Source: Parerythrobacter aestuarii (GTDB lineage Bacteria; Pseudomonadota; Alphaproteobacteria; Sphingomonadales; Sphingomonadaceae). From it: a DNA stretch of 64,000 nt. This document shows positions 1-64,000 of this stretch, in pieces. Below the pieces are notes generated by a model. That model did not search any database. It was not told the DNA's origin and saw nothing but the letters and a program-made list of their open reading frames with translations. A program made the translations under genes and the position numbers. The DNA lies in contig NZ_JARBWD010000001.1 of NCBI RefSeq assembly GCF_030140925.1, positions 1,178,001-1,242,000 of the forward strand, in the 5' to 3' direction. Position 1 is the first letter of the stretch. Each line of letters opens with the position of its first letter.

Positions 1-695
1 CGCTGCCAGAACGCCTTCAACGCCGCGGCATCGACCTTGTCGATATCCTCACGCCCGGCGACGGGAAATCGCTCTGCAAACAGCGAGCCGGGGAAGAAGA
101 AATCAACCTGGTCGGCGCTTTCAAGCCGCGTGAAATTGGTCCGTTCGCGCCGCTCTGCCAGCAATACCCCGCGCTCGCGTTCGACCGCTTCGGGAGCGAA
201 GGTCAGCTCGCTCGCAGTCTCGCGCATCAGCATCAAGGCAGTATCGAGCAACTCCGGTCGGGTGTTGGGTAGGTCAAGCTTGTACTGCGTGTAGGTGAAA
301 TTGGTGACGGCATTGGTGTCGGCGCCAAAGGCCAGCCCCAGCCGCTCCAGCAATTTGACCATTTCGCCTTCAGGTACGTTGGTGGAGCCGTTGAAGGCCA
401 TATGCTCGACGAAATGTGCGAGCCCGCGCTCGTCGTCATATTCGTCGAGCCTCCCGGCAGCGACTTCCATCCGCACCAGTGCCGTGCCTTCAGGTGTTGC
501 ATTGGCGCGGATGACATAGCGCATGCCGTTGGCAAGCTGGCCGAAGAGATAGCCATCCTCGGGTTGCAAGTCGCTGGCTTCGAAGCCCCACGATGTTTCT
601 GCCACGACCTCTGCAGGCGTGCCTTCCGGGCCTTCCGCCACCAGCGGGGTTGCGAACAGCAGCGCCAGCGGGGCTGCCAGAATGAATCCTCTCAT
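1..695 (-). CDS. M16 family zinc peptidase, N-terminal part (cut by window start)
   Basis: This is the first 231 residues of a predicted periplasmic metalloprotease of the insulinase/PqqL type; the rest lies left of the window. The first 20 residues (MRGFILAAPLALLFATPLVA) look like a signal peptide. The inverted zinc motif HFVEH is at residues 94-98, and a distal glutamate (E174) lies 76 residues after H98, the usual M16 spacing. The start chosen is the ATG at 695, just ahead of the signal peptide. An in-frame TTG 17 codons upstream is possible but has no better ribosome site. It follows purC on the same strand with a 53-bp gap. The family is clear; the substrate cannot be told. Confidence 0.9.
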   Translation of the reverse strand, partial: MRGFILAAPLALLFATPLVAEGPEGTPAEVVAETSWGFEASDLQPEDGYLFGQLANGMRYVIRANATPEGTALVRMEVAAGRLDEYDDERGLAHFVEHMAFNGSTNVPEGEMVKLLERLGLAFGADTNAVTNFTYTQYKLDLPNTRPELLDTALMLMRETASELTFAPEAVERERGVLLAERRERTNFTRLESADQVDFFFPGSLFAERFPVAGREDIDKVDAAALKAFWQ

Positions 696-748
696 GCCGC
701 GCAGCTTGGCGAAGCGTGCAGGGAAGGGCAACCGCTTGTACGGCGGAA

Positions 749-1561
749 TTATGCCTTTGGCTTGCTCGGCGCGCCCCGCAGGCGGCTGCGATGGGCGCTC
801 ATGTCGAACACTTCGCCCGGGCCGCCGTCGCCATTCTCTTCTTCCAGCAGTCCGAGCCGGCGTGCGACTTCCTGATAGGCCTCGCTCTCGCCGCCGAGAT
901 CGCGGCGGAAGCGATCCTTGTCGAGCTTCTCACCCGATTTCATGTCCCACAGGCGGCAACCGTCAGGGCTGATCTCGTCGGCCAGGATCACGCGGCTATA
1001 ATCGCCGTCCCAAATGCGTCCGAACTCGAGCTTGAAGTCGACCAGCCGGATGTCGATGGCGGCGAACATGCCGGCCATGAAGTCGTTGATGCGGATCGCC
1101 ATGCTGGCGATGTCCTGCATCTCTTCGGGCGATGCCCAGTTGAAACAGGCGATATGCTCTTCGGCGATCAGCGGATCGCCCAGCGCATCGTCCTTGTAGT
1201 AATATTCGATCAGCGTGTGCGGCAGCGGATCGCCTTCGGTCAGGCCCAGTCGCTTGCAGATCGAACCGGCGGCGACATTGCGCACGACCACTTCGATGGG
1301 CACGATCTCGACCTGCCGCACCAGCTGTTCGCGCATGTTGAGGCGGCGGATGAAATGCGTTGGTATGCCGATATGGCTGAGGCGCGTGAAGACATGCTCG
1401 CTGATGCGATTGTTGATCACGCCCTTGCCGCTGATGGTGCCTTTCTTCTCGGCATTGAACGCGGTTGCATCATCCTTGAAGTACTGGATGATGGTGCCCG
1501 GCTCAGGCCCCTCATACAGGATCTTGGCCTTGCCTTCGTAGATCTGGCGGCGACGCGACAT
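749..1561 (-). CDS. purC: SAICAR synthetase (phosphoribosylaminoimidazole-succinocarboxamide synthase)
   Basis: PurC joins aspartate to CAIR with ATP in de novo purine synthesis in the cytoplasm. The 270-residue protein starts [18 protein letters not shown], the typical PurC opening, and continues with the conserved stretches [20 protein letters not shown] and LVDFKLEFG. The reading frame runs open a further 72 codons upstream, but the ATG at 1561 gives the family start and length. The acetyltransferase gene at 1704 is divergent, leaving about 140 bp for both promoters. Confidence 0.97.
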
Positions 1562-1703
1562 GGACTTTTCCTTCGCAAGAAACACGTGACCCCGGCCTGC
1601 AAAGCTGCTGGGCTTCGCTGCGCCGGGGCAGGATTTCGCCAATACAGCGGAATGGCGGGGATAGCAATTGTCACAGGGCCAACGCCTCGCTAGCCGTGGC
1701 AGC

Positions 1704-2291
1704 ATGACAGTGGAGATCCGCAGGCTGGCCGGCGCAGAGCTGGAAGGCGCGCTGGCAGCGCTGGCCGAACTGCGCATCGCGGTGTTCGCCGAATGGCCCT
1801 ATCTCTACGAGGGCGACCTTGAATACGAGCGCGATTATGTGCGCGAATTCGCGGCCGAGCCAGGTTCAGTGCTGGTCGCTGCAATGCGCGGGGGCCGGAT
1901 GGTGGGGGCCGCCACCGCCTCGCCGATGCTGGGGCAAAAGAGAGAATTTCGCGCACCATTCGAGGCACTTGGATATGATACTTCGCGCCTGTTCTATTTC
2001 GGGGAGAGCGTGCTGCTGTCCAGCTATCGCGGGCAGGGGATCGGCCATGGCTTCTTCACCGAGCGCGAAGCTGCGGCGCGTGAGGCTGGGGCGGCCCATG
2101 CCACCTTCTGCGCTGTCGTGCGACCGGAGGATCACCCGGCACGCCCTGAAGCGTACCGCCCGCTCGACGCTTTTTGGCGCGGGCGCGGATACCTCCCGGT
2201 CGAGGGCCTGACGACCAGCTTCGCGTGGAAGGATCGCGGCGACACGGAAGAGAGCAACCACCCGATGCAATTCTGGATGCGGGCGCTCTGA
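1704..2291 (+). CDS. GNAT family N-acetyltransferase
   Basis: The 195-residue protein has the acetyl-CoA pyrophosphate-binding signature RGQGIG (about residue 116) after the beta-strand [10 protein letters not shown], and so belongs to the GNAT fold. Its acceptor cannot be told. The ATG at 1704 opens the conserved [13 protein letters not shown] segment; the frame is open to 1668, but that extension looks non-coding. The stop codon at 2289-2291 is only two bases before the next gene, so the two are very likely co-transcribed. Confidence 0.85.
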
Positions 2292-2293
2292 GC

Positions 2294-3205
2294 ATGGCAG
2301 CTTTCACTTATCACCACTCGGGACTGTTGGTGCGCTCGGAGCTGGAGCTGCCTGAATGGCATGCTTTTGCAGTGGAACCCGACGACAGGGAACCCGACGC
2401 GCACATCCGCTTTGCCAGCGACCTCGGCGAGGCCGCGCCACCTGACCACCGCCCCGTGATGGAGGGTGATGCACTGCGTTTCTCCGTCCCCGACGTCGGG
2501 ACATGGCGGATCGAGGGGGGGCGAGAGATCGCGATCGAACCCTTTGATGAGCCCAGTTCCATCGAAGTGCGGCTGTTCACGCTCGGCAGCGCCTGGGGCA
2601 CGCTCGGCTACCAGCGTGGCTGGGCCATGTTGCACGGCAGCGCAGTGATGGGGCAACAGGGAGCGGTGCTGTTCTGCGGCCCGCAGGAGGCGGGCAAATC
2701 GACCATGGCGGCAGCGCTGACGGTGCGTGGGCTGCCGCTGGTGGGGGATGACCTCAGCCGCGTAGTGCCGGGCCGGACCGACCGGGCAACCCTTCTCCAC
2801 CCCTCCAGTACGCGGCACAAGCTGTGGCAGGAAGCCATCGACACCCTCGACCTAAGCGGACGCGAGCTGGTGCAGGACTATTTCCGGGCCGAGAAATACC
2901 ATCTCGAAACCAGCGAGACTGTCGCGGTCGACCGCCCGGTGCCGCTGGCGGCGATCTATGCGCTGGAATTCGGTGATGAGCTGTCAATCGAGCGGCTCAA
3001 AGGCGGCGGTGCCGCTACCTCGGTGCTCAAGGAAACCATCTATCGCCCGCGCTTCCTCGAAGCGATGGGGCGGCTGGCCGAACAGGCCGTCTACGCCGCC
3101 CAGATCGCCGGCTCCGTGCCCGTCTACCGCCTGACGCGCCCGCGCGACCTGGCGCTGCTCGACGACGTGTGCGAGCGGGTGCTGGCGGAGATGAGGGTGG
3201 AGTAG
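2294..3205 (+). CDS. HPr-kinase-like P-loop protein
   Basis: This 303-residue protein has a Walker A loop GPQEAGKST at residues 129-137 and a downstream GDDLSRV at 151-157. The same pair, P-loop plus GDD, marks the C-terminal domain of HPr kinase/phosphorylase. The N-terminal 110 residues match no family I recognise. HprK-like proteins of this size in proteobacteria are often of unknown function or sit beside PqqD/RiPP genes. None is present here, and no HPr gene is visible in the window. It begins two bases after the GNAT gene and is probably its operon partner. Substrate and role are unknown. Confidence 0.75.
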   Translation: MAAFTYHHSGLLVRSELELPEWHAFAVEPDDREPDAHIRFASDLGEAAPPDHRPVMEGDALRFSVPDVGTWRIEGGREIAIEPFDEPSSIEVRLFTLGSAWGTLGYQRGWAMLHGSAVMGQQGAVLFCGPQEAGKSTMAAALTVRGLPLVGDDLSRVVPGRTDRATLLHPSSTRHKLWQEAIDTLDLSGRELVQDYFRAEKYHLETSETVAVDRPVPLAAIYALEFGDELSIERLKGGGAATSVLKETIYRPRFLEAMGRLAEQAVYAAQIAGSVPVYRLTRPRDLALLDDVCERVLAEMRVE

Positions 3206-3210
3206 GAGAG

Positions 3211-3286
3211 TGGTGCCTCGGGGCGGGATCGAACCACCGACACTACGATTTTCAATCGTATGCTCTACCAACTGAGCTACCGAGGC
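3211..3286 (-). tRNA. tRNA-Phe (anticodon GAA)
   Basis: Read on the minus strand, the 76-nt gene folds as a cloverleaf. The acceptor strand GCCTCGG pairs with CCGAGGC. The D-loop has AGCTCAGTTGGTAGAGC. The anticodon stem TACGA/TCGTA encloses the loop TTGAAAA (anticodon GAA). The T arm is GGTGGTTCGATCCCGCC. The discriminator is A and the 3' CCA is encoded. Confidence 0.97.
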
Positions 3287-3373
3287 ATTCTCTCTGCGGC
3301 CTGGCCCAAGCGGGTCGGCGAGCGAATGAGTGCGCGCCTATGGCGAAGCCCCGCGCGCTTGGCAAGGGGGGAA

Positions 3374-3544
3374 TCACTCCTCGCGGACAATCTCTTCCGG
3401 GGACGCCGGACGGCCCGGGACGGAATAGCCATCGTTGAACCATTGCGCGAGATCGCGATCCTTGCAGCGGCTGGAGCAGAACGGGCTGAACTCCTCGCTG
3501 CGGGGCTTCTTGCAGATCGGGCAGGGGCGGGGCTTGGCGCTCAT
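3374..3544 (-). CDS. yacG: DNA gyrase inhibitor / zinc-binding protein YacG
   Basis: A 56-residue zinc-ribbon protein with four cysteines in the YacG arrangement: CPIC at residues 8-11 and C23, C27 in FCSSRC, followed by the conserved KDRDLAQWFNDGY. The family binds zinc; E. coli YacG binds GyrB and inhibits gyrase. The ATG at 3544 overlaps the stop of the upstream RNase E/G-like gene (ATGA), so translation is coupled. This adjacency is common in alphaproteobacteria. Confidence 0.93.
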   Translation of the reverse strand: MSAKPRPCPICKKPRSEEFSPFCSSRCKDRDLAQWFNDGYSVPGRPASPEEIVREE

Positions 3545-4500
3545 AGCGGCACCGCCTGAACGTTTCCCGCGCCGAGTGCAATGCCCGGATCGGCGCGGAG
3601 GCGGAGCGGTACGCCGCGCCGTCGCAGAAACTCCTCTTCCCATTCGGGGCGAATCTTGGCCAAGACAGCGGGGTGCGCAGTGATTTCGATTGCGCCAGGG
3701 CCTGCGGTCTCTTCGGCCCGCAGCAGGAGGTAGCGGGCTGACGCGCCCGCCCGATCGAACTGGATGCGGTGCAAGAGCGACGGTCGCTCGAGCCGAGATA
3801 CCAGTTGGACAAAGCCGAACCCGTTCATCGCCGTACGCTCGTGATCCCAGTCGGCAAGCGCATCAGCCAGGGCATTATCGACCTGTCGCCGGTCGGCCTT
3901 CGAAGGCAAGGTCGGAAAGTCGATCCCGATCGAACCCGACAGGTCGAGCAGGGCAATGGCGCTGGCGACAGATTCGACGGCTGCCAGCGCCAGCTCGCGC
4001 GGCGGCAACTCGCCGTCCACATCGATCAAGGTCATGGCTGGCGTTGGCGTAATCGTCAGCGAGCCTCCGGCAAACGGCCAGTCGCTGTCCCAAGCTCCCG
4101 ACCAGATCTCGGCCCAGGTGTCGCGATAGAAGCCGTTCACCACCTTCGCGCCCAGTCGCTCAGCCAATGTCGGCGCAGGCCGCACCGCTTCATCGGTCAC
4201 GCGTGCGTGAGCAAGCTTGTTGCGTCCGGCCTCGGCGATGGCCGCGCGGGTAATTCGAAAGCGCAGCGTTGCGCCTTCGCTGGCATCCCGGGGCAGGTAG
4301 TCTACGAGCGCTTCCTCGCCGCTGGGGAAACGAGCGCGGCCGCGCGACGAATTCCTCGGGTGGTGGACCAGGACTCCTTCGATGACCTGTCCTGGAGACA
4401 GCTCGCCGGGCCAGTCGATCTTGGCCGCGAAATAGCTTCCTTCACCGCACAATACGGCGCGGTGCTCCCCGATCCCTTCGACGACGTGCCACTCAGCCAA
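3541..4500 (-). CDS. short ribonuclease E/G-like protein
   Basis: At 319 residues this is a shortened relative of the RNase E/G catalytic region. Residues 1 to about 80 resemble a degenerate S1 domain. The catalytic core is recognisable from LIDVDGE through LLDLSGSIGIDF, which aligns to the E. coli segments SIDINSA and RDLGGLIVIDF. The first metal aspartate and the one in IDF are kept, but the asparagine of DxN is aspartate here (DVD). The CPxCxG zinc link of RNase E/G is missing. It sits between maf (8-bp overlap) and yacG (ATGA overlap). Activity is plausible but unproven because of the DxD change. Confidence 0.82.
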   Translation of the reverse strand: MAEWHVVEGIGEHRAVLCGEGSYFAAKIDWPGELSPGQVIEGVLVHHPRNSSRGRARFPSGEEALVDYLPRDASEGATLRFRITRAAIAEAGRNKLAHARVTDEAVRPAPTLAERLGAKVVNGFYRDTWAEIWSGAWDSDWPFAGGSLTITPTPAMTLIDVDGELPPRELALAAVESVASAIALLDLSGSIGIDFPTLPSKADRRQVDNALADALADWDHERTAMNGFGFVQLVSRLERPSLLHRIQFDRAGASARYLLLRAEETAGPGAIEITAHPAVLAKIRPEWEEEFLRRRGVPLRLRADPGIALGAGNVQAVPL

Positions 4501-5068
4501 GGGCGAACCCCGCCGCCTTTAGCAACGCGCGCGTCTCGAACAATGGCAGGCCGACTACGCCTGAGTGGCTGCCGTCGATGCGGCTGATCAGTCCTTCGGC
4601 GCTGCCCTGTATGGCATAGCCGCCGGCCTTGCCATGCCATTCGCCGCCCTCGATGTAGGCGTCGATTTCACTGGTCGAGAGCCGCTTGAACACCACGATT
4701 GTCTCGCTCAGCCGCTCGCGCAGCGTGCCGTCGGGCGCGCGCAGGGCGATGGCGGAGAGCACGCGGTGGCGGCGTCCCGACAACAGCTCCAGGCATTGCC
4801 GCGCGGTCGCTTCGTCTTCGGCTTTGGGCAGGATCCGCCGCCCGCAGGCGACCATGGTGTCACCGGCCAAGACGAAACCCTCGCTCGATGCTGCTGCCTC
4901 GGCCTTCTCCCGCGCCATGCGCACGGCATAAGCGCGTGGGAGTTCGCCTTTCAGCGGGGTCTCGTCAATATCGGCAGGGGCGATTGCAGCCGGTTTAAGC
5001 CCCAACCGCGCGAGCAGTTCGCGCCTACGGGGACTGGCTGATGCGAGGATGAGAGTGGGCTTGCCCAC
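4493..5068 (-). CDS. maf: Maf family nucleotide pyrophosphatase
   Basis: The 191-residue protein begins with the Maf signature LILASASPRRRELL and carries the later motifs LAGDTMV, ILPKAED and GYAIQGSAEGLI. Maf proteins hydrolyse non-canonical or specific nucleoside triphosphates to monophosphates and act in nucleotide house-cleaning. It lies six bases after infA and overlaps the RNase E/G-like gene by 8 bp, so infA–maf–RNase–yacG forms one leftward unit. Confidence 0.94.
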   Translation of the reverse strand: MGKPTLILASASPRRRELLARLGLKPAAIAPADIDETPLKGELPRAYAVRMAREKAEAAASSEGFVLAGDTMVACGRRILPKAEDEATARQCLELLSGRRHRVLSAIALRAPDGTLRERLSETIVVFKRLSTSEIDAYIEGGEWHGKAGGYAIQGSAEGLISRIDGSHSGVVGLPLFETRALLKAAGFALG

Positions 5069-5074
5069 AGCAGC

Positions 5075-5332
5075 TTATTGTGGGCCCGGACCCTGGCCCG
5101 GCCCGCCACGGCCCGGCATGAAGCGGTAGGTGATGCGCGCCTTGGTCAGGTCATACGGCGTCAGCTCGCACAGGACCTCGTCGCCTACCAGCACGCGAAT
5201 GCGGTTCTTGCGCATCTTGCCGGCGGTGTGGCCCAGCACTTCATGGCCATTCTCGAGCTCGACCCGGAACATCGCGTTGGGCAGCAGTTCGACTACCTTG
5301 CCGCGCATTTCGAGGAGTTCTTCTTTCGCCAT
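5075..5332 (-). CDS. infA: translation initiation factor IF-1
   Basis: An 85-residue S1/OB-fold protein with [19 protein letters not shown] and [13 protein letters not shown], both diagnostic of IF-1, which binds the 30S A site during initiation. It is longer than the usual 72 residues because of a glycine/proline-rich C-terminal tail ([14 protein letters not shown]), which is seen in some sphingomonad IF-1 proteins. It heads the leftward unit. Its promoter must lie in the 212-bp gap before the divergent receptor gene at 5545. Confidence 0.97.
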
Positions 5333-5544
5333 AAAGTTCCGTAATCCGTTGTGTTCGTGTTCAGGTGGCGCGCGCTTTACTCGCCCTTCGTCAAAAAGGG
5401 AACCCCAAGGCGCACAGGGTGGTTATTCGCCACAGGCATGGTGCGTGCCATGCGACCGTCCACTATCGAGCCCTTCTTGCAAATGTCCTGCTGCACCGTC
5501 AGGAAGCCGGGCGCGCAGGAAATATAATAAAAGGTTGAAAAACT

Positions 5545-8466
5545 TTGCGTCAGTTCGCTGTCCTCCCCCTGATAGCTATAGTATTCGCATCACCGGCATT
5601 GGCTCAGGAAAGCGGAACGCCTCCTGACGGTGGCGATCAACGTGCGCAATCCACCTCCGATGTCGATACAGATGGTGAAATCGTCGTACGCGCAGGGCGA
5701 TTGCCGGGACAGCTAGATGTGCCGCAGGAGCCGCTGGTCGAGCTCGATGCCGAGGATATTGCCGCCTATGGCGTGAGCTCGATCGAAGACCTTGTGGCGC
5801 AGCTCGAACCGGCCACGGGCTCATCGACCGGGCGCGGGGGCGGGGGACGCCCGGTGTTCCTGATCAACGGTATTCGCGTCTCCAGCTTCCGCGAGTTCTT
5901 TGCCTATCCGCCCGAAGCCTTGCGCAAGGTCGAAGTGCTGCCGGAAGAGGTCGCGCAGAAATTCGGCTATCCAGCCGACCGGCGGGTGGTCAATTTCATC
6001 CTCAAGGAAAACTTCTCCAGCCGCACGGTTGAACTGGAATACGAACAGCCCTGGGATGGCGGATATTCGCGAACAGAGCAGGAATTCACCCTGCTCAAGC
6101 TGACCGACAAGGGGCGGATCAACCTGAACCTCGAAGCGCAAGACACCTCGCTGCTGACCGAATCCGAGCGCGACATCATCCAGACGCCGGGGAGTTTGCC
6201 GACCGTGCCGGGCGATCCCGATCCCGCCACCGGTCGCAGCCTGATCAGCGACAGCGCCGGGATCGAAGGTACGCTGAGCTACACGCAATCCTACCAGGAA
6301 AGCGGTGCTACCTTGAGCCTGACGGGGAACCTCGAACGAAACGACAGGCGCTCGCTTTCGGGGTTCAATACCGTCACATTGGTCGATGGGGCGGGCAACA
6401 GTGAGCTGCGCGCTTTCGGCGAGCCGCTCGAAGTTCGCAGCCGCACCGACAATGCAAACGCCTCGCTTGGCTACTCCCGCCCGATCGGCGACTTCCAGCT
6501 GACGGTGACAGCCAATGCCGGGATAGTCGATACGACGACGGAGATCGACCAGCGCGCCGACACACTCATCGTCGAGCAGCAGGCATTGGCCGGGGCGCTG
6601 GCCCTCGATGGGCCGCTCGGCAACCTCCGCAGCACCGCCTTTGATACCGCGCGCACGCAGTCGACCTCCGCCAGCACGAAGGCGACCCTGCGTGGTTCGC
6701 CGTTCAGGGTGCCTGGCGGGGAAGTCAACGTGACGTTCGATGCAGGCTACAACTGGAGCCGGATCGACAGTGAAGACACCCGCGGTTCCGCAGCCACCCA
6801 GCTGACCCGCGGAGTCATCGATGGTGGCATCAGTGTCAACATCCCGCTCACCACCGAACGAGAGAATTTCCTCGGTGCACTGGGAACCATCGGGCTCAAC
6901 CTCCAGACCGGGTTCGATAATTTCTCCGACTTCGGAACGTTGAATGATTGGTCGGCAACGGTCTTCTGGCTTCCGTTCGATAACGACATCTTCCTGAGCG
7001 CAACCTATTTCGACCGGGAAGTTGCCCCGTCGCTGGCGTTCCTGGGTAATCCGCGGATCGAGACCTTCAATGTCCCGACCTTCGACTTTCGCAACAATAC
7101 GACGGAGCTGATAACAGTCATTTCCGGCGGAAATCCGAACCTGTTGGCGGAAAAACAGAAGGACTGGAAATTCTCCGGCAATGTCAAACTGCCGATCAAG
7201 GCGGACATGCGGCTCAATGTCACCTATGCCCGCAATCGCTCGGACAATGTCTCGCGTTCATTCCCGGCGCTGACCGACGCGACTGAAGCAGCCTTTCCGG
7301 GCCGGGTGACACGCACCCTGGCGGGCACGCTGGTGGCTGTAGACCGCCGCCCGGTCACCTATGCCGAAGCGCGGTTCGAAAGTCTCAATATCGGGCTGAC
7401 CTTGCGCGGGCAGATTGGCGGCGGGGGCGGTTCGCGCGGTGCCGGACAGGGCGGTCGCCGTGGTGGGCCACCGGCGGCAGGCGGTGGCGACGCGCCCGCA
7501 AGTCCGCCTGCGACCACGGGTGGCGCGAGGCAAGCGGTGGGCGGCCCTGGCGGCGGCGCACAGTTCCAGCAGATGCGCGAGAAATTCTGCGCCAATCCCG
7601 AAGGCGAGATGCCCGATCTCACCGGCATCCCTGAACGCATGCTGGCGCGACTGCGGGGCGAAGATGGCAAGATCGATCCGGCCAAGGTCAAGCAGGCGCG
7701 CGAGCGAATGTGCGGCGAAGACGGCGCGGAGCAGGGCGAGCGCTTTGCAGCGATCCGCAAGGCCCTTTGCGCCGATCCACCGAAGGTCGACGATTTGCCC
7801 GAACAGATGCGGGCGCGCCTGCGCAATGAAGACGGCACGATCAATGCCGAGCGACTGTCGCAGATGAAGCAACGGATCTGCTCTGCCGAAGGTGTGCAGC
7901 AAGGCGAAGGTCAGGCAGGGCAACAAGGAAAGCCGGCACAAGCAGCACCTGCGGTCAACTTCAATCCGTTCGACCGGCGTGGAGCGCGCGGCACGCGTTA
8001 TTTCCTCAATGTGACCCACACGATTGAGTTGAGCAATACGATCCTCGTTGCACCCGGAGGGCCGCTGCTCGACGAACTGGCCGGAGACTCGGTCTCCGCC
8101 TTCGGTCTGGCGCGGCACAAGACACGGTTTTCGAGCGGGATATTCTTCGACGGCTACGGGTTCCGCGCCAATGGCAACTACACCGGGTCCAGCACGGTGC
8201 GTGGCTCCGGGCTGCCGGGCAGCACCGACCTGTTCATCGGCGACCTGCTGGAAATCAACCTCTTCGCCTTCGCCAACCTCGGCGAAGTCTTCAAGCAAGA
8301 GGAAGGCCTACTGAAGAACTTCCGTGTCAGCCTGCGGGCGGACAATGTCTTCAATGCCCGCCGCACTGTGCGCGACAGCAATGGCAACACGCCGCTGAGT
8401 TATCAGCCGGATTTGCTCAATGCGACCGGCCGCTATGTCGGGATCGACCTGCGGAAGCTGTTCTGA
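5545..8466 (+). CDS. TonB-dependent outer-membrane receptor with internal Cys-repeat insert
   Basis: A 973-residue outer-membrane receptor. Residues 1-20 (ending ASPALA) form a signal peptide and DGEIVVRAGR is TonB-box/plug-lead-like. A plug follows (PVFLINGIR, GYPADRRVVNFIL), then a long beta-barrel ending at a C-terminal phenylalanine (DLRKLF). The start is a TTG at 5545: a stop codon (5536-5538) closes the frame just upstream, and an AAAAGG site sits about 10 nt before it. Residues 625-671 are a Gly/Pro-rich linker, and residues 673-786 are two cysteine-bearing tandem repeats, described separately. The substrate is unknown. The gene stands alone, ending 4 bp from the convergent hydrolase. 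Confidence 0.88.
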   Translation: MRQFAVLPLIAIVFASPALAQESGTPPDGGDQRAQSTSDVDTDGEIVVRAGRLPGQLDVPQEPLVELDAEDIAAYGVSSIEDLVAQLEPATGSSTGRGGGGRPVFLINGIRVSSFREFFAYPPEALRKVEVLPEEVAQKFGYPADRRVVNFILKENFSSRTVELEYEQPWDGGYSRTEQEFTLLKLTDKGRINLNLEAQDTSLLTESERDIIQTPGSLPTVPGDPDPATGRSLISDSAGIEGTLSYTQSYQESGATLSLTGNLERNDRRSLSGFNTVTLVDGAGNSELRAFGEPLEVRSRTDNANASLGYSRPIGDFQLTVTANAGIVDTTTEIDQRADTLIVEQQALAGALALDGPLGNLRSTAFDTARTQSTSASTKATLRGSPFRVPGGEVNVTFDAGYNWSRIDSEDTRGSAATQLTRGVIDGGISVNIPLTTERENFLGALGTIGLNLQTGFDNFSDFGTLNDWSATVFWLPFDNDIFLSATYFDREVAPSLAFLGNPRIETFNVPTFDFRNNTTELITVISGGNPNLLAEKQKDWKFSGNVKLPIKADMRLNVTYARNRSDNVSRSFPALTDATEAAFPGRVTRTLAGTLVAVDRRPVTYAEARFESLNIGLTLRGQIGGGGGSRGAGQGGRRGGPPAAGGGDAPASPPATTGGARQAVGGPGGGAQFQQMREKFCANPEGEMPDLTGIPERMLARLRGEDGKIDPAKVKQARERMCGEDGAEQGERFAAIRKALCADPPKVDDLPEQMRARLRNEDGTINAERLSQMKQRICSAEGVQQGEGQAGQQGKPAQAAPAVNFNPFDRRGARGTRYFLNVTHTIELSNTILVAPGGPLLDELAGDSVSAFGLARHKTRFSSGIFFDGYGFRANGNYTGSSTVRGSGLPGSTDLFIGDLLEINLFAFANLGEVFKQEEGLLKNFRVSLRADNVFNARRTVRDSNGNTPLSYQPDLLNATGRYVGIDLRKLF
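7561..7905 (+). repeat. two tandem ~60-residue Cys-containing repeats inside the receptor
   Basis: Residues 673-786 of the receptor repeat with a period of 60: C682 and C742 open the units, C723 and C779 close them. Shared elements are an opening helix ending in CA(N/D)P, a central PE(R/Q)MxARLRxEDGxI, and a closing R(M/I)C followed by an acidic, glycine-rich QGE turn. A 47-residue glycine/proline-rich linker comes before the repeats. Similarity is at protein level; the DNA copies have diverged. Confidence 0.8.
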
Positions 8467-8470
8467 TCGC

Positions 8471-9271
8471 TCAGTGCAGCTTGCCGGTCGGGAAGGCGAG
8501 GCTCGCCAACCCGCGCGCTTCGAACGGCTTCCACTGTCCTTCGTCCTGCGCCAGCCGGTCGGCAATGGCATAGGCAACCAGCGGGTTTACGCCGAGGCCG
8601 CAATGGCTGGCGTGGACGAGGATATTCTCCGTCTCGCCGCCTTCGTCAGCCTGCACTGACCCGCGCCAGTGAACCACGCCATCGGTCTTGGTCAGGATCG
8701 ACGTTGTCGGCACCGGCGGGGCCTTGCCCAGCTGCAAGAACTTGCCTCCTTGCATCGGCTCCGGCTCCTTGCCGTTGAGATACTCGAACAGCTTGCGCGC
8801 ATTGGTGTGGTTACGGTCGTCGCTGATGGGACTACCGAGGCTGATGACGAAACGCACATGGTCAGGCATCATCTTCGCCAGCTCGCGCGCAAACACGCCG
8901 CCCAGCGACCAGCCGACAATGGAGACCTTGCCACCGCTTTGCGCGTGTAGCCGCGCCACGCAATCCTGCATGGCTTCGATACGGATGTTGTCGACCCGGA
9001 CATTTCGGCCCAGGCCCCAGCCCGCGGTGCGATAGCCGAGATCATCGAGCAGCGAGCGCAGCGGACGGGTCGAGCTGTCAGAAGCCATGAAGCCCGGCAG
9101 CACCAGCACGCCGTGCCCGTCGCCCTTGGGCAGCTGTCCCAGCAAGGGGCGCAAGGCCATGAAGGCGGCCAGTTCGCTCAGCGCGCGGCCCGGCTCTGCC
9201 AGGGTCAGGAGCTTGTGCGGCGGTCGGGCCATCGAAGCCTCGCTGTCCAGCGTCAGTGGTGCTGTTGCCAT
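8471..9271 (-). CDS. alpha/beta hydrolase
   Basis: A 266-residue serine hydrolase with the nucleophile elbow GWSLGG (S122) and an early GVLVLPGFMASD segment that would form the oxyanion region. The length suits a lipase/acylesterase-type hydrolase. Its ATG at 9271 overlaps the stop of the upstream WS/DGAT gene (TAATG), so the two are coupled and probably act on the same neutral-lipid pool. The exact substrate is unknown. Confidence 0.85.
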   Translation of the reverse strand: MATAPLTLDSEASMARPPHKLLTLAEPGRALSELAAFMALRPLLGQLPKGDGHGVLVLPGFMASDSSTRPLRSLLDDLGYRTAGWGLGRNVRVDNIRIEAMQDCVARLHAQSGGKVSIVGWSLGGVFARELAKMMPDHVRFVISLGSPISDDRNHTNARKLFEYLNGKEPEPMQGGKFLQLGKAPPVPTTSILTKTDGVVHWRGSVQADEGGETENILVHASHCGLGVNPLVAYAIADRLAQDEGQWKPFEARGLASLAFPTGKLH

Positions 9272-10905
9272 TATGTGGTGTTCCTCCTGCTACCCGAAGA
9301 TTTCCTGCGTTTTGGCGCCGCCTTCTTGGCGGTCGTCGTTTTTCTGGTGGTCTTGGCCCCGGTTGCGGGGTTGGTTCCCGTCCGCGCCTTGGTCGAAGCC
9401 TTCTTTGCCGGTGGTTTCTTGGCGGCTGGCTTTTTGGCCGGAGCTGGCTTGGCCGGTGCCTTGGCGGGCGTCTCGCCGAGCGCCCTGGCCGCATCGCGCA
9501 GCTCGTTGAAGCTGTCTTCGATGCACTGGATGTAGAATTCCGGATCTGGCAGCAGCTCGCGGCAGGCGGTGAAGCTGATGGTGGCTTCGTCGCAATAGCT
9601 TTGCACCACGTGGCCAAGGCCGAGCCCGTCGTTGAGACACAGCAACCCCATCATGCTCTCCAGCCGCGCGCCGGTAGAATAGATCGGGATCGGCGGACCG
9701 GGAACATTGGTGACCACGGTCGAGAATGGCGGTCCGACCCCACGATTGGCGAGGCCGAGGCGGGTATAGAGCTGCGCACCCAGGCTCATCCACAAAGCCG
9801 GCGAAACCTTGCTCATCTCCGTCATGTTGCGCGCGCCCATGGCGTCGGTCATGGCCTTGGAATTGACGGTCTTGGAATGGACGTATTTCAGCCGTTCCAC
9901 CGGGTCGGCGATATGCGTTCCGAGCGGCGCGATCATCGCTGCCACCTGATTGCCCATGTCGCCTCGCTCGTCCGAAGAGCGGACAGAGATAGGGGCCATG
10001 GCGGTCATCGTCGCCTTGGGCAGGTCACTCTTGGCGGTGAGATATTTGTTGAGCGCTCCGCCGACGATAGTGAGGAACACGTCATTGACCTTGCAGCCGG
10101 GATCGAGCGCGCGGATTGCCTTGATATCGGCCAGCGGCACGCTTCGGCCCTCGACCACGCGGTGGGCTGAAACCTTGCGGTTGAAGCGGGTACGCGGGGC
10201 AACCATGTCGCTCGACAGCTTGAATTCCTGCGTCAGCAAGCCCTTGATGGCATTGGCGAGGCCGGGGGCCGCCTTGGCAGCAACTTCGATCTGCTTCACC
10301 GGGTTGGCGAGGGCCCCGATATAGGCCTTGCCCAGCAGTTCGGCCGGGCCGGGGACACGCTCCGGCTTCCACTCGTCGGGCGCATTGGGCGGCGGCTGGT
10401 TGGGATCGAGCGTGTGCATCGCTTCCATCAGGTCGATCCCGCTCATCCCGTCGATGGCGGCATGGTGGACCTTGGTGACCATGGCGAAGCTGCCCGGCGC
10501 GACACCCGGGATATTGTCGAGCCCCTCGACCACGGTGAATTCCCACGGCGGCTTGTTGAGATCGAGTGGGCGGGCAAATATGCGCGCGGCCTGGATGCAC
10601 AGCTGGCGCCAGTCGCCGGGCTTGGGCAGGGCGATGTGGCGGACGTGGTATTCGAGATCGAAGTCCGGATCCTCGATCCAGTAGGGATAGTCGAGGTCGA
10701 ACGGCACCCGTACCATGCGTTGGCGAATGGTCTTGGACAGCTGCATCCGGCTTTCGAAGAAGCTGAGGATATCCTTGAAGCGGACGAACCCGCCCGGCGC
10801 CGTTTCCGGGTTGTAAATAAGGATTGAGCCGATGTGCATCGGCGAAGTTGGGCTCTCAAGCGCCACGAATGACGCATCCATCCCCTGCAGCTGGCGCAAA
10901 GGCAT
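9271..10905 (-). CDS. wax ester synthase/diacylglycerol acyltransferase (WS/DGAT)
   Basis: This 544-residue enzyme has the family opening LRQLQGMDASFVALES and the active-site motif HHAAIDG at residues 147-153, where the second histidine is the proposed base. It would esterify long-chain alcohols or diacylglycerol with acyl-CoA to make storage lipid. Residues 478-544 form a Lys/Ala/Pro-rich tail like histone H1, not part of the normal enzyme. The annotated ATG touches its AGGAGG ribosome site with no spacer. A TTG two codons in (10899) has six bases of spacing and gives the usual MRQL opening, so it may be the real start. It is coupled to the hydrolase downstream. Confidence 0.92.
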   Translation of the reverse strand: MPLRQLQGMDASFVALESPTSPMHIGSILIYNPETAPGGFVRFKDILSFFESRMQLSKTIRQRMVRVPFDLDYPYWIEDPDFDLEYHVRHIALPKPGDWRQLCIQAARIFARPLDLNKPPWEFTVVEGLDNIPGVAPGSFAMVTKVHHAAIDGMSGIDLMEAMHTLDPNQPPPNAPDEWKPERVPGPAELLGKAYIGALANPVKQIEVAAKAAPGLANAIKGLLTQEFKLSSDMVAPRTRFNRKVSAHRVVEGRSVPLADIKAIRALDPGCKVNDVFLTIVGGALNKYLTAKSDLPKATMTAMAPISVRSSDERGDMGNQVAAMIAPLGTHIADPVERLKYVHSKTVNSKAMTDAMGARNMTEMSKVSPALWMSLGAQLYTRLGLANRGVGPPFSTVVTNVPGPPIPIYSTGARLESMMGLLCLNDGLGLGHVVQSYCDEATISFTACRELLPDPEFYIQCIEDSFNELRDAARALGETPAKAPAKPAPAKKPAAKKPPAKKASTKARTGTNPATGAKTTRKTTTAKKAAPKRRKSSGSRRNTT

Positions 10906-10959
10906 CCTCCTGTCCGGCCCACGCCTCGTTCGAAATTGAACGATTGTTGCGCGGAAACG

Positions 10960-10985
10960 CCTGCTTTTGCAGGTCTGTAATACAG
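10960..10985. promoter_or_regulatory. adjacent small palindromes in the WS/DGAT–11088 divergent promoter region
   Basis: Two dyads sit side by side between the divergent genes: a CCTGC/GCAGG hairpin with a TTTT loop (10960-10973) and CTGTA-A-TACAG (10975-10985), followed by a GTAAC. They could bind a repressor of the lipid genes. No promoter boxes are clear. Confidence 0.35.
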
Positions 10986-11087
10986 GCGTAACAGGTGCAG
11001 GCACGACGTCAAGCTGCCGTCCCCGTCAACAGCTTCCCTTACGGAGGGGTTTCCCACAGCGGGGACGCCCCCTAAATCCTTCCCGAC

Positions 11088-11696
11088 ATGGCAGAAGAAC
11101 AAGACGCACCCGGAATTTCTGACGCCCTGCTCGACCCTGCCCAAGGGTTTCTGCACCATGGTTTTCTCATAAACCCGGATGCGAAGCTCGTGGTGAACGT
11201 CACTGCTTCGACTTATGGCACAGACATCGGTCATCCGACCTGGAAGATCCTTTGCCTTTTCAATGAGAAACTAACTCACGAAAACGCACGCTCGACCGTC
11301 ACCCGGAACATGAACGGGCACGAAGTCGAGCTCGGGTTTGCGACCTTGGACTCGCCGCGCCTGCTCGATATCTGGACCACGGCGCGATATCCTGACCGCA
11401 ATCTCTGGCTCTTCATCATGGGCAATTCGCTCGGCAAGCTGGGTGAGCCACGCCGGGATTTCTTCGTTGATCCTGACGTCGGAGATTTCGATGGGACCGA
11501 GCTGTATCGCTATGTCCTGCGATCCGTACTCCGGATCATGCGCGAGACTACGAACTGGGAAGAGGGCGAGTTTCGCCTGTTCGTGCCCGGGAACCACCGC
11601 GAGCGGCTGGGCGGCGAGTGGGGCGAAACCATCAGGCCGCGCAACATGGACGAAGACTTCTGCGAATACCTTCAATCCAATGAGCGGAACGACTAG
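11088..11696 (+). CDS. conserved hypothetical protein, family not recognised
   Basis: A soluble, acidic 202-residue protein with no signal peptide or membrane segment. I recognise no domain. Codon use matches its neighbours and the frame is clean, so it is a real gene. Visible features are an aromatic core (GHPTWKILCLFNEK, RYPDRNLWLFIMGN) and a charged C-terminus. The ATG at 11088 is the first in frame. uvrC starts 12 bp downstream, so the two probably share a transcript. Confidence 0.7.
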   Translation: MAEEQDAPGISDALLDPAQGFLHHGFLINPDAKLVVNVTASTYGTDIGHPTWKILCLFNEKLTHENARSTVTRNMNGHEVELGFATLDSPRLLDIWTTARYPDRNLWLFIMGNSLGKLGEPRRDFFVDPDVGDFDGTELYRYVLRSVLRIMRETTNWEEGEFRLFVPGNHRERLGGEWGETIRPRNMDEDFCEYLQSNERND

Positions 11697-11708
11697 GTTC
11701 ACGCTGCC

Positions 11709-13661
11709 ATGAGCCGCACCAAAGCCGGATCCCCGCACGACCCCCGTGGTGCCGAGCGCTTCAATGAGGAGCGCGCGGCCTATACGGTCGCCTCGGCGCA
11801 GCCCGATCTCGAGGCCGGGATCGCGGCGATCCGCGAGACGGTGAAGACGCTGAGGCCCGTGCCCGGGGTATATCGCATGCTCGATGCGCGCGGCGACGTG
11901 CTCTATGTCGGCAAGGCGCGGGCGCTGAAGAACCGGGTGGCGAACTATACCCAGGTCACCGGGCTCACCAACCGCACGCTGCGGATGATCAGCCAGACCC
12001 GCGGGATGGAGATCGTCACCACCAATTCGGAGGCCGAGGCGCTGCTGCTGGAGGCGCAGCTGGTCAAGCGCTTTCGTCCGCCGTTCAACGTCCATCTGCG
12101 TGACGACAAGAGCTTCCCCTTCATCCTGCTGCGCGCCGAGCACGACTATCCGCGCATCATGAAACACCGCGGCGCGCGGCGAGCCAAGGGCAACTATTAT
12201 GGCCCCTTCGCCAGCGCCGGAAGCGTCAACACCACGATTAATGCGCTGCAGAAGCTGTTCCTGCTAAGATCGTGCACCGACAGCTTCTTCGAACGGCGCG
12301 ACCGTCCGTGCCTGCTTTACCAGATCAAGCGCTGCAGCGCGCCCTGCGTCGGGCGGATCAGCGCGGAAGACTATGCCTCGCTGGTGCGCGAGGCGAAGGA
12401 CTTCCTCGGTGGCAAGTCGAACCAGGTGCAGCAGGAGCTCGAAGCGCAGATGCAGCAGGCGGCCGAGGATCTCGACTTCGAGACCGCCGCGATCCTGCGC
12501 GACCGGCTGCGCGCGGCGACCTTCATCCAGGGCAGCCAGGCCATCAACGCGCAGGGGGTGGGCGATGCCGATGTGTTCGCCCTCGCCAACAGGAACGGCA
12601 CCATCGGCATCCAGAGCTTCTTCATCCGCGGCGGGCAGAATTGGGGCCACCGGGCCTTCTTCCCCAGCCAGACGAAGGAAGTGGACGATGCACAGGTGCT
12701 GGCCGACATCATCCTGCAATTCTACGAGGAAGTGCCCCCGCCGCCGACGGTGCTGGTCGACCGCGAACTGCCCGAGACCGAGCTGATCGAGGCGGCGCTG
12801 AGCGAACTGGCGGGGCGGAAGGTCCAGCTCTCCGTCCCGCAGCGCGGCGAGCGGCGCAAGCTGATGCAGCAGGCCGCGCGCAACGCGGTCGAGGCGCTCG
12901 ACCGGCGGCTGGCGGAGACCGGCACCAAGGCGAAGCTCAACCGCGAGCTGGCCGAATTCCTCGAGCTCGACGCCCCGCCGGAGCGGATCGAGATCTATGA
13001 CAACAGCCATATCCAGGGCGCCAAGGCCGTTGGCGCGATGGTGGTGGCGGGGCCGGAGGGCTTCCTCAAGAACCAGTACCGCAAGTTCAACATCCGCGAG
13101 GCGCAGTCGAACGACGATTTCGCCATGATGCGCGAAGTGATGCAGCGGCGGTTTCGCAAGCTGGCGGACGATAGTGAAGAGGGCAAGAAGGACAGTCACG
13201 AGACGCAGTGGCCCGACCTGGTCCTGATAGATGGCGGCAAGGGCCAGATGAGCGCGGTGCGCGATACGCTGGAGGAGATGGGGATCGAGGATGTCCCTTT
13301 GATCGCCATCGCCAAGGGGCCCGACCACGGGCGCGAGGGGCGTGAGGTGTTCCACTTCCCCGACGGGCGCGAGAAGACGCTGCCGGTCAATTCGCCGCTG
13401 CTGTTCCACCTGCAGCGGCTGCGCGACGAGGTCCATCGCTACGTCATCGGCGCCCACCGTGCCAAACGCAGCCGCGCAATTACTGCGTCACCTTTGGACG
13501 AGATCCCCGGCATCGGCCCGGCCCGCAAGCGCGCGCTGCTGCTGCACTTTGGCACCGCCAGCAAGGTCCGCGCGGCGGCGCTGGAGGACCTCCAACGCGC
13601 GCCGGGCGTCAGCGATGCGGTGGCGCGCAAGGTGTATGATTTCTATCATGCTGGTGGCTGA
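11709..13661 (+). CDS. uvrC: excinuclease ABC subunit C
   Basis: A 650-residue UvrC, the dual-incision nuclease of nucleotide excision repair. The N-terminal GIY-YIG nuclease is visible in GVYRMLDARGDVLYVGKARAL. The cysteine-rich CxxYxIKRCxAPC follows, then the UvrB-binding region (EAQMQQAAEDLDFETAA). The RNase-H-like endonuclease carries IEIYDNSHIQG and DLVLIDGGKGQ, and the C-terminus holds tandem helix-hairpin-helix motifs (DEIPGIGPARKRALL, APGVSDAVARKV). Length is standard. Confidence 0.97.
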   Translation: MSRTKAGSPHDPRGAERFNEERAAYTVASAQPDLEAGIAAIRETVKTLRPVPGVYRMLDARGDVLYVGKARALKNRVANYTQVTGLTNRTLRMISQTRGMEIVTTNSEAEALLLEAQLVKRFRPPFNVHLRDDKSFPFILLRAEHDYPRIMKHRGARRAKGNYYGPFASAGSVNTTINALQKLFLLRSCTDSFFERRDRPCLLYQIKRCSAPCVGRISAEDYASLVREAKDFLGGKSNQVQQELEAQMQQAAEDLDFETAAILRDRLRAATFIQGSQAINAQGVGDADVFALANRNGTIGIQSFFIRGGQNWGHRAFFPSQTKEVDDAQVLADIILQFYEEVPPPPTVLVDRELPETELIEAALSELAGRKVQLSVPQRGERRKLMQQAARNAVEALDRRLAETGTKAKLNRELAEFLELDAPPERIEIYDNSHIQGAKAVGAMVVAGPEGFLKNQYRKFNIREAQSNDDFAMMREVMQRRFRKLADDSEEGKKDSHETQWPDLVLIDGGKGQMSAVRDTLEEMGIEDVPLIAIAKGPDHGREGREVFHFPDGREKTLPVNSPLLFHLQRLRDEVHRYVIGAHRAKRSRAITASPLDEIPGIGPARKRALLLHFGTASKVRAAALEDLQRAPGVSDAVARKVYDFYHAGG

Positions 13662-13700
13662 GGTGTAATCATAGGGTGCGCGGCCTGTCTCAGGCTGGTC

Positions 13701-13756
13701 AGCGACTGCCGGGCCGGAACCGGTCGGGCACGAATCCTATCCGCCCGGCAATCGCT
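13701..13756. terminator. hairpin between convergent uvrC and chemoreceptor genes
   Basis: Arms AGCGACTGCCGGGC (from 13701) and GCCCGGCAATCGCT (to 13756) pair over 14 bp with one wobble position and enclose a loop of about 28 nt. Placement between two convergent genes suggests a shared transcription stop, though no clear T-tract follows. Confidence 0.45.
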
Positions 13757-13774
13757 GTGTGGTCTCGCGAGCGG

Positions 13775-15568
13775 TCAGGCGGTGACCAGCTCGCGAGTCT
13801 CGTTAGCCGCAGGGTCTGCAGCATAGGTCTTCAAGGCGTCGACAACATTGGTCTCCTCTGTCGTCGATGCCTTGCTGTTGCGCGAACGCGGCAGGCTGGC
13901 TCGCACATTTTTCAGGAACTCGACCGCCTGCGTCTTGAGAATCGTGGCCTGGCTTTCGAGTTCGCCAGACGACGATGTCACCTGCGAAGCGGCCGCGCCG
14001 GTGGCGACTGCGGTCTCCTTCACGGCGGTGATCCGGACCGATACCTCTTCCGTGTTGCGCGCGGCGATATCGATGCTTTGCGCCAGATCCTTGCCAGCAA
14101 TGGACTGCTGGTCGACCGCCGAAGCGATGGCGACCGCTGTCCCTTCCAGCTTCTGGATCTGCTTGGAGATCTCGCGCAGCACAGTGGCACTCTCGCTGGT
14201 CGAGGACTGGATGCGCCCGATATGGGATACGATATCCTCAGTGGCCTTGCTGGTCTGCGTTGCCAGTTCCTTCACTTCGGAAGCGACCACCGCGAACCCG
14301 CGCCCGGCCTCGCCGCCGCGCGCTGCCTCGATCGAAGCATTGAGCGCGAGGAGGTTGGTGCGGTCGGCGATCGAAGAGATCATTTCCACGATCGAGCTGA
14401 CCATGTTGGCGGTCTCGATCAGTTCGGAAATGGTCGCGTCGGCATTGGCCGCGCTGGCGCTGGCTTCACGGGCCAGCTCGGCCGAGCCGGAGGCCTGGCG
14501 GCTGATCTCATTGATCGACAGTGCGAATTCATCGCTGGCGGTGGCGGCAGTGGTCACTCCCGCCGATGCTTCGCTGAGGCTCTCGGTTACCGAGGTGACT
14601 TCGTTGGAAGACTGCTCTGCGCTGGCCGCCATGGCGAGCGCGGTGTCCTTGAGCTGGGTCGAGGCCGATGCGACCCCGCCTACGACATCGCCAACGGTGG
14701 TCTCGAACTGGTCGGCGAGCTGGTTGAGCAGGCGGGCCTGTTCGATCTTCTGCTTTTCGCGCTCGGCGGTGAGGCGCTCCACTTCGATGGTCGCTTCCTT
14801 CATCAACACGAGGCTGCGGGCGACATCGCCGATCTCGTCTTCCTGGTCGGCTTCGGGCACGTCGAAATTGGTGATCCCGCGCGCCAACCCGATCATCCTC
14901 TCCTGCAGCCGCAACAGCGGGGTCAGCAGGTCGAACTTGACGACATGCTGGGCGCTGAGGGTGAAATAAACCGAGACGCCGCCGAGCAGCAACATCAGTG
15001 CGAACAGCCAGTTGACGATGGTCACGTCGCTGTCCTCCATCGACACGAGTTCTTCGTCCAGTTCCTGAGTCAGCTGTTTTGTTTTTTGCGACGCCGAAAG
15101 GCCGATGCTGGTCGACGCACCGTTCGACAGCAGGCGTTCCGGATTGGCGATGGTGTCGATGGAGGCATATTCGCGGTCCATCTGGGCGATGATACCCAGC
15201 AGTTCGTTGACAGCGACGCCCTCGGTGATGTCCGCTTCTTTCATCACCGTTTCGAGTTGCTCGGCACCTTCGCGCGCTTCGCCAAGGGTTGCGCGCGCCT
15301 TGCGCAGCATCGCCGGGTCCCGGTCAACGAGATATTGGCCAAGCTCGATCGAGCTTTGGTACATGGATCGATCGACTTTGTTGCTGAGCTCTATGGCATG
15401 CACGCGCTGGCTGGTGGCATGCAATTCCATGTCGATCCATGCCAGCGAGAGAACGCCGAGGATGACCGCTGATACGGTAAACGCTGTCGAACTCTTGAAC
15501 AGGAGCCCCAGTCGTTCGGCAATCTTCCTGCCGGCGAACATCCTCCCGAATACGCGATGCCACTTCAT
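13775..15568 (-). CDS. membrane methyl-accepting chemotaxis protein
   Basis: A 597-residue chemoreceptor. Transmembrane helices lie at about residues 27-47 and 183-205 and enclose a helical periplasmic sensor of roughly 135 residues, 4HB-like. A HAMP linker comes after TM2, followed by the long signalling coiled coil. The CheA/CheW-binding tip is canonical ([21 protein letters not shown], from I400, then [11 protein letters not shown]). The ATG at 15568 fits the membrane topology; the frame is open 40 codons further but without plausible coding. No che or flagellar genes are in the window, so its pathway is elsewhere. The ligand is unknown. Confidence 0.93.
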
Positions 15569-15723
15569 CTGTCCCACTCCACAGATTGCTTCCCCGTCAA
15601 GGGAAGGGCTTCGCGACCCTGACCCAAAGGCTAGGGGGGGCTGGTAAACAAGCTGTTTACGGGTGCAAAATTTTGTGAAGGTTCTCAAAAATGGCCGGAA
15701 ATCGGGCTGACTGCCACGGCCCG

Positions 15724-15778
15724 GCGGCTCGCCAGGGCTGCAAGGCAGGCAGGTTTCCAGCCCCTTTGGCGAGCCGCC
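15724..15778 (-). terminator. strong hairpin after the cytochrome-like lipoprotein gene
   Basis: The arms GGCGGCTCGCCA…GGGCTG and the matching CAGCCC…TGGCGAGCCGCC pair over about 18 bp with a two-base bulge. The hairpin begins five bases after the lipoprotein stop codon on the minus strand. A T-run is only visible further downstream, so termination efficiency is uncertain. Confidence 0.6.
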
Positions 15779-15782
15779 ATTT

Positions 15783-17417
15783 TCAGGGTGTGCAGCTATC
15801 CCCCGGCTTGAACTGGGCAGCGTTGAGCAGGAAGGTCAGGGTCTTGAACTGGTCTTCCTCGAAGGCCTTTTCCGGAGTGCACTTGGGCTTGGCGGCTGCA
15901 TGGCAAAGGATACAGCTGAAGTTCTTCTGCGTGTAGCTTTCCAGCGCCGCGTTTATGAGATTGTTGGTATTGGTATAGACCCCGGTGATCGGGCCCTGGT
16001 GGCCATTGAGGTTGCGTTCCCCGGGGGTGTCGAAGGCGAACGGGCCCTGATGACGGTTCTGTGTCCCGATCAGGCGATAGAACCGCATGACCGACCGGTT
16101 TCCGCCGACACTGCTGCCCAGCACGGTCTTCTGGTAGTGGTCGTTGATGGCCTCGATCGCATCGCTCAGCGGGGTAACGCGATAGATGTTTACCGGTTTG
16201 CGCGAGGGATTGGTGGTGGTCCCGCTGGAACAGGGGGCCTGCCCCGGCGAACGATCGGCCTCGGGACAAGGGGGGATCCGGCCGGCAAAGCCATAGGCCT
16301 CTTCTTCCGGCGTTTGCGGTCCGCCCCCGGGGTTGAACGAGGGCGTCAGCGTGCCGCCCAGCGGTTTCTCGAAATCGATCGCGACATTGTCGACATGCTC
16401 GAATGTCGCCGCCACGAAAGCGCCTTCGACGCCTTTAGACGGATCATACTTGTTGGGCGTGTAACGCAGGATATGCAGCGCCACGAGGCCATAGAGCTTG
16501 GTCGTGCCTTGGGCATCGACCGCGATCCGGCGCTGCAGGTACCGGTTGTTGTATGGCGCGCCTTCAGGCAGCTCCTTCCACGCTGCCTTAACGTCGACCA
16601 TTCCCTGCCGGGCATAATCCGGCAGCCCGGCAAGGTAGCCGTCGCCGGTTGTCTGTGCGGGATTGCCGAAGGGCGGCCGCTGGAAAGCGTCGGCGGCCTT
16701 GGGATTGGCGATATAGGTCAGCACTGCGTCGCGTTGCCGACCGGCGTTGTAATAGCCGAATTTGCGAATGTAGGTGAAAAAGGCCTGGTTCACAGCCACT
16801 TCGTAGCGGACATAATTGCCGTTCTGGTCGATTAGCGGGCCGGTCGACTGACCGAAGAAATAGGGCTGCTGCACATCCGGGCGATAATCGGTCAGCTGGT
16901 CGGGGAAGGCCAGGAAGGCACGGCTGGTGTCGGTCGGGCTGTTGCCCCAGTTGGCGACGTCGGGATCCTCCCATCGGTCCGAACTGGTAAAGATCTGCTG
17001 CGGGGTCTTGTAAGTTTCCCACACCGCCAGCGGCAGCGTGCCGATCCCGCCGAAGATGGTCTTGCCCCGATCGGGCTGGCCGCGGTTGCCACCGGGGACC
17101 GCCGGCCAGTTCACTGCGATGAAAGAGCGCCACATGAAATCGTAGAACATGCATTGCTGGACCGTGGCAGCCAGCACGGGGTCATTCTTTTCCAGGGCGG
17201 CATCGACCGATGCCCATTCCAGCGGCAGGTACCCTTCCTGACCGGGCAGCCATGGCGCGCCCAGCGCCGGTGCAGGGCCATTACCTGGATCGCAATTGTA
17301 GGCGAAGGACTGCGGAAACTCTGCCGTCGCCTCGGGTCGAGACTCACCGGTCTGTTCCCGGCCATTGCAACCGTACAGCGCCAGTCCCAGCGCGATGGCT
17401 CCGAAAATTGCCCGCAT
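15783..17417 (-). CDS. lipoprotein with one C-terminal c-type haem motif, otherwise unknown
   Basis: A 544-residue envelope protein. It starts [17 protein letters not shown], a lipoprotein signal with lipobox LYGC (C17), so it should be lipid-anchored and exported. Near the C-terminus CILCH (C502, C505, H506) is a CxxCH haem-c attachment motif. The roughly 480 residues between are rich in aromatic and Asn/Gly residues and match no domain I know. A distant relation to cytochrome-c-like oxidoreductases is possible. The frame is open 135 codons further upstream, but that part lies in the regulatory region and looks non-coding. It is divergent from the FadL-type gene across a palindrome, which hints at shared control. 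Confidence 0.8.
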
Positions 17418-17733
17418 GGCACGCACCCCCTCAAGCAGGGTCACTGTTATGACCGGGAAACGCGACTTGTTATGAAGTCGGAACTTGCCGTAGCAATGTG
17501 GCCACATTGTGGGCTGGATCGATTTCTCGGCTCGCTGCCACGCATGGTCGACAGACCGCAATCTTTCGGTGGCCCGATCCGTTTGCCATGCGAGCCCGTC
17601 CTCATGCCGGAACCGTATGTAAATTAGTGAAAAAATTAACCGTTCTTGTGCACATTGCAGAATTGTGACGGTCGTATCAGCAGCGCTGTCACGCCCATCA
17701 ACGGGTCGCAATATAAGAATCAGGGGACAGCTG
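17418..17733. other. 316-bp divergent intergenic region
   Basis: No gene is apparent here. The region separates the lipoprotein and FadL-type genes. It contains the perfect 16-bp palindrome at 17494-17509. A second copy of its half-site CACATTG lies at 17651-17657, followed by an imperfect inverted half AATTGTG (17661-17667). It also has an AT-rich stretch around 17618-17640. The ribosome site AGGGGA for the FadL-type gene is near its right end. Confidence 0.6.
17494..17509. promoter_or_regulatory. perfect 16-bp palindrome, candidate operator
   Basis: The sequence CAATGTGGCCACATTG equals its own reverse complement. It lies 77 bp before the lipoprotein start and 225 bp before the FadL-type start, in a divergent promoter region. 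It could be a dimer-binding site controlling one or both directions. The regulator is unknown. Confidence 0.55.
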
Positions 17734-19005
17734 TTGAACAAGTTCCGGTCATCGCAGCCTCGGCTGCAAGGGACGATTGCATTTGCACTTGTCGCAGCCA
17801 TTACTGCGCCGGCGCATGCCACCGACGGCTATTTCCAGCACGGGGTCGGCGTAAAGGGCAAGGGCACTGGCGGTGTCGCTGTCGCCCTGCCGCAAGATGC
17901 CACCAGCATCGGTGCCAATCCAGCTACTGCGACTGAGATCGACCATCGGGTCGACATCGGCGTGGAAGTGTTCGTGCCCGATCGCTCGGCACAGATCAGC
18001 GGCAATGCCTTCGGCCTCAATGGCAATTACAATGGCAATGGGGCCAACCCCTTTGTCCTTGGCGATGTCGCCTACGTCCGGCCCGTTTCCGACAAGGTGA
18101 CTGTGGGCATCGTATTCTTCGCCAACGGCGGGATGAACACAGTCTACGAAACCAATCCGTTCGGGCCCCTGGGCGGCCAGGGCGATGCCGGGGTGGATCT
18201 CAAGCAAGCCTTCATCATGCCGACCGCAGCGGTGAAGGTTGCCGAGGGGCACAGCGTCGGGGCATCGGTGGTTGGCGTAGTCCAGTCTTTCAAAGCGACC
18301 GGCGTGCAGCCGTTCGCCGGGTTCTCTGCCGATCCGGCCAATTTCACCAATCGCGGCACCGACTGGTCGGTCGGGGTCGGCTTCAAACTGGGATATTACG
18401 GCAAGCTCACCGAAGGGTTTTCGGTCGGCGCATTCTACCAGTCGAAAGTCGGCACGGGCAAGTTCGACAAATATGCCGGTCTGTTCGCCGATGCCGGCGG
18501 GTTCGACGTCCCTGAAAGCTGGGGCGTGGGCGCTGCCGTCGATGTCAGCGACAAGCTGACCGTCGGCGTCGACTACAAGAAAATCAACTACGACAGTGCT
18601 CCGTCGGTCGGCAATTCGATTGCCAGCCTGTTCCAGGGCGTGCCCTTTGGCGCTTCAGACGGGCCCGGCTTCGGCTGGAGCAATATCGACGTGCTCAAGG
18701 TCGGCGCGGTGTGGCAGGCCAGCGACAAGTTTACCCTGCGTGCCGGTTATGGCCGCTCGGAAAACCCGATCCCTGCCAATGAAACCTTCCTGAACATCCT
18801 GGCCCCTGGCGTGGTGCAGGATCACTTCACGCTGGGCGGCAGCGTGCAACTGAGCAGCAAGGCGGAACTCTCCGCCTATGTCATGCGTGCGCCGACCAAC
18901 CGGGTCTCAGGCGCAGGCTCGATCCCGCCAATGCTAGGCGGCGGTGAGGCCGATATCTTCCTCGCTGAAACCTCGGGCGGGCTCTCGCTCGGCTTCACTT
19001 TCTAA
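17734..19005 (+). CDS. FadL/OmpP1-type outer-membrane channel
   Basis: A 423-residue predicted outer-membrane beta-barrel for hydrophobic compounds. After a signal peptide ending in APAHA, the mature start ATDGYFQHGVGVKGKGTGG and DATSIGANPA are typical of the FadL/TodX family N-terminal hatch. The C-terminus ends in the aromatic barrel signal LSLGFTF. I place the start at the TTG at 17734, six bases after an AGGGGA site and just ahead of the signal peptide. A GTG at 17665 is in frame but would add 23 residues before the signal. It leads a row with DsrE2, TusA and a signalling protein, so its cargo may be linked to sulfur rather than fatty acids; that is inference. Confidence 0.88.
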   Translation: MNKFRSSQPRLQGTIAFALVAAITAPAHATDGYFQHGVGVKGKGTGGVAVALPQDATSIGANPATATEIDHRVDIGVEVFVPDRSAQISGNAFGLNGNYNGNGANPFVLGDVAYVRPVSDKVTVGIVFFANGGMNTVYETNPFGPLGGQGDAGVDLKQAFIMPTAAVKVAEGHSVGASVVGVVQSFKATGVQPFAGFSADPANFTNRGTDWSVGVGFKLGYYGKLTEGFSVGAFYQSKVGTGKFDKYAGLFADAGGFDVPESWGVGAAVDVSDKLTVGVDYKKINYDSAPSVGNSIASLFQGVPFGASDGPGFGWSNIDVLKVGAVWQASDKFTLRAGYGRSENPIPANETFLNILAPGVVQDHFTLGGSVQLSSKAELSAYVMRAPTNRVSGAGSIPPMLGGGEADIFLAETSGGLSLGFTF

Positions 19006-19041
19006 GCAGCTCAACAGTCCAGGATCGCAAGGGACAGAACC

Positions 19042-19569
19042 ATGACGATTGAACCGGATACCAGCGCCATGCAGGCGCAAATCGACGAGAACACCAAGTC
19101 GATGACTCTGATGGTCACCAAGGGTACGCTCGACTGGGCCTACCCGCCGTTCATCCTCGCCAGCACGGCGGCAGCGTTGGATATGAAGGTGACGATGTTC
19201 TTCACCTTCTATGGCCTCGGCCTGCTCAAGAAGAAGCTCGACCTCAGCGTGACGACGCTGGGCAACAGCGCAATGGAAATGCCGATGATGGGCATGCACA
19301 TGAAGATGCCCAACCTCGTCAGCATGATCCCTGGCGCGACTGCCATGACCAGCAAGATGATGAAAGACCTCATCGCCAAGAAGGGCGTCGCTTCGATCGA
19401 GGAATTGCGCGAGGCGGCTCAGCTTTCGGGCGTGCGCATGATCGGCTGCCAGATGTCGGTCGACCTGTTCGAATACACGCCTGACATGCTGATCGACGGC
19501 GTCGAATACGGTGGTGCTGCCACCTATCTCGAATGCGCCATGTCATCCAATATCGACCTATATATCTGA
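19042..19569 (+). CDS. DsrE/DsrF-like sulfurtransferase family protein (DsrE2-like)
   Basis: A 175-residue member of the DsrE/F-like superfamily, whose members carry persulfide sulfur. It opens with MTLMVTKGTLDWAYPPFILASTAAALD and has the family's cysteine in MIGCQMSVDL (C136), with a second cysteine at C165. Residues 78-107 are methionine-rich (11 Met, with H86). DsrE2 and TusA are typical neighbours in sulfur-trafficking clusters, and tusA lies 25 bp downstream. The acceptor protein is not evident. A clear GGGA site lies before the ATG. Confidence 0.85.
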   Translation: MTIEPDTSAMQAQIDENTKSMTLMVTKGTLDWAYPPFILASTAAALDMKVTMFFTFYGLGLLKKKLDLSVTTLGNSAMEMPMMGMHMKMPNLVSMIPGATAMTSKMMKDLIAKKGVASIEELREAAQLSGVRMIGCQMSVDLFEYTPDMLIDGVEYGGAATYLECAMSSNIDLYI

Positions 19570-19594
19570 TTTATAAATAGTAAGGGGAGCAATC

Positions 19595-19822
19595 ATGGAA
19601 ACCAGGACTCTCGACGCGCGCGGACTGAACTGCCCGATGCCGATCCTCAAGACCAAGCAGACGCTGGCTCAGATGAACGATGGCGAAGTGCTGGAAGTGC
19701 TCGCCACCGACCCTGGCTCTGTCGAGGATTTCCGCGCCTTCTGCCGGGCAACCGGTAACCAGCTGATTTCCGACAGCGAGGCTGGCGGCACCTTTACCTA
19801 CCGGATCGAGCGGCAGGGCTGA
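19595..19822 (+). CDS. tusA: TusA family sulfur carrier protein
   Basis: A 75-residue protein with the TusA signature CPMP starting at C13 in LDARGLNCPMPILKTKQTL and the C-terminal FxY strand. TusA proteins hold a persulfide on this cysteine and pass it between sulfurtransferases. AGGGGAG lies seven bases before the ATG. The DsrE2-like gene directly upstream suggests a two-protein relay. Confidence 0.93.
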   Translation: METRTLDARGLNCPMPILKTKQTLAQMNDGEVLEVLATDPGSVEDFRAFCRATGNQLISDSEAGGTFTYRIERQG

Positions 19823-19850
19823 AACATCGACCGGCGATGGGCGGCCAACC

Positions 19851-20891
19851 ATGAAACCGACATTCGATCTTCTTTCGGGCCTCCGCAATCGCGGGGAGCA
19901 TCCGGCTGGACCATCGGTCCGGCCGGCGGAGCCGTCCATGGAGTTGCAGGCTGCGCTACGGCGTGCGGAAGAGGCCGAATCGGCGCTTGAAGCGGAGCGC
20001 GCATCGCGGCGCGCCGCCGAAGCGAAGCTGAAACAGGCGCGGGCCGAGGCCCTGGCCGAACTGGCCAATGAGTTCCGTGCCTCTGTTGCTACTGTTACTC
20101 AGGCGCTGGGATCAGCCGCCGAGCAGCTGGAAAAATCGTCACACACGCTGCGATCCTTTGCGCATTCGACCAATGCCGAGGTGACGAGCGTTCAGGCGAC
20201 CATGGCCGGTGCATCCAAGCAAGCCGGCCGGATCTTTGCCGATGCCAAGGACCTGCATGAATCGGTCGCGACAGTCGATATTTCCTGGGGTTTCCTCGCC
20301 CGCATGGGCTCGGAAGCGCGCGAAAGCACGGTCACCAGCGAAACTACGATTGCCGAACTGGGCGAGAATTCCGCCAAGGTGGGCAAGGTCGTCGATGTCA
20401 TCCGTGGGATCGCCGACAAGACCAAGATCCTCGCCATCAATGCCAAGATCGAAGCGGCCCGTTCAGGCGATTCCGGGCGCGGCTTTGCCGTAGTCGCCAG
20501 CGAGGTGGAATTGCTGGCCGACACGGTCCAGCAAGTGACTGAAGAAGCCACTCAGATGATCGACGCGATCCGCGTCGGTGCGACCGATACCGACAAGGCG
20601 GTGCGCGACGTGACCGGGGTGATGCAGCGGCTGATCGATTCCGCCGAAGCCATCGGCGTCGAGGTCAGCCAGCAGGAAGGCAAGGCGTTGACGATCAAGG
20701 ACAGCGCCGGAGACGGCGCGCGCCAGATCGAGGAAGCTGCGGAGCGTTGCCGCGACGTCGCTGAAGCAGCCGCCAACGCTTCCGACCTTTCGACGGAAAT
20801 CGAGCAAGCGGCAGAACATTTGGCCGGGATTGTGCACGACCTGGAGAAGTCGACCGAGGATTTCCTCGGTCATCTGCAGTCTTCAGTCTGA
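19851..20891 (+). CDS. soluble chemoreceptor-like signalling protein
   Basis: A 346-residue cytoplasmic protein with no membrane segment, mostly helical coiled coil. Residues 33-70 form an Ala/Glu/Arg-rich heptad stretch. The second half is an MCP signalling domain whose tip (184-204) reads IRGIADKTKILAINAKIEAAR, followed by [16 protein letters not shown]. The normal tip is [15 protein letters not shown], so T-N is replaced by T-K and an alanine by lysine. Whether it still binds CheA/CheW is open. It lies 28 bp after tusA in the same row. It may sense a cytoplasmic redox or sulfur signal, which is speculation. Confidence 0.85.
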   Translation: MKPTFDLLSGLRNRGEHPAGPSVRPAEPSMELQAALRRAEEAESALEAERASRRAAEAKLKQARAEALAELANEFRASVATVTQALGSAAEQLEKSSHTLRSFAHSTNAEVTSVQATMAGASKQAGRIFADAKDLHESVATVDISWGFLARMGSEARESTVTSETTIAELGENSAKVGKVVDVIRGIADKTKILAINAKIEAARSGDSGRGFAVVASEVELLADTVQQVTEEATQMIDAIRVGATDTDKAVRDVTGVMQRLIDSAEAIGVEVSQQEGKALTIKDSAGDGARQIEEAAERCRDVAEAAANASDLSTEIEQAAEHLAGIVHDLEKSTEDFLGHLQSSV

Positions 20892-20998
20892 CCCGGGAAA
20901 CCGCTTGGTCTGAAGAATGGGCAACGGCGGTCCAGGCACCGGGCCATGACTTTGCTGGGAGGGTGCAAAACTCCCTACGCGCATTTCCCAATTCAAAT

Positions 20999-21012
20999 TT
21001 GACCCAGATCAA
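20999..21012 (+). promoter_or_regulatory. FNR/FixK-type box upstream of the universal stress gene
   Basis: TTGACCCAGATCAA matches the TTGAY-N4-RTCAA consensus of alphaproteobacterial FNR/FixK regulators with perfect dyad halves (TTGAY/RTCAA). It lies 84 bp before the universal stress protein start, a sensible distance for activation under low oxygen. The regulator gene is not in the window. Confidence 0.75.
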
Positions 21013-21095
21013 CGCATCGGAGCATGTTTGCTGCCAGTGTGAATGTGTTGGAGGGGCTTCTCTCTACCCCCTCCGCGTCGAGAAGGAGATGGGCC

Positions 21096-21914
21096 ATGAA
21101 AGCAATCACAGTTCACGCGTTCGATGACGACAGCTTCGAAGGGCGCCTGCAAGTCGGGTTGGGGTTGGCCCGTGCGTTCGGCGGGCACGTCACCTTCGTC
21201 AATGCGATCCCGATCGAAGCCAGCGTGCCGGGCGATTTCTATGGCGCTGCCTTTGCCGCCATGGTGCCGGTGTGGCGCGAAGCGGCGGACAGGCTGCGAG
21301 CGAAGACCGAAGCGGATATGAGCAACGAGGACGTACCCTGGAACTGGGTAGAGTTCGCGGGCGCATCGGTTACGGGGCTTCTGCGGCATTCGGCGATCAG
21401 CGACCTGCTCGTGGTTGGCGCGCATGAGCCGCAGATCGATGCCCGGGTCCCCTCGACAACAGTCGGTGATCTTGCGCTGCATGCCCGCTGTCCGGTGCTG
21501 GTCGTGCCTGATGGGCAGGATATCATCGATGTCGGTGCGCCTTTGCTGGTGGGTTGGGATGGTTCGGCCGAGGCCTCCCGCGCGCTGCGCACGGCGATGC
21601 CGCTGATCCAGCGCGCCAGCCGGGTCTTCCTCGCCAGCGTGCAGGAAAATCGCGCGGCTGGCGATGATTACGACCTGCCGCCGCTGGCCGGGGCAGAGTA
21701 CCTCTCGCGCCACGGGATCGAGTGCGAGATCGTCGAACTACCGCAGGCCGGCCGCAAGGTTGCCGACATCCTGCGTGACGCGGCCCAGCAACGGGGCTGC
21801 AGCATGATAGTGATGGGTGCCTACGGCCATTGGCGCCTGGCCGAGCGGGTCTTTGGCGGGGCGACGCGCGATATGCTTCGCGACGTGCGGGTGCCGCTTT
21901 TCATGACGCATTAG
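21096..21914 (+). CDS. tandem universal stress protein (UspA family)
   Basis: A 272-residue protein made of two Usp domains (about 1-140 and 141-272). The first starts MKAITVHAFDDDSFEG. The second ends with the ATP-site pattern GxxG-x9-G in GAYGHWRLAERVFGG (about residues 244-258). The ATG at 21096 has an AAGGAG site eight bases upstream; the open frame from 21024 is only leader. With the FNR/FixK box upstream it is probably induced by oxygen limitation, as many Usp genes are. Confidence 0.92.
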   Translation: MKAITVHAFDDDSFEGRLQVGLGLARAFGGHVTFVNAIPIEASVPGDFYGAAFAAMVPVWREAADRLRAKTEADMSNEDVPWNWVEFAGASVTGLLRHSAISDLLVVGAHEPQIDARVPSTTVGDLALHARCPVLVVPDGQDIIDVGAPLLVGWDGSAEASRALRTAMPLIQRASRVFLASVQENRAAGDDYDLPPLAGAEYLSRHGIECEIVELPQAGRKVADILRDAAQQRGCSMIVMGAYGHWRLAERVFGGATRDMLRDVRVPLFMTH

Positions 21915-21926
21915 GGCTGGGGCGGT

Positions 21927-23447
21927 TCAGGCCACCAGCCGCTCCAGCCTGAACGCCTTGTCCGCCTCCAGCTGGCTGCGCTCGACCCAGGTCGAATGCG
22001 TGCCGCTGCAGAGCTTGTGCGGCAGCGCGAGGCGGCAGATCGGGCCTTTGGTCACGTCCGAGGCATCGAGGATCGCGCATTGCGAGGTGCCGGTGTTCTC
22101 GTCGATCAGGAAAGTGACCAACCAGCCGTCATCCTCGCGTGTTTGTTCGCCTACCGCTGCGCTGCTTGAGGCGGGTTTGCGCGGCACCATCGGGCTTTCG
22201 CTGGCATAGACGCCTTCGGGCAGCTGGTAGACCTGCTCCTCGCCCGTAAGCGTGTCGTGGCGGCAATAGCCGTTGAACAGGAACCAGCCCGGTTTGCTCG
22301 TCGTCGACCAGACATAGCGGCTCGGCTGCATGGCATATCGCGGGTTGATCATGCCGAATTCGACGATCCGCTCGCTCAGCCGCTCCTCGCTTGTCTCGCC
22401 CGTTTTCAGGTTGAAACGCCAGCGGTGCAGGCGGCAGCCGAAGCTGTGCTCGTCGACATAGGACATCATGTGGGCATAGCGGCCGAACTCCTCGAGCGGT
22501 TCGGGCATGGGGTTGGACTGGTGATAGCCCTCCAGCACCACCTCATCCCCCAGCTCGTAAGCATTGGTCCAGTGCAGCACGAAGGTCGGCTCGGCCTCGA
22601 ACCAGCGGATGTCCTCCGGCTGGCCGTGCCGCGGGATCAGCGCGAAGCGCGTCGGTATCCCCTCGTGCAGTCGCGCGGCGTGGATATCGCGCTTGAGCAA
22701 TTCCTCGTCCCAGAACAGCGGCATGTCGTTGAGGATCGACCAGTTGGGGGTAATCGCCATGTCATGCGGCAGGCGCGGGCCGGGCAGCGGGATTGGCACA
22801 TAGTGCACCAGCTTCCCCGCCCGGTCGACCACGCCATAATGCATGTAGGGCGTGTGCTTGGAATAGTTGAAGAACATCAGCTCGCCCGTGCCCTCGTCGA
22901 CCTTGGGATGGGCGGAGATGCCGTCGAGCGGCCCCCACGGCGCCTTGCCCAGCGTCTCCAGCGTCTCCGGATCGAGCATCCACGCCTCGCCGCACTGGTA
23001 GAGCGTGGCATAGGCCACCCCGGCGTGGACGATGATGTCGGTGCTGCCGGTATCCTTGAGCCCCCCATGCGCGCCGAAGCCGGGTCGCTCGGAGGTACCC
23101 GCCGGGTCCATCAACCCGCCCCACAGGCTGCGCCCCGCGATCTGCTCCGCCTCGAAACACTGCGTGCGCACGAAGCGGTTGCGATAGCTCGCCTTGCCGC
23201 CCGAAATGCTGAGCTGGTGGATCATCGCATCGCCATCGAAGGGATGATGCCGCCCCAACGGCTGGTGCACCTGGTTCTCGGTATTGCGCAGGTAGATGCC
23301 GTCGATATCCGCCGGGATCGCACCCTCGATCACTTCGAGCTCGGCAACGTCGACTTCCTCATGCAACGGCGTCCACGCGCCCGAGAGATAGGGGTGGTTG
23401 GACGGTTCGAGACTGGTGCGGACCGGCGGGTGGCGGGTGATGTTCAT
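21927..23447 (-). CDS. carotenoid oxygenase family protein
   Basis: A 506-residue member of the carotenoid/stilbene cleavage oxygenase family, a seven-bladed propeller with an iron held by four histidines. The four are visible at H180 (SAHPK), H228 (LPHDM), H292 (LHWTNA) and H484 (GTHSTW). The N-terminal GIYLRNTENQ…HHPFDGDAM is typical. The substrate may be a carotenoid or a lignin-derived stilbene; sphingomonads have both kinds. A GAGAGGAA site lies before the ATG. The thioesterase gene ends 50 bp upstream (at 24427-23498). Confidence 0.92.
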   Translation of the reverse strand: MNITRHPPVRTSLEPSNHPYLSGAWTPLHEEVDVAELEVIEGAIPADIDGIYLRNTENQVHQPLGRHHPFDGDAMIHQLSISGGKASYRNRFVRTQCFEAEQIAGRSLWGGLMDPAGTSERPGFGAHGGLKDTGSTDIIVHAGVAYATLYQCGEAWMLDPETLETLGKAPWGPLDGISAHPKVDEGTGELMFFNYSKHTPYMHYGVVDRAGKLVHYVPIPLPGPRLPHDMAITPNWSILNDMPLFWDEELLKRDIHAARLHEGIPTRFALIPRHGQPEDIRWFEAEPTFVLHWTNAYELGDEVVLEGYHQSNPMPEPLEEFGRYAHMMSYVDEHSFGCRLHRWRFNLKTGETSEERLSERIVEFGMINPRYAMQPSRYVWSTTSKPGWFLFNGYCRHDTLTGEEQVYQLPEGVYASESPMVPRKPASSSAAVGEQTREDDGWLVTFLIDENTGTSQCAILDASDVTKGPICRLALPHKLCSGTHSTWVERSQLEADKAFRLERLVA

Positions 23448-23497
23448 GGGGTTCCTCTCAAATGCGAGAGTAACCCCCGCAGCACGTCACGCAAGTT

Positions 23498-24427
23498 TCA
23501 GTCCTTCTTCACCCGCTTCCGCATCATCCCTTCCTGTGCCACGCTCGCGACCAGCTGGCCTTCGCGGTTGAAGATGCGGCCGAGGTTCATGCCGCGGCCG
23601 CCGCCGCTCCACGGGCTTTCGGTGGCGTAGAGCAGCCATTCGTCGGCCCGCGCGGGCCGGTGGAACCAGATGGCGTGGTCGAGGCTCGCGCCGATCAGCT
23701 CGCCGCGGAACCAGCTGAGGCCGTGGGGCAGGGCGCTGGTGCCGAGCAGCGTGTAGTCGCTGGCATAGGCGATGATTGCGCGGTGCAGCGCGGCGTCGTC
23801 GGGCAGCGGGGCGACCGTGCGGAACCAGCTGTGGGCGCGCGGCTCGCTCGGTTCGCGGTTCATCCAGTGGAGCCGGCCGCAGGTGCGCATTTCGATCGGG
23901 CGCGGGCGCAGCATCATGGCGCGCTGGGCATCGTTCATGCGTTCGCCCAGCATCTCGGCCAGCTCGCGGCGCACCTCCATGTCGCTGCGCAGGTCGTCGG
24001 GGTCGGGCACGTCGGGCATGGGGGCATCGTCATGCTCCATGCCCTCCTCCGGGGCGTGGAAGCTGGCGGTGAGGTTGAGGATCGGGGTGCTGGTGCCGTC
24101 CTCGTTCTCCTGGCTCGCAACCACCCGGCGGTTGGCGAAGCTGCGGCCGTCGAAATCGCGCTCGATGCGGTATTCGATCGGCGGGCCTTCCTTGCCGCCG
24201 CGCAGGAAATAGGCGTGGAGCGAGTGGGCCTCTTTGCCGCCCGCAATGGTCTGCTGTGCTGCCTGCAATGCCTGGGCGATGACCTGTCCGCCGAAGACCC
24301 GCCCGGTGCCGCCCTTCTGCGGGCGGCCCTGGTAGACATCGGTGGCACGCTTCTCGACTGTCAGCAGCTTGACGAGGCTGCCGACGAGCTTCTCGGGCGG
24401 GATTTCGGTGGGTGTGGTGTCGCTCAT
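23498..24427 (-). CDS. tesB: acyl-CoA thioesterase II
   Basis: A 309-residue double-hotdog thioesterase that hydrolyses acyl-CoA. Family landmarks are VYQGRPQ, RVFGGQVIAQAL, HSLHAYFLRGG, YASDYTLLGTS and SLDHAIWFHRP. The ATG at 24427 has an AGGAGG site seven bases upstream; 12 more codons are open but lack such a site. It may feed or drain the acyl-CoA pool. It stands between the oxygenase genes on the same strand. Confidence 0.94.
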   Translation of the reverse strand: MSDTTPTEIPPEKLVGSLVKLLTVEKRATDVYQGRPQKGGTGRVFGGQVIAQALQAAQQTIAGGKEAHSLHAYFLRGGKEGPPIEYRIERDFDGRSFANRRVVASQENEDGTSTPILNLTASFHAPEEGMEHDDAPMPDVPDPDDLRSDMEVRRELAEMLGERMNDAQRAMMLRPRPIEMRTCGRLHWMNREPSEPRAHSWFRTVAPLPDDAALHRAIIAYASDYTLLGTSALPHGLSWFRGELIGASLDHAIWFHRPARADEWLLYATESPWSGGGRGMNLGRIFNREGQLVASVAQEGMMRKRVKKD

Positions 24428-24469
24428 GCCTCGCCTCCTGCGGCGAAGCGGGCTCCGCGTCAATCGGGC

Positions 24470-25366
24470 TTAGCCGGCCAGCCCCAGCTTGCGCAGCGCG
24501 CGGTAGGCATAGGCCTTGCCGGTGTTGCGGGCGGGCCAGCGGCCGGGGGCGGTGGGCTGGAGGCCGGCCTTGCGCAGCAGGCGGTTGAGCCCGCGGGCGT
24601 CGGCTTCCTCGAAGCTCCAGTCGCTGCGCCAGGTGATCGAGAGCGAGATCGAGCTTGCGGGCCCGTTGCGGACGAAGTGCGGGGCCATGACGGGGACGAA
24701 CAGTGCTTCGCCTGCCGTGATGGCGAAATCGGTGCCGCCTTCGGCCAGCTCATCGCGCCAGGTCAGCTCGCGCGCGCCGCCGGAGTGGTAGGTCTCGTGG
24801 ATCTCGTCGGGCGCATAGCGGGCGTCGCCGGCGGGGAACTGGGTCATGGTCTTGCTGCCCCTGATCTGCAGCAGGATGTTGTGCTCGGGGTCGAAGTGAT
24901 AGGGTGTGACGGCGTCGGGGCTGGAAATGAAGATGAAGCCCTGCGGGCGCAGCATGGCGCCGGTCTTCTCTTCGATCTCGCTGCGGAGCTCGCCCAGCAG
25001 CCGCAGCAGCAGCGCCTGGTAGGCCGGGTCCTGCTCGATGTTCTTGAGCACCGCCCAGCTGTTGCTGGTGGAGATGTGGTGGATGGTCTGCTCGATGGTC
25101 ATGCCGTTCGCTTCGGGCTTGCCATCGACGCCGATCGGCAAATTGCCGCGGTTGTATTCGATCGCGCTTTCGGGAAGCCGCCCGGCCAGCTGCGCCAACG
25201 CGTCGAGCGTCAGCAGCGGGTGGTCCTCCAGCGTGTGCTGCAGGATATGCGGCTGCTCGGGATAGTGGGCGGCAAAGCGGGCCCGCTGCTCGGCCGGGAA
25301 CACGTCCTGCGGGATATCGGCATCGGCGGGCTGGTCGAAGGGCAGGGGCGGATTGGCGTAGTCCAT
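24470..25366 (-). CDS. cupin/JmjC-like 2-oxoglutarate oxygenase
   Basis: A 298-residue protein with a JmjC/cupin_8-like core. The iron triad HxD…H is visible as H157-F-D159 in TPYHFDPEHN and H230 in VMAPHFVRNG. These enzymes hydroxylate amino-acid side chains or other substrates; the target here is unknown. The ATG at 25366 shares a base with the stop of the upstream GNAT gene (TGATG), so the two proteins are made together and may act on the same target. Confidence 0.82.
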   Translation of the reverse strand: MDYANPPLPFDQPADADIPQDVFPAEQRARFAAHYPEQPHILQHTLEDHPLLTLDALAQLAGRLPESAIEYNRGNLPIGVDGKPEANGMTIEQTIHHISTSNSWAVLKNIEQDPAYQALLLRLLGELRSEIEEKTGAMLRPQGFIFISSPDAVTPYHFDPEHNILLQIRGSKTMTQFPAGDARYAPDEIHETYHSGGARELTWRDELAEGGTDFAITAGEALFVPVMAPHFVRNGPASSISLSITWRSDWSFEEADARGLNRLLRKAGLQPTAPGRWPARNTGKAYAYRALRKLGLAG

Positions 25367-26514
25367 CAATCGAGGCCTTTCGGGAAGGAGCCGGTTTCGA
25401 GCCGCGCCAGGATCCGCATGGCATTGCGGCGCAGCGGACCGCCCAGCGCGATGTTGAGCGACACTATCCGGCGTTTCTCACGCCAGATACGCTCGATCAT
25501 CGGGTGATCCGCGGCGGCACAACTGTCGACCCAATCGATAACGGGGTTGGCGAGCAGTTCGAGGTTTTCGCGCTGGAGCAGGACACCGGGGGAGAAGCGG
25601 GCATAGTCCTCGTCGAAGGTGGTCTTGAAGCTGAACCCACCCGGCGGGGTGAGGAAGTTGGCGAGCATGGCGATGGGGCGTCCGTCGAGCGTCATCGTGA
25701 GCCGTTCGAGCTTGCCGGCATCTGCCGCTCCGGCGATTGCCGTACGGAAGAATTCGGTGGTGCCGTGGTCGTCAGCCAGTGAGGTGCCCTGGGTGCCTTT
25801 CCAGCCGGCCTTTTCCAGCCATAGGTAGGCCTCGATCCACGCTTCGATATCCTCGCCGCCCCGGCTGCGGTGGAAGCGCAGTTCGCCTTCCTCGGAGAGT
25901 CGCTTGTGCTGTCGGCGCAGTTCCTTGCGCTTCTTGGTACTCATCGACTGCATGAAATACTCCTCCGCCGAGAGGTCGGATGCGAGCAGGGCGCGATCCT
26001 CTTGCTGGACGACGCAGGCAGGGCGCTGCTGTAGCGCCAGGACATTGCGCAAGGCGGTATAGAGCGGCCCGTCGGTCGGTTGCTTGGCCAGGTGCAGGAA
26101 AGGCGCGCCCTTGCCCTCCGCATCGGCCCAGTCAAGTACCGCGGACCAGAAGGCGATCTCGTAACCGCTGGCGACCAGCGGTACACCGCAGAAAGCGTTC
26201 TGGTGCAGCCAGCATGACACATGCGGGATGACCTTACCGTAGTAGTCGCGACTGAGCGCGAGGGGCATCAGGCCGACCAGCGTATCTCCGTCGTAAAGCG
26301 TCAGTAGGCGAACCGGGTGATCGGAGGCGAAATTCTCTAGGGCGGGGAGCATCGCCCAGCGTTCAAAGAATGGGTTGGGAGAAGTAGCCCGGTCGGCCAG
26401 TTCGAGCCAGTCCCACCGGTTGTCGAGCACATGCGCTGCGCGCCAGGGCTGCACCATCAGGCGCGGACCTTCCTGTCCTGCCTGCGCCAGCAATCCGTCC
26501 TCGTGGCGTGTCAT
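25366..26514 (-). CDS. GNAT-type acyltransferase (CelD/BioF2-like)
   Basis: A 382-residue protein of the Acetyltransf_6 (CelD/BioF2-like) type. Landmarks are the N-terminal NPFFERWAMLPALENF, the basic stretch STKKRKELRRQHKRL around residue 192, and the later core FFRTAIAG…LTMTLDGRPIAMLANFL with FKTTFDEDYARFSPG. Such proteins join acyl groups or amino acids in envelope polymers or cofactors. It is coupled to the JmjC-like gene. The role is unknown. Confidence 0.82.
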   Translation of the reverse strand: MTRHEDGLLAQAGQEGPRLMVQPWRAAHVLDNRWDWLELADRATSPNPFFERWAMLPALENFASDHPVRLLTLYDGDTLVGLMPLALSRDYYGKVIPHVSCWLHQNAFCGVPLVASGYEIAFWSAVLDWADAEGKGAPFLHLAKQPTDGPLYTALRNVLALQQRPACVVQQEDRALLASDLSAEEYFMQSMSTKKRKELRRQHKRLSEEGELRFHRSRGGEDIEAWIEAYLWLEKAGWKGTQGTSLADDHGTTEFFRTAIAGAADAGKLERLTMTLDGRPIAMLANFLTPPGGFSFKTTFDEDYARFSPGVLLQRENLELLANPVIDWVDSCAAADHPMIERIWREKRRIVSLNIALGGPLRRNAMRILARLETGSFPKGLD

Positions 26515-26614
26515 GCGTTAACCCTCGGCTGGCGCGGCTCACCTGCCGCTTGCGGCAAGGGTACGACGCAAGAGCTTAAACGGCGTTAACGCGCAGTTCG
26601 TGGAATGACCGCAA

Positions 26615-26650
26615 TCAAAAGGGCGCGAGAACCAGAAGTTCCCGCGCCCC
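26615..26650 (-). terminator. Rho-independent terminator of hppA
   Basis: On the minus strand, GGGCGCGGGAAC pairs with GTTCTCGCGCCC (12 bp including one wobble) around a five-base loop, followed by TTTT. It lies about 33 bp after the hppA stop. Confidence 0.9.
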
Positions 26651-26681
26651 CTCTTGGTGTCGGTATTTCCCGATCAGGACA

Positions 26682-28808
26682 TCAATGACCACCCGCCAGC
26701 GCAGCGAGCATCAGCAGCGCCACGATGTTGGTGATCTTGATCATCGGGTTCACGGCCGGACCTGCGGTATCCTTGTAAGGATCGCCAACGGTATCGCCGG
26801 TCACGGCAGCGTGGTGGGCATCCGAACCCTTGCCGCCGTGGTTGCCGTCTTCGATGTACTTCTTGGCGTTGTCCCATGCGCCGCCACCGGCGGTCATGGA
26901 AAGGGCCACGAACAGGCCGCCGACGATGACGCCGAGCAGCAGTGCGCCGAGCGCAGCAAAGCCGTTGGCTTCACCGGCGACCCAGCTGATCACGAAGTAC
27001 ACCGCGACGGGCGCGAGAACCGGCAGCAACGAAGGAACGATCATCTCCTTGATCGCGGCCTTGGTCACGAGGTCCACCGTGCGGGCATAGTTGGGCTTGC
27101 TGGTGCCTGCCATGATGCCCTTGTCGTTGGCGAACTGCTCGCGCACGTCCTTGACGACGTCCCCGGCAGCACGACCAACCGCAGTCATGCCCATCGCACC
27201 GAACAGGTACGGCAGCAGCGCGCCGAGCAGCAGGCCGACGATGACATACGGGTTCTCGAGGCTGAACGAGACTTCACCATTGGTGAGGTCGCCGTCGAGC
27301 AGCGTCGGGAAGAACACCCGAAGGTCCGTCGTGTAGGCTGCGAACAGAACCAGCGCGGCGAGGCCGGCCGAACCGATAGCATAGCCCTTGGTCACGGCCT
27401 TGGTGGTGTTGCCAACCGCGTCGAGCAGGTCGGTCTTCTCACGCACACTGTCATCGAGACCGGCCATTTCGGCGATGCCGCCGGCGTTATCGGTCACTGG
27501 GCCATAGGCGTCGAGCGCAACGACCATGCCTGCCAGCGCCAGCATCGCGGTCGCGGCGTAGGCGATACCGATCAGGCCAGCGAGCTGATAAGCGATGATG
27601 ATGCCCGCGACGATGACGATGGTCGGCAGCGCGGTCGATTCAAGGCTGATGGCAAGACCCTGGATCACATTGGTGCCGTGACCCGTTTCCGAAGCCTTGG
27701 CGATCGAGCGGACCGGACGGTAACCTGTGCCGGTGTAGTACTCGGTGATCCAGATGATCAGGCCGGTGATGACGAGGCCGAGCAGCGAGCAGTAGAACAG
27801 CTCGCGGCCGTTGAAGCTGCTGTCGCCCACGGTCATCGTGGTCGCCATGCCGCCCAGCGCCACGTCGGTGGCAAACCAGATGGCCGGGATCGCCAGCACG
27901 GCGCTGACGAGGAAGCCCTTGTACATGGCACCCATCACATTCGTGCCGCCGCCGAGGCGGACGAAGTACGTGCCGATGATCGAAGTCACGATGCAAACAC
28001 CGCCGATCAGCAGCGGCAGGGCCATGAGGCCTTCGAGCTGCGGCGAGTTCGACATCAGCAGTGCGGTCAGCACCATGGTGGCACCGACGGTCACGACATA
28101 GGTTTCGAACAGGTCGGCAGCCATACCGGCGCAGTCGCCGACGTTGTCGCCAACGTTGTCGGCGATCACGGCCGGGTTGCGGGGATCATCTTCCGGGATA
28201 CCGGCTTCGACCTTGCCGACGAGGTCGGCACCGACGTCGGCAGCCTTGGTGAAGATACCGCCGCCGAGACGAGCAAAGATCGAGATCAGCGAAGCGCCGA
28301 AAGCGAGGGCCACGAGGCCGTCGACCACGGTCCGGTCCTCACCGCCTAGGCCGTATCCGCCGGGACCGGTAAGGTACCAGTAGAACACCGAGATGGCGAG
28401 CAGGGCTAGTCCGGCCACCAGCATGCCGGTGATGGCACCGGCGCGGAACGCCAGCGTGAGGCCGTTCTGCAGGCCCTTCTCGGCAGCAGCTGCAGTGCGG
28501 ACGTTGGAGCGAACCGAGATATTCATCCCGATGTAGCCTGCCACGCCCGAAAGCACGGCACCGATGACGAAGCCGACAGCCGATACCGGGCCAAGGAACA
28601 CGCCCACGAGGATGGCGACGACAACGCCTACCATGCCGATGGTGGTGTATTGGCGGTTGAGATAGGCCTGCGCACCCTCTTGGATGGCGCCGGCGATTTC
28701 CTGCATCTTTGCGTTGCCGGCATCTGCGCCGAGCACCTGGCGGCTGGTGACGAAGCCGTACACGACGGCAAGCAGTCCCAGACCGATCGCGATCACTACA
28801 AGATCCAC
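26682..28808 (-). CDS. hppA: membrane proton-translocating pyrophosphatase, K+-independent type
   Basis: A 708-residue polytopic membrane enzyme (about 16 helices) that couples pyrophosphate hydrolysis to proton pumping. Motifs are the PPi-binding region [11 protein letters not shown]…[29 protein letters not shown] and the second acidic site near [16 protein letters not shown]. In [10 protein letters not shown] the residue after the two threonines is lysine (K470). In this family lysine there marks K+-independent pumps and alanine K+-dependent ones. The start is GTG at 28808 with AGGGGG eight bases upstream. A hairpin sits in the 5' leader and a terminator follows the gene. Confidence 0.97.
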
Positions 28809-28852
28809 GATGAGTTCCCCCTAAATTGTTTCATTCTTGCGTTTTAAGCCAA

Positions 28853-28874
28853 GGGCCCCGCGCGCACGGGGCCC
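28853..28874. repeat. GC-rich hairpin in the hppA leader region
   Basis: GGGCCCCG and CGGGGCCC are perfect inverted 8-mers around a six-base CGCGCA loop, 45 bp upstream of the hppA start. They could be a leader hairpin of hppA or a terminator-like barrier between the divergent units. Confidence 0.55.
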
Positions 28875-29028
28875 ATGTGGCACGCACCGCTAGAGGGCGA
28901 GGCGGCGTTAGGCAAGCCCTTCCGCCGTTCTTCCACCGGGGGTTCGGCAGCGTGCCGAAATGGGGCGGTGACTTGCTGAAAACCGCAGACTCTTGCCGGA
29001 TTCCATGGTTACAAGTAAGTTAAGACCC

Positions 29029-29223
29029 ATGCAGGTCGCGATAAAGAAGCTGTTCCTGGTGATGCCCTTCCTGTTCGGCATCGGATTTATTGCGCCCTTG
29101 ATCGCGCAGTTGATGGCAGTTTGGGGCTGGCAGGCCCCGTTTGGACTGGAGCGAATCGTGTTCGGGCTGCTGATCGGCGGAGCATGGGGGCTTTACGCTA
29201 CCATCCGGGGTCGCTGGATATGA
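29029..29223 (+). CDS. small two-helix membrane protein
   Basis: A 64-residue hydrophobic protein. It has two predicted membrane helices, about residues 8-26 (LFLVMPFLFGIGFIAPLIA) and 36-55 (LERIVFGLLIGGAWGLYATI), and ends RGRWI. The ATG at 29029 is chosen; an in-frame ATG at 29005 is possible. Its stop overlaps the start of the desaturase-type gene by four bases (ATGA), so it is coupled to that enzyme and may assist it. No family recognised. Confidence 0.72.
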   Translation: MQVAIKKLFLVMPFLFGIGFIAPLIAQLMAVWGWQAPFGLERIVFGLLIGGAWGLYATIRGRWI

Positions 29224-30200
29224 ACGATCGTGCCGACGTCACTGAAACACAGTTCGATTTCGATCTCGGACCGGCAGATGTCGCGACCGAAGCGGAAGAT
29301 CGTGCGATCCCTCTTGGTGAGGACGCGGGACTCGACAGATACGCCCGGGTCGAATTGCTCAAGGAAGAGCGCGAGATCGCCGCTCGCTTCCACGGGGGGC
29401 CGATGTGGGGCTATGTCGCGGCGGCGTTTGGTGGGTTCGCATTATGGGTGGCCCTGTTTCCGCTGACCATGTTCGGCGTAGTCCATCCGCTGATCACGCT
29501 GGCGGTTTCGACGTTCCTCACCACCGCCGGCTACGTCACCTGCCACGAGGCAATGCACGGCAATATCGCCCAGCGGGGGGACAAGAATTTCTGGATGAAC
29601 AAGTGGGTCGGTGAAGTCTCGCTGCTGCCAATCGCGGTTCCCTTCAGCATGGGCCGGATCACCCACCTCGAGCATCACAAGCATTGCAACGACCCGCTCA
29701 AGGATCCCGACTACACCGATGAAGCGCCGAACATGTTGGCCGCGTGGTACAAGACCTGGTGGAACCGCCAGCCACGCGTCGACGGGACGATTAACCGCTA
29801 CAAGACTGTGTGCGAGGAGCTTGATACCGAGGAGTCCCGGCTCGCTTTGAAGCAGACGCTTTTACTGCAGATGTTCTACCTTGCGACACTCTTCACCATG
29901 GCATGGAGCGGCTATGCCATCGCTGCCGCAGTGTGCTGGTGGCTGCCGCGCCAACTCGGGCTGAGCTGGATCCGCTTCTTCCTCAGCTGGGCCCCGCACC
30001 ACCCGCGCGAAGGGCATACGGGCCGCTATGACCAGGCCTATATCTTCAAGAGCAAGGTCGGCCACTTCTGGTCGATGTGCATGGAAACCCACCTGATCCA
30101 CCACCTCTATCCGGGCATACCGAACCACCGGACGCGGCAGGCCTATTTCGCGCTCAAGCCGATTTTGGAGAAGCGCGGGGTCGACTGTTCGGCGCTTTAG
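29220..30200 (+). CDS. membrane fatty-acid-desaturase-family protein, carotenoid hydroxylase-like
   Basis: A 326-residue di-iron membrane enzyme. Three histidine boxes are visible: HEAMH (109-113), HLEHH (149-153) and HLIHH (291-295). Hydrophobic segments lie at 65-105 and 213-243. The second-box context HLEHHKHCNDPLKDPD resembles the CrtR-type beta-carotene hydroxylases; CrtW-type ketolases are the next best fit. In a pigmented sphingomonad, ring hydroxylation of beta-carotene is the likely job, but this is inference. The N-terminal 55 residues are acidic and soluble. It follows the small membrane gene and meets thiL tail to tail with a 4-bp overlap. Confidence 0.8.
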   Translation: MNDRADVTETQFDFDLGPADVATEAEDRAIPLGEDAGLDRYARVELLKEEREIAARFHGGPMWGYVAAAFGGFALWVALFPLTMFGVVHPLITLAVSTFLTTAGYVTCHEAMHGNIAQRGDKNFWMNKWVGEVSLLPIAVPFSMGRITHLEHHKHCNDPLKDPDYTDEAPNMLAAWYKTWWNRQPRVDGTINRYKTVCEELDTEESRLALKQTLLLQMFYLATLFTMAWSGYAIAAAVCWWLPRQLGLSWIRFFLSWAPHHPREGHTGRYDQAYIFKSKVGHFWSMCMETHLIHHLYPGIPNHRTRQAYFALKPILEKRGVDCSAL

Positions 30201-31069
30201 TGCCGGTAGCCGAGTCCTTCGGTATCCCAGATCGCCAGCCCGTCCAGCAACAGCGGCGGTTCGCCTTCCTCGACCGTACCTATGGGGGTAGCCTTGACCG
30301 GCAACTCGGCGGAGGGCGGGGCGGTGAAGAGGAGCTGGTAGTCGTCGCCCCAGCGCAGGGCTTCGGCGCGGCGGTCTTCGGGGGCGGCGAGGGGGATGTC
30401 TTCGCTCGCCATCGCAAGGGTCACGCCGCTGGCGGTGGCGAGGCGCCAGGCGTCGAGCAGGACGCCGTCCGACACGTCCATCATCGCGCTGACATGGGGG
30501 GCGAGCGCGGCTCCTGCGGCGAGTAGCGGCTGCGGGCGGCGGAAGGCGAGGCTGTCGGCTTCCGAGCCGGTCTGCAACGCTTCGAACCCCATCATCGCCC
30601 CGCCGACCGGGCCGGTGATGTAGAGCAGGTCTCCAGGCCGCGCTCCGTCGCGCCCCGGCACTGGCGAGAATGTCGCCTTGCCAAGCGCGGTCAGGCCGAG
30701 CGCGCGCGGGCCACCGCTTTCGCCGACGGTATCGCCGCCGAGGAGCGGGACGTCGAAGGCATCGAGTGCTTCCTTGAGGCCGGCGAGGAAGCGGTCGCTG
30801 TCGCTGCCCATCATCTGGCCCAGGATCACCCCGATCGGCAACGCGCCCTTCGCGGCAAGGTCGGACAGGTTCACCGCCACCAGCTTCCACGCCACGTCGG
30901 CCATGTCCTGGCCTTTCAGCCAGTGCATCCCTTCGACCATCATGTCGTGCGTGACGACCAGCTCTTGCCCGCCGATAGTGAGCACCGCCGCATCGTCATT
31001 GAGGCCACGCGCTGCCGGGTCCGTCGCCAGTGCGCGGAGCTGTGCGATAAGGTCGAGCTCGCCGCTCAC
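30197..31069 (-). CDS. thiL: thiamine-monophosphate kinase
   Basis: A 290-residue ThiL, which phosphorylates thiamine monophosphate to the diphosphate with ATP. Landmarks are GLNDDAAVL, VTHDMMVEGMHW, LVAVNLSDLAAKGALP, LLGGDTV and MMDVSDGVLLDA, in the usual order. Its ATG overlaps the nusB stop (ATGA). NusB–ThiL coupling is common in alphaproteobacteria. Confidence 0.96.
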   Translation of the reverse strand: MSGELDLIAQLRALATDPAARGLNDDAAVLTIGGQELVVTHDMMVEGMHWLKGQDMADVAWKLVAVNLSDLAAKGALPIGVILGQMMGSDSDRFLAGLKEALDAFDVPLLGGDTVGESGGPRALGLTALGKATFSPVPGRDGARPGDLLYITGPVGGAMMGFEALQTGSEADSLAFRRPQPLLAAGAALAPHVSAMMDVSDGVLLDAWRLATASGVTLAMASEDIPLAAPEDRRAEALRWGDDYQLLFTAPPSAELPVKATPIGTVEEGEPPLLLDGLAIWDTEGLGYRH

Positions 31070-31512
31070 CTTACCTCTTTGGCGATCGCATCCAGCACGC
31101 CGTTGACGAACTTGGCTTCGCGGTCGTCGAAGAAGGCCTTGGCGACATCGACATATTCGCTGATCGCAGTGCCGACCGGCACATCGGCGCGGGCCAGCAG
31201 TTCGTAGGTGCCGGCGCGCAGCACCTGCACCATGGTCTTGTCGAGCCGGGCGATTGTCCAGCCTTCCGCCAGCTTGGCGGTGATCAGCGCGTCGATTTCA
31301 TCGGTTCGCGCATCTACGCCAGTTACCACGTCGTCGAAGAAGTCGACTTCGGCTTCGGCATAGTGCTCGCCTTCCTCGATCTCGCGACCCAGCCGGTGCT
31401 GGTGGAACTCGTTGAGGAGACGGGCGAGCGGCGTGCCTTCCATATGCTTCTGGTACAGCGCCTGCACCGCGGCGAGGCGAGCGGCAGAGCGGGATTGGGA
31501 GCGTTGATTCAT
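31066..31512 (-). CDS. nusB: transcription antitermination factor NusB
   Basis: A 148-residue all-helical RNA-binding protein that acts with NusE in rRNA antitermination. Recognisable segments are SAARLAAVQALYQ at the start, RLDKTMVQVLRAGTYELL and VPVGTAISEYVDVAKAFFDDREAKFVNGVLD near the end. It starts inside the hisD stop (TAATG) and overlaps thiL by 4 bp. Confidence 0.95.
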   Translation of the reverse strand: MNQRSQSRSAARLAAVQALYQKHMEGTPLARLLNEFHQHRLGREIEEGEHYAEAEVDFFDDVVTGVDARTDEIDALITAKLAEGWTIARLDKTMVQVLRAGTYELLARADVPVGTAISEYVDVAKAFFDDREAKFVNGVLDAIAKEVR

Positions 31513-32804
31513 TACTTGAGTCGCAATTCTATCGAGGCAGCGTGGGCCGGGAGCCCTTCGGCATGCGCCAGCTTCACCGCGGCAGGCCCGATTGCATCGA
31601 GCCCTGCCTTGTCGAGGGAGATGAAGCTGGTGCGCTTCATGAAGTCGAGCACCGAGAGCCCGCTGGCAAAGCGCGCGCGGCGACCGGTCGGGAGCACGTG
31701 GTTGGGCCCGGCAACGTAGTCACCGACGGCTTCGGGCACCATCCGCCCTAGGAACACGCTGCCGGCATGACGTAAGCCGGCCATCAGCGTTTCGGGATCG
31801 TCCACCGCCAGCTCAACATGCTCGGCGGCAAGGCGATTGGCGAGCGGGATGGCCTGTTCGAGGCTCTCGACCACGATCATGGCGCCATGCGCGTCCCAAC
31901 TGGCGCGAGCGGTTTTCTGCGTTGCCAGCATCGAACACTGGACATCGATCCGGTCTTCGACCTGCTCGGCAAAGGCAGCATCGTCAGTGATCAGGATCGA
32001 CTGGCTGGTCGGGTCATGCTCGGCCTGGCTCAGCAAGTCGGCGGCAATCCAGTCGGGATCGTTCTTGCCATCGGCGATGACGAGGATTTCGCTCGGCCCG
32101 GCAACCATGTCGATCCCGACAACGCCATAGAGCTGGCGCTTGGCCTCTGCGACCCAGGCATTGCCGGGGCCGGTGATCACGTCCACCCGCTCGATCCGCC
32201 CGGTGCCATAGGCGAGCGCGGCGATGGCCTGCGCGCCCCCGACGCGCCAGATCTCGTCCACACCGGCGATGTGCGCGGCTGCCAGAACCAGCGGGTTGGT
32301 CTCGCCATTCGGGGTCGGGGTAACGATCGCCAGCCGCTCGACGCCGGCGACCTTGGCGGGAATCGCGTTCATCAGCAGCGAGGAGGGATAGGCTGCGCGA
32401 CCACCCGGAACATAGAGCCCGGCGGCATCGACCGGAAGCCACTTGGCCCCCAGCCTTATGCCAGCTTCGTCGGTATAGTCGCGATCCTGCGGCAACTGCG
32501 CTTCGTGATAGGCCCCGATGCGGGCAGCCGCGAGTTCGAGCGCATCGCGCAGCTCGGCGTCGAGCGCGTCATAGGCTGCCTTGCAGGTCTCCGGCGCGAT
32601 ACGCCACCCACTCTCGTCCTCGCCCAGCGCATGCTTGTCGAAGCGCATGGTGTAGTCGACCAGCGCGGCATCGCCCTGCGCCTTCACCCGGGCGAGGATG
32701 TCGTACACATCACGACCGACATCCTGCGCGCTTTCGCGGCGAGCCTCGACCAGGCGCGTGAAGCGCTCTTCGAAATCGGTGTCAGTGGTGGAAAGGCGCT
32801 GCAT
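31512..32804 (-). CDS. hisD: histidinol dehydrogenase
   Basis: A 430-residue zinc enzyme that oxidises L-histidinol to histidine with NAD+. Family features are YVPGGRAAYPSS, IWRVGGAQAIAALAYGT, VDVITGPGNAWVAEAKRQL, DMVAGPSEILVIAD and the C-terminal AGPNHVLPT. It overlaps hisG upstream (TGATG) and nusB downstream. Confidence 0.97.
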   Translation of the reverse strand: MQRLSTTDTDFEERFTRLVEARRESAQDVGRDVYDILARVKAQGDAALVDYTMRFDKHALGEDESGWRIAPETCKAAYDALDAELRDALELAAARIGAYHEAQLPQDRDYTDEAGIRLGAKWLPVDAAGLYVPGGRAAYPSSLLMNAIPAKVAGVERLAIVTPTPNGETNPLVLAAAHIAGVDEIWRVGGAQAIAALAYGTGRIERVDVITGPGNAWVAEAKRQLYGVVGIDMVAGPSEILVIADGKNDPDWIAADLLSQAEHDPTSQSILITDDAAFAEQVEDRIDVQCSMLATQKTARASWDAHGAMIVVESLEQAIPLANRLAAEHVELAVDDPETLMAGLRHAGSVFLGRMVPEAVGDYVAGPNHVLPTGRRARFASGLSVLDFMKRTSFISLDKAGLDAIGPAAVKLAHAEGLPAHAASIELRLK

Positions 32805-33493
32805 CAGGCCGCGCTCTTCTCGGCGCTACCGCTTGCGCTGCTTGAGCGCGATTCGGCGTCTTCGCGAAATGCTTCCACGAGAGCCGCAACGCGCGGATCG
32901 GTCTTCAGTGCCGCGCGATTGACGATCAGCCGCGCGGAAATGTCGAGGATGCGCGAAGTTTCGACCAGGCCGTTGTCCTTGAGCGTCTGCCCGGTCGAGA
33001 CTAGGTCCACGATCCGGCCCGCGAGGCCCAGCGACGGCGCAAGCTCCATCGCCCCGTTGAGCTTCACGCATTCGGCCTGGATGCCCATGGCTTCGAAATG
33101 GCGGCGGGTCAGGTTGGGATATTTGGTCGCGACGCGCAGGTGGCTCGCGCTGCGGACCTCGCCCGCGCCATCGGCCGGTTCGGCGACAGCGAGGTGGCAG
33201 TGCCCGATATCGAGATCGACCGGCGCGTAGAGATCCGAATAGTCGAATTCCTCGATCACGTCGGAGCCGACAATGCCCAGCTGCGCTGCACCATGGGCGA
33301 CGAAGGTGGCAACATCGAAGGCTCGCACCCGGATCAGGCGCATGTCTTCCCGCGTGGTGGCAAAGCTGAGCGCGCGATTGGCCTTGTCGTGGAACCCGTC
33401 CTCGGGCACGACGCCGGCACGCGCCATCACCGGAAGGGCTTCTTCCAGGATACGGCCTTTGGGCACGGCGAAAGTGAGCGAGCTTTGCGGCAT
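32804..33493 (-). CDS. hisG: ATP phosphoribosyltransferase, short form
   Basis: A 229-residue HisG, first enzyme of histidine synthesis. Markers are [40 protein letters not shown] and the PRPP loop [14 protein letters not shown]. The length and lack of a C-terminal regulatory domain show the short form, which in other bacteria needs the partner HisZ. hisZ is not in the window. The ATG at 33493 fits the family start; the frame stays open to 33829 antisense to the next gene. Confidence 0.95.
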
Positions 33494-33548
33494 GGCGCGC
33501 CAGATAGGCAGCAAGCGGCCAAAGGGCAATTGGAAAGGGGCAGGAACG

Positions 33549-34616
33549 ATGGCGGAATCGGGCGCGGTCATGGACATCAAGTCGGTTCCGGAGGCTATCG
33601 AATGGCAGGCGCGCCACGCTGAAGAGGGCGGCGCGCCCGGCACGGCGCGGGTCATTCGCGGGCTGCTCGCGCTGGAAGACAGCCAGGCCGCAACCGCGCG
33701 GCGGATCTTCGGCTGGCAGGGGCTGACCCTGAAGGACGCCATGCCGCTGCGCATCAATGGCGGGCTGCACAATCTGGTACTGACGGGTGAAGATACTCGG
33801 CTGGGTGCGGTGTATGCAGCGCTGACCACCGACCAGGCGGCGGTCGATGCGCTGGTGCGGGAACTCGTTGAAACCTACGATGCGTTGCTGCTGCCGTGGC
33901 TCGACGGGCCTCCGCAGACCAATGAAGCGGGACGTTCGGCCAGCCTGATGGCCGGGTTGCTGTGGTTGGCCGAGCGAGTGCCTTCGAGGTTCGAGATGCT
34001 CGAACTGGGATCAAGTGCCGGTATCAACACCATGATGGAGCGCTATTTCTTCGACCTAGGCGGTGTGAAGGTCGGGCCTGAGACCAGCCCGATGTGGATC
34101 GTGCCGGAATGGAAAGGCAATGCTCCGCCGGCCACGTCACCGCAGATTGTCGCCATCCGAGGCTGCGATATCGCCCCGGTCGATCTCAGCGATCCGGAGG
34201 CGGCCGTCCGGCTCAAGAGTTACGTCTGGCCCGAGGCGATCGCCCGAATGGGGCGGATCGATGCAGCGGTAGAACTGGCGAGCGAGACCCCGCCCGATGT
34301 CGTCAAGATGGATGCCGCGGGTTTCGTCGCTGAAGCGCTGGCGCGTCCGCAGGACGAAGGCGTCACCCGCGTCCTGTTCCATTCCATCGTCTGGCAATAT
34401 ATCCCTGACGACCAGCAGCAGGCGATCCGCGACGCGATGCGTGCAGCGGCGGAATCTGCAACCGAGGACGAGCCGCTGGCATGGGTCAGCCTCGAAACCA
34501 ACCGCAAGACCTTCCGCCACGAGCTGCATGTCACCTATTGGCCTGGCGGGGAGGAGCCTGCGCTGCTCGCCTGCGCTCATCCGCACGGCGCATGGGTGGA
34601 GTGGCTCTACGACTAG
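33549..34616 (+). CDS. DUF2332 family protein
   Basis: A 355-residue soluble protein of the DUF2332 family. Landmarks are the core [22 protein letters not shown], which resembles a SAM-binding glycine region, and [14 protein letters not shown]. It may be a methyltransferase-like protein, but the function is not established. The ATG at 33549 has AGGAA just upstream. It is divergent from hisG with a 55-bp gap. A dispersed inverted repeat follows it. Confidence 0.78.
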
Positions 34617-34642
34617 CCCGGCGAGAATTCCTGATCCGGCAT

Positions 34643-34727
34643 CCGTTCGGGCTGAGCTTGTCGATGTCCGGCCTCGGCACTGGCGCACTCATGGTGGCTG
34701 CCCTTCGACAGGCTCAGGGCGAACGGG
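34643..34727. repeat. pair of inverted sphingomonad-type dispersed repeats
   Basis: The left copy CCGTTCGGGCTGAGCTTGTC starts at 34643. An inverted copy, CTTCGACAGGCTCAGGGCG and onward, ends at 34727. This is the widespread GTTCG…GAGCTTGTCGA family, here as an imperfect 22-bp stem with a loop of about 36 nt. It lies between two convergent genes and may end transcription from both sides. The right copy supplies the last codons of the epoxide-hydrolase-like gene. Confidence 0.85.
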
Positions 34728-35631
34728 GATTGGTTGAGTTGGCGAGGAACCCTTCCATCGCCGCATTGACCTGCGCGGGTGCCTGCCATGTCAGGAAATG
34801 CCCGCAGTCGGGGATGGTCACCAGCGTCAATTTCTCGACCCATTCGTCGAGCCCCTCAATATTGCCGGGGGTCAGCGCGTGGTCGTCGAGCGCCCACACC
34901 ACCAGCGTGGGGATGGTCAGCACCGGCACGCGCGGCAGCTTCGCGTCGGGCGGGATTTCCAGCGGGGCATCGGCAGGCGGGACCGCCATCGGCGTGGCGC
35001 GGTACCAATTGAGCATGGCGATGGCGGCCGCTCCGTCGGACCAGTCGGCGAGGACAGCGGCGTGCTCTTCGGGATCATCCTCGGGCAGTGCGCCGGTGGC
35101 ATTGCCGGTCCCGCCGATCAGCGCGATCAGGCCTTTCTCGCGGATTTCGTCGTCGCGCGAAGTGTCACGATAGACGCGCATATATTGCCCGGCCGCGCGC
35201 TGGACCGGATCGGTGTAGAGCAACTTCGCATAGATCACCGGATGCGCCGCATTGCACAGGATCGCGCGCTCGACGCGTTCACTTTGCCCGCGCATCGCGA
35301 CCGCCCATGCCAGCGCGCCGCCCCAGTCGTGCCCGACGATGGTGAAGCGTTCGATCCCCAGTGCGTCGGCCAGCAGGAAGACATCGCCGACCAGCTCCGA
35401 AGGCTTGTAGTTCTCTGCCCCCTCGGGCTTGGACGAACCACGATAGCCGCGCTGGTCGGGTGCGATGCAGCGATAGCGGTCACGGAAATATGCGACCTGG
35501 TGCCGCCATGTGCGGTGGCTTTCGGGAAAGCCGTGGAGGAAGATCAGGACCGGCGCATCGCGCGGGCCCCCGAGCGGACCGGTGTCCACCACATCCAGCT
35601 CGATCCCGTTGGCGAGCTTGACCCGTTTCAC
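34714..35631 (-). CDS. alpha/beta hydrolase, epoxide-hydrolase/dehalogenase type
   Basis: A 305-residue hydrolase with HGFPESHRTW (oxyanion region, residues 33-42), an aspartate nucleophile D102 in VGHDWGG, and the catalytic histidine in DCGHFLTWQAP. This arrangement is typical of soluble epoxide hydrolases and haloalkane dehalogenases. Its last four residues and stop codon lie in a dispersed repeat, so the C-terminus was altered by the repeat. The ATG overlaps the stop of the SDR gene (ATGA). Confidence 0.88.
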   Translation of the reverse strand: MKRVKLANGIELDVVDTGPLGGPRDAPVLIFLHGFPESHRTWRHQVAYFRDRYRCIAPDQRGYRGSSKPEGAENYKPSELVGDVFLLADALGIERFTIVGHDWGGALAWAVAMRGQSERVERAILCNAAHPVIYAKLLYTDPVQRAAGQYMRVYRDTSRDDEIREKGLIALIGGTGNATGALPEDDPEEHAAVLADWSDGAAAIAMLNWYRATPMAVPPADAPLEIPPDAKLPRVPVLTIPTLVVWALDDHALTPGNIEGLDEWVEKLTLVTIPDCGHFLTWQAPAQVNAAMEGFLANSTNPRSP

Positions 35632-36443
35632 CCCTCGGCTTCCATCTTGTCCATGTATCCGCTGGCGACCATCGCCGCGACCTGGTCGAGCAGCGCTTCG
35701 GGCGTGCGACGCATCTCGCCCATCGCCTGCTCGGCGCCTTCGGCCACGATGATCTCGCGCTCGCCCGCCGCCATCGCGTCGAGCATGGTCTTGGCCGCAT
35801 CATCGGGCGCAATACCGTTGTCGATCACGCTGTCGCTGCGGCCGCGCTTGCTGCCATCGGCATTGAGCGCATTGCGGCTGACATTGGTCGCGATCGAGCC
35901 GGGATAGATCGCATGGACCTGCACCCCGTCGATGGAGAGCTCTGCCCGCAGCGCATCGGCATAGCCCGCGAGGCCGAACTTGGCAGCAGAATAGGCGGTG
36001 CGCATCGGCACCCCGACCTTTCCGGCGATGGAGCTGATGAAGGCCAGGTGTCCCGATCCACGCCCGGCCATATGCGGCAACAGCGCCTGCGTGGCGGCGA
36101 TCTGGGCGACAAGGTCGATTGCGATAATGTCGCGATAGACCTGCATCGCGGTCTTCGTTGCGCGGCTGCGCTGTGAAACGCCTGCGTTGGCGACGAAGCC
36201 GTCCACGCCGCCCGACCATTCGATGGCCCTGGCGGTCGCGGCATGCATGGCATCCTCGTCGCGCACGTCGAACGGCAGGATCAACGCGTCGGTCGCGATA
36301 CCTTCCGCGACTTCCGCCAGCCGCGCTTCATCGCGGCCCGACAGGATCACCCGCGATCCGCGCGCGCCCAGTTCCTTCGCCAGCGCCGCCCCGATGCCGC
36401 TCGATGCGCCGGTGATCCACCAGCATTGTCCTTGGTAGCTCAT
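35628..36443 (-). CDS. short-chain dehydrogenase/reductase
   Basis: A 271-residue classical SDR. The cofactor loop TGASSGIG is at residues 11-18, NAG at 86-88, a catalytic serine in FISSIAG (about 138), and Y151-xxx-K155 in YSAAK. R38 after the second strand (SGRD) suggests NADP(H). The substrate is unknown. It overlaps the hydrolase gene downstream and lies 24 bp from pirin. Confidence 0.92.
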   Translation of the reverse strand: MSYQGQCWWITGASSGIGAALAKELGARGSRVILSGRDEARLAEVAEGIATDALILPFDVRDEDAMHAATARAIEWSGGVDGFVANAGVSQRSRATKTAMQVYRDIIAIDLVAQIAATQALLPHMAGRGSGHLAFISSIAGKVGVPMRTAYSAAKFGLAGYADALRAELSIDGVQVHAIYPGSIATNVSRNALNADGSKRGRSDSVIDNGIAPDDAAKTMLDAMAAGEREIIVAEGAEQAMGEMRRTPEALLDQVAAMVASGYMDKMEAEG

Positions 36444-36467
36444 GTCCTCTCCTCGTGTTCGTGAATT

Positions 36468-37349
36468 CTAGTCTTCGCTCCGCGTCAGCGGCTGGCCGGG
36501 GATGGGGATATATTCCTCCTCATCGCCGGGCACCGCCGGGAAGCGGCCCTTGTTCCAGTCGTCCTTGGCCTGCTCGATGCGGTCCTTGCTCGAACTGACG
36601 AAATTCCACCACACATGGCGCTTGGTGGCAAAGGCCTCGCCGCCCAGGAGCATCACCCGCCCGCCGCGCCCGGAGCTGAGCGTCATATTGCGCCCCGGCT
36701 CCAAAACGGTCAGCTCGTACAGCCCAAGTGCCTGCCCGTCGACACTGGCTTTGCCGCCGACCACCATCACCGCGCGTTCGTCGGCGCTGACTTCGATCGG
36801 CAGCGCTCCAGTCGGTGCGAGCACGATCTCGGCATAGATGGTGTCGGCATAGGTCGTGGTCGCCGCGCGCTGGCCCCATAGCTCGCCCATGATGACATAG
36901 GCCTTGGCGCACTGGTCCTCGATCACGGGCAGGTCCGTCACCGCTTCGAAGGCCGGATCGATCTCCTCGCGACCATCTGGCAGGGCGAGCCAGGTCTGCA
37001 TCCCGTACATCCGCGGTCCCGCATCGCGCTCGCTTTGCGGGCTGCGCTCGGAATGGACGATGCCCTTGCCCGCGGTCATCAGGTTCACCTGCCCTGGGCG
37101 AATGGTCGAAAAACTGCCGATGCTGTCGCGGTGATCGATCGCCCCTTCGAACAGCCAGGTGACGGTCGCAAGATTGATATGCGGGTGCGGCCGCACGTCC
37201 ATCGCCTTGCCGATATCGAGCTGCGCCGGCCCAAACTCATCGACGAAGATGAAAGGCCCGACCATGGTGCGCCCCTTGCTTGGCAGCGCGCGGCGGACCT
37301 GGAACTGGCCAAGGTCATGGGTGACGGGGGTGATGGTCTGTTCGATCAC
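36468..37349 (-). CDS. pirin family protein
   Basis: A 293-residue double-cupin protein. The pirin metal-site motif is visible in RPHPHINLATVTWLFEGAIDHRDSIG and the later GIVHSE. Pirins bind iron and act as quercetinases or redox-linked regulators. Its ATG overlaps the Nudix gene stop (ATGA), placing it in the BolA–Nudix–pirin–SDR–hydrolase unit. Confidence 0.93.
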   Translation of the reverse strand: MIEQTITPVTHDLGQFQVRRALPSKGRTMVGPFIFVDEFGPAQLDIGKAMDVRPHPHINLATVTWLFEGAIDHRDSIGSFSTIRPGQVNLMTAGKGIVHSERSPQSERDAGPRMYGMQTWLALPDGREEIDPAFEAVTDLPVIEDQCAKAYVIMGELWGQRAATTTYADTIYAEIVLAPTGALPIEVSADERAVMVVGGKASVDGQALGLYELTVLEPGRNMTLSSGRGGRVMLLGGEAFATKRHVWWNFVSSSKDRIEQAKDDWNKGRFPAVPGDEEEYIPIPGQPLTRSED

Positions 37350-37813
37350 GGCTGGGGGTCCCTTTCGATCAACTCGGCAAGGTCGCGGGGGTAGATATAT
37401 TCGTGCCAGCTGGCGAGTTCCTCGGGGGTGAACCAGCGATGCTCCTGCATGACCCTTTGCTCAAGAGCGGTGTGTCCGGAGGTGTCGATCCGGGTTTCCG
37501 ACACGCGCACACGGAAAAAGCGCTCGTCGGCCCGCACCGGCTCGCCTTCGACAGTGATGAATTCGGGCGTCTGCTGGGCGATCTGCGGGCCGGGATCAGC
37601 TTCGAAGCCGGTTTCCTCGCGCAGTTCGCGGCGGGCTGCCTCCTCGAAGCTTTCGCCCGGATCGCATTCGCCGCCGGTAGTGACCCAAAAAGGCGGACGA
37701 TCGTCAAGCACGAAACGGAACAGGAGCACGCGATCTTCGGGATCGAGCACGATCACCCGGGCCGCGCGCCTGATCCGCCGAGAGGTGCCGGTCTCGCTCA
37801 TTCGCGCGCTCAT
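37346..37813 (-). CDS. Nudix hydrolase
   Basis: A 155-residue protein with a complete Nudix box G-x5-E-x7-REUxEExGU, seen as GECDPGESFEEAARRELREE followed by TGF (about residues 48-70). It hydrolyses a nucleoside diphosphate linked to another group; the substrate is unknown. The ATG at 37813 overlaps the BolA stop (ATGA); an alternative ATG is four codons in. Confidence 0.9.
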   Translation of the reverse strand: MSARMSETGTSRRIRRAARVIVLDPEDRVLLFRFVLDDRPPFWVTTGGECDPGESFEEAARRELREETGFEADPGPQIAQQTPEFITVEGEPVRADERFFRVRVSETRIDTSGHTALEQRVMQEHRWFTPEELASWHEYIYPRDLAELIERDPQP

Positions 37814-38079
37814 TCCCCCGGTGCGCTCGCCTTGATCGCAACGGCATGCACTCTCTCGCCGACGATATCGCCCAGCGCCGCGATCACCTTGCGCTGCCTT
37901 TGCAGCCGCGAGACGCCCGTGAAGGCCGCGCTCTCGATCACCACGGTGAAGTGCGATTCGCCCGAGCCGTCGTCACCCGCGTGGCCGTGGTGCTTGGCGC
38001 TGTCGTTTATCACGTCGAGCCGCGAAGGCGCAAAGGCCTCGGCCAGCAGCGTTTCGATCTCGGTCTGGATTGCTCCCAC
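37810..38079 (-). CDS. bolA: BolA family protein
   Basis: An 89-residue BolA-type protein with SAKHHGHAGDDGSGESHFTVVI and a C-terminal VHAVAIKASAP, the usual BolA beta-helix ends. BolA proteins pair with monothiol glutaredoxins and bind Fe-S clusters. It heads a leftward unit with Nudix, pirin, SDR and hydrolase genes. The J-domain gene is divergent 48 bp away. Confidence 0.9.
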   Translation of the reverse strand: MGAIQTEIETLLAEAFAPSRLDVINDSAKHHGHAGDDGSGESHFTVVIESAAFTGVSRLQRQRKVIAALGDIVGERVHAVAIKASAPGE

Positions 38080-38127
38080 GGATTTTACCCTTCCAATTCT
38101 GGCGGTGCGTCACCATCATTAAGCGCT

Positions 38128-38721
38128 ATGCGCGGTGACCGGTTCCATGGACGATACGAAGCCCAAGGGCGAGTCTGCGAACACCCCACCTGCCGCGAAG
38201 CCGGGGAATTTCGCGCTCCGGGTGGCTATGGCAACAGCTTCGACGGGCCCGGCCAGTGGCGCTGGTTCTGCTTGGACCATGTCCGCGAATTCAACGCCGG
38301 CTACGACTGGTTCGAAGGCATGAGCGCTGAGGAAATCCTCGCCGCGCAATCGCCCGCCAGCGGCTGGCAGACCGAAACCCGCGCCTTTCGCCCGACTGCA
38401 GGGGTCGACGGCATGCCGCGCTGGGCCGATTTCGACGATCCGCTCGATGCGATCGGTGCGCGCGCGGCCGGCATCAAGAGCCGTGCCCAGCGCGAGGCCG
38501 AGATGGCGATGGATGGCAGATTCTCGAAAGAGGAAGCACAGGCACTGGAAGTGATGGGCCTCGGCTTGCAAACCGACCGGCGCAGGCTTCGCCGTCGCTA
38601 CTCAGAGCTCGTCCGCCGCTACCACCCGGATCGCAACGGTGGCGACCGCAAATATGAGGCGCGACTGGGGCGGGTGGTAGAGGCGTACCAGCTGCTCAGA
38701 AAGAGTGCTGCGATCGCCTAG
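38128..38721 (+). CDS. J-domain protein with N-terminal Cys motif
   Basis: A 197-residue DnaJ-type co-chaperone. The J domain is at the C-terminus (about 137-197) with the HPD triad in RRYHPDRNGG, which stimulates an Hsp70 ATPase. The N-terminal half has a CEHPTCREAGEF…WRWFCLDH motif that may bind a metal. This layout, Cys region then C-terminal J domain, is common in alphaproteobacteria near bolA. The ATG at 38128 is chosen; the frame is open upstream, antisense to bolA. Confidence 0.9.
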   Translation: MRGDRFHGRYEAQGRVCEHPTCREAGEFRAPGGYGNSFDGPGQWRWFCLDHVREFNAGYDWFEGMSAEEILAAQSPASGWQTETRAFRPTAGVDGMPRWADFDDPLDAIGARAAGIKSRAQREAEMAMDGRFSKEEAQALEVMGLGLQTDRRRLRRRYSELVRRYHPDRNGGDRKYEARLGRVVEAYQLLRKSAAIA

Positions 38722-38723
38722 CC

Positions 38724-39353
38724 TCAGGCAGGCGGCTCCATCAGCGACATGTCGATGGCATTGGCGGCCTGCTTGGCGTCGCGGGCGTTGATCCGGTCGC
38801 GATAGCCGGTGAACGCATCGCGCTGAGGCAAGGTGCCGAATTGCAGGCCCCAGTCGACATGGCTGCCAACATAAACATCGGCCATGGTGAAGCGGTCACC
38901 GCAAACGAACTGGCGATCCCTGAGCCATCCATCCAGCGTATCGACAGTGAGATCGAACGAGCCAAAACCTGCCGTTGCCCGCCGCTCTTCCGGTACTTCC
39001 CAGCCCATTGTCTTCGTCACAATGGCTTGTTCAAGCGGCCCCGCCGCGAAGAACATCCAACGGAAGTAGTCGGCTTTCTCTTCGACCGTAGGCAGCAGTT
39101 CCGGTCCGGGATGCGTTTCGGCAAGATAGTGGCAGATCGCCGCGCATTCGGTGATCACATGGTCATGCCCGTTGTGGTGATGAACCAGCGTCGGTACCTT
39201 GTTCATGGGGTTGAGCGCGCGATAGCTATCGGGACGCGTCTCCCACGTCATCATCTCGTGCTCGTAATCCGCGCCTGCCTCGTGCAGCGCCCAGCGCGCG
39301 ATCATGCCGCGGCTCATGGCGACGGTGTAGAATGTGAAAGCTGCCATGGTCAT
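38724..39353 (-). CDS. glutathione S-transferase family protein
   Basis: A 209-residue GST. The thioredoxin-like N-terminal domain runs FTFYTVAMSRGMIARWALHEAGADYE with the cis-proline in KVPTLV. ITECAAICHYLAE (the E/S–A glutathione contact) follows, then the helical domain with FTMADVYVGSHV. The ATG overlaps the DUF1428 stop (ATGA). It ends two bases after the convergent J-domain gene. Substrate unknown. Confidence 0.9.
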   Translation of the reverse strand: MTMAAFTFYTVAMSRGMIARWALHEAGADYEHEMMTWETRPDSYRALNPMNKVPTLVHHHNGHDHVITECAAICHYLAETHPGPELLPTVEEKADYFRWMFFAAGPLEQAIVTKTMGWEVPEERRATAGFGSFDLTVDTLDGWLRDRQFVCGDRFTMADVYVGSHVDWGLQFGTLPQRDAFTGYRDRINARDAKQAANAIDMSLMEPPA

Positions 39354-39721
39354 GCCTCTCCGCTAAAAAGTGTCTCGAATCCGCCGAAGATCATCCGCTT
39401 GCCGTCGAAGGGCATGTCACTGCCGTCGGGCGCGCCGAACTGATCCTCCATGCGCGGATCGGCCATCATCTTGTCATGGGCAGTATCGGCGGTAGCCTTG
39501 TCGGGCCAGGTGATCCAGCTGAAGACGATCTTCTCGCCCGCCTTGGCCTTGACCGCCATGCGGAAATCGGTGGTTTCGCCGTCCTTTACGTCGACTTCCC
39601 AGCACTCGATCTGCGCCAGCGCGCCATAGTCGCGGGCGATTGGCCAGAATTTCTCCGCCACCTCGCGGTAGGCCTCGCGGTTGCCTTGAGGCACCGGAAT
39701 CACGAATCCCTGAACATACAT
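39350..39721 (-). CDS. DUF1428 family protein
   Basis: A 123-residue dimeric alpha/beta-barrel-type protein. The opening YVQGFVIPVPQGNREAYREVAEKFWPIARDYGAL and the later SWITWPDKATADTAHDKMM mark DUF1428. No reaction is established for the family. It is coupled to the GST gene by a 4-bp overlap. Confidence 0.85.
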   Translation of the reverse strand: MYVQGFVIPVPQGNREAYREVAEKFWPIARDYGALAQIECWEVDVKDGETTDFRMAVKAKAGEKIVFSWITWPDKATADTAHDKMMADPRMEDQFGAPDGSDMPFDGKRMIFGGFETLFSGEA

Positions 39722-39779
39722 CGGGCCTCTCCTCCTGTCCTTGCGTCACCATGCGCCGGGAATGTGACGAGAGGAAGGT

Positions 39780-40622
39780 CTATTGCCGGAAGGCCCAGCG
39801 CAGCGTCTTGCCCATGCCCCAGGTCGCCGCGCGAGCGGGGAGCGCGGCGAGGCCGGGACGTTCGAGGTCGAGCATCGAGCGGGCGAAGGACGGGAGCAGG
39901 GCGACCGCTTCGGAACCCATCACCGCCTGCACGGCTGGCGGGGCGCCCTTGGGCTTCTGGTCCAGCACCAGCCTGGCGATCTCGCGCGCTTCCGGGCGCG
40001 CCTGCAAGTCATGGCGCAATTCGCGGAAGATCGCCTCGGCCTCATTGCGATCGAGCGGGACCGGATCGGCCCCGAGCGCGCGGGCGATCACTGCGAACTG
40101 GCGATAATACTCGTCCTGCTCGCTGCCCGGCATATCGGGCCGCACATGGCGCAGGTAGGCGGCGAGGAAGCTCTGCGCCTCGGCGACATGGACCCAGGCC
40201 AGCGTTCGCGGGTCGGTAGCGCGGTAGGGCGTGCCATCGGGCAGGGTTCCGCTAACCTTGGCATGGATGCGGTTGACCCGCTCGATCGCCTGCATCGCTT
40301 CATCGCGGTGGCCGAAGGTCGTGACGGCGATGAAGCGGGCGGTCCTGCGCAGCCTGCCGTGCATGTCTTCGCGGAAGTTGGAGTGGTCGAGCACGCCCTG
40401 CAGCGCTTCGGGATGGAGCATCTGCAACAGCAGGCTGCGGATCCCGCCGACCATCATGCCAACCACATCGGCATGCACCATGCGGATCGGCGAATTCTTC
40501 CCGAACAGCGCCTCGTCGCTGATCGGCACAGGTTGCTGTCCGGCCTCGACATCGTTGAACATCGCGCGCACGCGCCCAACCAGCTGCTGGCGCAGGAATT
40601 CCGAAGGCGATGGGCGGCTCAT
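39780..40622 (-). CDS. DUF2236 (MpaB-like oxygenase) family protein
   Basis: A 280-residue protein with the DUF2236 core [27 protein letters not shown] followed by GVLDHSNF and, later, [13 protein letters not shown]. The family includes latex-clearing-like haem proteins and MpaB; its histidines are candidate haem ligands. The ATG at 40622 gives the usual start, although the frame is open 23 codons more. It is divergent from cobS. Confidence 0.85.
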
Positions 40623-40678
40623 CCCTGCCCAATATAGTGTCACCGCCGCTAATGAAAATGTTGGCGTGTCCTCGCTTG

Positions 40679-40696
40679 CGCGCATGCGCATGCGCG
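40679..40696. promoter_or_regulatory. perfect 18-bp alternating palindrome upstream of cobS
   Basis: CGCGCATGCGCATGCGCG is fully self-complementary and almost all alternating purine/pyrimidine. It lies 18 bp before the cobS start in the 92-bp divergent region. It could be an operator or simply a simple-sequence feature. Confidence 0.45.
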
Positions 40697-40714
40697 TCTA
40701 GTCCCGCCCGCGAG

Positions 40715-41707
40715 ATGAATGACATGACCGACAAGACCTTCGAACCCAACGCCAAGACCACGCTCTCTGCACCTGACACCACCGTCAACGTGCGCGAGAC
40801 TTTCGGCATCGACGTCGATTGGGAAGTTCCCGCCTTCTCGCAGGCCGACGAGCGCGTACCCGATCTCGACGAGAATTACGTTTTCGATCCGGACACGACG
40901 CTGGCGATCCTGGCCGGCTTTGCCCACAACCGCCGGGTGATGGTGCAGGGCTATCACGGCACGGGCAAGTCGACCCATATCGAGCAGGTCGCCGCCCGCC
41001 TCAAATGGCCGTGTATCCGCATCAACCTCGACGCGCATATCAGCCGTATCGACCTTGTCGGGCGAGATGCGATCGTGCTGCGCGACGGGTTGCAGGTGAC
41101 GGAATTCCGCGAAGGCCTGCTGCCGTGGGCGCTGCAGCACCCGGTTGCACTGGTGTTCGACGAATATGACGCTGGCCGGCCGGATGTGATGTTCGTAATC
41201 CAGCGCGTGCTGGAAACCGAAGGCAAGCTGACCTTGCTCGACCAGAACCGCGTGATCCGCCCGGATCCGAACTTCCGCCTTTTTGCCACGGCCAACACCG
41301 TGGGCCTGGGCGACACCTCGGGCCTCTATCACGGCACGCAGCAGATCAACCAGGGCCAGATGGACCGCTGGAACATCGTGGTTGGCCTCAACTACCTGCC
41401 GGCGGAGACTGAACAGGAAATCGTCAGCGCGAAGAACCCCGACACCGATCCAAAGGTCATCGCAGACATGATCAAGGTCGCCGACCTGACGCGACAGGGA
41501 TTCATCAATGGCGACATATCGACCGTCATGAGCCCACGCACCGTGATCACCTGGGCCCAGAACGCAGCGATCTTCAACAACGTCGGTCTTGCTTTCCGTC
41601 TCAGCTTCCTCAACAAATGCGATGAGGCCGAGCGCATGCTGGTGGCAGAATACTATCAGCGAGTATTTGGCGAAGACTTGCCCGAGAGTGTGGTTAAGCC
41701 AGGCTGA
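40715..41707 (+). CDS. cobS: cobaltochelatase subunit CobS
   Basis: A 330-residue AAA+ ATPase of the CobNST aerobic cobaltochelatase, which puts cobalt into hydrogenobyrinic acid a,c-diamide. Walker [10 protein letters not shown] is at 79-87, Walker [10 protein letters not shown] at 147-154, and sensor 1 is in LFATANT. The N-terminal [23 protein letters not shown] is CobS-specific. Start ATG 40715, with a second ATG three codons in. The usual partner cobT is not downstream. A short hairpin follows the stop. Confidence 0.94.
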
Positions 41708-41736
41708 TAAGACCAAAACGGTTGGAGTTCTTGTCC

Positions 41737-41753
41737 GGCTGGATTATCCAGCC
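41737..41753. terminator. short hairpin after cobS
   Basis: GGCTGGAT and ATCCAGCC are perfect 8-bp arms around one central base, 30 bp after the cobS stop. There is no T-tract, so it may be a terminator or an operator for the next gene. Confidence 0.4.
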
Positions 41754-41785
41754 TGCCGGATTGTACATGCTTGGAAATGGGTCAC

Positions 41786-42634
41786 ATGCGTAAAATCTTG
41801 CTGTCGCTGGCGGTGCTCGCGGCACCGACGGTTCCTGCTTCTGCTGAAGACACGCCGAAGTGGATCGAATCACCGGTCATTTTCATGCCTGCCGATGTCG
41901 AGGCAGGCGAACGGCTGGTGACCGAAGGTGAAATCATCGTGGACGTGCCGCTGCGCTGGGCATTCGCCGGCAAGCTGGAGCAGGACGTAACTGTCATTGC
42001 TGCCGGGGAAGAGGTCGTGCTCAAGGCAGGCGAGGTCCTGCCGCAAGTGATGGTTCCCGTGCCGGGTAGCGGAGCAGCCGGCCGGATTCTCCTGTGCACG
42101 CGCAGCAAGGTGGTGTTCAAACGCGAAGGGATCGGTTTCATCGCCAAGCTGGTCGACGACCTCCGCGATAGCCTGAGCGATGCCCAGCGCTGCGTCGAGG
42201 ATACCGACAACGATGGCAAGGTGGACCGGGCTCTGGTCCTGGGCGAAGGCAAGGAGGAGATCCCTGCCGAACCCATCGAGCCGGTAGGTTTCAAGCTGAC
42301 GACAGCCGAAGTCATTCCCGGCGACGAAGACAAGGTCACTCTGACACTCGTGTCGGTCGGCAACAAGCGCAGCAGCCTGGCGCTCAATATCATCCAGCTG
42401 GGTGCTGCCCGGCAATTCGACACCATGGTCAGCGGGCGGTTCTACACCCGGCAAATGCCGACCTTCCAGCACAAGGACGGCCTGCCAGCCACGCTCAATG
42501 CGTTCGGGATCGGCGTGCGCCTGCTTGAAGCGGACAAGAAGGGAAATAACGCCAAGCTGAGCTGGTCGGGTCAGGCCCGCGAGGGTGAATATGCAGTCAT
42601 CCCGCGGACAACCAAGGTCTCGTTCGGCTATTGA
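41786..42634 (+). CDS. secreted protein with calcium-loop-like motif, family unknown
   Basis: A 282-residue exported protein. The start MRKILLSLAVLAAPTVPASA is a signal peptide with a likely cut after ASA. Residues 139-147 (DTDNDGKVD) match an EF-hand/dockerin calcium loop. The rest is rich in beta-strand residues (EGEIIVDVPLRWAF, VTVIAAGEEVVLKAGE). The ATG at 41786 directly precedes the signal peptide; earlier in-frame TTG and ATG codons are less likely. No family recognised. PBP1A follows 44 bp downstream; a link to the cell wall is speculative. Confidence 0.72.
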   Translation: MRKILLSLAVLAAPTVPASAEDTPKWIESPVIFMPADVEAGERLVTEGEIIVDVPLRWAFAGKLEQDVTVIAAGEEVVLKAGEVLPQVMVPVPGSGAAGRILLCTRSKVVFKREGIGFIAKLVDDLRDSLSDAQRCVEDTDNDGKVDRALVLGEGKEEIPAEPIEPVGFKLTTAEVIPGDEDKVTLTLVSVGNKRSSLALNIIQLGAARQFDTMVSGRFYTRQMPTFQHKDGLPATLNAFGIGVRLLEADKKGNNAKLSWSGQAREGEYAVIPRTTKVSFGY

Positions 42635-42678
42635 GGTTTGACCTCGCCATTGCCGTGTTAGCCTGCTAACACAGTCAG

Positions 42679-44808
42679 ATGAACTCCCCCTGGTTCCGCA
42701 AGTTGACACTTTGGCGTCGCAATTCGGGCAAGCCCGAAGGTGCCTACGCCGGATTCTTCGCGCAATCGGGTGAGGAAGATGCGTCCACGCCCTACTACCG
42801 CTCGGGCACGCCGCAGCCGGATTACGACCAGTGGGACGATCGCCTGGCCCGTGTCGATGGCGCGGTCGAATTCGAACAGCGCAAGCGGGAGAAGTGGTGG
42901 CAGCGCCGCTACTGGCAGGGGCGGCGCAAACGCTGGTGGGCAGCGCGGATCATCGCGGCCATGCTGCTGCTGTTCATTATGCTGGTGGCCTGGCTGGCAC
43001 TGACGACTCCACTGTCGAAATCGCTCGAGCCGGTCGTCCCGCCGCAGATGACTATTCTCGCCGCCGATGGCACGCCGATTGCCCGCAACGGGGCGATTAC
43101 GGATGCGCCGGTCGAGATCGAGAAGCTGCCCCCGCATGTGGCCGAGGCGTTCCTCGCCATCGAAGATCGCCGTTTCTACTCCCACTGGGGGATCGATCCG
43201 CGCGGGATTGCGCGGGCGGTGTGGACCGGCCATGGCGGCGGTAGCACCATCACCCAGCAGCTGGCGAAGTTCACTTTCCTCAGCTCCGAACGCACGCTGA
43301 CGCGCAAGGCGCGCGAAGCGTTGATTGCGTTCTGGCTGGAGACCTGGCTGACCAAGGACGAGATCCTCGAGCGCTATCTCTCCAACGCCTATTTCGGTGA
43401 CAACGTCTACGGCCTCCGCGCCGCCAGCCTGCACTATTTCTACCGCCAGCCGGAAAATCTGAAGGTCGAGCAAGCGGCGATGCTCGCTGGCCTGGTTCAG
43501 GCACCATCTGCACTCCGGCCGACAAAGCATTATGAACGCGCCGAAAAGCGGATGCGACTGGTGCTTGGATCGATGGTGGCGGCAGGCTACCTGACGGAAA
43601 GTGAAGCCGACCTGCCTTCGCCCAGCCTTGATGTACGGACCAGGAACGACCTGCCAACAGGGACCTATTTCGCCGACTGGGCGCTGCCAATCCTGCGCCG
43701 CAACACCGAAACCGGTTACGAAGCGCAGACCATCACCACCACGCTCGACGCGCGGCTGCAAGGCATCGCCAGCGGGATTATCCGCCGCGCCAACCTCGGC
43801 GGAGCGCAGGCGGCATTGGTGGCGATGCGGCCCAATGGCGAAGTGGTCGCTATGGTCGGCGGCAAGGACTATGCTGCGAGCCCGTTTAACCGCGCCACAC
43901 AGGCGCAGCGGCAGCCGGGCTCGACCTTCAAGACCTTCGTCTATCTCGCTGCGCTCAAGGCCGGGGCGACGCCAGATGACGCGGTCGACAATACCGAAAT
44001 CACCCAGGGCAGCTATCGCCCACGCAATGCAGCGGGGAATTACTCCGATACGCTGACGCTGGAGGAAGCCTTTGCGCGCTCCAGCAATGTGGCTGCTGTT
44101 CGGCTCTACCAGTCCGTCGGCGATGAGGCCGTGATTGCGACCGCGCGCGAACTGGGCGTGACAGCCGGGCTCACGCCGGGTGATCCCAGTGTCGCACTGG
44201 GCACTGCCACCATGTCGCTGCTGGAGCTGACCTCGGCCTATGCGGGTATTGCGGCCAATGCTTATCCTGTCCGGCCCACGCCACTGCCGGTGGTCGAACA
44301 GGGCTGGTGGGATTGGTTCTGGAATGGGCCTGGCAGCTATTCCAGCCGGGTCCATGAGGACATTGAACAGATGTTGCGGCGCGCGGTCAACGCAGGGACA
44401 GGGCGTGCGGCGATGTTGTCGATCCCCAACTACGGCAAGACCGGCACCAGCCAGGGCAATCGCGATGCTCTGTTCGTGGGGTACGCTGGAGACCTGGTTG
44501 TCGGGGTATGGATCGGCAATGACGACAACACCCCGCTCGACGGTGTTTATGGCGGCGGACTACCGGCGCGAATCTGGCGTGATTTCATGCGGCAGGCACA
44601 AGGCGTGGCTCCGACCCGCGATCGCCCCCGTCCGAATCCGTCGGGCCCGGTCGAGCCTTTGGACGTGATCGAACCGGAAGAAATCCCGCTCGGCGACAAT
44701 GTCCGGATCGAGGATGGCGGGCTCAACATAGACGCCGAGATCGAAGGCGTGCCGCTCGATATCCGCGTCGATGGTGACGGGATCGACGTCCAGCCCGCTG
44801 AGCGTTAG
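42679..44808 (+). CDS. penicillin-binding protein 1A (bifunctional peptidoglycan synthase)
   Basis: A 709-residue class A PBP. One transmembrane helix lies at about 89-112 after a basic cytoplasmic N-terminus. The GT51 glycosyltransferase has E162-D in AIEDRRFYSHWGID and STITQQLAKF. The transpeptidase carries S415-xxK in PGSTFK, SxN at S468-S-N470 and KTGTS at 587-591. The C-terminal tail is acidic and Pro-rich. It polymerises and cross-links peptidoglycan. It ends tail to tail with the thioesterase gene (4-bp overlap). Confidence 0.95.
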   Translation: MNSPWFRKLTLWRRNSGKPEGAYAGFFAQSGEEDASTPYYRSGTPQPDYDQWDDRLARVDGAVEFEQRKREKWWQRRYWQGRRKRWWAARIIAAMLLLFIMLVAWLALTTPLSKSLEPVVPPQMTILAADGTPIARNGAITDAPVEIEKLPPHVAEAFLAIEDRRFYSHWGIDPRGIARAVWTGHGGGSTITQQLAKFTFLSSERTLTRKAREALIAFWLETWLTKDEILERYLSNAYFGDNVYGLRAASLHYFYRQPENLKVEQAAMLAGLVQAPSALRPTKHYERAEKRMRLVLGSMVAAGYLTESEADLPSPSLDVRTRNDLPTGTYFADWALPILRRNTETGYEAQTITTTLDARLQGIASGIIRRANLGGAQAALVAMRPNGEVVAMVGGKDYAASPFNRATQAQRQPGSTFKTFVYLAALKAGATPDDAVDNTEITQGSYRPRNAAGNYSDTLTLEEAFARSSNVAAVRLYQSVGDEAVIATARELGVTAGLTPGDPSVALGTATMSLLELTSAYAGIAANAYPVRPTPLPVVEQGWWDWFWNGPGSYSSRVHEDIEQMLRRAVNAGTGRAAMLSIPNYGKTGTSQGNRDALFVGYAGDLVVGVWIGNDDNTPLDGVYGGGLPARIWRDFMRQAQGVAPTRDRPRPNPSGPVEPLDVIEPEEIPLGDNVRIEDGGLNIDAEIEGVPLDIRVDGDGIDVQPAER

Positions 44809-45203
44809 CCCTCCGGTTCCGCCAAGAGTACGTTCATGATCGCGGTCGCGCGCGGGCGGCTGCGATCCTCTTGCCAGCATTCGACTTCGATATTGGCGTT
44901 GCGCCGCCCCAGCTTGGTTATCCGTGCTTTGGCGAACAGCGGTGCGGCCTTCGCCGGAGCGAGGAACTGGACAGTGATGTTGATCGGCTTGAGCCGCGCG
45001 TCGCGCCCTGCCTGTTCCAGCGCCAGTCGCAGCGCGGCATAGCCCGCTGTTTCCAATAGACCGCTGATCGCCCCGCCGTGATAGACGCCGGGCCGCCCTT
45101 CGATGATCGGATCGCCACCGAGTTGCAGGACCGGGACGCCATCCTCCATCTCCCGCGTCGAAATACCCAGCGAGCGGGCATAGGGGGTTAGTTCACTTGC
45201 CAT
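44805..45203 (-). CDS. PaaI-type hotdog thioesterase
   Basis: A 132-residue hotdog-fold protein. GVYHGGAISGLLETAGYAA has the HGG of PaaI-type acyl-CoA thioesterases, and ITVQFLAPAKA is the typical second strand. The ATG at 45203 lies inside the end of the upstream thioesterase gene (11-bp overlap). Eleven more codons are open but less likely. The substrate is unknown. It is probably a partner or paralogue of its neighbour. Confidence 0.85.
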   Translation of the reverse strand: MASELTPYARSLGISTREMEDGVPVLQLGGDPIIEGRPGVYHGGAISGLLETAGYAALRLALEQAGRDARLKPINITVQFLAPAKAAPLFAKARITKLGRRNANIEVECWQEDRSRPRATAIMNVLLAEPEG

Positions 45204-45636
45204 CGCGCGAGACCCCGGGGAGAGACATGAAGACACCGGCCATATGCGCTACCGGATCGTCTGGATCACCATCATGCGCGATCCCGCGCACGAAGGCGGC
45301 AGACTTGGTCAAGCGATAGCACTCGGCGCGGCCAATCACATTGTGCCGCTCGCGGGCCGGGCGCTGGTAATCGACGCGCAGGTCAAGCGTGGCGACAGCC
45401 TGGAAGTGCTTCATCTTCGTCCAGATTGACAGGCCGCTCGCCATATCCATCAGGCTGATGATCGGACCTGAGGCGAGCACCGGGCGATCGCTTTCGCCGA
45501 CGAGATCTTCGCGCCACGGTAGTTCGAGCTCGGCCCAATCGTCGCCGCTGCCGCAAAACTTCATGCCCAGCCAGCCGGAATGGCCGTGTTTCAGCACGAA
45601 GGCTGCGGCTTGGGCGGGATCGAATGAAGAAGCCAT
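45193..45636 (-). CDS. PaaI-type hotdog thioesterase (second copy)
   Basis: A 147-residue hotdog-fold protein with ASGPIISLMDMASGLSI in place of the HGG helix and LRVDYQRPARERHNVIGRAE as the next strands. The usual catalytic aspartate may be D in SLMDMA. It overlaps the smaller thioesterase by 11 bp, so the two are translated together and may form a mixed hotdog dimer. Confidence 0.85.
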   Translation of the reverse strand: MASSFDPAQAAAFVLKHGHSGWLGMKFCGSGDDWAELELPWREDLVGESDRPVLASGPIISLMDMASGLSIWTKMKHFQAVATLDLRVDYQRPARERHNVIGRAECYRLTKSAAFVRGIAHDGDPDDPVAHMAGVFMSLPGVSRDGK

Positions 45637-45666
45637 GTCAGCGGCCTTGGCGCAGTTGGCGAGGGG

Positions 45667-46155
45667 TTACAATCCCCCACCACTCAGCGCGTCGAGCGCG
45701 GCCTGCAGGAACACCGCTGCGGCGTGGCTGTCGATCCGTTCGGCGCGCTTGGCGCGGCTCATGTCCTGCCCGATCATCGCTGCTTCGGCGCTTTGGGTAG
45801 ACCAGCGCTCGTCCCACAGCAGCACCGGCAGGGTGAAGGCCTCAGCAAGATTGCGGGCATAGGCGCGACTGGCCTGTGCCCGCGGACCTTCGCTGCCGTC
45901 CATGTTGCGCGGCAGGCCCAGGACGAGGCCCTTGATCGTGCGGGCGGTGACCAGCTCCTCCAGCTTGGCCTTGTCTTTTCCGAAGCGTCCCCGCGAAATG
46001 GTTGTCCCCGCCGTGGCAAAGCGCCAGCCCGCATCGGCGGTGGCCGTACCGATGGTTTTGGTGCCGAGATCCAGCGCCAGCAACGCTCCGCCATCAGGTA
46101 GCAGGTCGCCAAATTCTAGCGTGTTTTCGGTTACGAGGCGGGCTGTTTCTGCCAT
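45667..46155 (-). CDS. ruvX: Holliday-junction resolvase-like nuclease RuvX/YqgF
   Basis: A 162-residue RNase-H-fold protein with ALLALDLGTKTIGTA, LVLGLPRNMDGSEG and DERWST, all diagnostic. In E. coli YqgF acts in 16S rRNA 5'-end processing. It overlaps the upstream DUF3089 gene by 25 bp. That overlap is unusually long for this window and might mean a later true start, for example near the MxxL region, but no better start is visible. Confidence 0.93.
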   Translation of the reverse strand: MAETARLVTENTLEFGDLLPDGGALLALDLGTKTIGTATADAGWRFATAGTTISRGRFGKDKAKLEELVTARTIKGLVLGLPRNMDGSEGPRAQASRAYARNLAEAFTLPVLLWDERWSTQSAEAAMIGQDMSRAKRAERIDSHAAAVFLQAALDALSGGGL

Positions 46156-47276
46156 GCCTCGACCCGGGCAGCGACATCGGCCTGCAGGTTCCGCCAGAAC
46201 AACGGGATGTCGTATACGTGATAGTTATTGCCGGGCAGTACGTAGTTGCCCAGCTCGGGAGGCTCGCCGATCAGCAGGAGGCCGCGCTCATCGCAACGGG
46301 CCGGAACGGCTTGCGGGACAAGCTCTCCGCCGTCGAGATCGTTTTCCGGCACCAGCGTACCCAGGTTGCGCTCGCGCGGGGCATCGCCGCCGATGCCCCC
46401 TGTCAGCGGATTGGAGCACAGCAGTGAGCTTTCACCGCGTGGCTTTCCGTCGAAGCCGATCGAATTGGCGTAGGTCTCCAGCAGGTCGCTGGGATCGGCT
46501 GGTTCGGCATAGGTGGACCAGCTCATGATGCAGGCCGGCTGGTCGGCAGTGGCACAGGCGGGGAATGGAAGGGCGGGCAAATCGTGCTCAACCGAAATGG
46601 GCCAGCCAATGACGTAGACCGCCGATACGCGATCAGCGACGGGTTGCCCGGCGACCTGTTCGCGCAGCAGCCGCAGCAGGTGCAGCGCGCCCTGGCTGTG
46701 CCCGGCCAGCACGATGGGTGTATCGTCGTCGACCGTATCGCGGAAATAGGCGAAGGCCTGCGCGACATCGGCATAGGCGGCGTCGAGCGCCTGCTTTGCT
46801 TCCGGGGCATCGGTCAGGAAAGCTCCGACCGTTGCTTGTCGATAGCGGGGCGCCCAGATTTCATCGGCCTGGTTGAACGGACTGGCCAGGCCCCGGACAT
46901 AAAGGCGGGCACGATTGTTGGCTTCCACGTTGTCGAGCGCTGCGTTCCAGCTGGCCCGGTCCATATAGCTGGTCGGATGGACGAAAAAGACTGCAAAGGC
47001 CGGTGGAGATTGCTCCGCCGGGGCCGGGATACTGCGTCCTTCGCCGCGCATGGCCGGCTGCCAGCGCGCAGGGTCGCTGGTGCCAATACCCGGGCGCGAG
47101 AACCACATCTGTGGATCTTGGTAGGCGTTGTCTGCGAGTGCATCCTGCTCCACGAATTCCGTTGTAGGGACCAGCGCGATTGCCGTCAGTTCGCGCGACC
47201 AGATGCTCAGCGCAAACCCGGCACCAATCACGATCACAGCGATGATTGCAATGAAGTAGAGGAACTTACGAGCCAT
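46131..47276 (-). CDS. DUF3089 family alpha/beta hydrolase, membrane-anchored
   Basis: A 381-residue protein with an N-terminal hydrophobic anchor (LYFIAIIAVIVIGAGFALSIW, residues 6-26) and an outward catalytic domain. FFVHPTSYMDRASWN and the nucleophile elbow GHSQG are typical of DUF3089. It may be a lipase or esterase of the envelope. It starts 10 bp inside the end of the AI-2E permease gene on the same strand. Confidence 0.85.
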   Translation of the reverse strand: MARKFLYFIAIIAVIVIGAGFALSIWSRELTAIALVPTTEFVEQDALADNAYQDPQMWFSRPGIGTSDPARWQPAMRGEGRSIPAPAEQSPPAFAVFFVHPTSYMDRASWNAALDNVEANNRARLYVRGLASPFNQADEIWAPRYRQATVGAFLTDAPEAKQALDAAYADVAQAFAYFRDTVDDDTPIVLAGHSQGALHLLRLLREQVAGQPVADRVSAVYVIGWPISVEHDLPALPFPACATADQPACIMSWSTYAEPADPSDLLETYANSIGFDGKPRGESSLLCSNPLTGGIGGDAPRERNLGTLVPENDLDGGELVPQAVPARCDERGLLLIGEPPELGNYVLPGNNYHVYDIPLFWRNLQADVAARVEAWQKQPAS

Positions 47277-48414
47277 TGCTTCCTTCCTGTACGAGCTTCG
47301 CCCGGCGTGCTGCCTCTTGCAGTTCGGCATTGCGCTCGGAGCGGCGCTCCAAAGCAACCTTGATCATGGCCATCAGCGGATCGGCCAGGAACAGCCCGAG
47401 GATACCGAACAGCAACCCCATGATCAGCTGGAATCCCAGCACCAGCGCCGGAGCGAGGTCGACGGTCTTCCTGGCGATCATCGGGATGACGACATAGCCG
47501 TCGAAATTCTGGACAAAGAAATAGACGAAGACGGTGTAGAGTCCCATGTCGGTCCCGCCCGAGAAGCCCACGGTGACCATCAGGAGCCCCGATATGATGG
47601 CACCGATGTTGGGGACGAAGGCGAGCAGGCCGGTGAGGATCGCTAGCAGTGCTGCCATCGGGACAGTGCCAACGCCAACCAATTGAGCGCCAAAGGTCAG
47701 CAATAGATAGGTAAACACGCCTTCGAACAGCATCCCGACCATGCGGCCAGCCATCAGCCTGCGCAAGGTCTGGGCCATGCGGTTGAGCGTGATATGAAGG
47801 TCGTTGCGCTGATGTCGGGGTGCCATCCATTCCACGCCGCGTTCGTAAAGATTGGGCTCCAGCGCAACATACAGGCCGATGATCACGATGAGCACGAAGG
47901 AGGTCAGCCCGCCAGCCAAACCTGTCAGGGCGCGCGTCAGGGTGCCGACACCGGTCATGACCTGGCTGACAATCGACTGCATGTCCGCAACTTCGACACC
48001 AAGCCCGTTGGCGCGTGCCCATTCAAACACCTGCTCGGCCTGACCCCGGACGATGGTGGGCAAGGCAGCGGCCTGCCGTGCGATCTGGTCGCCAGCATAT
48101 CCCGTCAGCCAGATAAAGAATGCGACCGTTGCTACCAGCACAATCAGGATACGAATCGTGCGGGCGATGGGCAGGAACTTGCCAATCAACCTGGCACCCC
48201 CGTCGATCATGGCCGCAAAGACAAGTCCGCCAAAGATCACCAGCAGCGATTGCGAGATATAGACCACCAGAACGGCCAGGCCGACGACGCCGACCCATAC
48301 CATGGCCTTGTAGGCTTCCTGCCGCAGCACCGGACTGTCGATATAGGAAGGGCTGGCACCCAGATCGGTGGCCTCTTCGCTATCCTCCGGTGGGGGCGGC
48401 GCTGGCTCGCTCAT
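47266..48414 (-). CDS. AI-2E transporter family (PerM-like) permease
   Basis: A 382-residue inner-membrane protein with about eight helices and a proline/glutamate-rich N-terminus (EPAPPPPEDSEE). Family features are the AFVPNIGAIISGLLM loop, NFDGYVVIPMIARKTVDLAPALVL and LFGILGLFLADPL. Some members export AI-2 or act as antiporters. The ATG at 48414 overlaps the lepB stop (ATGA). Confidence 0.9.
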   Translation of the reverse strand: MSEPAPPPPEDSEEATDLGASPSYIDSPVLRQEAYKAMVWVGVVGLAVLVVYISQSLLVIFGGLVFAAMIDGGARLIGKFLPIARTIRILIVLVATVAFFIWLTGYAGDQIARQAAALPTIVRGQAEQVFEWARANGLGVEVADMQSIVSQVMTGVGTLTRALTGLAGGLTSFVLIVIIGLYVALEPNLYERGVEWMAPRHQRNDLHITLNRMAQTLRRLMAGRMVGMLFEGVFTYLLLTFGAQLVGVGTVPMAALLAILTGLLAFVPNIGAIISGLLMVTVGFSGGTDMGLYTVFVYFFVQNFDGYVVIPMIARKTVDLAPALVLGFQLIMGLLFGILGLFLADPLMAMIKVALERRSERNAELQEAARRAKLVQEGSNGS

Positions 48415-49310
48415 TCGGCCTCGGTGGTGGGTTTCCCGGATGCGATCTTCGTCGGCCTCAATGTCGACCATGACCGACCGTCACGCAGGGCGCTCCACCA
48501 GCTAAAGGGATTCCAGTTGGCGGTCCCATCAAGCGAGAAAGTGATAAACTCCGCCCGTCCGCCGATATTGCTGAGCGGGACCGGTCCGCCAAGACCGCCG
48601 CCCTTTTCTTGCAGCGGGGCTCGGCTGTCGGCCGAATGGTCGCGATTGTCGCCCATGACGAAGACAGCGTCGTCCGGAATCGGGAGCGGGCCGAAATTCT
48701 CGAGCCCTCGTACATCCGGCGAATCGATTACGAGGTACGAAACACCATTGGGCATGGTCTCGCGCAGGGTCGGTACCCGGCAAACTTCCTCGCCCTTGTC
48801 ACTGGTTGTCACTTCGAACTCGGCCTCGTCGCACAGGTTGTTCAGGTCGAACGGCAGGTCGAGCGAAGGCTCCATGGTCTGCGGCACCGGCGTACCGTTG
48901 AGGATGATCTGGCCATTGCGCACTTCGAATGTGTCGCCCGGCAGGCCGACCACACGCTTGATGTAGTCTTCGCTGCGTTCGGGATGCACGGGGATCACGA
49001 TATCGCCGTATTCCGGCGTCGACCCGAATACACGCCAGTCGCTCCGGGGCAGCAGGTGAAAGCTGACCGAGGACCAGTTGTAGCCATAGGGATACTTGGT
49101 CACCACCAGCCGGTCACCGACCAACAGGTTGGGCATCATCGACTGCGACGGGATATAGAACGGCTTGGCAACGAAGCTGTGGAAGGCGAGCACCGCCAGC
49201 AGCATCAGCGCAAGGCCGCGAATTTCCGCGATCCAGTTGACCTTCTCTTCGGTCTCGTCGGTTGTCTTTACGTCGGTGTCGGTCACGTTTGCCTGGGGGT
49301 TCGTTGTCAT
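48411..49310 (-). CDS. lepB: signal peptidase I
   Basis: A 299-residue type I signal peptidase that cuts secretory signal peptides. The single N-terminal helix (about 32-48) precedes the Ser-Lys dyad: S57 in IPSQSMMP and K118 in [26 protein letters not shown] is the third signature. The ATG at 49310 overlaps the acpS stop by 4 bp. The lepB–acpS–pdxJ–pyrE order is alphaproteobacterial. Confidence 0.96.
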
Positions 49311-49708
49311 TTGCGATGTGCCTCGATGATCACGAAGGCCTGCGCCCATGGGTGATCGTCGGTGAGGGTAAGATGAATGCTGGCCTCATGGCCATCCGGC
49401 AGCAGTTCCGCAAGCCGAATTGCCGCGCCGCCGGTGAGCGCCAGCGTCGGCGCACCGGAGCGGGCGTTGACCACGCCGATATCCTTCATGAACACTCCGC
49501 GCCGGAAACCCGTGCCGACGGCTTTACTGAAGGCCTCCTTGGCAGCAAAGCGCTTGGCATAGGTGCCGGCGATGGTGAACGGCCGACGCCGCGCCTTGGC
49601 GCGTTCGATCTCGGTGAAGACGCGATGCTCGAACCGCTCGCCGAAGCGGTCGAGCGAGTTCTGGATACGCTCGATATTGCACAGGTCGGAGCCGAGGCCG
49701 ATGATCAC
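49307..49708 (-). CDS. acpS: holo-[acyl-carrier-protein] synthase
   Basis: A 133-residue AcpS, which attaches 4'-phosphopantetheine from CoA to [15 protein letters not shown] holds the metal-binding aspartate and [14 protein letters not shown] the second motif. The start is GTG at 49708 (VIIGLGSD), seven bases after a GAGGAG site. An in-frame ATG at 49732 would overlap pdxJ and lacks a site. Confidence 0.94.
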
Positions 49709-49718
49709 GCTGTTCTCC

Positions 49719-50459
49719 TCACCGCGCCTCATCCATCAGTTCGCGCATCGTGCGCACTGCGGTCTCCAGCCCCACGAACACCGCTTCACCAACCAGGTAG
49801 TGCCCGATGTTGAGCTCTGCCAGCTGCGGGATCGCAGCGATCGGCTGGACATTCTCATAGGTGAGGCCGTGCCCGGCATGCGGCTCGATGCCGTTCTTGG
49901 CGGCGAGCGCGGCCATGTCGGCGATGCGTTTCAGTTCGCGCGCTGTCTTGTCGCGATCGCCGTCGAGATGGGCATGGGCATACTCGCCGGTGTGGAATTC
50001 GACCACCGGCGCACCGAGACGAAGGGCGGCATCGAGCTGGCGTTCCTCAGCCTCGATGAACAAGCTCACACGGATGCCGGCATCTGTCATCCTGGTGATG
50101 ATCGGGGCCAGCGTGTTGTCCATCCCCGCTGCATCGAGGCCGCCCTCGGTTGTGCGTTCTTCCCGCTTCTCAGGAACGATGCAGGCGGCATGCGGCTTGT
50201 GGCGCAGGGCGATCTCCAGCATTTCCTCGGTTGCTGCCATCTCGAGATTGAGGGGCAGGCTGGTGGCCGCCTGGATGCGGGCGAGGTCTTCATCGCGGAT
50301 ATGCCGGCGGTCTTCGCGCAGATGCGCGGTGATGCCATCGCCGCCGACTGCTGCGACGATTTCCGCCGCCCGCACGGGATCGGGATGGTCACCGCCACGC
50401 GCATTGCGGATCGTCGCAACGTGATCGATATTGACGCCGAGGCGGAGAGGGCTGCTCAC
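49719..50459 (-). CDS. pdxJ: pyridoxine 5'-phosphate synthase
   Basis: A 246-residue TIM-barrel enzyme that condenses 3-amino-2-oxopropyl phosphate with 1-deoxy-xylulose 5-phosphate to make [43 protein letters not shown] and [10 protein letters not shown] are characteristic. It overlaps pyrE by 4 bp. It belongs to the DXP-dependent vitamin B6 route. Confidence 0.97.
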
Positions 50460-51037
50460 GCGGCGCGGCTGCCCGGCTTGGTCACGGGGATGGCGGCAAG
50501 CTCCTCTGGCACTTCATCTTCGGCATAGGTCGGGAAGTTGATGGCAACCAGCGGATAGAAAGGCACGCCAAGGTCCGCCTCGCCGCCGGAACGGTCGACG
50601 AGTGAGACTTCGGCCAGCACATCGCCGCCTTCCGCCTTCACCGCTTCGATCGCCTCGCGACTGGAAAGGCCGGTTGTGACGACATCTTCGACCATCAGCA
50701 CCTTCGCACCCGGTTCGAGCCGAAATCCGCGCCGCAGGTGGAACGTGCCTTCAGGTCGCTCGAGAAAGATTGCGTCCTTGCCTAGCGCGCGGCCCATTTC
50801 ATGCCCGATGATGAGCCCGCCCATGGCCGGGGAAACCACAACATCGATCTCGCTACGAAGGTCGCGCGGCAGCTTCTGTGCCAGCGCAAGTGCGAGTCGC
50901 CCGGCGCGTTCGGCATTCATCAGCACGCGGGCGCACTGCAGGTAGTAGCCGCTGTGGCGACCGGAGGAGAGCTTGAAATGCCCTTCGAGCAGGGCCTCGC
51001 AGCTGCGGAATTCGGACAGGACTTCTTCGTCGGTCAT
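50456..51037 (-). CDS. pyrE: orotate phosphoribosyltransferase
   Basis: A 193-residue PyrE, converting orotate and PRPP to OMP in pyrimidine synthesis. The PRPP loop is [14 protein letters not shown], with [21 protein letters not shown] near the start. The ATG at 51037 fits the family; the frame is open 79 codons further through the divergent region. ctaC is divergent about 205 bp away. Confidence 0.96.
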
Positions 51038-51242
51038 GGCAGAAATGCGGTATTTCCCTGCTGGATGGGTTAGCCTTATGCTCGGTTGCATGGAGGCGAA
51101 CCGTGCTTGTGTATTTTTCTCCCTAGGGACGCTTGTGACTGACGGCAAGCGCGCGTATAGCGCGCCGCAACTGCCCGCCACCGGGCTGATTTCGGCTGCC
51201 AAATCGGTGGCTCCAGAATGCAACATGGGAAGCGTCAGAAAG

Positions 51243-52289
51243 ATGATCTCTGCCAACTGGCTCCGTGAAACCACCCGTTCGATGGCGCTGCTGTTTGCCG
51301 CGCTGGTCCTCGCGCTGGGCGCTCAGGCCGTGATGGCTGCGCCGGCTGACGAAGCGGCTCCGGCTGCCGAAGCAGTCGATGCCAGCGCCGATGCTGCCGC
51401 TTCAGAAGCCTCGGGCTACACCCCGCTTGGGCCTGAAATGATCAAGGGCCAGCCGACGTCCTACGAAGACGATGCGCTTGCCAGCATGACGTTCCAGGAT
51501 CAGTACAACGACATTGGTCGCGAAGCGCTGTGGATGCACGATGTTGTCCTCATGCCGGTGATCACCATTATCAGCCTGTTCGTGCTGTTCCTGCTGCTTT
51601 ATGTGATGGCTCGCTATCGCAAGGGGGCGAACCCGCAGCCTTCGAAGACCACGCACAACACGCTCATCGAAGTGGTGTGGACGGTCATCCCGATCCTTAT
51701 CCTTCTCGTCATCGCGGTTCCTTCGATTCGCCTGTTGGCGAACCAGTATGAGACCCCGCCGGAAGACGCGATCACGATCAAGGCGACCGGCTACCAGTGG
51801 TATTGGGGCTACAGCTATCCCGACCAGGGCGGCTTCGAAGTCATCTCCAACATGCTGCCGGAAGACGAAGCCAAGGCGAAAGGTTTGCCAGGCCAGCTGG
51901 CGGTCGACAATCGCATGGTCGTGCCGGTCGGTGTTCCGCTGCGCATCCAGACCACCGCGGCCGACGTGATCCACTCGTTCGCCCTGCCAAGCCTGTGGTT
52001 CAAGAACGATGCAGTGCCCGGTCGAATTAACGAGAAGCTGCTGACCATCGACGAACCTGGCATCTATTACGGCCAGTGTTCAGAGCTGTGCGGCGCGCGT
52101 CACGGTTTCATGCCGATCGCAGTCGAAGCAGTCCCGATGGAACAGTTCCGTGCATGGGTCGCTTCCAAGGGCGGCTCCATGGGCGATGAAGCTGCCGCTG
52201 AAGATGCAGAATCCGCTGCCGACGCCGCTGAGACCGGTGACGAAGCGGGTGCCGAAGCTGCCGAGCCAGCTGAAGCGGCCGCCGAATAA
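51243..52289 (+). CDS. ctaC: cytochrome c oxidase subunit II
   Basis: A 348-residue CuA subunit of the aa3 oxidase, receiving electrons from cytochrome c. A signal/N-terminal helix precedes two transmembrane segments (about 95-118 and 139-160). The CuA ligands are H244, C279, C283, H287 and M290 in CSELCGARHGFM, with VxHSFALPSLWF before it. After the globular domain comes a 35-residue Ala/Glu tail. The ATG at 51243 fits the signal peptide; another in-frame ATG at 51225 is possible. Confidence 0.96.
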   Translation: MISANWLRETTRSMALLFAALVLALGAQAVMAAPADEAAPAAEAVDASADAAASEASGYTPLGPEMIKGQPTSYEDDALASMTFQDQYNDIGREALWMHDVVLMPVITIISLFVLFLLLYVMARYRKGANPQPSKTTHNTLIEVVWTVIPILILLVIAVPSIRLLANQYETPPEDAITIKATGYQWYWGYSYPDQGGFEVISNMLPEDEAKAKGLPGQLAVDNRMVVPVGVPLRIQTTAADVIHSFALPSLWFKNDAVPGRINEKLLTIDEPGIYYGQCSELCGARHGFMPIAVEAVPMEQFRAWVASKGGSMGDEAAAEDAESAADAAETGDEAGAEAAEPAEAAAE

Positions 52290-52321
52290 ACGTACGAACA
52301 CACGAATAGTCGCGAAAGTAG

Positions 52322-54037
<1,716 letters not shown>

Positions 54038-54076
54038 GCTGCTGAGCCCGAGAACGGGCCGGTAACAAACAAGAGC

Positions 54077-54111
54077 AAGAGGGGGCGTGCCAGCGATGGT
54101 GCGCCCCTCTT
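54077..54111 (+). terminator. strong hairpin between ctaD and ctaB
   Basis: Arms AAGAGGGGGCGTGCCA and TGGTGCGCCCCTCTT pair over about 14 bp around a short loop, 40 bp after the ctaD stop. Only a weak T-run follows, so it may lower read-through from the subunit genes into ctaB rather than stop it. Confidence 0.6.
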
Positions 54112-54138
54112 ACAAGAAAGAAACCAAGACCCACGATC

Positions 54139-55056
54139 ATGAGCGTCGCTGCCAAACAGGTTGTCCTTCCCGCCGACTGGCGCGATTTCTTCGCGCTGAC
54201 GAAGCCGCGGGTGATGACGCTGGTGATCTTCACCGGAATCTGCGGCCTGCTGGCGGCACCGGGTTCGATCAACCCGATCCTCGGTTTCACCGCGATCCTG
54301 TGTATCGCCATGGGCGCCGGCGGTTCGGCGGCGCTCAATCAGTGGTGGGAAGCCGATCTCGATGCCGGGATGAAGCGGACCTCCAAGCGGCCGCTGCCGA
54401 CCGGTCGGTTGCGGCGCGAGGACGCACGCGACTTCGGGATTGCACTCTCAGCCGCTTCGGTTGGCATCATGGGTGTGGCAATCAACTGGCTGGCGGCGGC
54501 GATCCTCGCTCTGGCTGTGATCTACTATGCCGTCATCTACACTATCTGGCTCAAGCCGCGCACGCCGCAGAATATCGTCATTGGCGGCGGGGCAGGGGCC
54601 TTCCCACCGATGATCGGCTGGGTTGCAGTGACTGGCGACGTAACCGCCATGCCAGTGCTGTTGTTCGCCATTATCTTCATGTGGACACCGCCGCATTTTT
54701 GGGCGCTCGCGCTCTTCGTGAAGACCGATTATGCCAATGTCGGCATCCCGATGATGCCGGTGGTGAAGGGCGAGAAGAGCACCCGCCAGCAGATCCTGCT
54801 TTACTCGATCCTGCTGCTGCCGATTGCCGTGGCACCTTGGTGGATCGGTGGTACCGGCGCGATCTACGGTATTGCGGCCGCCGCGCTGACGCTGGGCTTT
54901 GTCGTCCTGGCGATCCCGGTCGCAACGCGTACTGCTGTCGAAGGCGACGCGATGAAGCCTGAAAAGCGCCTGTTCGCTTTCAGCATCCTCTATCTGTTCG
55001 CCCTGTTCGGCGCGCTGGTCGCCGATCGCTTCCTCACCCCCCTGATGAGCGCATGA
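54139..55056 (+). CDS. ctaB: protohaem IX farnesyltransferase
   Basis: A 305-residue UbiA-type prenyltransferase with about nine helices that makes haem O, the precursor of haem [26 protein letters not shown] holds the first Asp-rich prenyl-PP site. [28 protein letters not shown] is the second diagnostic block. The ATG at 54139 follows an AAGAAAG stretch. It overlaps the small 43-residue gene by 4 bp. Confidence 0.96.
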
Positions 55057-55184
55057 GCATGACCCCCGAAGAAGAAGCCGAATTCAAACGCCGCCAGAAG
55101 AGCCGCAACCTCGTGCTGGGCGGGGTACTGCTGTTCTTCGTGGTGCTGTTCTACATGATCACTATCGTGCGGATGGGTGACTGA
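55053..55184 (+). CDS. small one-helix membrane protein in the oxidase operon (CoxF-like)
   Basis: A 43-residue protein. The N-terminus is charged ([19 protein letters not shown]) and a single transmembrane helix (about 20-39) ends IVRMGD. It starts in the ctaB stop (ATGA) and ends two bases before ctaG. Small one-helix proteins in this slot are common in alphaproteobacteria and are thought to help oxidase assembly. That is position-based inference. Confidence 0.85.
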
Positions 55185-55186
55185 GC

Positions 55187-55771
55187 ATGGCAAGCGCGAG
55201 TCCTGACGCCCATCTCGACCGCAAGAATGCCAAGGTTGGCCTCTATGCCTTCCTCGGCGCACTGTTCATGCTCGGCATGGGCTATGCTGCTGTGCCGCTC
55301 TACGACCTGTTTTGCCGCGTCACAGGGTTCGGCGGGACGACCCAAGTGGCGAGCGAAAGCGAAGCGGCCTCGGCGGAAAGCCGCGCCCAACTGGCCGGGA
55401 CTCCGACAATCTCGATCCGCTTCGATGCCAGCACCGCGCGCGACATGCCCTGGACGTTCAAGCCGGTGAAGAGCACCGACACGATCCGGATCGGGCAGCG
55501 CAGCCTCGCTTTCTACACGGCGAAGAACGATTCCAGCGTGCCGATTACCGGCACGGCAACCTTCAATGTCGAGCCTGAGCAGGCCGGCTATTATTTCAAC
55601 AAGATCCAGTGCTTCTGCTTTACCGAGCAGACGCTGCAGCCGGGGCAGGAACTGCGCATGCCGGTGCTCTACTATGTCGATCCGGCAGCGCTGGACGATC
55701 CGAACATGGAAGGGGTGGAGCAGATCACGCTCAGCTACACCTTCCACAAGAAGCTGGAGGATGGCGAATAG
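55187..55771 (+). CDS. ctaG: cytochrome c oxidase assembly protein CtaG/Cox11
   Basis: A 194-residue copper chaperone for the CuB site. One N-terminal helix (about 16-38) anchors an Ig-like domain. The copper motif CFCF (C142, C144) is in NKIQCFCFTEQ, and C43 follows the helix as in Cox11. YAAVPLYDLFCRVTGFGG is diagnostic. Confidence 0.96.
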   Translation: MASASPDAHLDRKNAKVGLYAFLGALFMLGMGYAAVPLYDLFCRVTGFGGTTQVASESEAASAESRAQLAGTPTISIRFDASTARDMPWTFKPVKSTDTIRIGQRSLAFYTAKNDSSVPITGTATFNVEPEQAGYYFNKIQCFCFTEQTLQPGQELRMPVLYYVDPAALDDPNMEGVEQITLSYTFHKKLEDGE

Positions 55772-55846
55772 CCGCTTCTAACCCCTAGACCCCATCCTGC
55801 ATGGGCGATATGGGCAACCACGAACACGCGTAACAGGGTAATGATC

Positions 55847-56719
55847 ATGGCTGGTGCCAAGAACCACGATTATCACATTCTCGAACCCGACATCTGGCCG
55901 CTGATCGGCTCGATCTCGGCGCTTACCTTTACCAGCGGCATGGTGATGATGATGCACCGCGCCGATTGGGATATGCCGTGGCAGATCGTGCTTGGGCTCG
56001 GCATCGCCGGCCTGATCGCGACCTTCTTCAGCTGGTGGGCCAATGTCGTGAAGGAAGCACAGGGCGGCGACCACACTCCGGTCGTGCAGCTGCATATGCG
56101 ATACGGCATGATCCTGTTCATCGCTTCCGAAGTGATGTTCTTCGTCGGCTGGTTCTGGGCATTCTTCGATTTCGCCCTGTTCCCCGCGCCGATCCGCGAC
56201 CTTGGCGAGAACGTGTGGGAAAACCTGATCGGGCAAGACGGCGCAGCTGCGCTCGCAACCTTCCCGGCGCAGGGTATCGAGGTGCTCGATCCGTTTAGCC
56301 TGCCCTTGCTCAATACGCTTATCTTGCTGTGCTCGGGCACCACGGTCACCTGGGCACATCACGCGCTGCTTCATGGCGACCGCGATGGCCTCAAGAAGGG
56401 CCTATGGGCGACCATCGCTCTGGGCGTGCTGTTCACCTGCATCCAGGCTTACGAATACAGCGTCGCTCCGTTCGGTTTCGGAGGCAACAACTACAGCTCG
56501 GCCTTCTACATGGCGACCGGCTTTCACGGTTTCCACGTGCTGGTCGGCACGATCTTCCTGATTGTCTGCCTCGTGCGCACCTACAAAGGGCACTTCACCC
56601 CGCGCCAGCACTTCGGTTTCGAAGCGGCTGCGTGGTACTGGCACTTCGTCGACGTGGTGTGGCTGTTCCTGTTCGTCGCCGTCTACATCTGGGGCGGCTG
56701 GGGCGCACCGGTCCACTGA
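55847..56719 (+). CDS. ctaE: cytochrome c oxidase subunit III
   Basis: A 290-residue seven-helix subunit of the aa3 oxidase that stabilises proton uptake. HDYHILEPDIWPLIGS opens the protein. MRYGMILFIASEVMFFVGWFWAF and FGFEAAAWYWHFVDVVWLFLFVAVYIW are signature regions. I use the ATG at 55847, eight bases after AGGG; the ATG two codons earlier (55841) is also possible. It shares a base with the DUF983 start (TGATG). Confidence 0.97.
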   Translation: MAGAKNHDYHILEPDIWPLIGSISALTFTSGMVMMMHRADWDMPWQIVLGLGIAGLIATFFSWWANVVKEAQGGDHTPVVQLHMRYGMILFIASEVMFFVGWFWAFFDFALFPAPIRDLGENVWENLIGQDGAAALATFPAQGIEVLDPFSLPLLNTLILLCSGTTVTWAHHALLHGDRDGLKKGLWATIALGVLFTCIQAYEYSVAPFGFGGNNYSSAFYMATGFHGFHVLVGTIFLIVCLVRTYKGHFTPRQHFGFEAAAWYWHFVDVVWLFLFVAVYIWGGWGAPVH

Positions 56720-57108
56720 TGAATTCCGGTTCGCCGGACACACCAAAGGGGCGGCCCGCACTCAGCGAGGCCGCCCTTTTCGGTTTGTGCCCCGAGTGTG
56801 GTGGGCGGACGTTGTTTGCCGGATGGATCAAGCTGGCTCCGCGCTGCCGGGTTTGCAGTCTCGACTATGACCAGTTCAACGTTGGCGATGGACCAGCCGC
56901 GTTCCTGACACTCCTGATCGGCGCATTGGTCGTGGGACTCGCTGCATGGCTTGTCATTGCCGTCGATCCGCCCTGGTGGGTGCATGTGCTGCTGTGGGTG
57001 CCGCTCAGCATTGGTTTGACGATCGGTGGCTTGCGTGTGGCAAAGGCGGCACTGCTGACCAGCGAATACCGCAATAGTGCGCGCGAAGCGGGTACGAAGG
57101 ACCTGTGA
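56719..57108 (+). CDS. DUF983 family zinc-ribbon membrane protein
   Basis: A 129-residue protein with a zinc-ribbon CPEC…CRVC (C24, C27, C43, C46) followed by two transmembrane helices (about 60-82 and 88-106). DUF983 genes are commonly found inside oxidase operons and presumably help assembly. It is coupled to ctaE and to SURF1 on either side. Confidence 0.88.
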   Translation: MNSGSPDTPKGRPALSEAALFGLCPECGGRTLFAGWIKLAPRCRVCSLDYDQFNVGDGPAAFLTLLIGALVVGLAAWLVIAVDPPWWVHVLLWVPLSIGLTIGGLRVAKAALLTSEYRNSAREAGTKDL

Positions 57109-57728
57109 CCATGCCGAAGTTTCCGCTCATTCCGACCCTGGTGGTTGTCATTGCCGTAGGGATCATGGTGTCGCTCGGCTTCTGGCAGCTCGGCCGGATG
57201 CAGGAAAAGGAAGCCATGATTGCTAGCTACGAGGCTGCGGTTGCGGATCATCAGGTGGACAACAGTCATTGGCCGCACGAATCCGAGAGCGCTTACCGGA
57301 CTGTCGAATTCTATTGCGCAGGTCCGCACACAACCAAGGTTCGAGCCGGACGGAATGCCAATGGTGAAACGGGATGGCGACACATCGTCCAATGCCTCCT
57401 CGGTGGCCCGGATCCCACCGATGAATCGACACCGATTTTGCCGGATTACGAATACTTCGAAGGCGAGGTCGCACTTGGCTGGTCTCGCGACCCTGAATCG
57501 ATCCGGTGGCAAGGGGGCATGGTTAGAGGCGTGGTTGAGCCCGGTAGCAAGTACGGTGGACGAATCGTCGCCGATCCGCCGCTGGCCGGGCTCCAGCCGC
57601 TCGCCAAGCCCGACCCGCGCAACCTGCCCAACAACCACCTGTCCTATGCGGTGCAGTGGTTCCTGTTCGCGCTGACCGCGCTGGTGATCTACATCCTTGC
57701 GCTCAAGCGCCGACAGCGCGGCGGCTGA
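57105..57728 (+). CDS. SURF1 family oxidase assembly protein
   Basis: A 207-residue protein with a helix at each end (about 8-26 and 179-199) and a soluble domain between. SURF1 features are the N-terminal GFWQLGRMQEKEA and the C-terminal NNHLSYAVQWFLFALTALVIYI. It helps haem A insertion into subunit I. The start GTG at 57105 overlaps the DUF983 stop; an ATG two codons in is an equal choice. It ends 4 bp from the convergent ABC-F gene. Confidence 0.92.
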   Translation: MTMPKFPLIPTLVVVIAVGIMVSLGFWQLGRMQEKEAMIASYEAAVADHQVDNSHWPHESESAYRTVEFYCAGPHTTKVRAGRNANGETGWRHIVQCLLGGPDPTDESTPILPDYEYFEGEVALGWSRDPESIRWQGGMVRGVVEPGSKYGGRIVADPPLAGLQPLAKPDPRNLPNNHLSYAVQWFLFALTALVIYILALKRRQRGG

Positions 57729-57732
57729 ACCA

Positions 57733-59310
57733 TTAATCGCCCAACTCGATCCGCCGTTCGACACCGATGGCTTCGAGAAACGCCGGGTCGTGGCTGACGC
57801 AGACGATTGCGCCGTCCCACTTGGACAGCGCCTGCTCCAATACCTCTATGGCTTCGAGGTCCAGATGATTGGTCGGCTCGTCCAAGAGCAACAGCCATGG
57901 CGGCTCGGTACGGCTAAACAGGCATGCAAGGGCCAGGCGCACTCGCTCGCCTCCAGATAGCGTGCCAACTACCCGCTGTGCCCAGCGATTGCGAAAACCG
58001 TAGGCGGCAAGCGCGCCATGCGCTGTTTCCTTCGACAAGTCGGGGCAATGCCGCCGTATTTCTTCCAGCGCGGTGGCCTCGGGCGATAGCATGGAAAGAT
58101 GCTGATCCAGCATGCCAAGCCGGTGTGTTTCCGCCTTCAACATCCCGGCATCCCGCTCCAGCTCACCGGCCAGGATACGCAGCAGGCTGGTTTTGCCCGA
58201 GCCGTTGGGGCCGCACACCGCGATGCGTTCGCCGCCCCGGATGGTGAGGTCGAGACCCTTGGCGAGTTGACCTGTGCCGCGTCCACAGACCAAGCCTTGT
58301 GCCTCCATGAGGCGGTGAGAACTCGGGACGTCCGCCCGAGGTAACTCTATGCGGACAGGTGTCAGCCGTTCAACTTCCTCCTCGGCCGCGCGCAACTGGT
58401 GTTCGGCAGCTTCGATGAGCCCATCGCCTAGCTTGTGTTTTCGTGCGGCGGTCGCTTCGGCCTGCTGGCGGCGGGCGTTGAGGACGATCTTGGGCTGGCT
58501 TCCACTGGCCGCAACCTTGCGCCCCGCACTGTCGCTGCGGGCCTGCTTTTCTCGCTCGCGCTGAGCGCCCTTGCGCGTCCGGGACAGCTCCTGCTTGCGG
58601 CGCTCCAGTTCGGTTTCGGCCCGTTCAATGCGATCGGCGCGGGCGGCGGCAAAGCTATCCCACCCACCAACCGAGACATGCGTACCGATAGGAGTCAGCT
58701 CGACGATCCGATCGACATGGCGCAGCAATTCGCGATCGTGGCTGGCGAGCAGGATTCCCCCTTGCCAATCGTCCATTAGGCGTAACAGGGCAGCGCGGCC
58801 TTCGGCGTCGAGATTGTTGCTGGGTTCGTCGAGCAGCAGGACGTCGGGCTGCTGCACCAGCAGGCCTGCCAACATCAAACGCATACGCTGCCCGCCGCTC
58901 AGGGTCCCAAGCCTTCGAGCCAAGGCCAGCGAGGGCAAGGCACAGGCAGCGAGTGCTTCCTCGATCCGAGCGGTGAGCGACCAGTCGGCGCAATCGAGAT
59001 CGTCGCCTTCAGGCTTTCCCGCTTCGATCCGGGCAATCCGTGCGAGTTCATCCGCCAATCCGATAGCCTCGGCGAGCGTTTCTTCCGGATCGGGGGCTTG
59101 GCGGAGCAGGCCTATCGTACCGCTGCGGGCAATCGTGCCACTGACTGGTTCGCGTCCGCTGGCGATTGCCTCGAGCAGCGTCGACTTGCCGCAACCATTG
59201 CGACCGACAAGCCCGACAGTCTCGCGCCCAAGCGCGAGGTCGAGGCCGGGAAACAGCGGAGTGGAATCAGGGGCGGTGCAGGAAACCGCGTTGAGCGTGA
59301 GGAAAGACAT
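57733..59310 (-). CDS. ABC-F family ATPase
   Basis: A 525-residue soluble protein with two ABC ATPase domains and no membrane part. Domain 1 has GRNGCGKST, LSGGQ and LLLDEPSNNLD. A charged linker (about 215-310) follows. Domain 2 has GPNGSGKTS, LSGGE and LLLDEPTNHLD. ABC-F proteins act on the ribosome, as EttA/Uup-type factors or in antibiotic protection. The subclass cannot be told from the linker. It is antisense to and convergent with the oxidase operon. Confidence 0.92.
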   Translation of the reverse strand: MSFLTLNAVSCTAPDSTPLFPGLDLALGRETVGLVGRNGCGKSTLLEAIASGREPVSGTIARSGTIGLLRQAPDPEETLAEAIGLADELARIARIEAGKPEGDDLDCADWSLTARIEEALAACALPSLALARRLGTLSGGQRMRLMLAGLLVQQPDVLLLDEPSNNLDAEGRAALLRLMDDWQGGILLASHDRELLRHVDRIVELTPIGTHVSVGGWDSFAAARADRIERAETELERRKQELSRTRKGAQREREKQARSDSAGRKVAASGSQPKIVLNARRQQAEATAARKHKLGDGLIEAAEHQLRAAEEEVERLTPVRIELPRADVPSSHRLMEAQGLVCGRGTGQLAKGLDLTIRGGERIAVCGPNGSGKTSLLRILAGELERDAGMLKAETHRLGMLDQHLSMLSPEATALEEIRRHCPDLSKETAHGALAAYGFRNRWAQRVVGTLSGGERVRLALACLFSRTEPPWLLLLDEPTNHLDLEAIEVLEQALSKWDGAIVCVSHDPAFLEAIGVERRIELGD

Positions 59311-59513
59311 GGAACACCATCGATCAGGGCAGTTGGGAAAGGTTGCGCTGAAAGATTAGTTGTTCACGTCGGCATGCTCCCTGTGTGCGGTTGGCCGCTC
59401 CCTACAGCTATTTGCCGTGCGGGGCAAACTGGCCGGGCGAAAGCCGCGCAAGGCCCGCCGCAAGACGGGCTTGCTTGCCCTGCGATAGCGCCCCGGCTAA
59501 CGCGCCTCGCACC

Positions 59514-60914
59514 ATGCGCTATATCTCTACCCGCGGCTCTGCGCCCACGCTCTCGTTCGAAGAGGTCACGCTGACCGGCCTCGCCAGCGATGGCGGGCTG
59601 TATGTGCCGGAGGAATGGCCCACGCTGACAGCGGACGAGATCCGTGCCTTCCGCGGGCTGCCCTATGCCGAAGTGGCCGCGCGAGTGATGGCGCCCTTCG
59701 TCGGCGACAGCCTCAGCTTCGAGGAACTGCGCGAGCTGACCGGCAAGGCCTATGGCCGCTTCTCGCACGCGGCAGTCGTGCCGCTGGTGCAGGTGGATGA
59801 ACGGCATTGGCTGATGGAACTGTTCCACGGGCCGACGCTGGCGTTCAAGGATGTCGCACTGCAGATGCTCGGCCTGCTGTTCGAGACTTTCCTCGCCCGG
59901 CGCGGCGAGCAACTGACGCTTGTCGGGGCGACCAGCGGCGACACCGGTAGCGCCGCGATTGACGCGGTGGCCGGGCGCGAAGGGGTGGAGATCTTCATGC
60001 TCCATCCCAAGGGCCGAATCAGCGACGTGCAGCGCCGCCAGATGACCACTGTACGCGCGCCCAACGTCCACAACATCGCCATTTCCGGCAGCTTCGACGA
60101 TGGGCAGGCGGCGGTGAAGCGCATGTTCACTGATCCAGCCATCGCCGGCAAGATCCGCCTCGGTGCCGTCAATTCGATCAACTGGGCGCGGCTGATGGCG
60201 CAGGTGGTCTATTACTTCACAACGGCGGTACAATTGGGAGCACCCGACCGCAGTGTCGCCTTCAGCGTGCCGACCGGCAACTTCGGCGATGTCTTCGCCG
60301 GCTATGTCGCGGCAAGAATGGGCCTGCCGGTCGAAAAACTGATCGTGGCCACCAACGTCAACGATATCCTCCACCGTGCCCTTTCGGATGGCGACTATTC
60401 CGCCGGGACCGTCACGCCGACTGCAGCGCCGAGCATGGATATCCAGGTCAGCTCCAATTTCGAGCGGCTGCTGTTCGATGTCGGCGGTCGCGAGGGTGCG
60501 GCGATGGCGGAGCAGATGCACGCCTTCGAAGCGAGCAAGGCGATGCAGCTGACCAACTCGCAGCGCGAAGGGGCGGCATCGCTCTTCACCAGCGTGCGGG
60601 TGGATCAGGACGCGATGGCACATTCGATCCGCCGGGCGTTCGAGAATTCGGGCGAGATCATCGATCCACACACCGCCATCGGGCTCTATGCCGCCTACCA
60701 GGTCGAATTGCCGGTTGAAGTGCCGATCGTCACGCTGGCAACCGCGCATCCGGCCAAGTTCCGCGATGCCGTCGAGCGAGCCACAGGCGCACGGCCTCCG
60801 CTTCCGCTGCGGGTCGGCGACCTGTTCGCACGCGAGGAAGCCTGTACCGACCTGTCTGGCGACTATGACGAACTGACTGGGTTCATTCTTGAGCACGCGG
60901 CACAGGGCAACTGA
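59514..60914 (+). CDS. thrC: threonine synthase
   Basis: A 466-residue PLP enzyme that converts O-phosphohomoserine to threonine. RYISTRGSAPTLSFEEV opens it, and GPTLAFKDVALQ contains the PLP lysine K112. GATSGDTGSAAIDAVAG is the phosphate-binding loop. The ATG at 59514 is chosen over an open 43-codon leader. It starts a rightward unit; the stop overlaps the methyltransferase ATG (TGATG). Confidence 0.97.
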   Translation: MRYISTRGSAPTLSFEEVTLTGLASDGGLYVPEEWPTLTADEIRAFRGLPYAEVAARVMAPFVGDSLSFEELRELTGKAYGRFSHAAVVPLVQVDERHWLMELFHGPTLAFKDVALQMLGLLFETFLARRGEQLTLVGATSGDTGSAAIDAVAGREGVEIFMLHPKGRISDVQRRQMTTVRAPNVHNIAISGSFDDGQAAVKRMFTDPAIAGKIRLGAVNSINWARLMAQVVYYFTTAVQLGAPDRSVAFSVPTGNFGDVFAGYVAARMGLPVEKLIVATNVNDILHRALSDGDYSAGTVTPTAAPSMDIQVSSNFERLLFDVGGREGAAMAEQMHAFEASKAMQLTNSQREGAASLFTSVRVDQDAMAHSIRRAFENSGEIIDPHTAIGLYAAYQVELPVEVPIVTLATAHPAKFRDAVERATGARPPLPLRVGDLFAREEACTDLSGDYDELTGFILEHAAQGN

Positions 60915-61801
60915 TGGCTGACCTGGTCCGCCAGCCGCAGCTCATGGTGGGCGAGGGATGGGACGACTACGCCCTGCTCGACAGCGGTCACGGGCGCAAG
61001 CTCGAACGGTTCGGCCGTTTCCGCTTCATCCGCCCTGAACCGCAGGCGATGTGGACTCCGCAATCCGCCGAGTGGCAGGCCGATGGCGAATTCATTCCCG
61101 GAGCCGACGAGGATGGCGGCGGCCGCTGGCACCTCTCGCCTGAGGTGCCCGAAGAGGGCTGGCCGCTCAGCTGGCGCGAGGCGCGCTTTACGGCCTCCTG
61201 CACGCCGTTCCGCCACTTGGGCTTCTTCCCCGACATGGCCCCGGTCTGGGACTGGATGCGGGCGCAGCTCGACGGCAAGCCCGAGGCGCAGACGCTCAAC
61301 CTGTTCGGCTATACCGGCGTCGGCTCGCAGGCGCTCAGCGAATGCGGCCCGGTGACGCATGTCGATGCTTCGAAGAAATCGGTCGCGCAGGCGCGTGAGA
61401 ATGCCGAGCTGGCGGGCATGGGCGATCGCCCGATCCGCTGGCTGGTTGACGATGCCGCCAAGTTCGCTGCGCGCGAAGTGCGGCGCGAGCGGCGCTATGA
61501 CGGAATCATCCTCGACCCGCCCAAGTTCGGGCGCGGACCCAAGAACGAGACCTGGCGGATCGAGGAAGGCCTCGCCCCGCTGGTGCGCGATTGCCGCGCA
61601 TTGCTCGATCCGGAAAGCCGCTTCCTGTTCCTCACCGTCTATGCCGTGCGCATGAGCAGCCTCTCGCTCGCGGGTTTGGTCGATGAGATATTCGCCGGGA
61701 TGCCCGGCAAGGTTGAGCACGGCGATCTCGCTGTCCAGGAACAGGGCACTGGCAGGTTGCTGCCGACAGCCATCTTCGCACGATGGAGCAATCCCGGCTA
61801 A
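60914..61801 (+). CDS. class I SAM-dependent methyltransferase (RlmI-like)
   Basis: A 295-residue methyltransferase. The SAM-binding motif is LNLFGYTGVGSQALSECG, the acidic end of the second strand THVDASKKS, and the catalytic loop LDPPKFGRGP. The DPPKF loop is shared with RlmI/RlmK rRNA cytosine methyltransferases, so rRNA is a possible target. No PUA domain is visible, which differs from RlmI. It is coupled to thrC. Confidence 0.85.
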   Translation: MADLVRQPQLMVGEGWDDYALLDSGHGRKLERFGRFRFIRPEPQAMWTPQSAEWQADGEFIPGADEDGGGRWHLSPEVPEEGWPLSWREARFTASCTPFRHLGFFPDMAPVWDWMRAQLDGKPEAQTLNLFGYTGVGSQALSECGPVTHVDASKKSVAQARENAELAGMGDRPIRWLVDDAAKFAAREVRRERRYDGIILDPPKFGRGPKNETWRIEEGLAPLVRDCRALLDPESRFLFLTVYAVRMSSLSLAGLVDEIFAGMPGKVEHGDLAVQEQGTGRLLPTAIFARWSNPG

Positions 61802-61809
61802 GGGACGGC

Positions 61810-62181
61810 ATGGCTGATTCGCTGATCCTCGAGTTCGACGATATCGAACATGATGTCCTGACCGGAATTTACTCTGAAGAGACCGGCAAGCCGCAGCCGC
61901 TGCGGATGTCGATCGCGGTCGAATACAAGGTTGCCGATCACTACGGGCCGGACAGCCATCTCGACGAGAGCAAGAACTACATGGACCTCAAGTTCGCAGC
62001 GACCGATGCGTTGCCCGAGGGGGTCCATTTCAAGCTGATCGAATCGGTCGCCGACCACATCTGCGACACGCTGTTCGCGCAGGATGCCAGGGTGCTGGCA
62101 GTCACGGTAAAGATCGTGAAGCTCGCCATTGCGACTGCCAACGAAAAGATTGGCATCACGCTCAGGCGCGAGCGGCGCTGA
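61810..62181 (+). CDS. folB: dihydroneopterin aldolase family protein
   Basis: A 123-residue FolB-fold protein. VLTGIYSEETGKPQPLRMSIAVEYK opens the fold and VLAVTVKIVKLAIATANEKIGI includes the family's catalytic lysine region. It would make 6-hydroxymethyl-dihydropterin in folate synthesis. The ATG at 61810 follows AAGGGA closely. The neighbours are not folate genes, so the enzyme could be a FolB-related epimerase instead. Confidence 0.85.
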   Translation: MADSLILEFDDIEHDVLTGIYSEETGKPQPLRMSIAVEYKVADHYGPDSHLDESKNYMDLKFAATDALPEGVHFKLIESVADHICDTLFAQDARVLAVTVKIVKLAIATANEKIGITLRRERR

Positions 62182-62502
62182 GTGGCGCAGGCGGTGCTCG
62201 ATTGCGGGCGCTTGCCCGATGGTGCGGCCGAGGCTGCCCGGGTCTTCTACAGCGATTGGCTGCCCAAAGTGACGGGTGCGCTGGCTGGTGAGGTCGATAC
62301 TCTCGCCATCGTGATGAATGTTGCCGATTATGACCATGCCGACTGGCGCCGCGCCGTGGCGCATGATCTCGCACGCCAGCATGCGCCCAAGCGTGTCAAT
62401 GTCGTAAGTGGCGAAGGCGCTGCGCTGGCCGCGACTTTGGCGTATCTTGAGTGCGCGCCGGGTGTAACCGGGCATTATCTTCCGCTAGAACAGCAGCCAT
62501 GA
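62182..62502 (+). CDS. small Rossmann-like protein between folB and moaA
   Basis: A 106-residue soluble protein starting with GTG at 62182, next to the folB stop. The sequence has the look of one half of a Rossmann fold (DTLAIVMNVADYDHADWRRAV, VNVVSGEGAALAATLAYLE) but no full cofactor motif. It overlaps moaA by 4 bp (ATGA). No function is known. Confidence 0.65.
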   Translation: MAQAVLDCGRLPDGAAEAARVFYSDWLPKVTGALAGEVDTLAIVMNVADYDHADWRRAVAHDLARQHAPKRVNVVSGEGAALAATLAYLECAPGVTGHYLPLEQQP

Positions 62503-63497
62503 GCAGCAGCGATCTCATCGACAGCTTCGGGCGGCGTATTACTTACCTGCGCCTGTCTGTCACCGATCGCTGCGACCTGCGTTGCACCTATTGCATGCCC
62601 GAACGGATGGAGTTCCTGCCGCGCAAGGATGTGCTGAGTCTTGAGGAATTGCGCGACCTTTCGCTCGGCTTCATGGAGCGCGGGATCACCAAGATTCGCC
62701 TGACCGGGGGCGAACCGCTGGTGCGGCGCGATGTGATCGACCTGATCACAGCGTTGGGGCGGTTTGTCGGTAGCGGGCTAGACGAACTGACGCTCACCAC
62801 CAATGGTACTCAACTGGCCGCCCACGCGCAGCGAATCGCCGATGCCGGGGTGCGCCGGATCAACATCTCACTCGACACGCTCGACCGCGAGACCTTCATC
62901 CGCCTGTCGCGCCGCGATGCCCTGGCGAGTGTGCTGGGCGGGATTTCCGCCGCCAAGGCGGCCGGGCTCAAGGTCAAGCTGAACACTGTCGCCATGAAGG
63001 GCATCAACGAGCACGAGATCCCTGCGCTAATCGAATGGGCGCATGGCGAGGGCCACGATCTGACCCTCATCGAAACCATGCCGCTAGGTGAAATCGACGA
63101 AGACCGGACCGACCAGTTCCTGCCGCTGGTGGCAGTGCGCGAGGTGCTGGAGCAGCGCTGGACACTGACCGACAGCGAGCATCGCACCTGTGGCCCGTCG
63201 CGCTATGTCGATGTGCGCGAAACCGGCGGGCGACTGGGCTTCATCACCCCGCTGACCAACAATTTCTGCGCTGGGTGCAACCGAATCCGGGTGACCGCGA
63301 CGGGACAACTCTATCCCTGCCTCGGCGGGGGGGAGATGGTGGACTTGCGCGCCGCGCTGCGATCGGCGGACCCCGACCGCAATCTTGCCGAGGCGCTCGA
63401 CACTGCGATGCGGATCAAGCCCGAGCGGCACGACTTCCGCATTGGCGAAGGCGAGGCTCCGGCGGTGGCGCGCCCTATGTCGACGACGGGGGGGTGA
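62499..63497 (+). CDS. moaA: GTP 3',8-cyclase MoaA
   Basis: A 332-residue radical SAM enzyme that starts molybdopterin synthesis from GTP. The N-terminal 4Fe-4S cluster is held by C25, C29 and C32 (CDLRCTYC), the C-terminal one by C257, C260 and C274 (FCAGC…YPC). The protein ends in the required double glycine (STTGG). The ATG overlaps the upstream stop by 4 bp. A 77-bp inverted repeat sits between it and moaD. Confidence 0.97.
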   Translation: MSSSDLIDSFGRRITYLRLSVTDRCDLRCTYCMPERMEFLPRKDVLSLEELRDLSLGFMERGITKIRLTGGEPLVRRDVIDLITALGRFVGSGLDELTLTTNGTQLAAHAQRIADAGVRRINISLDTLDRETFIRLSRRDALASVLGGISAAKAAGLKVKLNTVAMKGINEHEIPALIEWAHGEGHDLTLIETMPLGEIDEDRTDQFLPLVAVREVLEQRWTLTDSEHRTCGPSRYVDVRETGGRLGFITPLTNNFCAGCNRIRVTATGQLYPCLGGGEMVDLRAALRSADPDRNLAEALDTAMRIKPERHDFRIGEGEAPAVARPMSTTGG

Positions 63498-63525
63498 CAT
63501 GACCTTCCAATTCAAAAATGGTCAT

Positions 63526-63602
63526 GTCATTCCCGCGAAGGCGGGAATCCAGACTGGCATCGGCACATTGTTTCGCTGGATCCCCGCCTTCGCGGGGATG
63601 AC
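63526..63602. repeat. REP-type inverted dispersed repeat between moaA and moaD
   Basis: A GTCATTCCCGCGAAGGCGGG unit (from 63526) and its inverted counterpart ending CGCGGGGATGAC (63602) face each other over a 23-bp spacer. Each half also holds its own small hairpin. This GCGAAGGCGGGAATCC family is a dispersed repeat common in proteobacteria. It may slow or stop transcription inside the moa row. Confidence 0.88.
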
Positions 63603-63612
63603 GGTGAAGTAG

Positions 63613-63855
63613 GTGACAATCACCATCGTCTTCCTAGGCCCTTTGCGAGACCTGGCTGGAGAGTCCGAGCGCGAGGTTACGGGCCCGCTCGACTGGGCAG
63701 GCTTGCTGCAAGCGGTTGGCCCGCAAGTTGCGGAGCAATTGCGGCTCGACCGCGTCAACGTCGCTTGCCGGGGCAAGGTGCTGGCCGACAAGACCGCGCT
63801 TGCCGCTGAAGACGGCGATGAAGTCGCGCTGCTCCCGCCTGTCAGCGGGGGCTAG
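63613..63855 (+). CDS. moaD: molybdopterin synthase sulfur carrier subunit
   Basis: An 80-residue ubiquitin-fold protein ending in the required glycine pair (PPVSGG), which is thiocarboxylated to supply sulfur to MoaE. DEVALLPPVSGG and the N-terminal beta-strand TITIVFLGPLRDLAGE fit MoaD. The start is GTG at 63613. moaE begins two bases after the stop. Confidence 0.93.
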   Translation: MTITIVFLGPLRDLAGESEREVTGPLDWAGLLQAVGPQVAEQLRLDRVNVACRGKVLADKTALAAEDGDEVALLPPVSGG

Positions 63856-63857
63856 CC

Positions 63858-64000
63858 ATGCGGGACATCCGTCTCCTGACAGAACCCTTCATTCCCGGCA
63901 TGCTGATCGGGCCGTTCACGAACGCCAATCCCGGCCTCGGAGGCGTTTGCACCTTCGTCGGTGAAGTGCGAGGTGAAGGCGGGGTTCAGGCGCTGGAATT
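63858..64000 (+). CDS. moaE: molybdopterin synthase catalytic subunit, start only
   Basis: The first 47 codons run to the window end. MRDIRLLTEPF…NPGLGGVCTFVGEVRGE includes the conserved GAxxxFxGxVR-like segment of MoaE, here GGVCTFVGEVR. With MoaD it forms the dithiolene of molybdopterin. Confidence 0.9.
   Translation, partial: MRDIRLLTEPFIPGMLIGPFTNANPGLGGVCTFVGEVRGEGGVQALE

Follow-up and report, generated by a model that had tools for sequence, protein, structure and literature searches.

The 64,000-nucleotide stretch of Parerythrobacter aestuarii DNA analysed here (the window) carries a forward-strand open reading frame whose product, judged by its sequence and a structure model, is a TonB-dependent receptor with a plug and a barrel, for which we predict a role in uptake. 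The features of this receptor and of the conserved genes beside it are listed by window position, residues being numbered along the receptor.

3541..4500, minus strand: ribonuclease E/G family protein, conserved neighbour (Pfam RNase_E_G, E 5.7e-8)
4493..5068, minus strand: Maf-like protein, conserved neighbour (Pfam Maf, E 2e-54)
5114..5332, minus strand: gene for translation initiation factor IF-1, divergent neighbour (Pfam eIF-1a, E 3.2e-27)
5545..8466, plus strand: TonB-dependent receptor, 973 aa, TTG start, no internal stop
5545..5604, plus strand: putative signal peptide, residues 1-20 (MRQFAVLPLIAIVFASPALA), assigned by eye
5677..5694, plus strand: TonB box-like EIVVRA, residues 45-50 (alignment of 8 sequences)
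7354..7416, plus strand: barrel strand preceding the insert, residues 604-624, assigned as strand 16, descending (model, alignment)
7420..7557, plus strand: N-side Gly/Pro/Arg-rich linker, residues 626-671 (pLDDT <50 at 625-672)
7558..7725, plus strand: unit 1, residues 672-727, with C682 and C723 (alignment, models, unit comparison)
7726..7893, plus strand: unit 2, residues 728-783, with C742 and C779 (alignment, models, unit comparison)
7894..7992, plus strand: C-side linker, residues 784-816 (pLDDT <50 at 781-815)
7993..8046, plus strand: barrel strand following the insert, residues 817-834, assigned as strand 17, ascending (model, alignment)

Pfam Plug scores 17.2 bits in the receptor itself, below the cut-off of 23.9; it is found in all eight aligned receptor members at E 0.01 (best E 4.8e-6), and the TonB_dep_Rec barrel in five of the eight at the same threshold. 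The best Foldseek matches of the model among solved folds are TonB-dependent receptors, with PfeA at E 5.6e-20 and FepA at E 1.9e-18 (probability 1.00; TM-score 0.40 by query and 0.53 by target). The EIVVRA segment near the N-terminus, in which I46, V47 and V48 are invariant in 8/8 aligned sequences, is a candidate TonB box by its motif. By eye, some 24 residues separate it from the signal peptide, and an N-terminal signalling domain of the FecA/FpvA type is absent. The last residue is Phe, as tends to be the case in outer-membrane barrels. In plug and barrel, TonB box-like segment, C-terminal Phe and overall fold (Foldseek), the protein is like BtuB and FepA/PfeA. Its cysteines number exactly four, at positions 682, 723, 742 and 779.

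The original prediction had described two tandem cysteine-bearing units behind a Gly/Pro-rich linker at 7561-7905. Unit comparison and the cysteine count bear out two units of ~57 residues with the pairs C682/C723 and C742/C779, and the interval does contain them, but the whole insert is larger (~193 residues, 626-818, window 7420-7998). The linker is likewise real; it is rich in Arg as well, and it also follows the units. Pooled over 96 receptors, the window's included, linker residues are 36.8% Gly, 12.6% Pro, 12.3% Ala and 11.7% Arg, and in two-unit receptors the arms outside the units have median lengths of 44 and 40.5 residues. Gly, Pro and Arg together peak at 65% of a 40-residue window in this insert; the other 21 plug-bearing proteins of the genome stay at or below 50% in every such window after the plug start, the highest one lying elsewhere than at the insert site. 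The model places helices at 672-779, between stretches with pLDDT <50. The units form helices set off from the barrel strands, with block-mean pLDDT of 57-81 in the receptor model and 63-89 when the unit is modelled alone, and they are not part of the regular barrel; both their helical fold and the disorder of the linkers are model predictions.

Location of the insert

The receptor model is middling (mean pLDDT 62, pTM 0.54, eight sequences in the alignment), and at that pTM it yields 24 barrel strands against the 22 expected. Eighteen strands, an even number, precede the insert when counted from the N-terminus, and six follow it (817-834, 857-868, 871-880, 901-911, 926-936 and 964-972), three 3-residue strands after the insert being excluded from a count in which the choice of short strands is a matter of judgement. 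Since six strands follow, counting back from the C-terminus makes the turn before residue 817 periplasmic. The other turns of the same parity have 2-14 residues in the model, and the twelve loops of opposite parity comprise six with 20-33 residues and six with 3-8.

Alignments point to the same side. We built a profile from 27 unit-free relatives, omitting the loop, and aligned it to five ordinary alphaproteobacterial receptors; the match runs from a G-N-P stretch as far as the C-terminus (98.4%, E 6.8e-15). A joint alignment puts the insert junction at a short turn of these receptors and at the D-TGPL turn of BtuB. BtuB alone matched the profile weakly (6%, E 0.006), the FhuA turn was not placed at the junction by local or joint alignment, and global hhalign to BtuB and FhuA misplaced the insert region. 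Model and alignments together give good support for a place in the turn between strands 16 and 17 of a 22-strand barrel (T8 if T1 lies between strands 2 and 3), so that the insert is most likely periplasmic. The matching turn of BtuB and the five ordinary receptors has a few residues, whereas here it has ~193 with predicted folded units, in departure from the short periplasmic turns usual for TonB-dependent receptors. The original prediction had the units probably hanging from a loop; strand count and alignments do not support an outward loop, and we rejected a surface-loop domain on these grounds. A folded, disulfide-held domain at a periplasmic turn would, we infer, not have to cross the membrane during assembly.

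The cysteine unit and its occurrence

Units 1 and 2 are identical at 22 of 58 aligned positions (38%; E 7e-15 for that single comparison), with a local score of 116 against a mean of 24.3 (s.d. 4.9, maximum 50) in 2000 shuffles. Across 74 units the most conserved positions are an Arg four residues before the first cysteine (69 units), the Gly of a D/N-G turn (all 74), an Asp after I/V (62) and an Arg two residues before the last cysteine (62). The spacing of the two cysteines varies between 37 and 64; 33 units fall in a peak at 40-41 and 13 in another at 59-60. Because the units had originally been cut out by their cysteines, we repeated the search with cysteines masked in both model and target. 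It returned 74 unit matches, with both cysteines inside in 73 and one match clipped; of the 50 cysteine-free inserts, 49 gave no match at i-E 0.01, and L089 gave a partial one to the first helix. The cysteine pair therefore goes with the whole unit, and since the cysteines are kept or lost in pairs together with it, each unit is probably clamped by a disulfide of its own (C682-C723 and C742-C779), as the original prediction had proposed. L089 and L092 have unit-free inserts that open with a helix like the first helix of the unit and lack cysteines; only the likeness of L089 (i-E 0.0039, against 4.9 for L092) rises above noise, and these helices are possibly remnants or forerunners of the unit.

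In ten codon-compared pairs, unit dN was 0.11-0.41, which amounts to 0.8-2.0 times the dN of the barrel stretch ahead of the insert; unit dS was 0.41-2.53 in nine of them and not computable in the tenth, and dN lay below dS in those nine. Linker dN exceeded unit dN in nine pairs, by little in three (L030/L085, L066/L071 and L054/L061), and equalled it in L009/L012. A frame error or assembly artefact, which we considered as the source of the units, is unlikely given that relatives carry them in frame and that their dN lies below dS.

The unit appears to be a small uncatalogued domain type, one that Pfam and NCBIfam do not recognise. Unit 1 of the window has no Pfam family and reaches at most 11.6 bits in NCBIfam against a cut-off of 40; when 26 units were compared with Pfam the best E was 0.0026, each family being matched by one or two members only. 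The sequences of solved structures gave no convincing match to the unit. Against solved folds, the tandem unit had a best Foldseek E of 1.3 and a best Z of 3.1 among 327 chains aligned, and the VIA-align rows (TetR, MntR, calmodulin and others, Z <=3.1) were given no weight. Calmodulins head the non-significant Foldseek list, at E 1.3 and up, and the unit has in common with the EF-hand a helix, a D/N-G-x-I-D loop and a second helix. However, position 1 is hydrophobic in 74/74 units, and position 12 is Arg or Lys in 69 and Glu in one; with the acidic ligands of both positions missing, we discarded an EF-hand calcium site. The disulfide may replace calcium as the clamp of an EF-hand-like unit.

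Within its own genome, the unit model found the two units and then two matches, at E 0.229 and 2.43, taken as noise. A search of the order (296 genomes, E 0.001) gave unit matches in 77 genomes, all in the window's family, with one match in 24, two in 53 and never more. For the unit matches listed, the surrounding open frame has 871-1203 codons, save in G299, whose two matches share a 392-codon frame near a contig start. Searches of a class sample (385 genomes) and an overlapping phylum sample (398 genomes) at E 0.01 found strong matches in that family only; in all three surveys the best 15 or 20 first-look candidates per genome were scored. The weaker matches reached E 2.8e-5 at best and included one inside the family (G201, E 0.0036); those outside were taken as chance, eight loci having been examined by motif scan. 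Three proteins that are SurA-like to the eye (L154-L156) resemble the middle of the unit over a short segment (E 2.8e-5 to 4.7e-4); the part of them that was scanned has no cysteine pair, and this likeness too was taken as chance. No match to the two units appeared among plasmids and phages at E 0.01. As to whether the unit occurs on its own or in other receptors, it recurs in related receptors. The titles and abstract beginnings among the literature matches listed mention no such insert, a weak indication given that subscription papers fell mostly outside the scope.

The related receptors came from a family sample of 149 genomes, 124 of which, the window's own included, have a receptor match at E <=1e-30, and from relatives on named contigs (three Croceicoccus, one each of Porphyrobacter, Parasphingopyxis and Altererythrobacter, and a Sphingomonadales bacterium). 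The insert was cut from 96 receptors: 29 of 30 family-sample loci, 7 of 12 named-contig loci and 60 further places, taken by rank among the family matches, from 59 genomes (two in G088), with lower-ranked ones left out. Also left out were L001 (a piece of the receptor in the window), L019 (truncated at a contig end) and L040-L044 (match in the plug part only), and, from the tree, L079, whose core is identical to that of L035. The 96 inserts have no cysteine in 50 cases, four in 28 and two in 18, with no other number. Among the 95 distinct receptors, 49 have no unit, 18 one and 28 two. Within the genome, the composition of the insert agrees with the expectation that receptors rarely carry such an insert, but 46 of the 95 related receptors are unit-bearing.

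On a tree of the 95 receptors without the insert, unit number requires at least 19 changes (by a quick method with a simple model). Presence versus absence of units requires eight, six of them forced by well-supported branches, gains and losses being indistinguishable on this unrooted tree. Among the 28 receptors with two units, unit 1 is matched best by another such receptor's unit 1 in 22 cases, and unit 2 by a unit 2 in 17. The units of L026 match one another best, with 68% identity, as a recent tandem copy would. Insert loop lengths vary widely among related receptors. In unit-free relatives the loop at this turn spans 23-112 residues (median 52) and is as a rule rich in Gly, Pro, Ala and Arg; a receptor from another family of the class (L168 in G651, E 1.1e-150) likewise shows a Gly/Pro/Arg-rich loop there, without cysteines. 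From these loops, the tether may be older than the units. Another relative, L171 (G091), has a loop of ~55 residues there that is not Gly-rich.

The IF-1 gene adjoins the receptor on the opposite strand in 77 of the 96 loci, and the Maf and RNase E/G family genes lie beside it in 76 each. IF-1 accompanies 43/46 unit-bearing and 34/50 unit-free loci; the three unit-bearing loci without it are L011 and L014, which have another neighbour, and L020, which begins at a contig end. In L009, L056 and L066, IF-1 is called "downstream", which we read as an artefact of overlong open frames. Where IF-1 is missing from unit-free loci (16 cases), these are possibly paralogues. The changes in unit number fall mostly in a corresponding gene next to IF-1, Maf and RNase E/G.

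Possible roles of the insert

TonB binds TonB-dependent receptors from the periplasm, and to our knowledge it is not settled how a receptor obtains the right TonB. The genome encodes seven proteins with a TonB C-terminal domain over the cut-off and at least 22 plug-bearing receptors. We tentatively favour a reading in which the insert is a disulfide-clamped docking knob on a disordered tether, with a partner and a function that we infer. A Gly/Pro/Arg-rich tether fixed to the barrel at both ends would hang beneath it, on the side where TonB docks, and show two tandem helical units; these could hold or position a periplasmic partner, the first candidate being a TonB-type protein, and so tune energy coupling or partner choice. 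Such a knob, on two arms of ~40-45 residues rooted at T8, could keep a TonB protein near or choose among the seven of the genome, and its reach or avidity may depend on whether there are no, one or two units. The units are not needed for the basic task of the receptor, since about half of the relatives lack them. A more ambitious version, in which the insert, a folded and disulfide-clamped module on two disordered arms that was repeatedly acquired, lost and duplicated in corresponding genes, is an adjustable second docking site that selects among several TonB proteins or another partner and represents a new receptor architecture, is possible but in our opinion doubtful.

Known receptors offer partial parallels. 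The signalling domain of FecA, FpvA and FoxA is likewise a folded periplasmic appendage; it precedes the TonB box, whereas the present insert lies inside the barrel sequence, is predicted to be helical, has paired cysteines and varies in number. The FecA domain can block TonB access (PMC11658791); in that paper a FhuA-TonB figure legend also labels turns T8 and T9 for reference, a label and not a contact. Closer to the docking knob, periplasmic loops of HasR add to the binding of the TonB-type partner HasB by calorimetry (PMC11633176), and those of FoxA contact TonB (PMC6699858). However, the HasR loops tested in the former study are L1, L4 and L10 in the paper's own numbering, neither the eighth nor the ninth, and they engage the partner as loops rather than as a separate domain.

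Other explanations of a periplasmic insert start from the same features. Flexible arms of the lengths given above could reach the cell wall, and with Arg abundant in the linkers and conserved in the units, Arg/Gly arms and Arg-rich helices might bind an anionic polymer, so that the units would anchor the outer membrane to peptidoglycan or another part of the envelope. Against this, the Pfam and NCBIfam matches include no peptidoglycan-binding family, and units are absent from about half of the relatives; we consider such a tether unlikely. T8 might instead simply accept low-complexity growth in this clade, the units being a neutral repeat, which would suit the 19 changes of unit number, the widely varying loop lengths and the many unit-free receptors. 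Yet unit dN stays below dS, even if it is up to twice that of the barrel, cysteines are lost only together with a whole unit, and the unit fold is predicted with fair confidence from few sequences, so that we hold tolerated expansion to be improbable too.

The placement of the insert under the barrel exit, as given by model and alignment, together with the D/N-G-x-I-D loop, would also fit units that catch a substrate or metal leaving the barrel and pass it on in the periplasm. The unit alignment contains no conserved His or Met, however, and the residues at the two EF-hand positions are unsuited, being hydrophobic or mostly Arg/Lys, which makes hand-over less probable still. As for binding of an external ligand or metal by disulfide-held units in a surface loop, extracellular loops of TonB-dependent receptors can hold disulfides. 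They are also the longer loops in such receptors, as the HasR study describes (PMC11633176). Strand parity from both ends and the alignment with ordinary receptors lead to a periplasmic turn instead, which leaves this reading highly improbable. The ligand binding once suggested for the units does not agree with their location, as a periplasmic insert would not meet an external ligand before transport, and metal binding fares no better, as no conserved metal-ligand set is apparent and the conserved residues besides Cys are Arg, D/N-G and Asp.

Should the docking-knob reading hold, it would show that a folded domain can be borne by a periplasmic turn of the barrel, and the related receptors, which differ in having no, one or two knobs facing the TonB-docking side, would form a natural test set. 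The analysis also defines a small domain that Pfam and NCBIfam had not recognised.

Elsewhere in the window, the protein encoded at 2294-3205 (plus strand) has no Pfam match at E 0.001 and looks by eye like an HPr-kinase-type P-loop protein, and a 679-residue open reading frame at 15783-17822 (minus strand), likewise without a Pfam match at that threshold, has a CxxCH motif close to the C-terminus, of the kind found in c-type cytochromes. At 9271-11004 (minus strand) lies a wax ester synthase/acyltransferase (Pfam WS_DGAT_cat, E 2.3e-65) that ends in a Lys/Ala/Pro/Thr-rich tail of ~65 residues, by eye resembling a histone H1-type tail.
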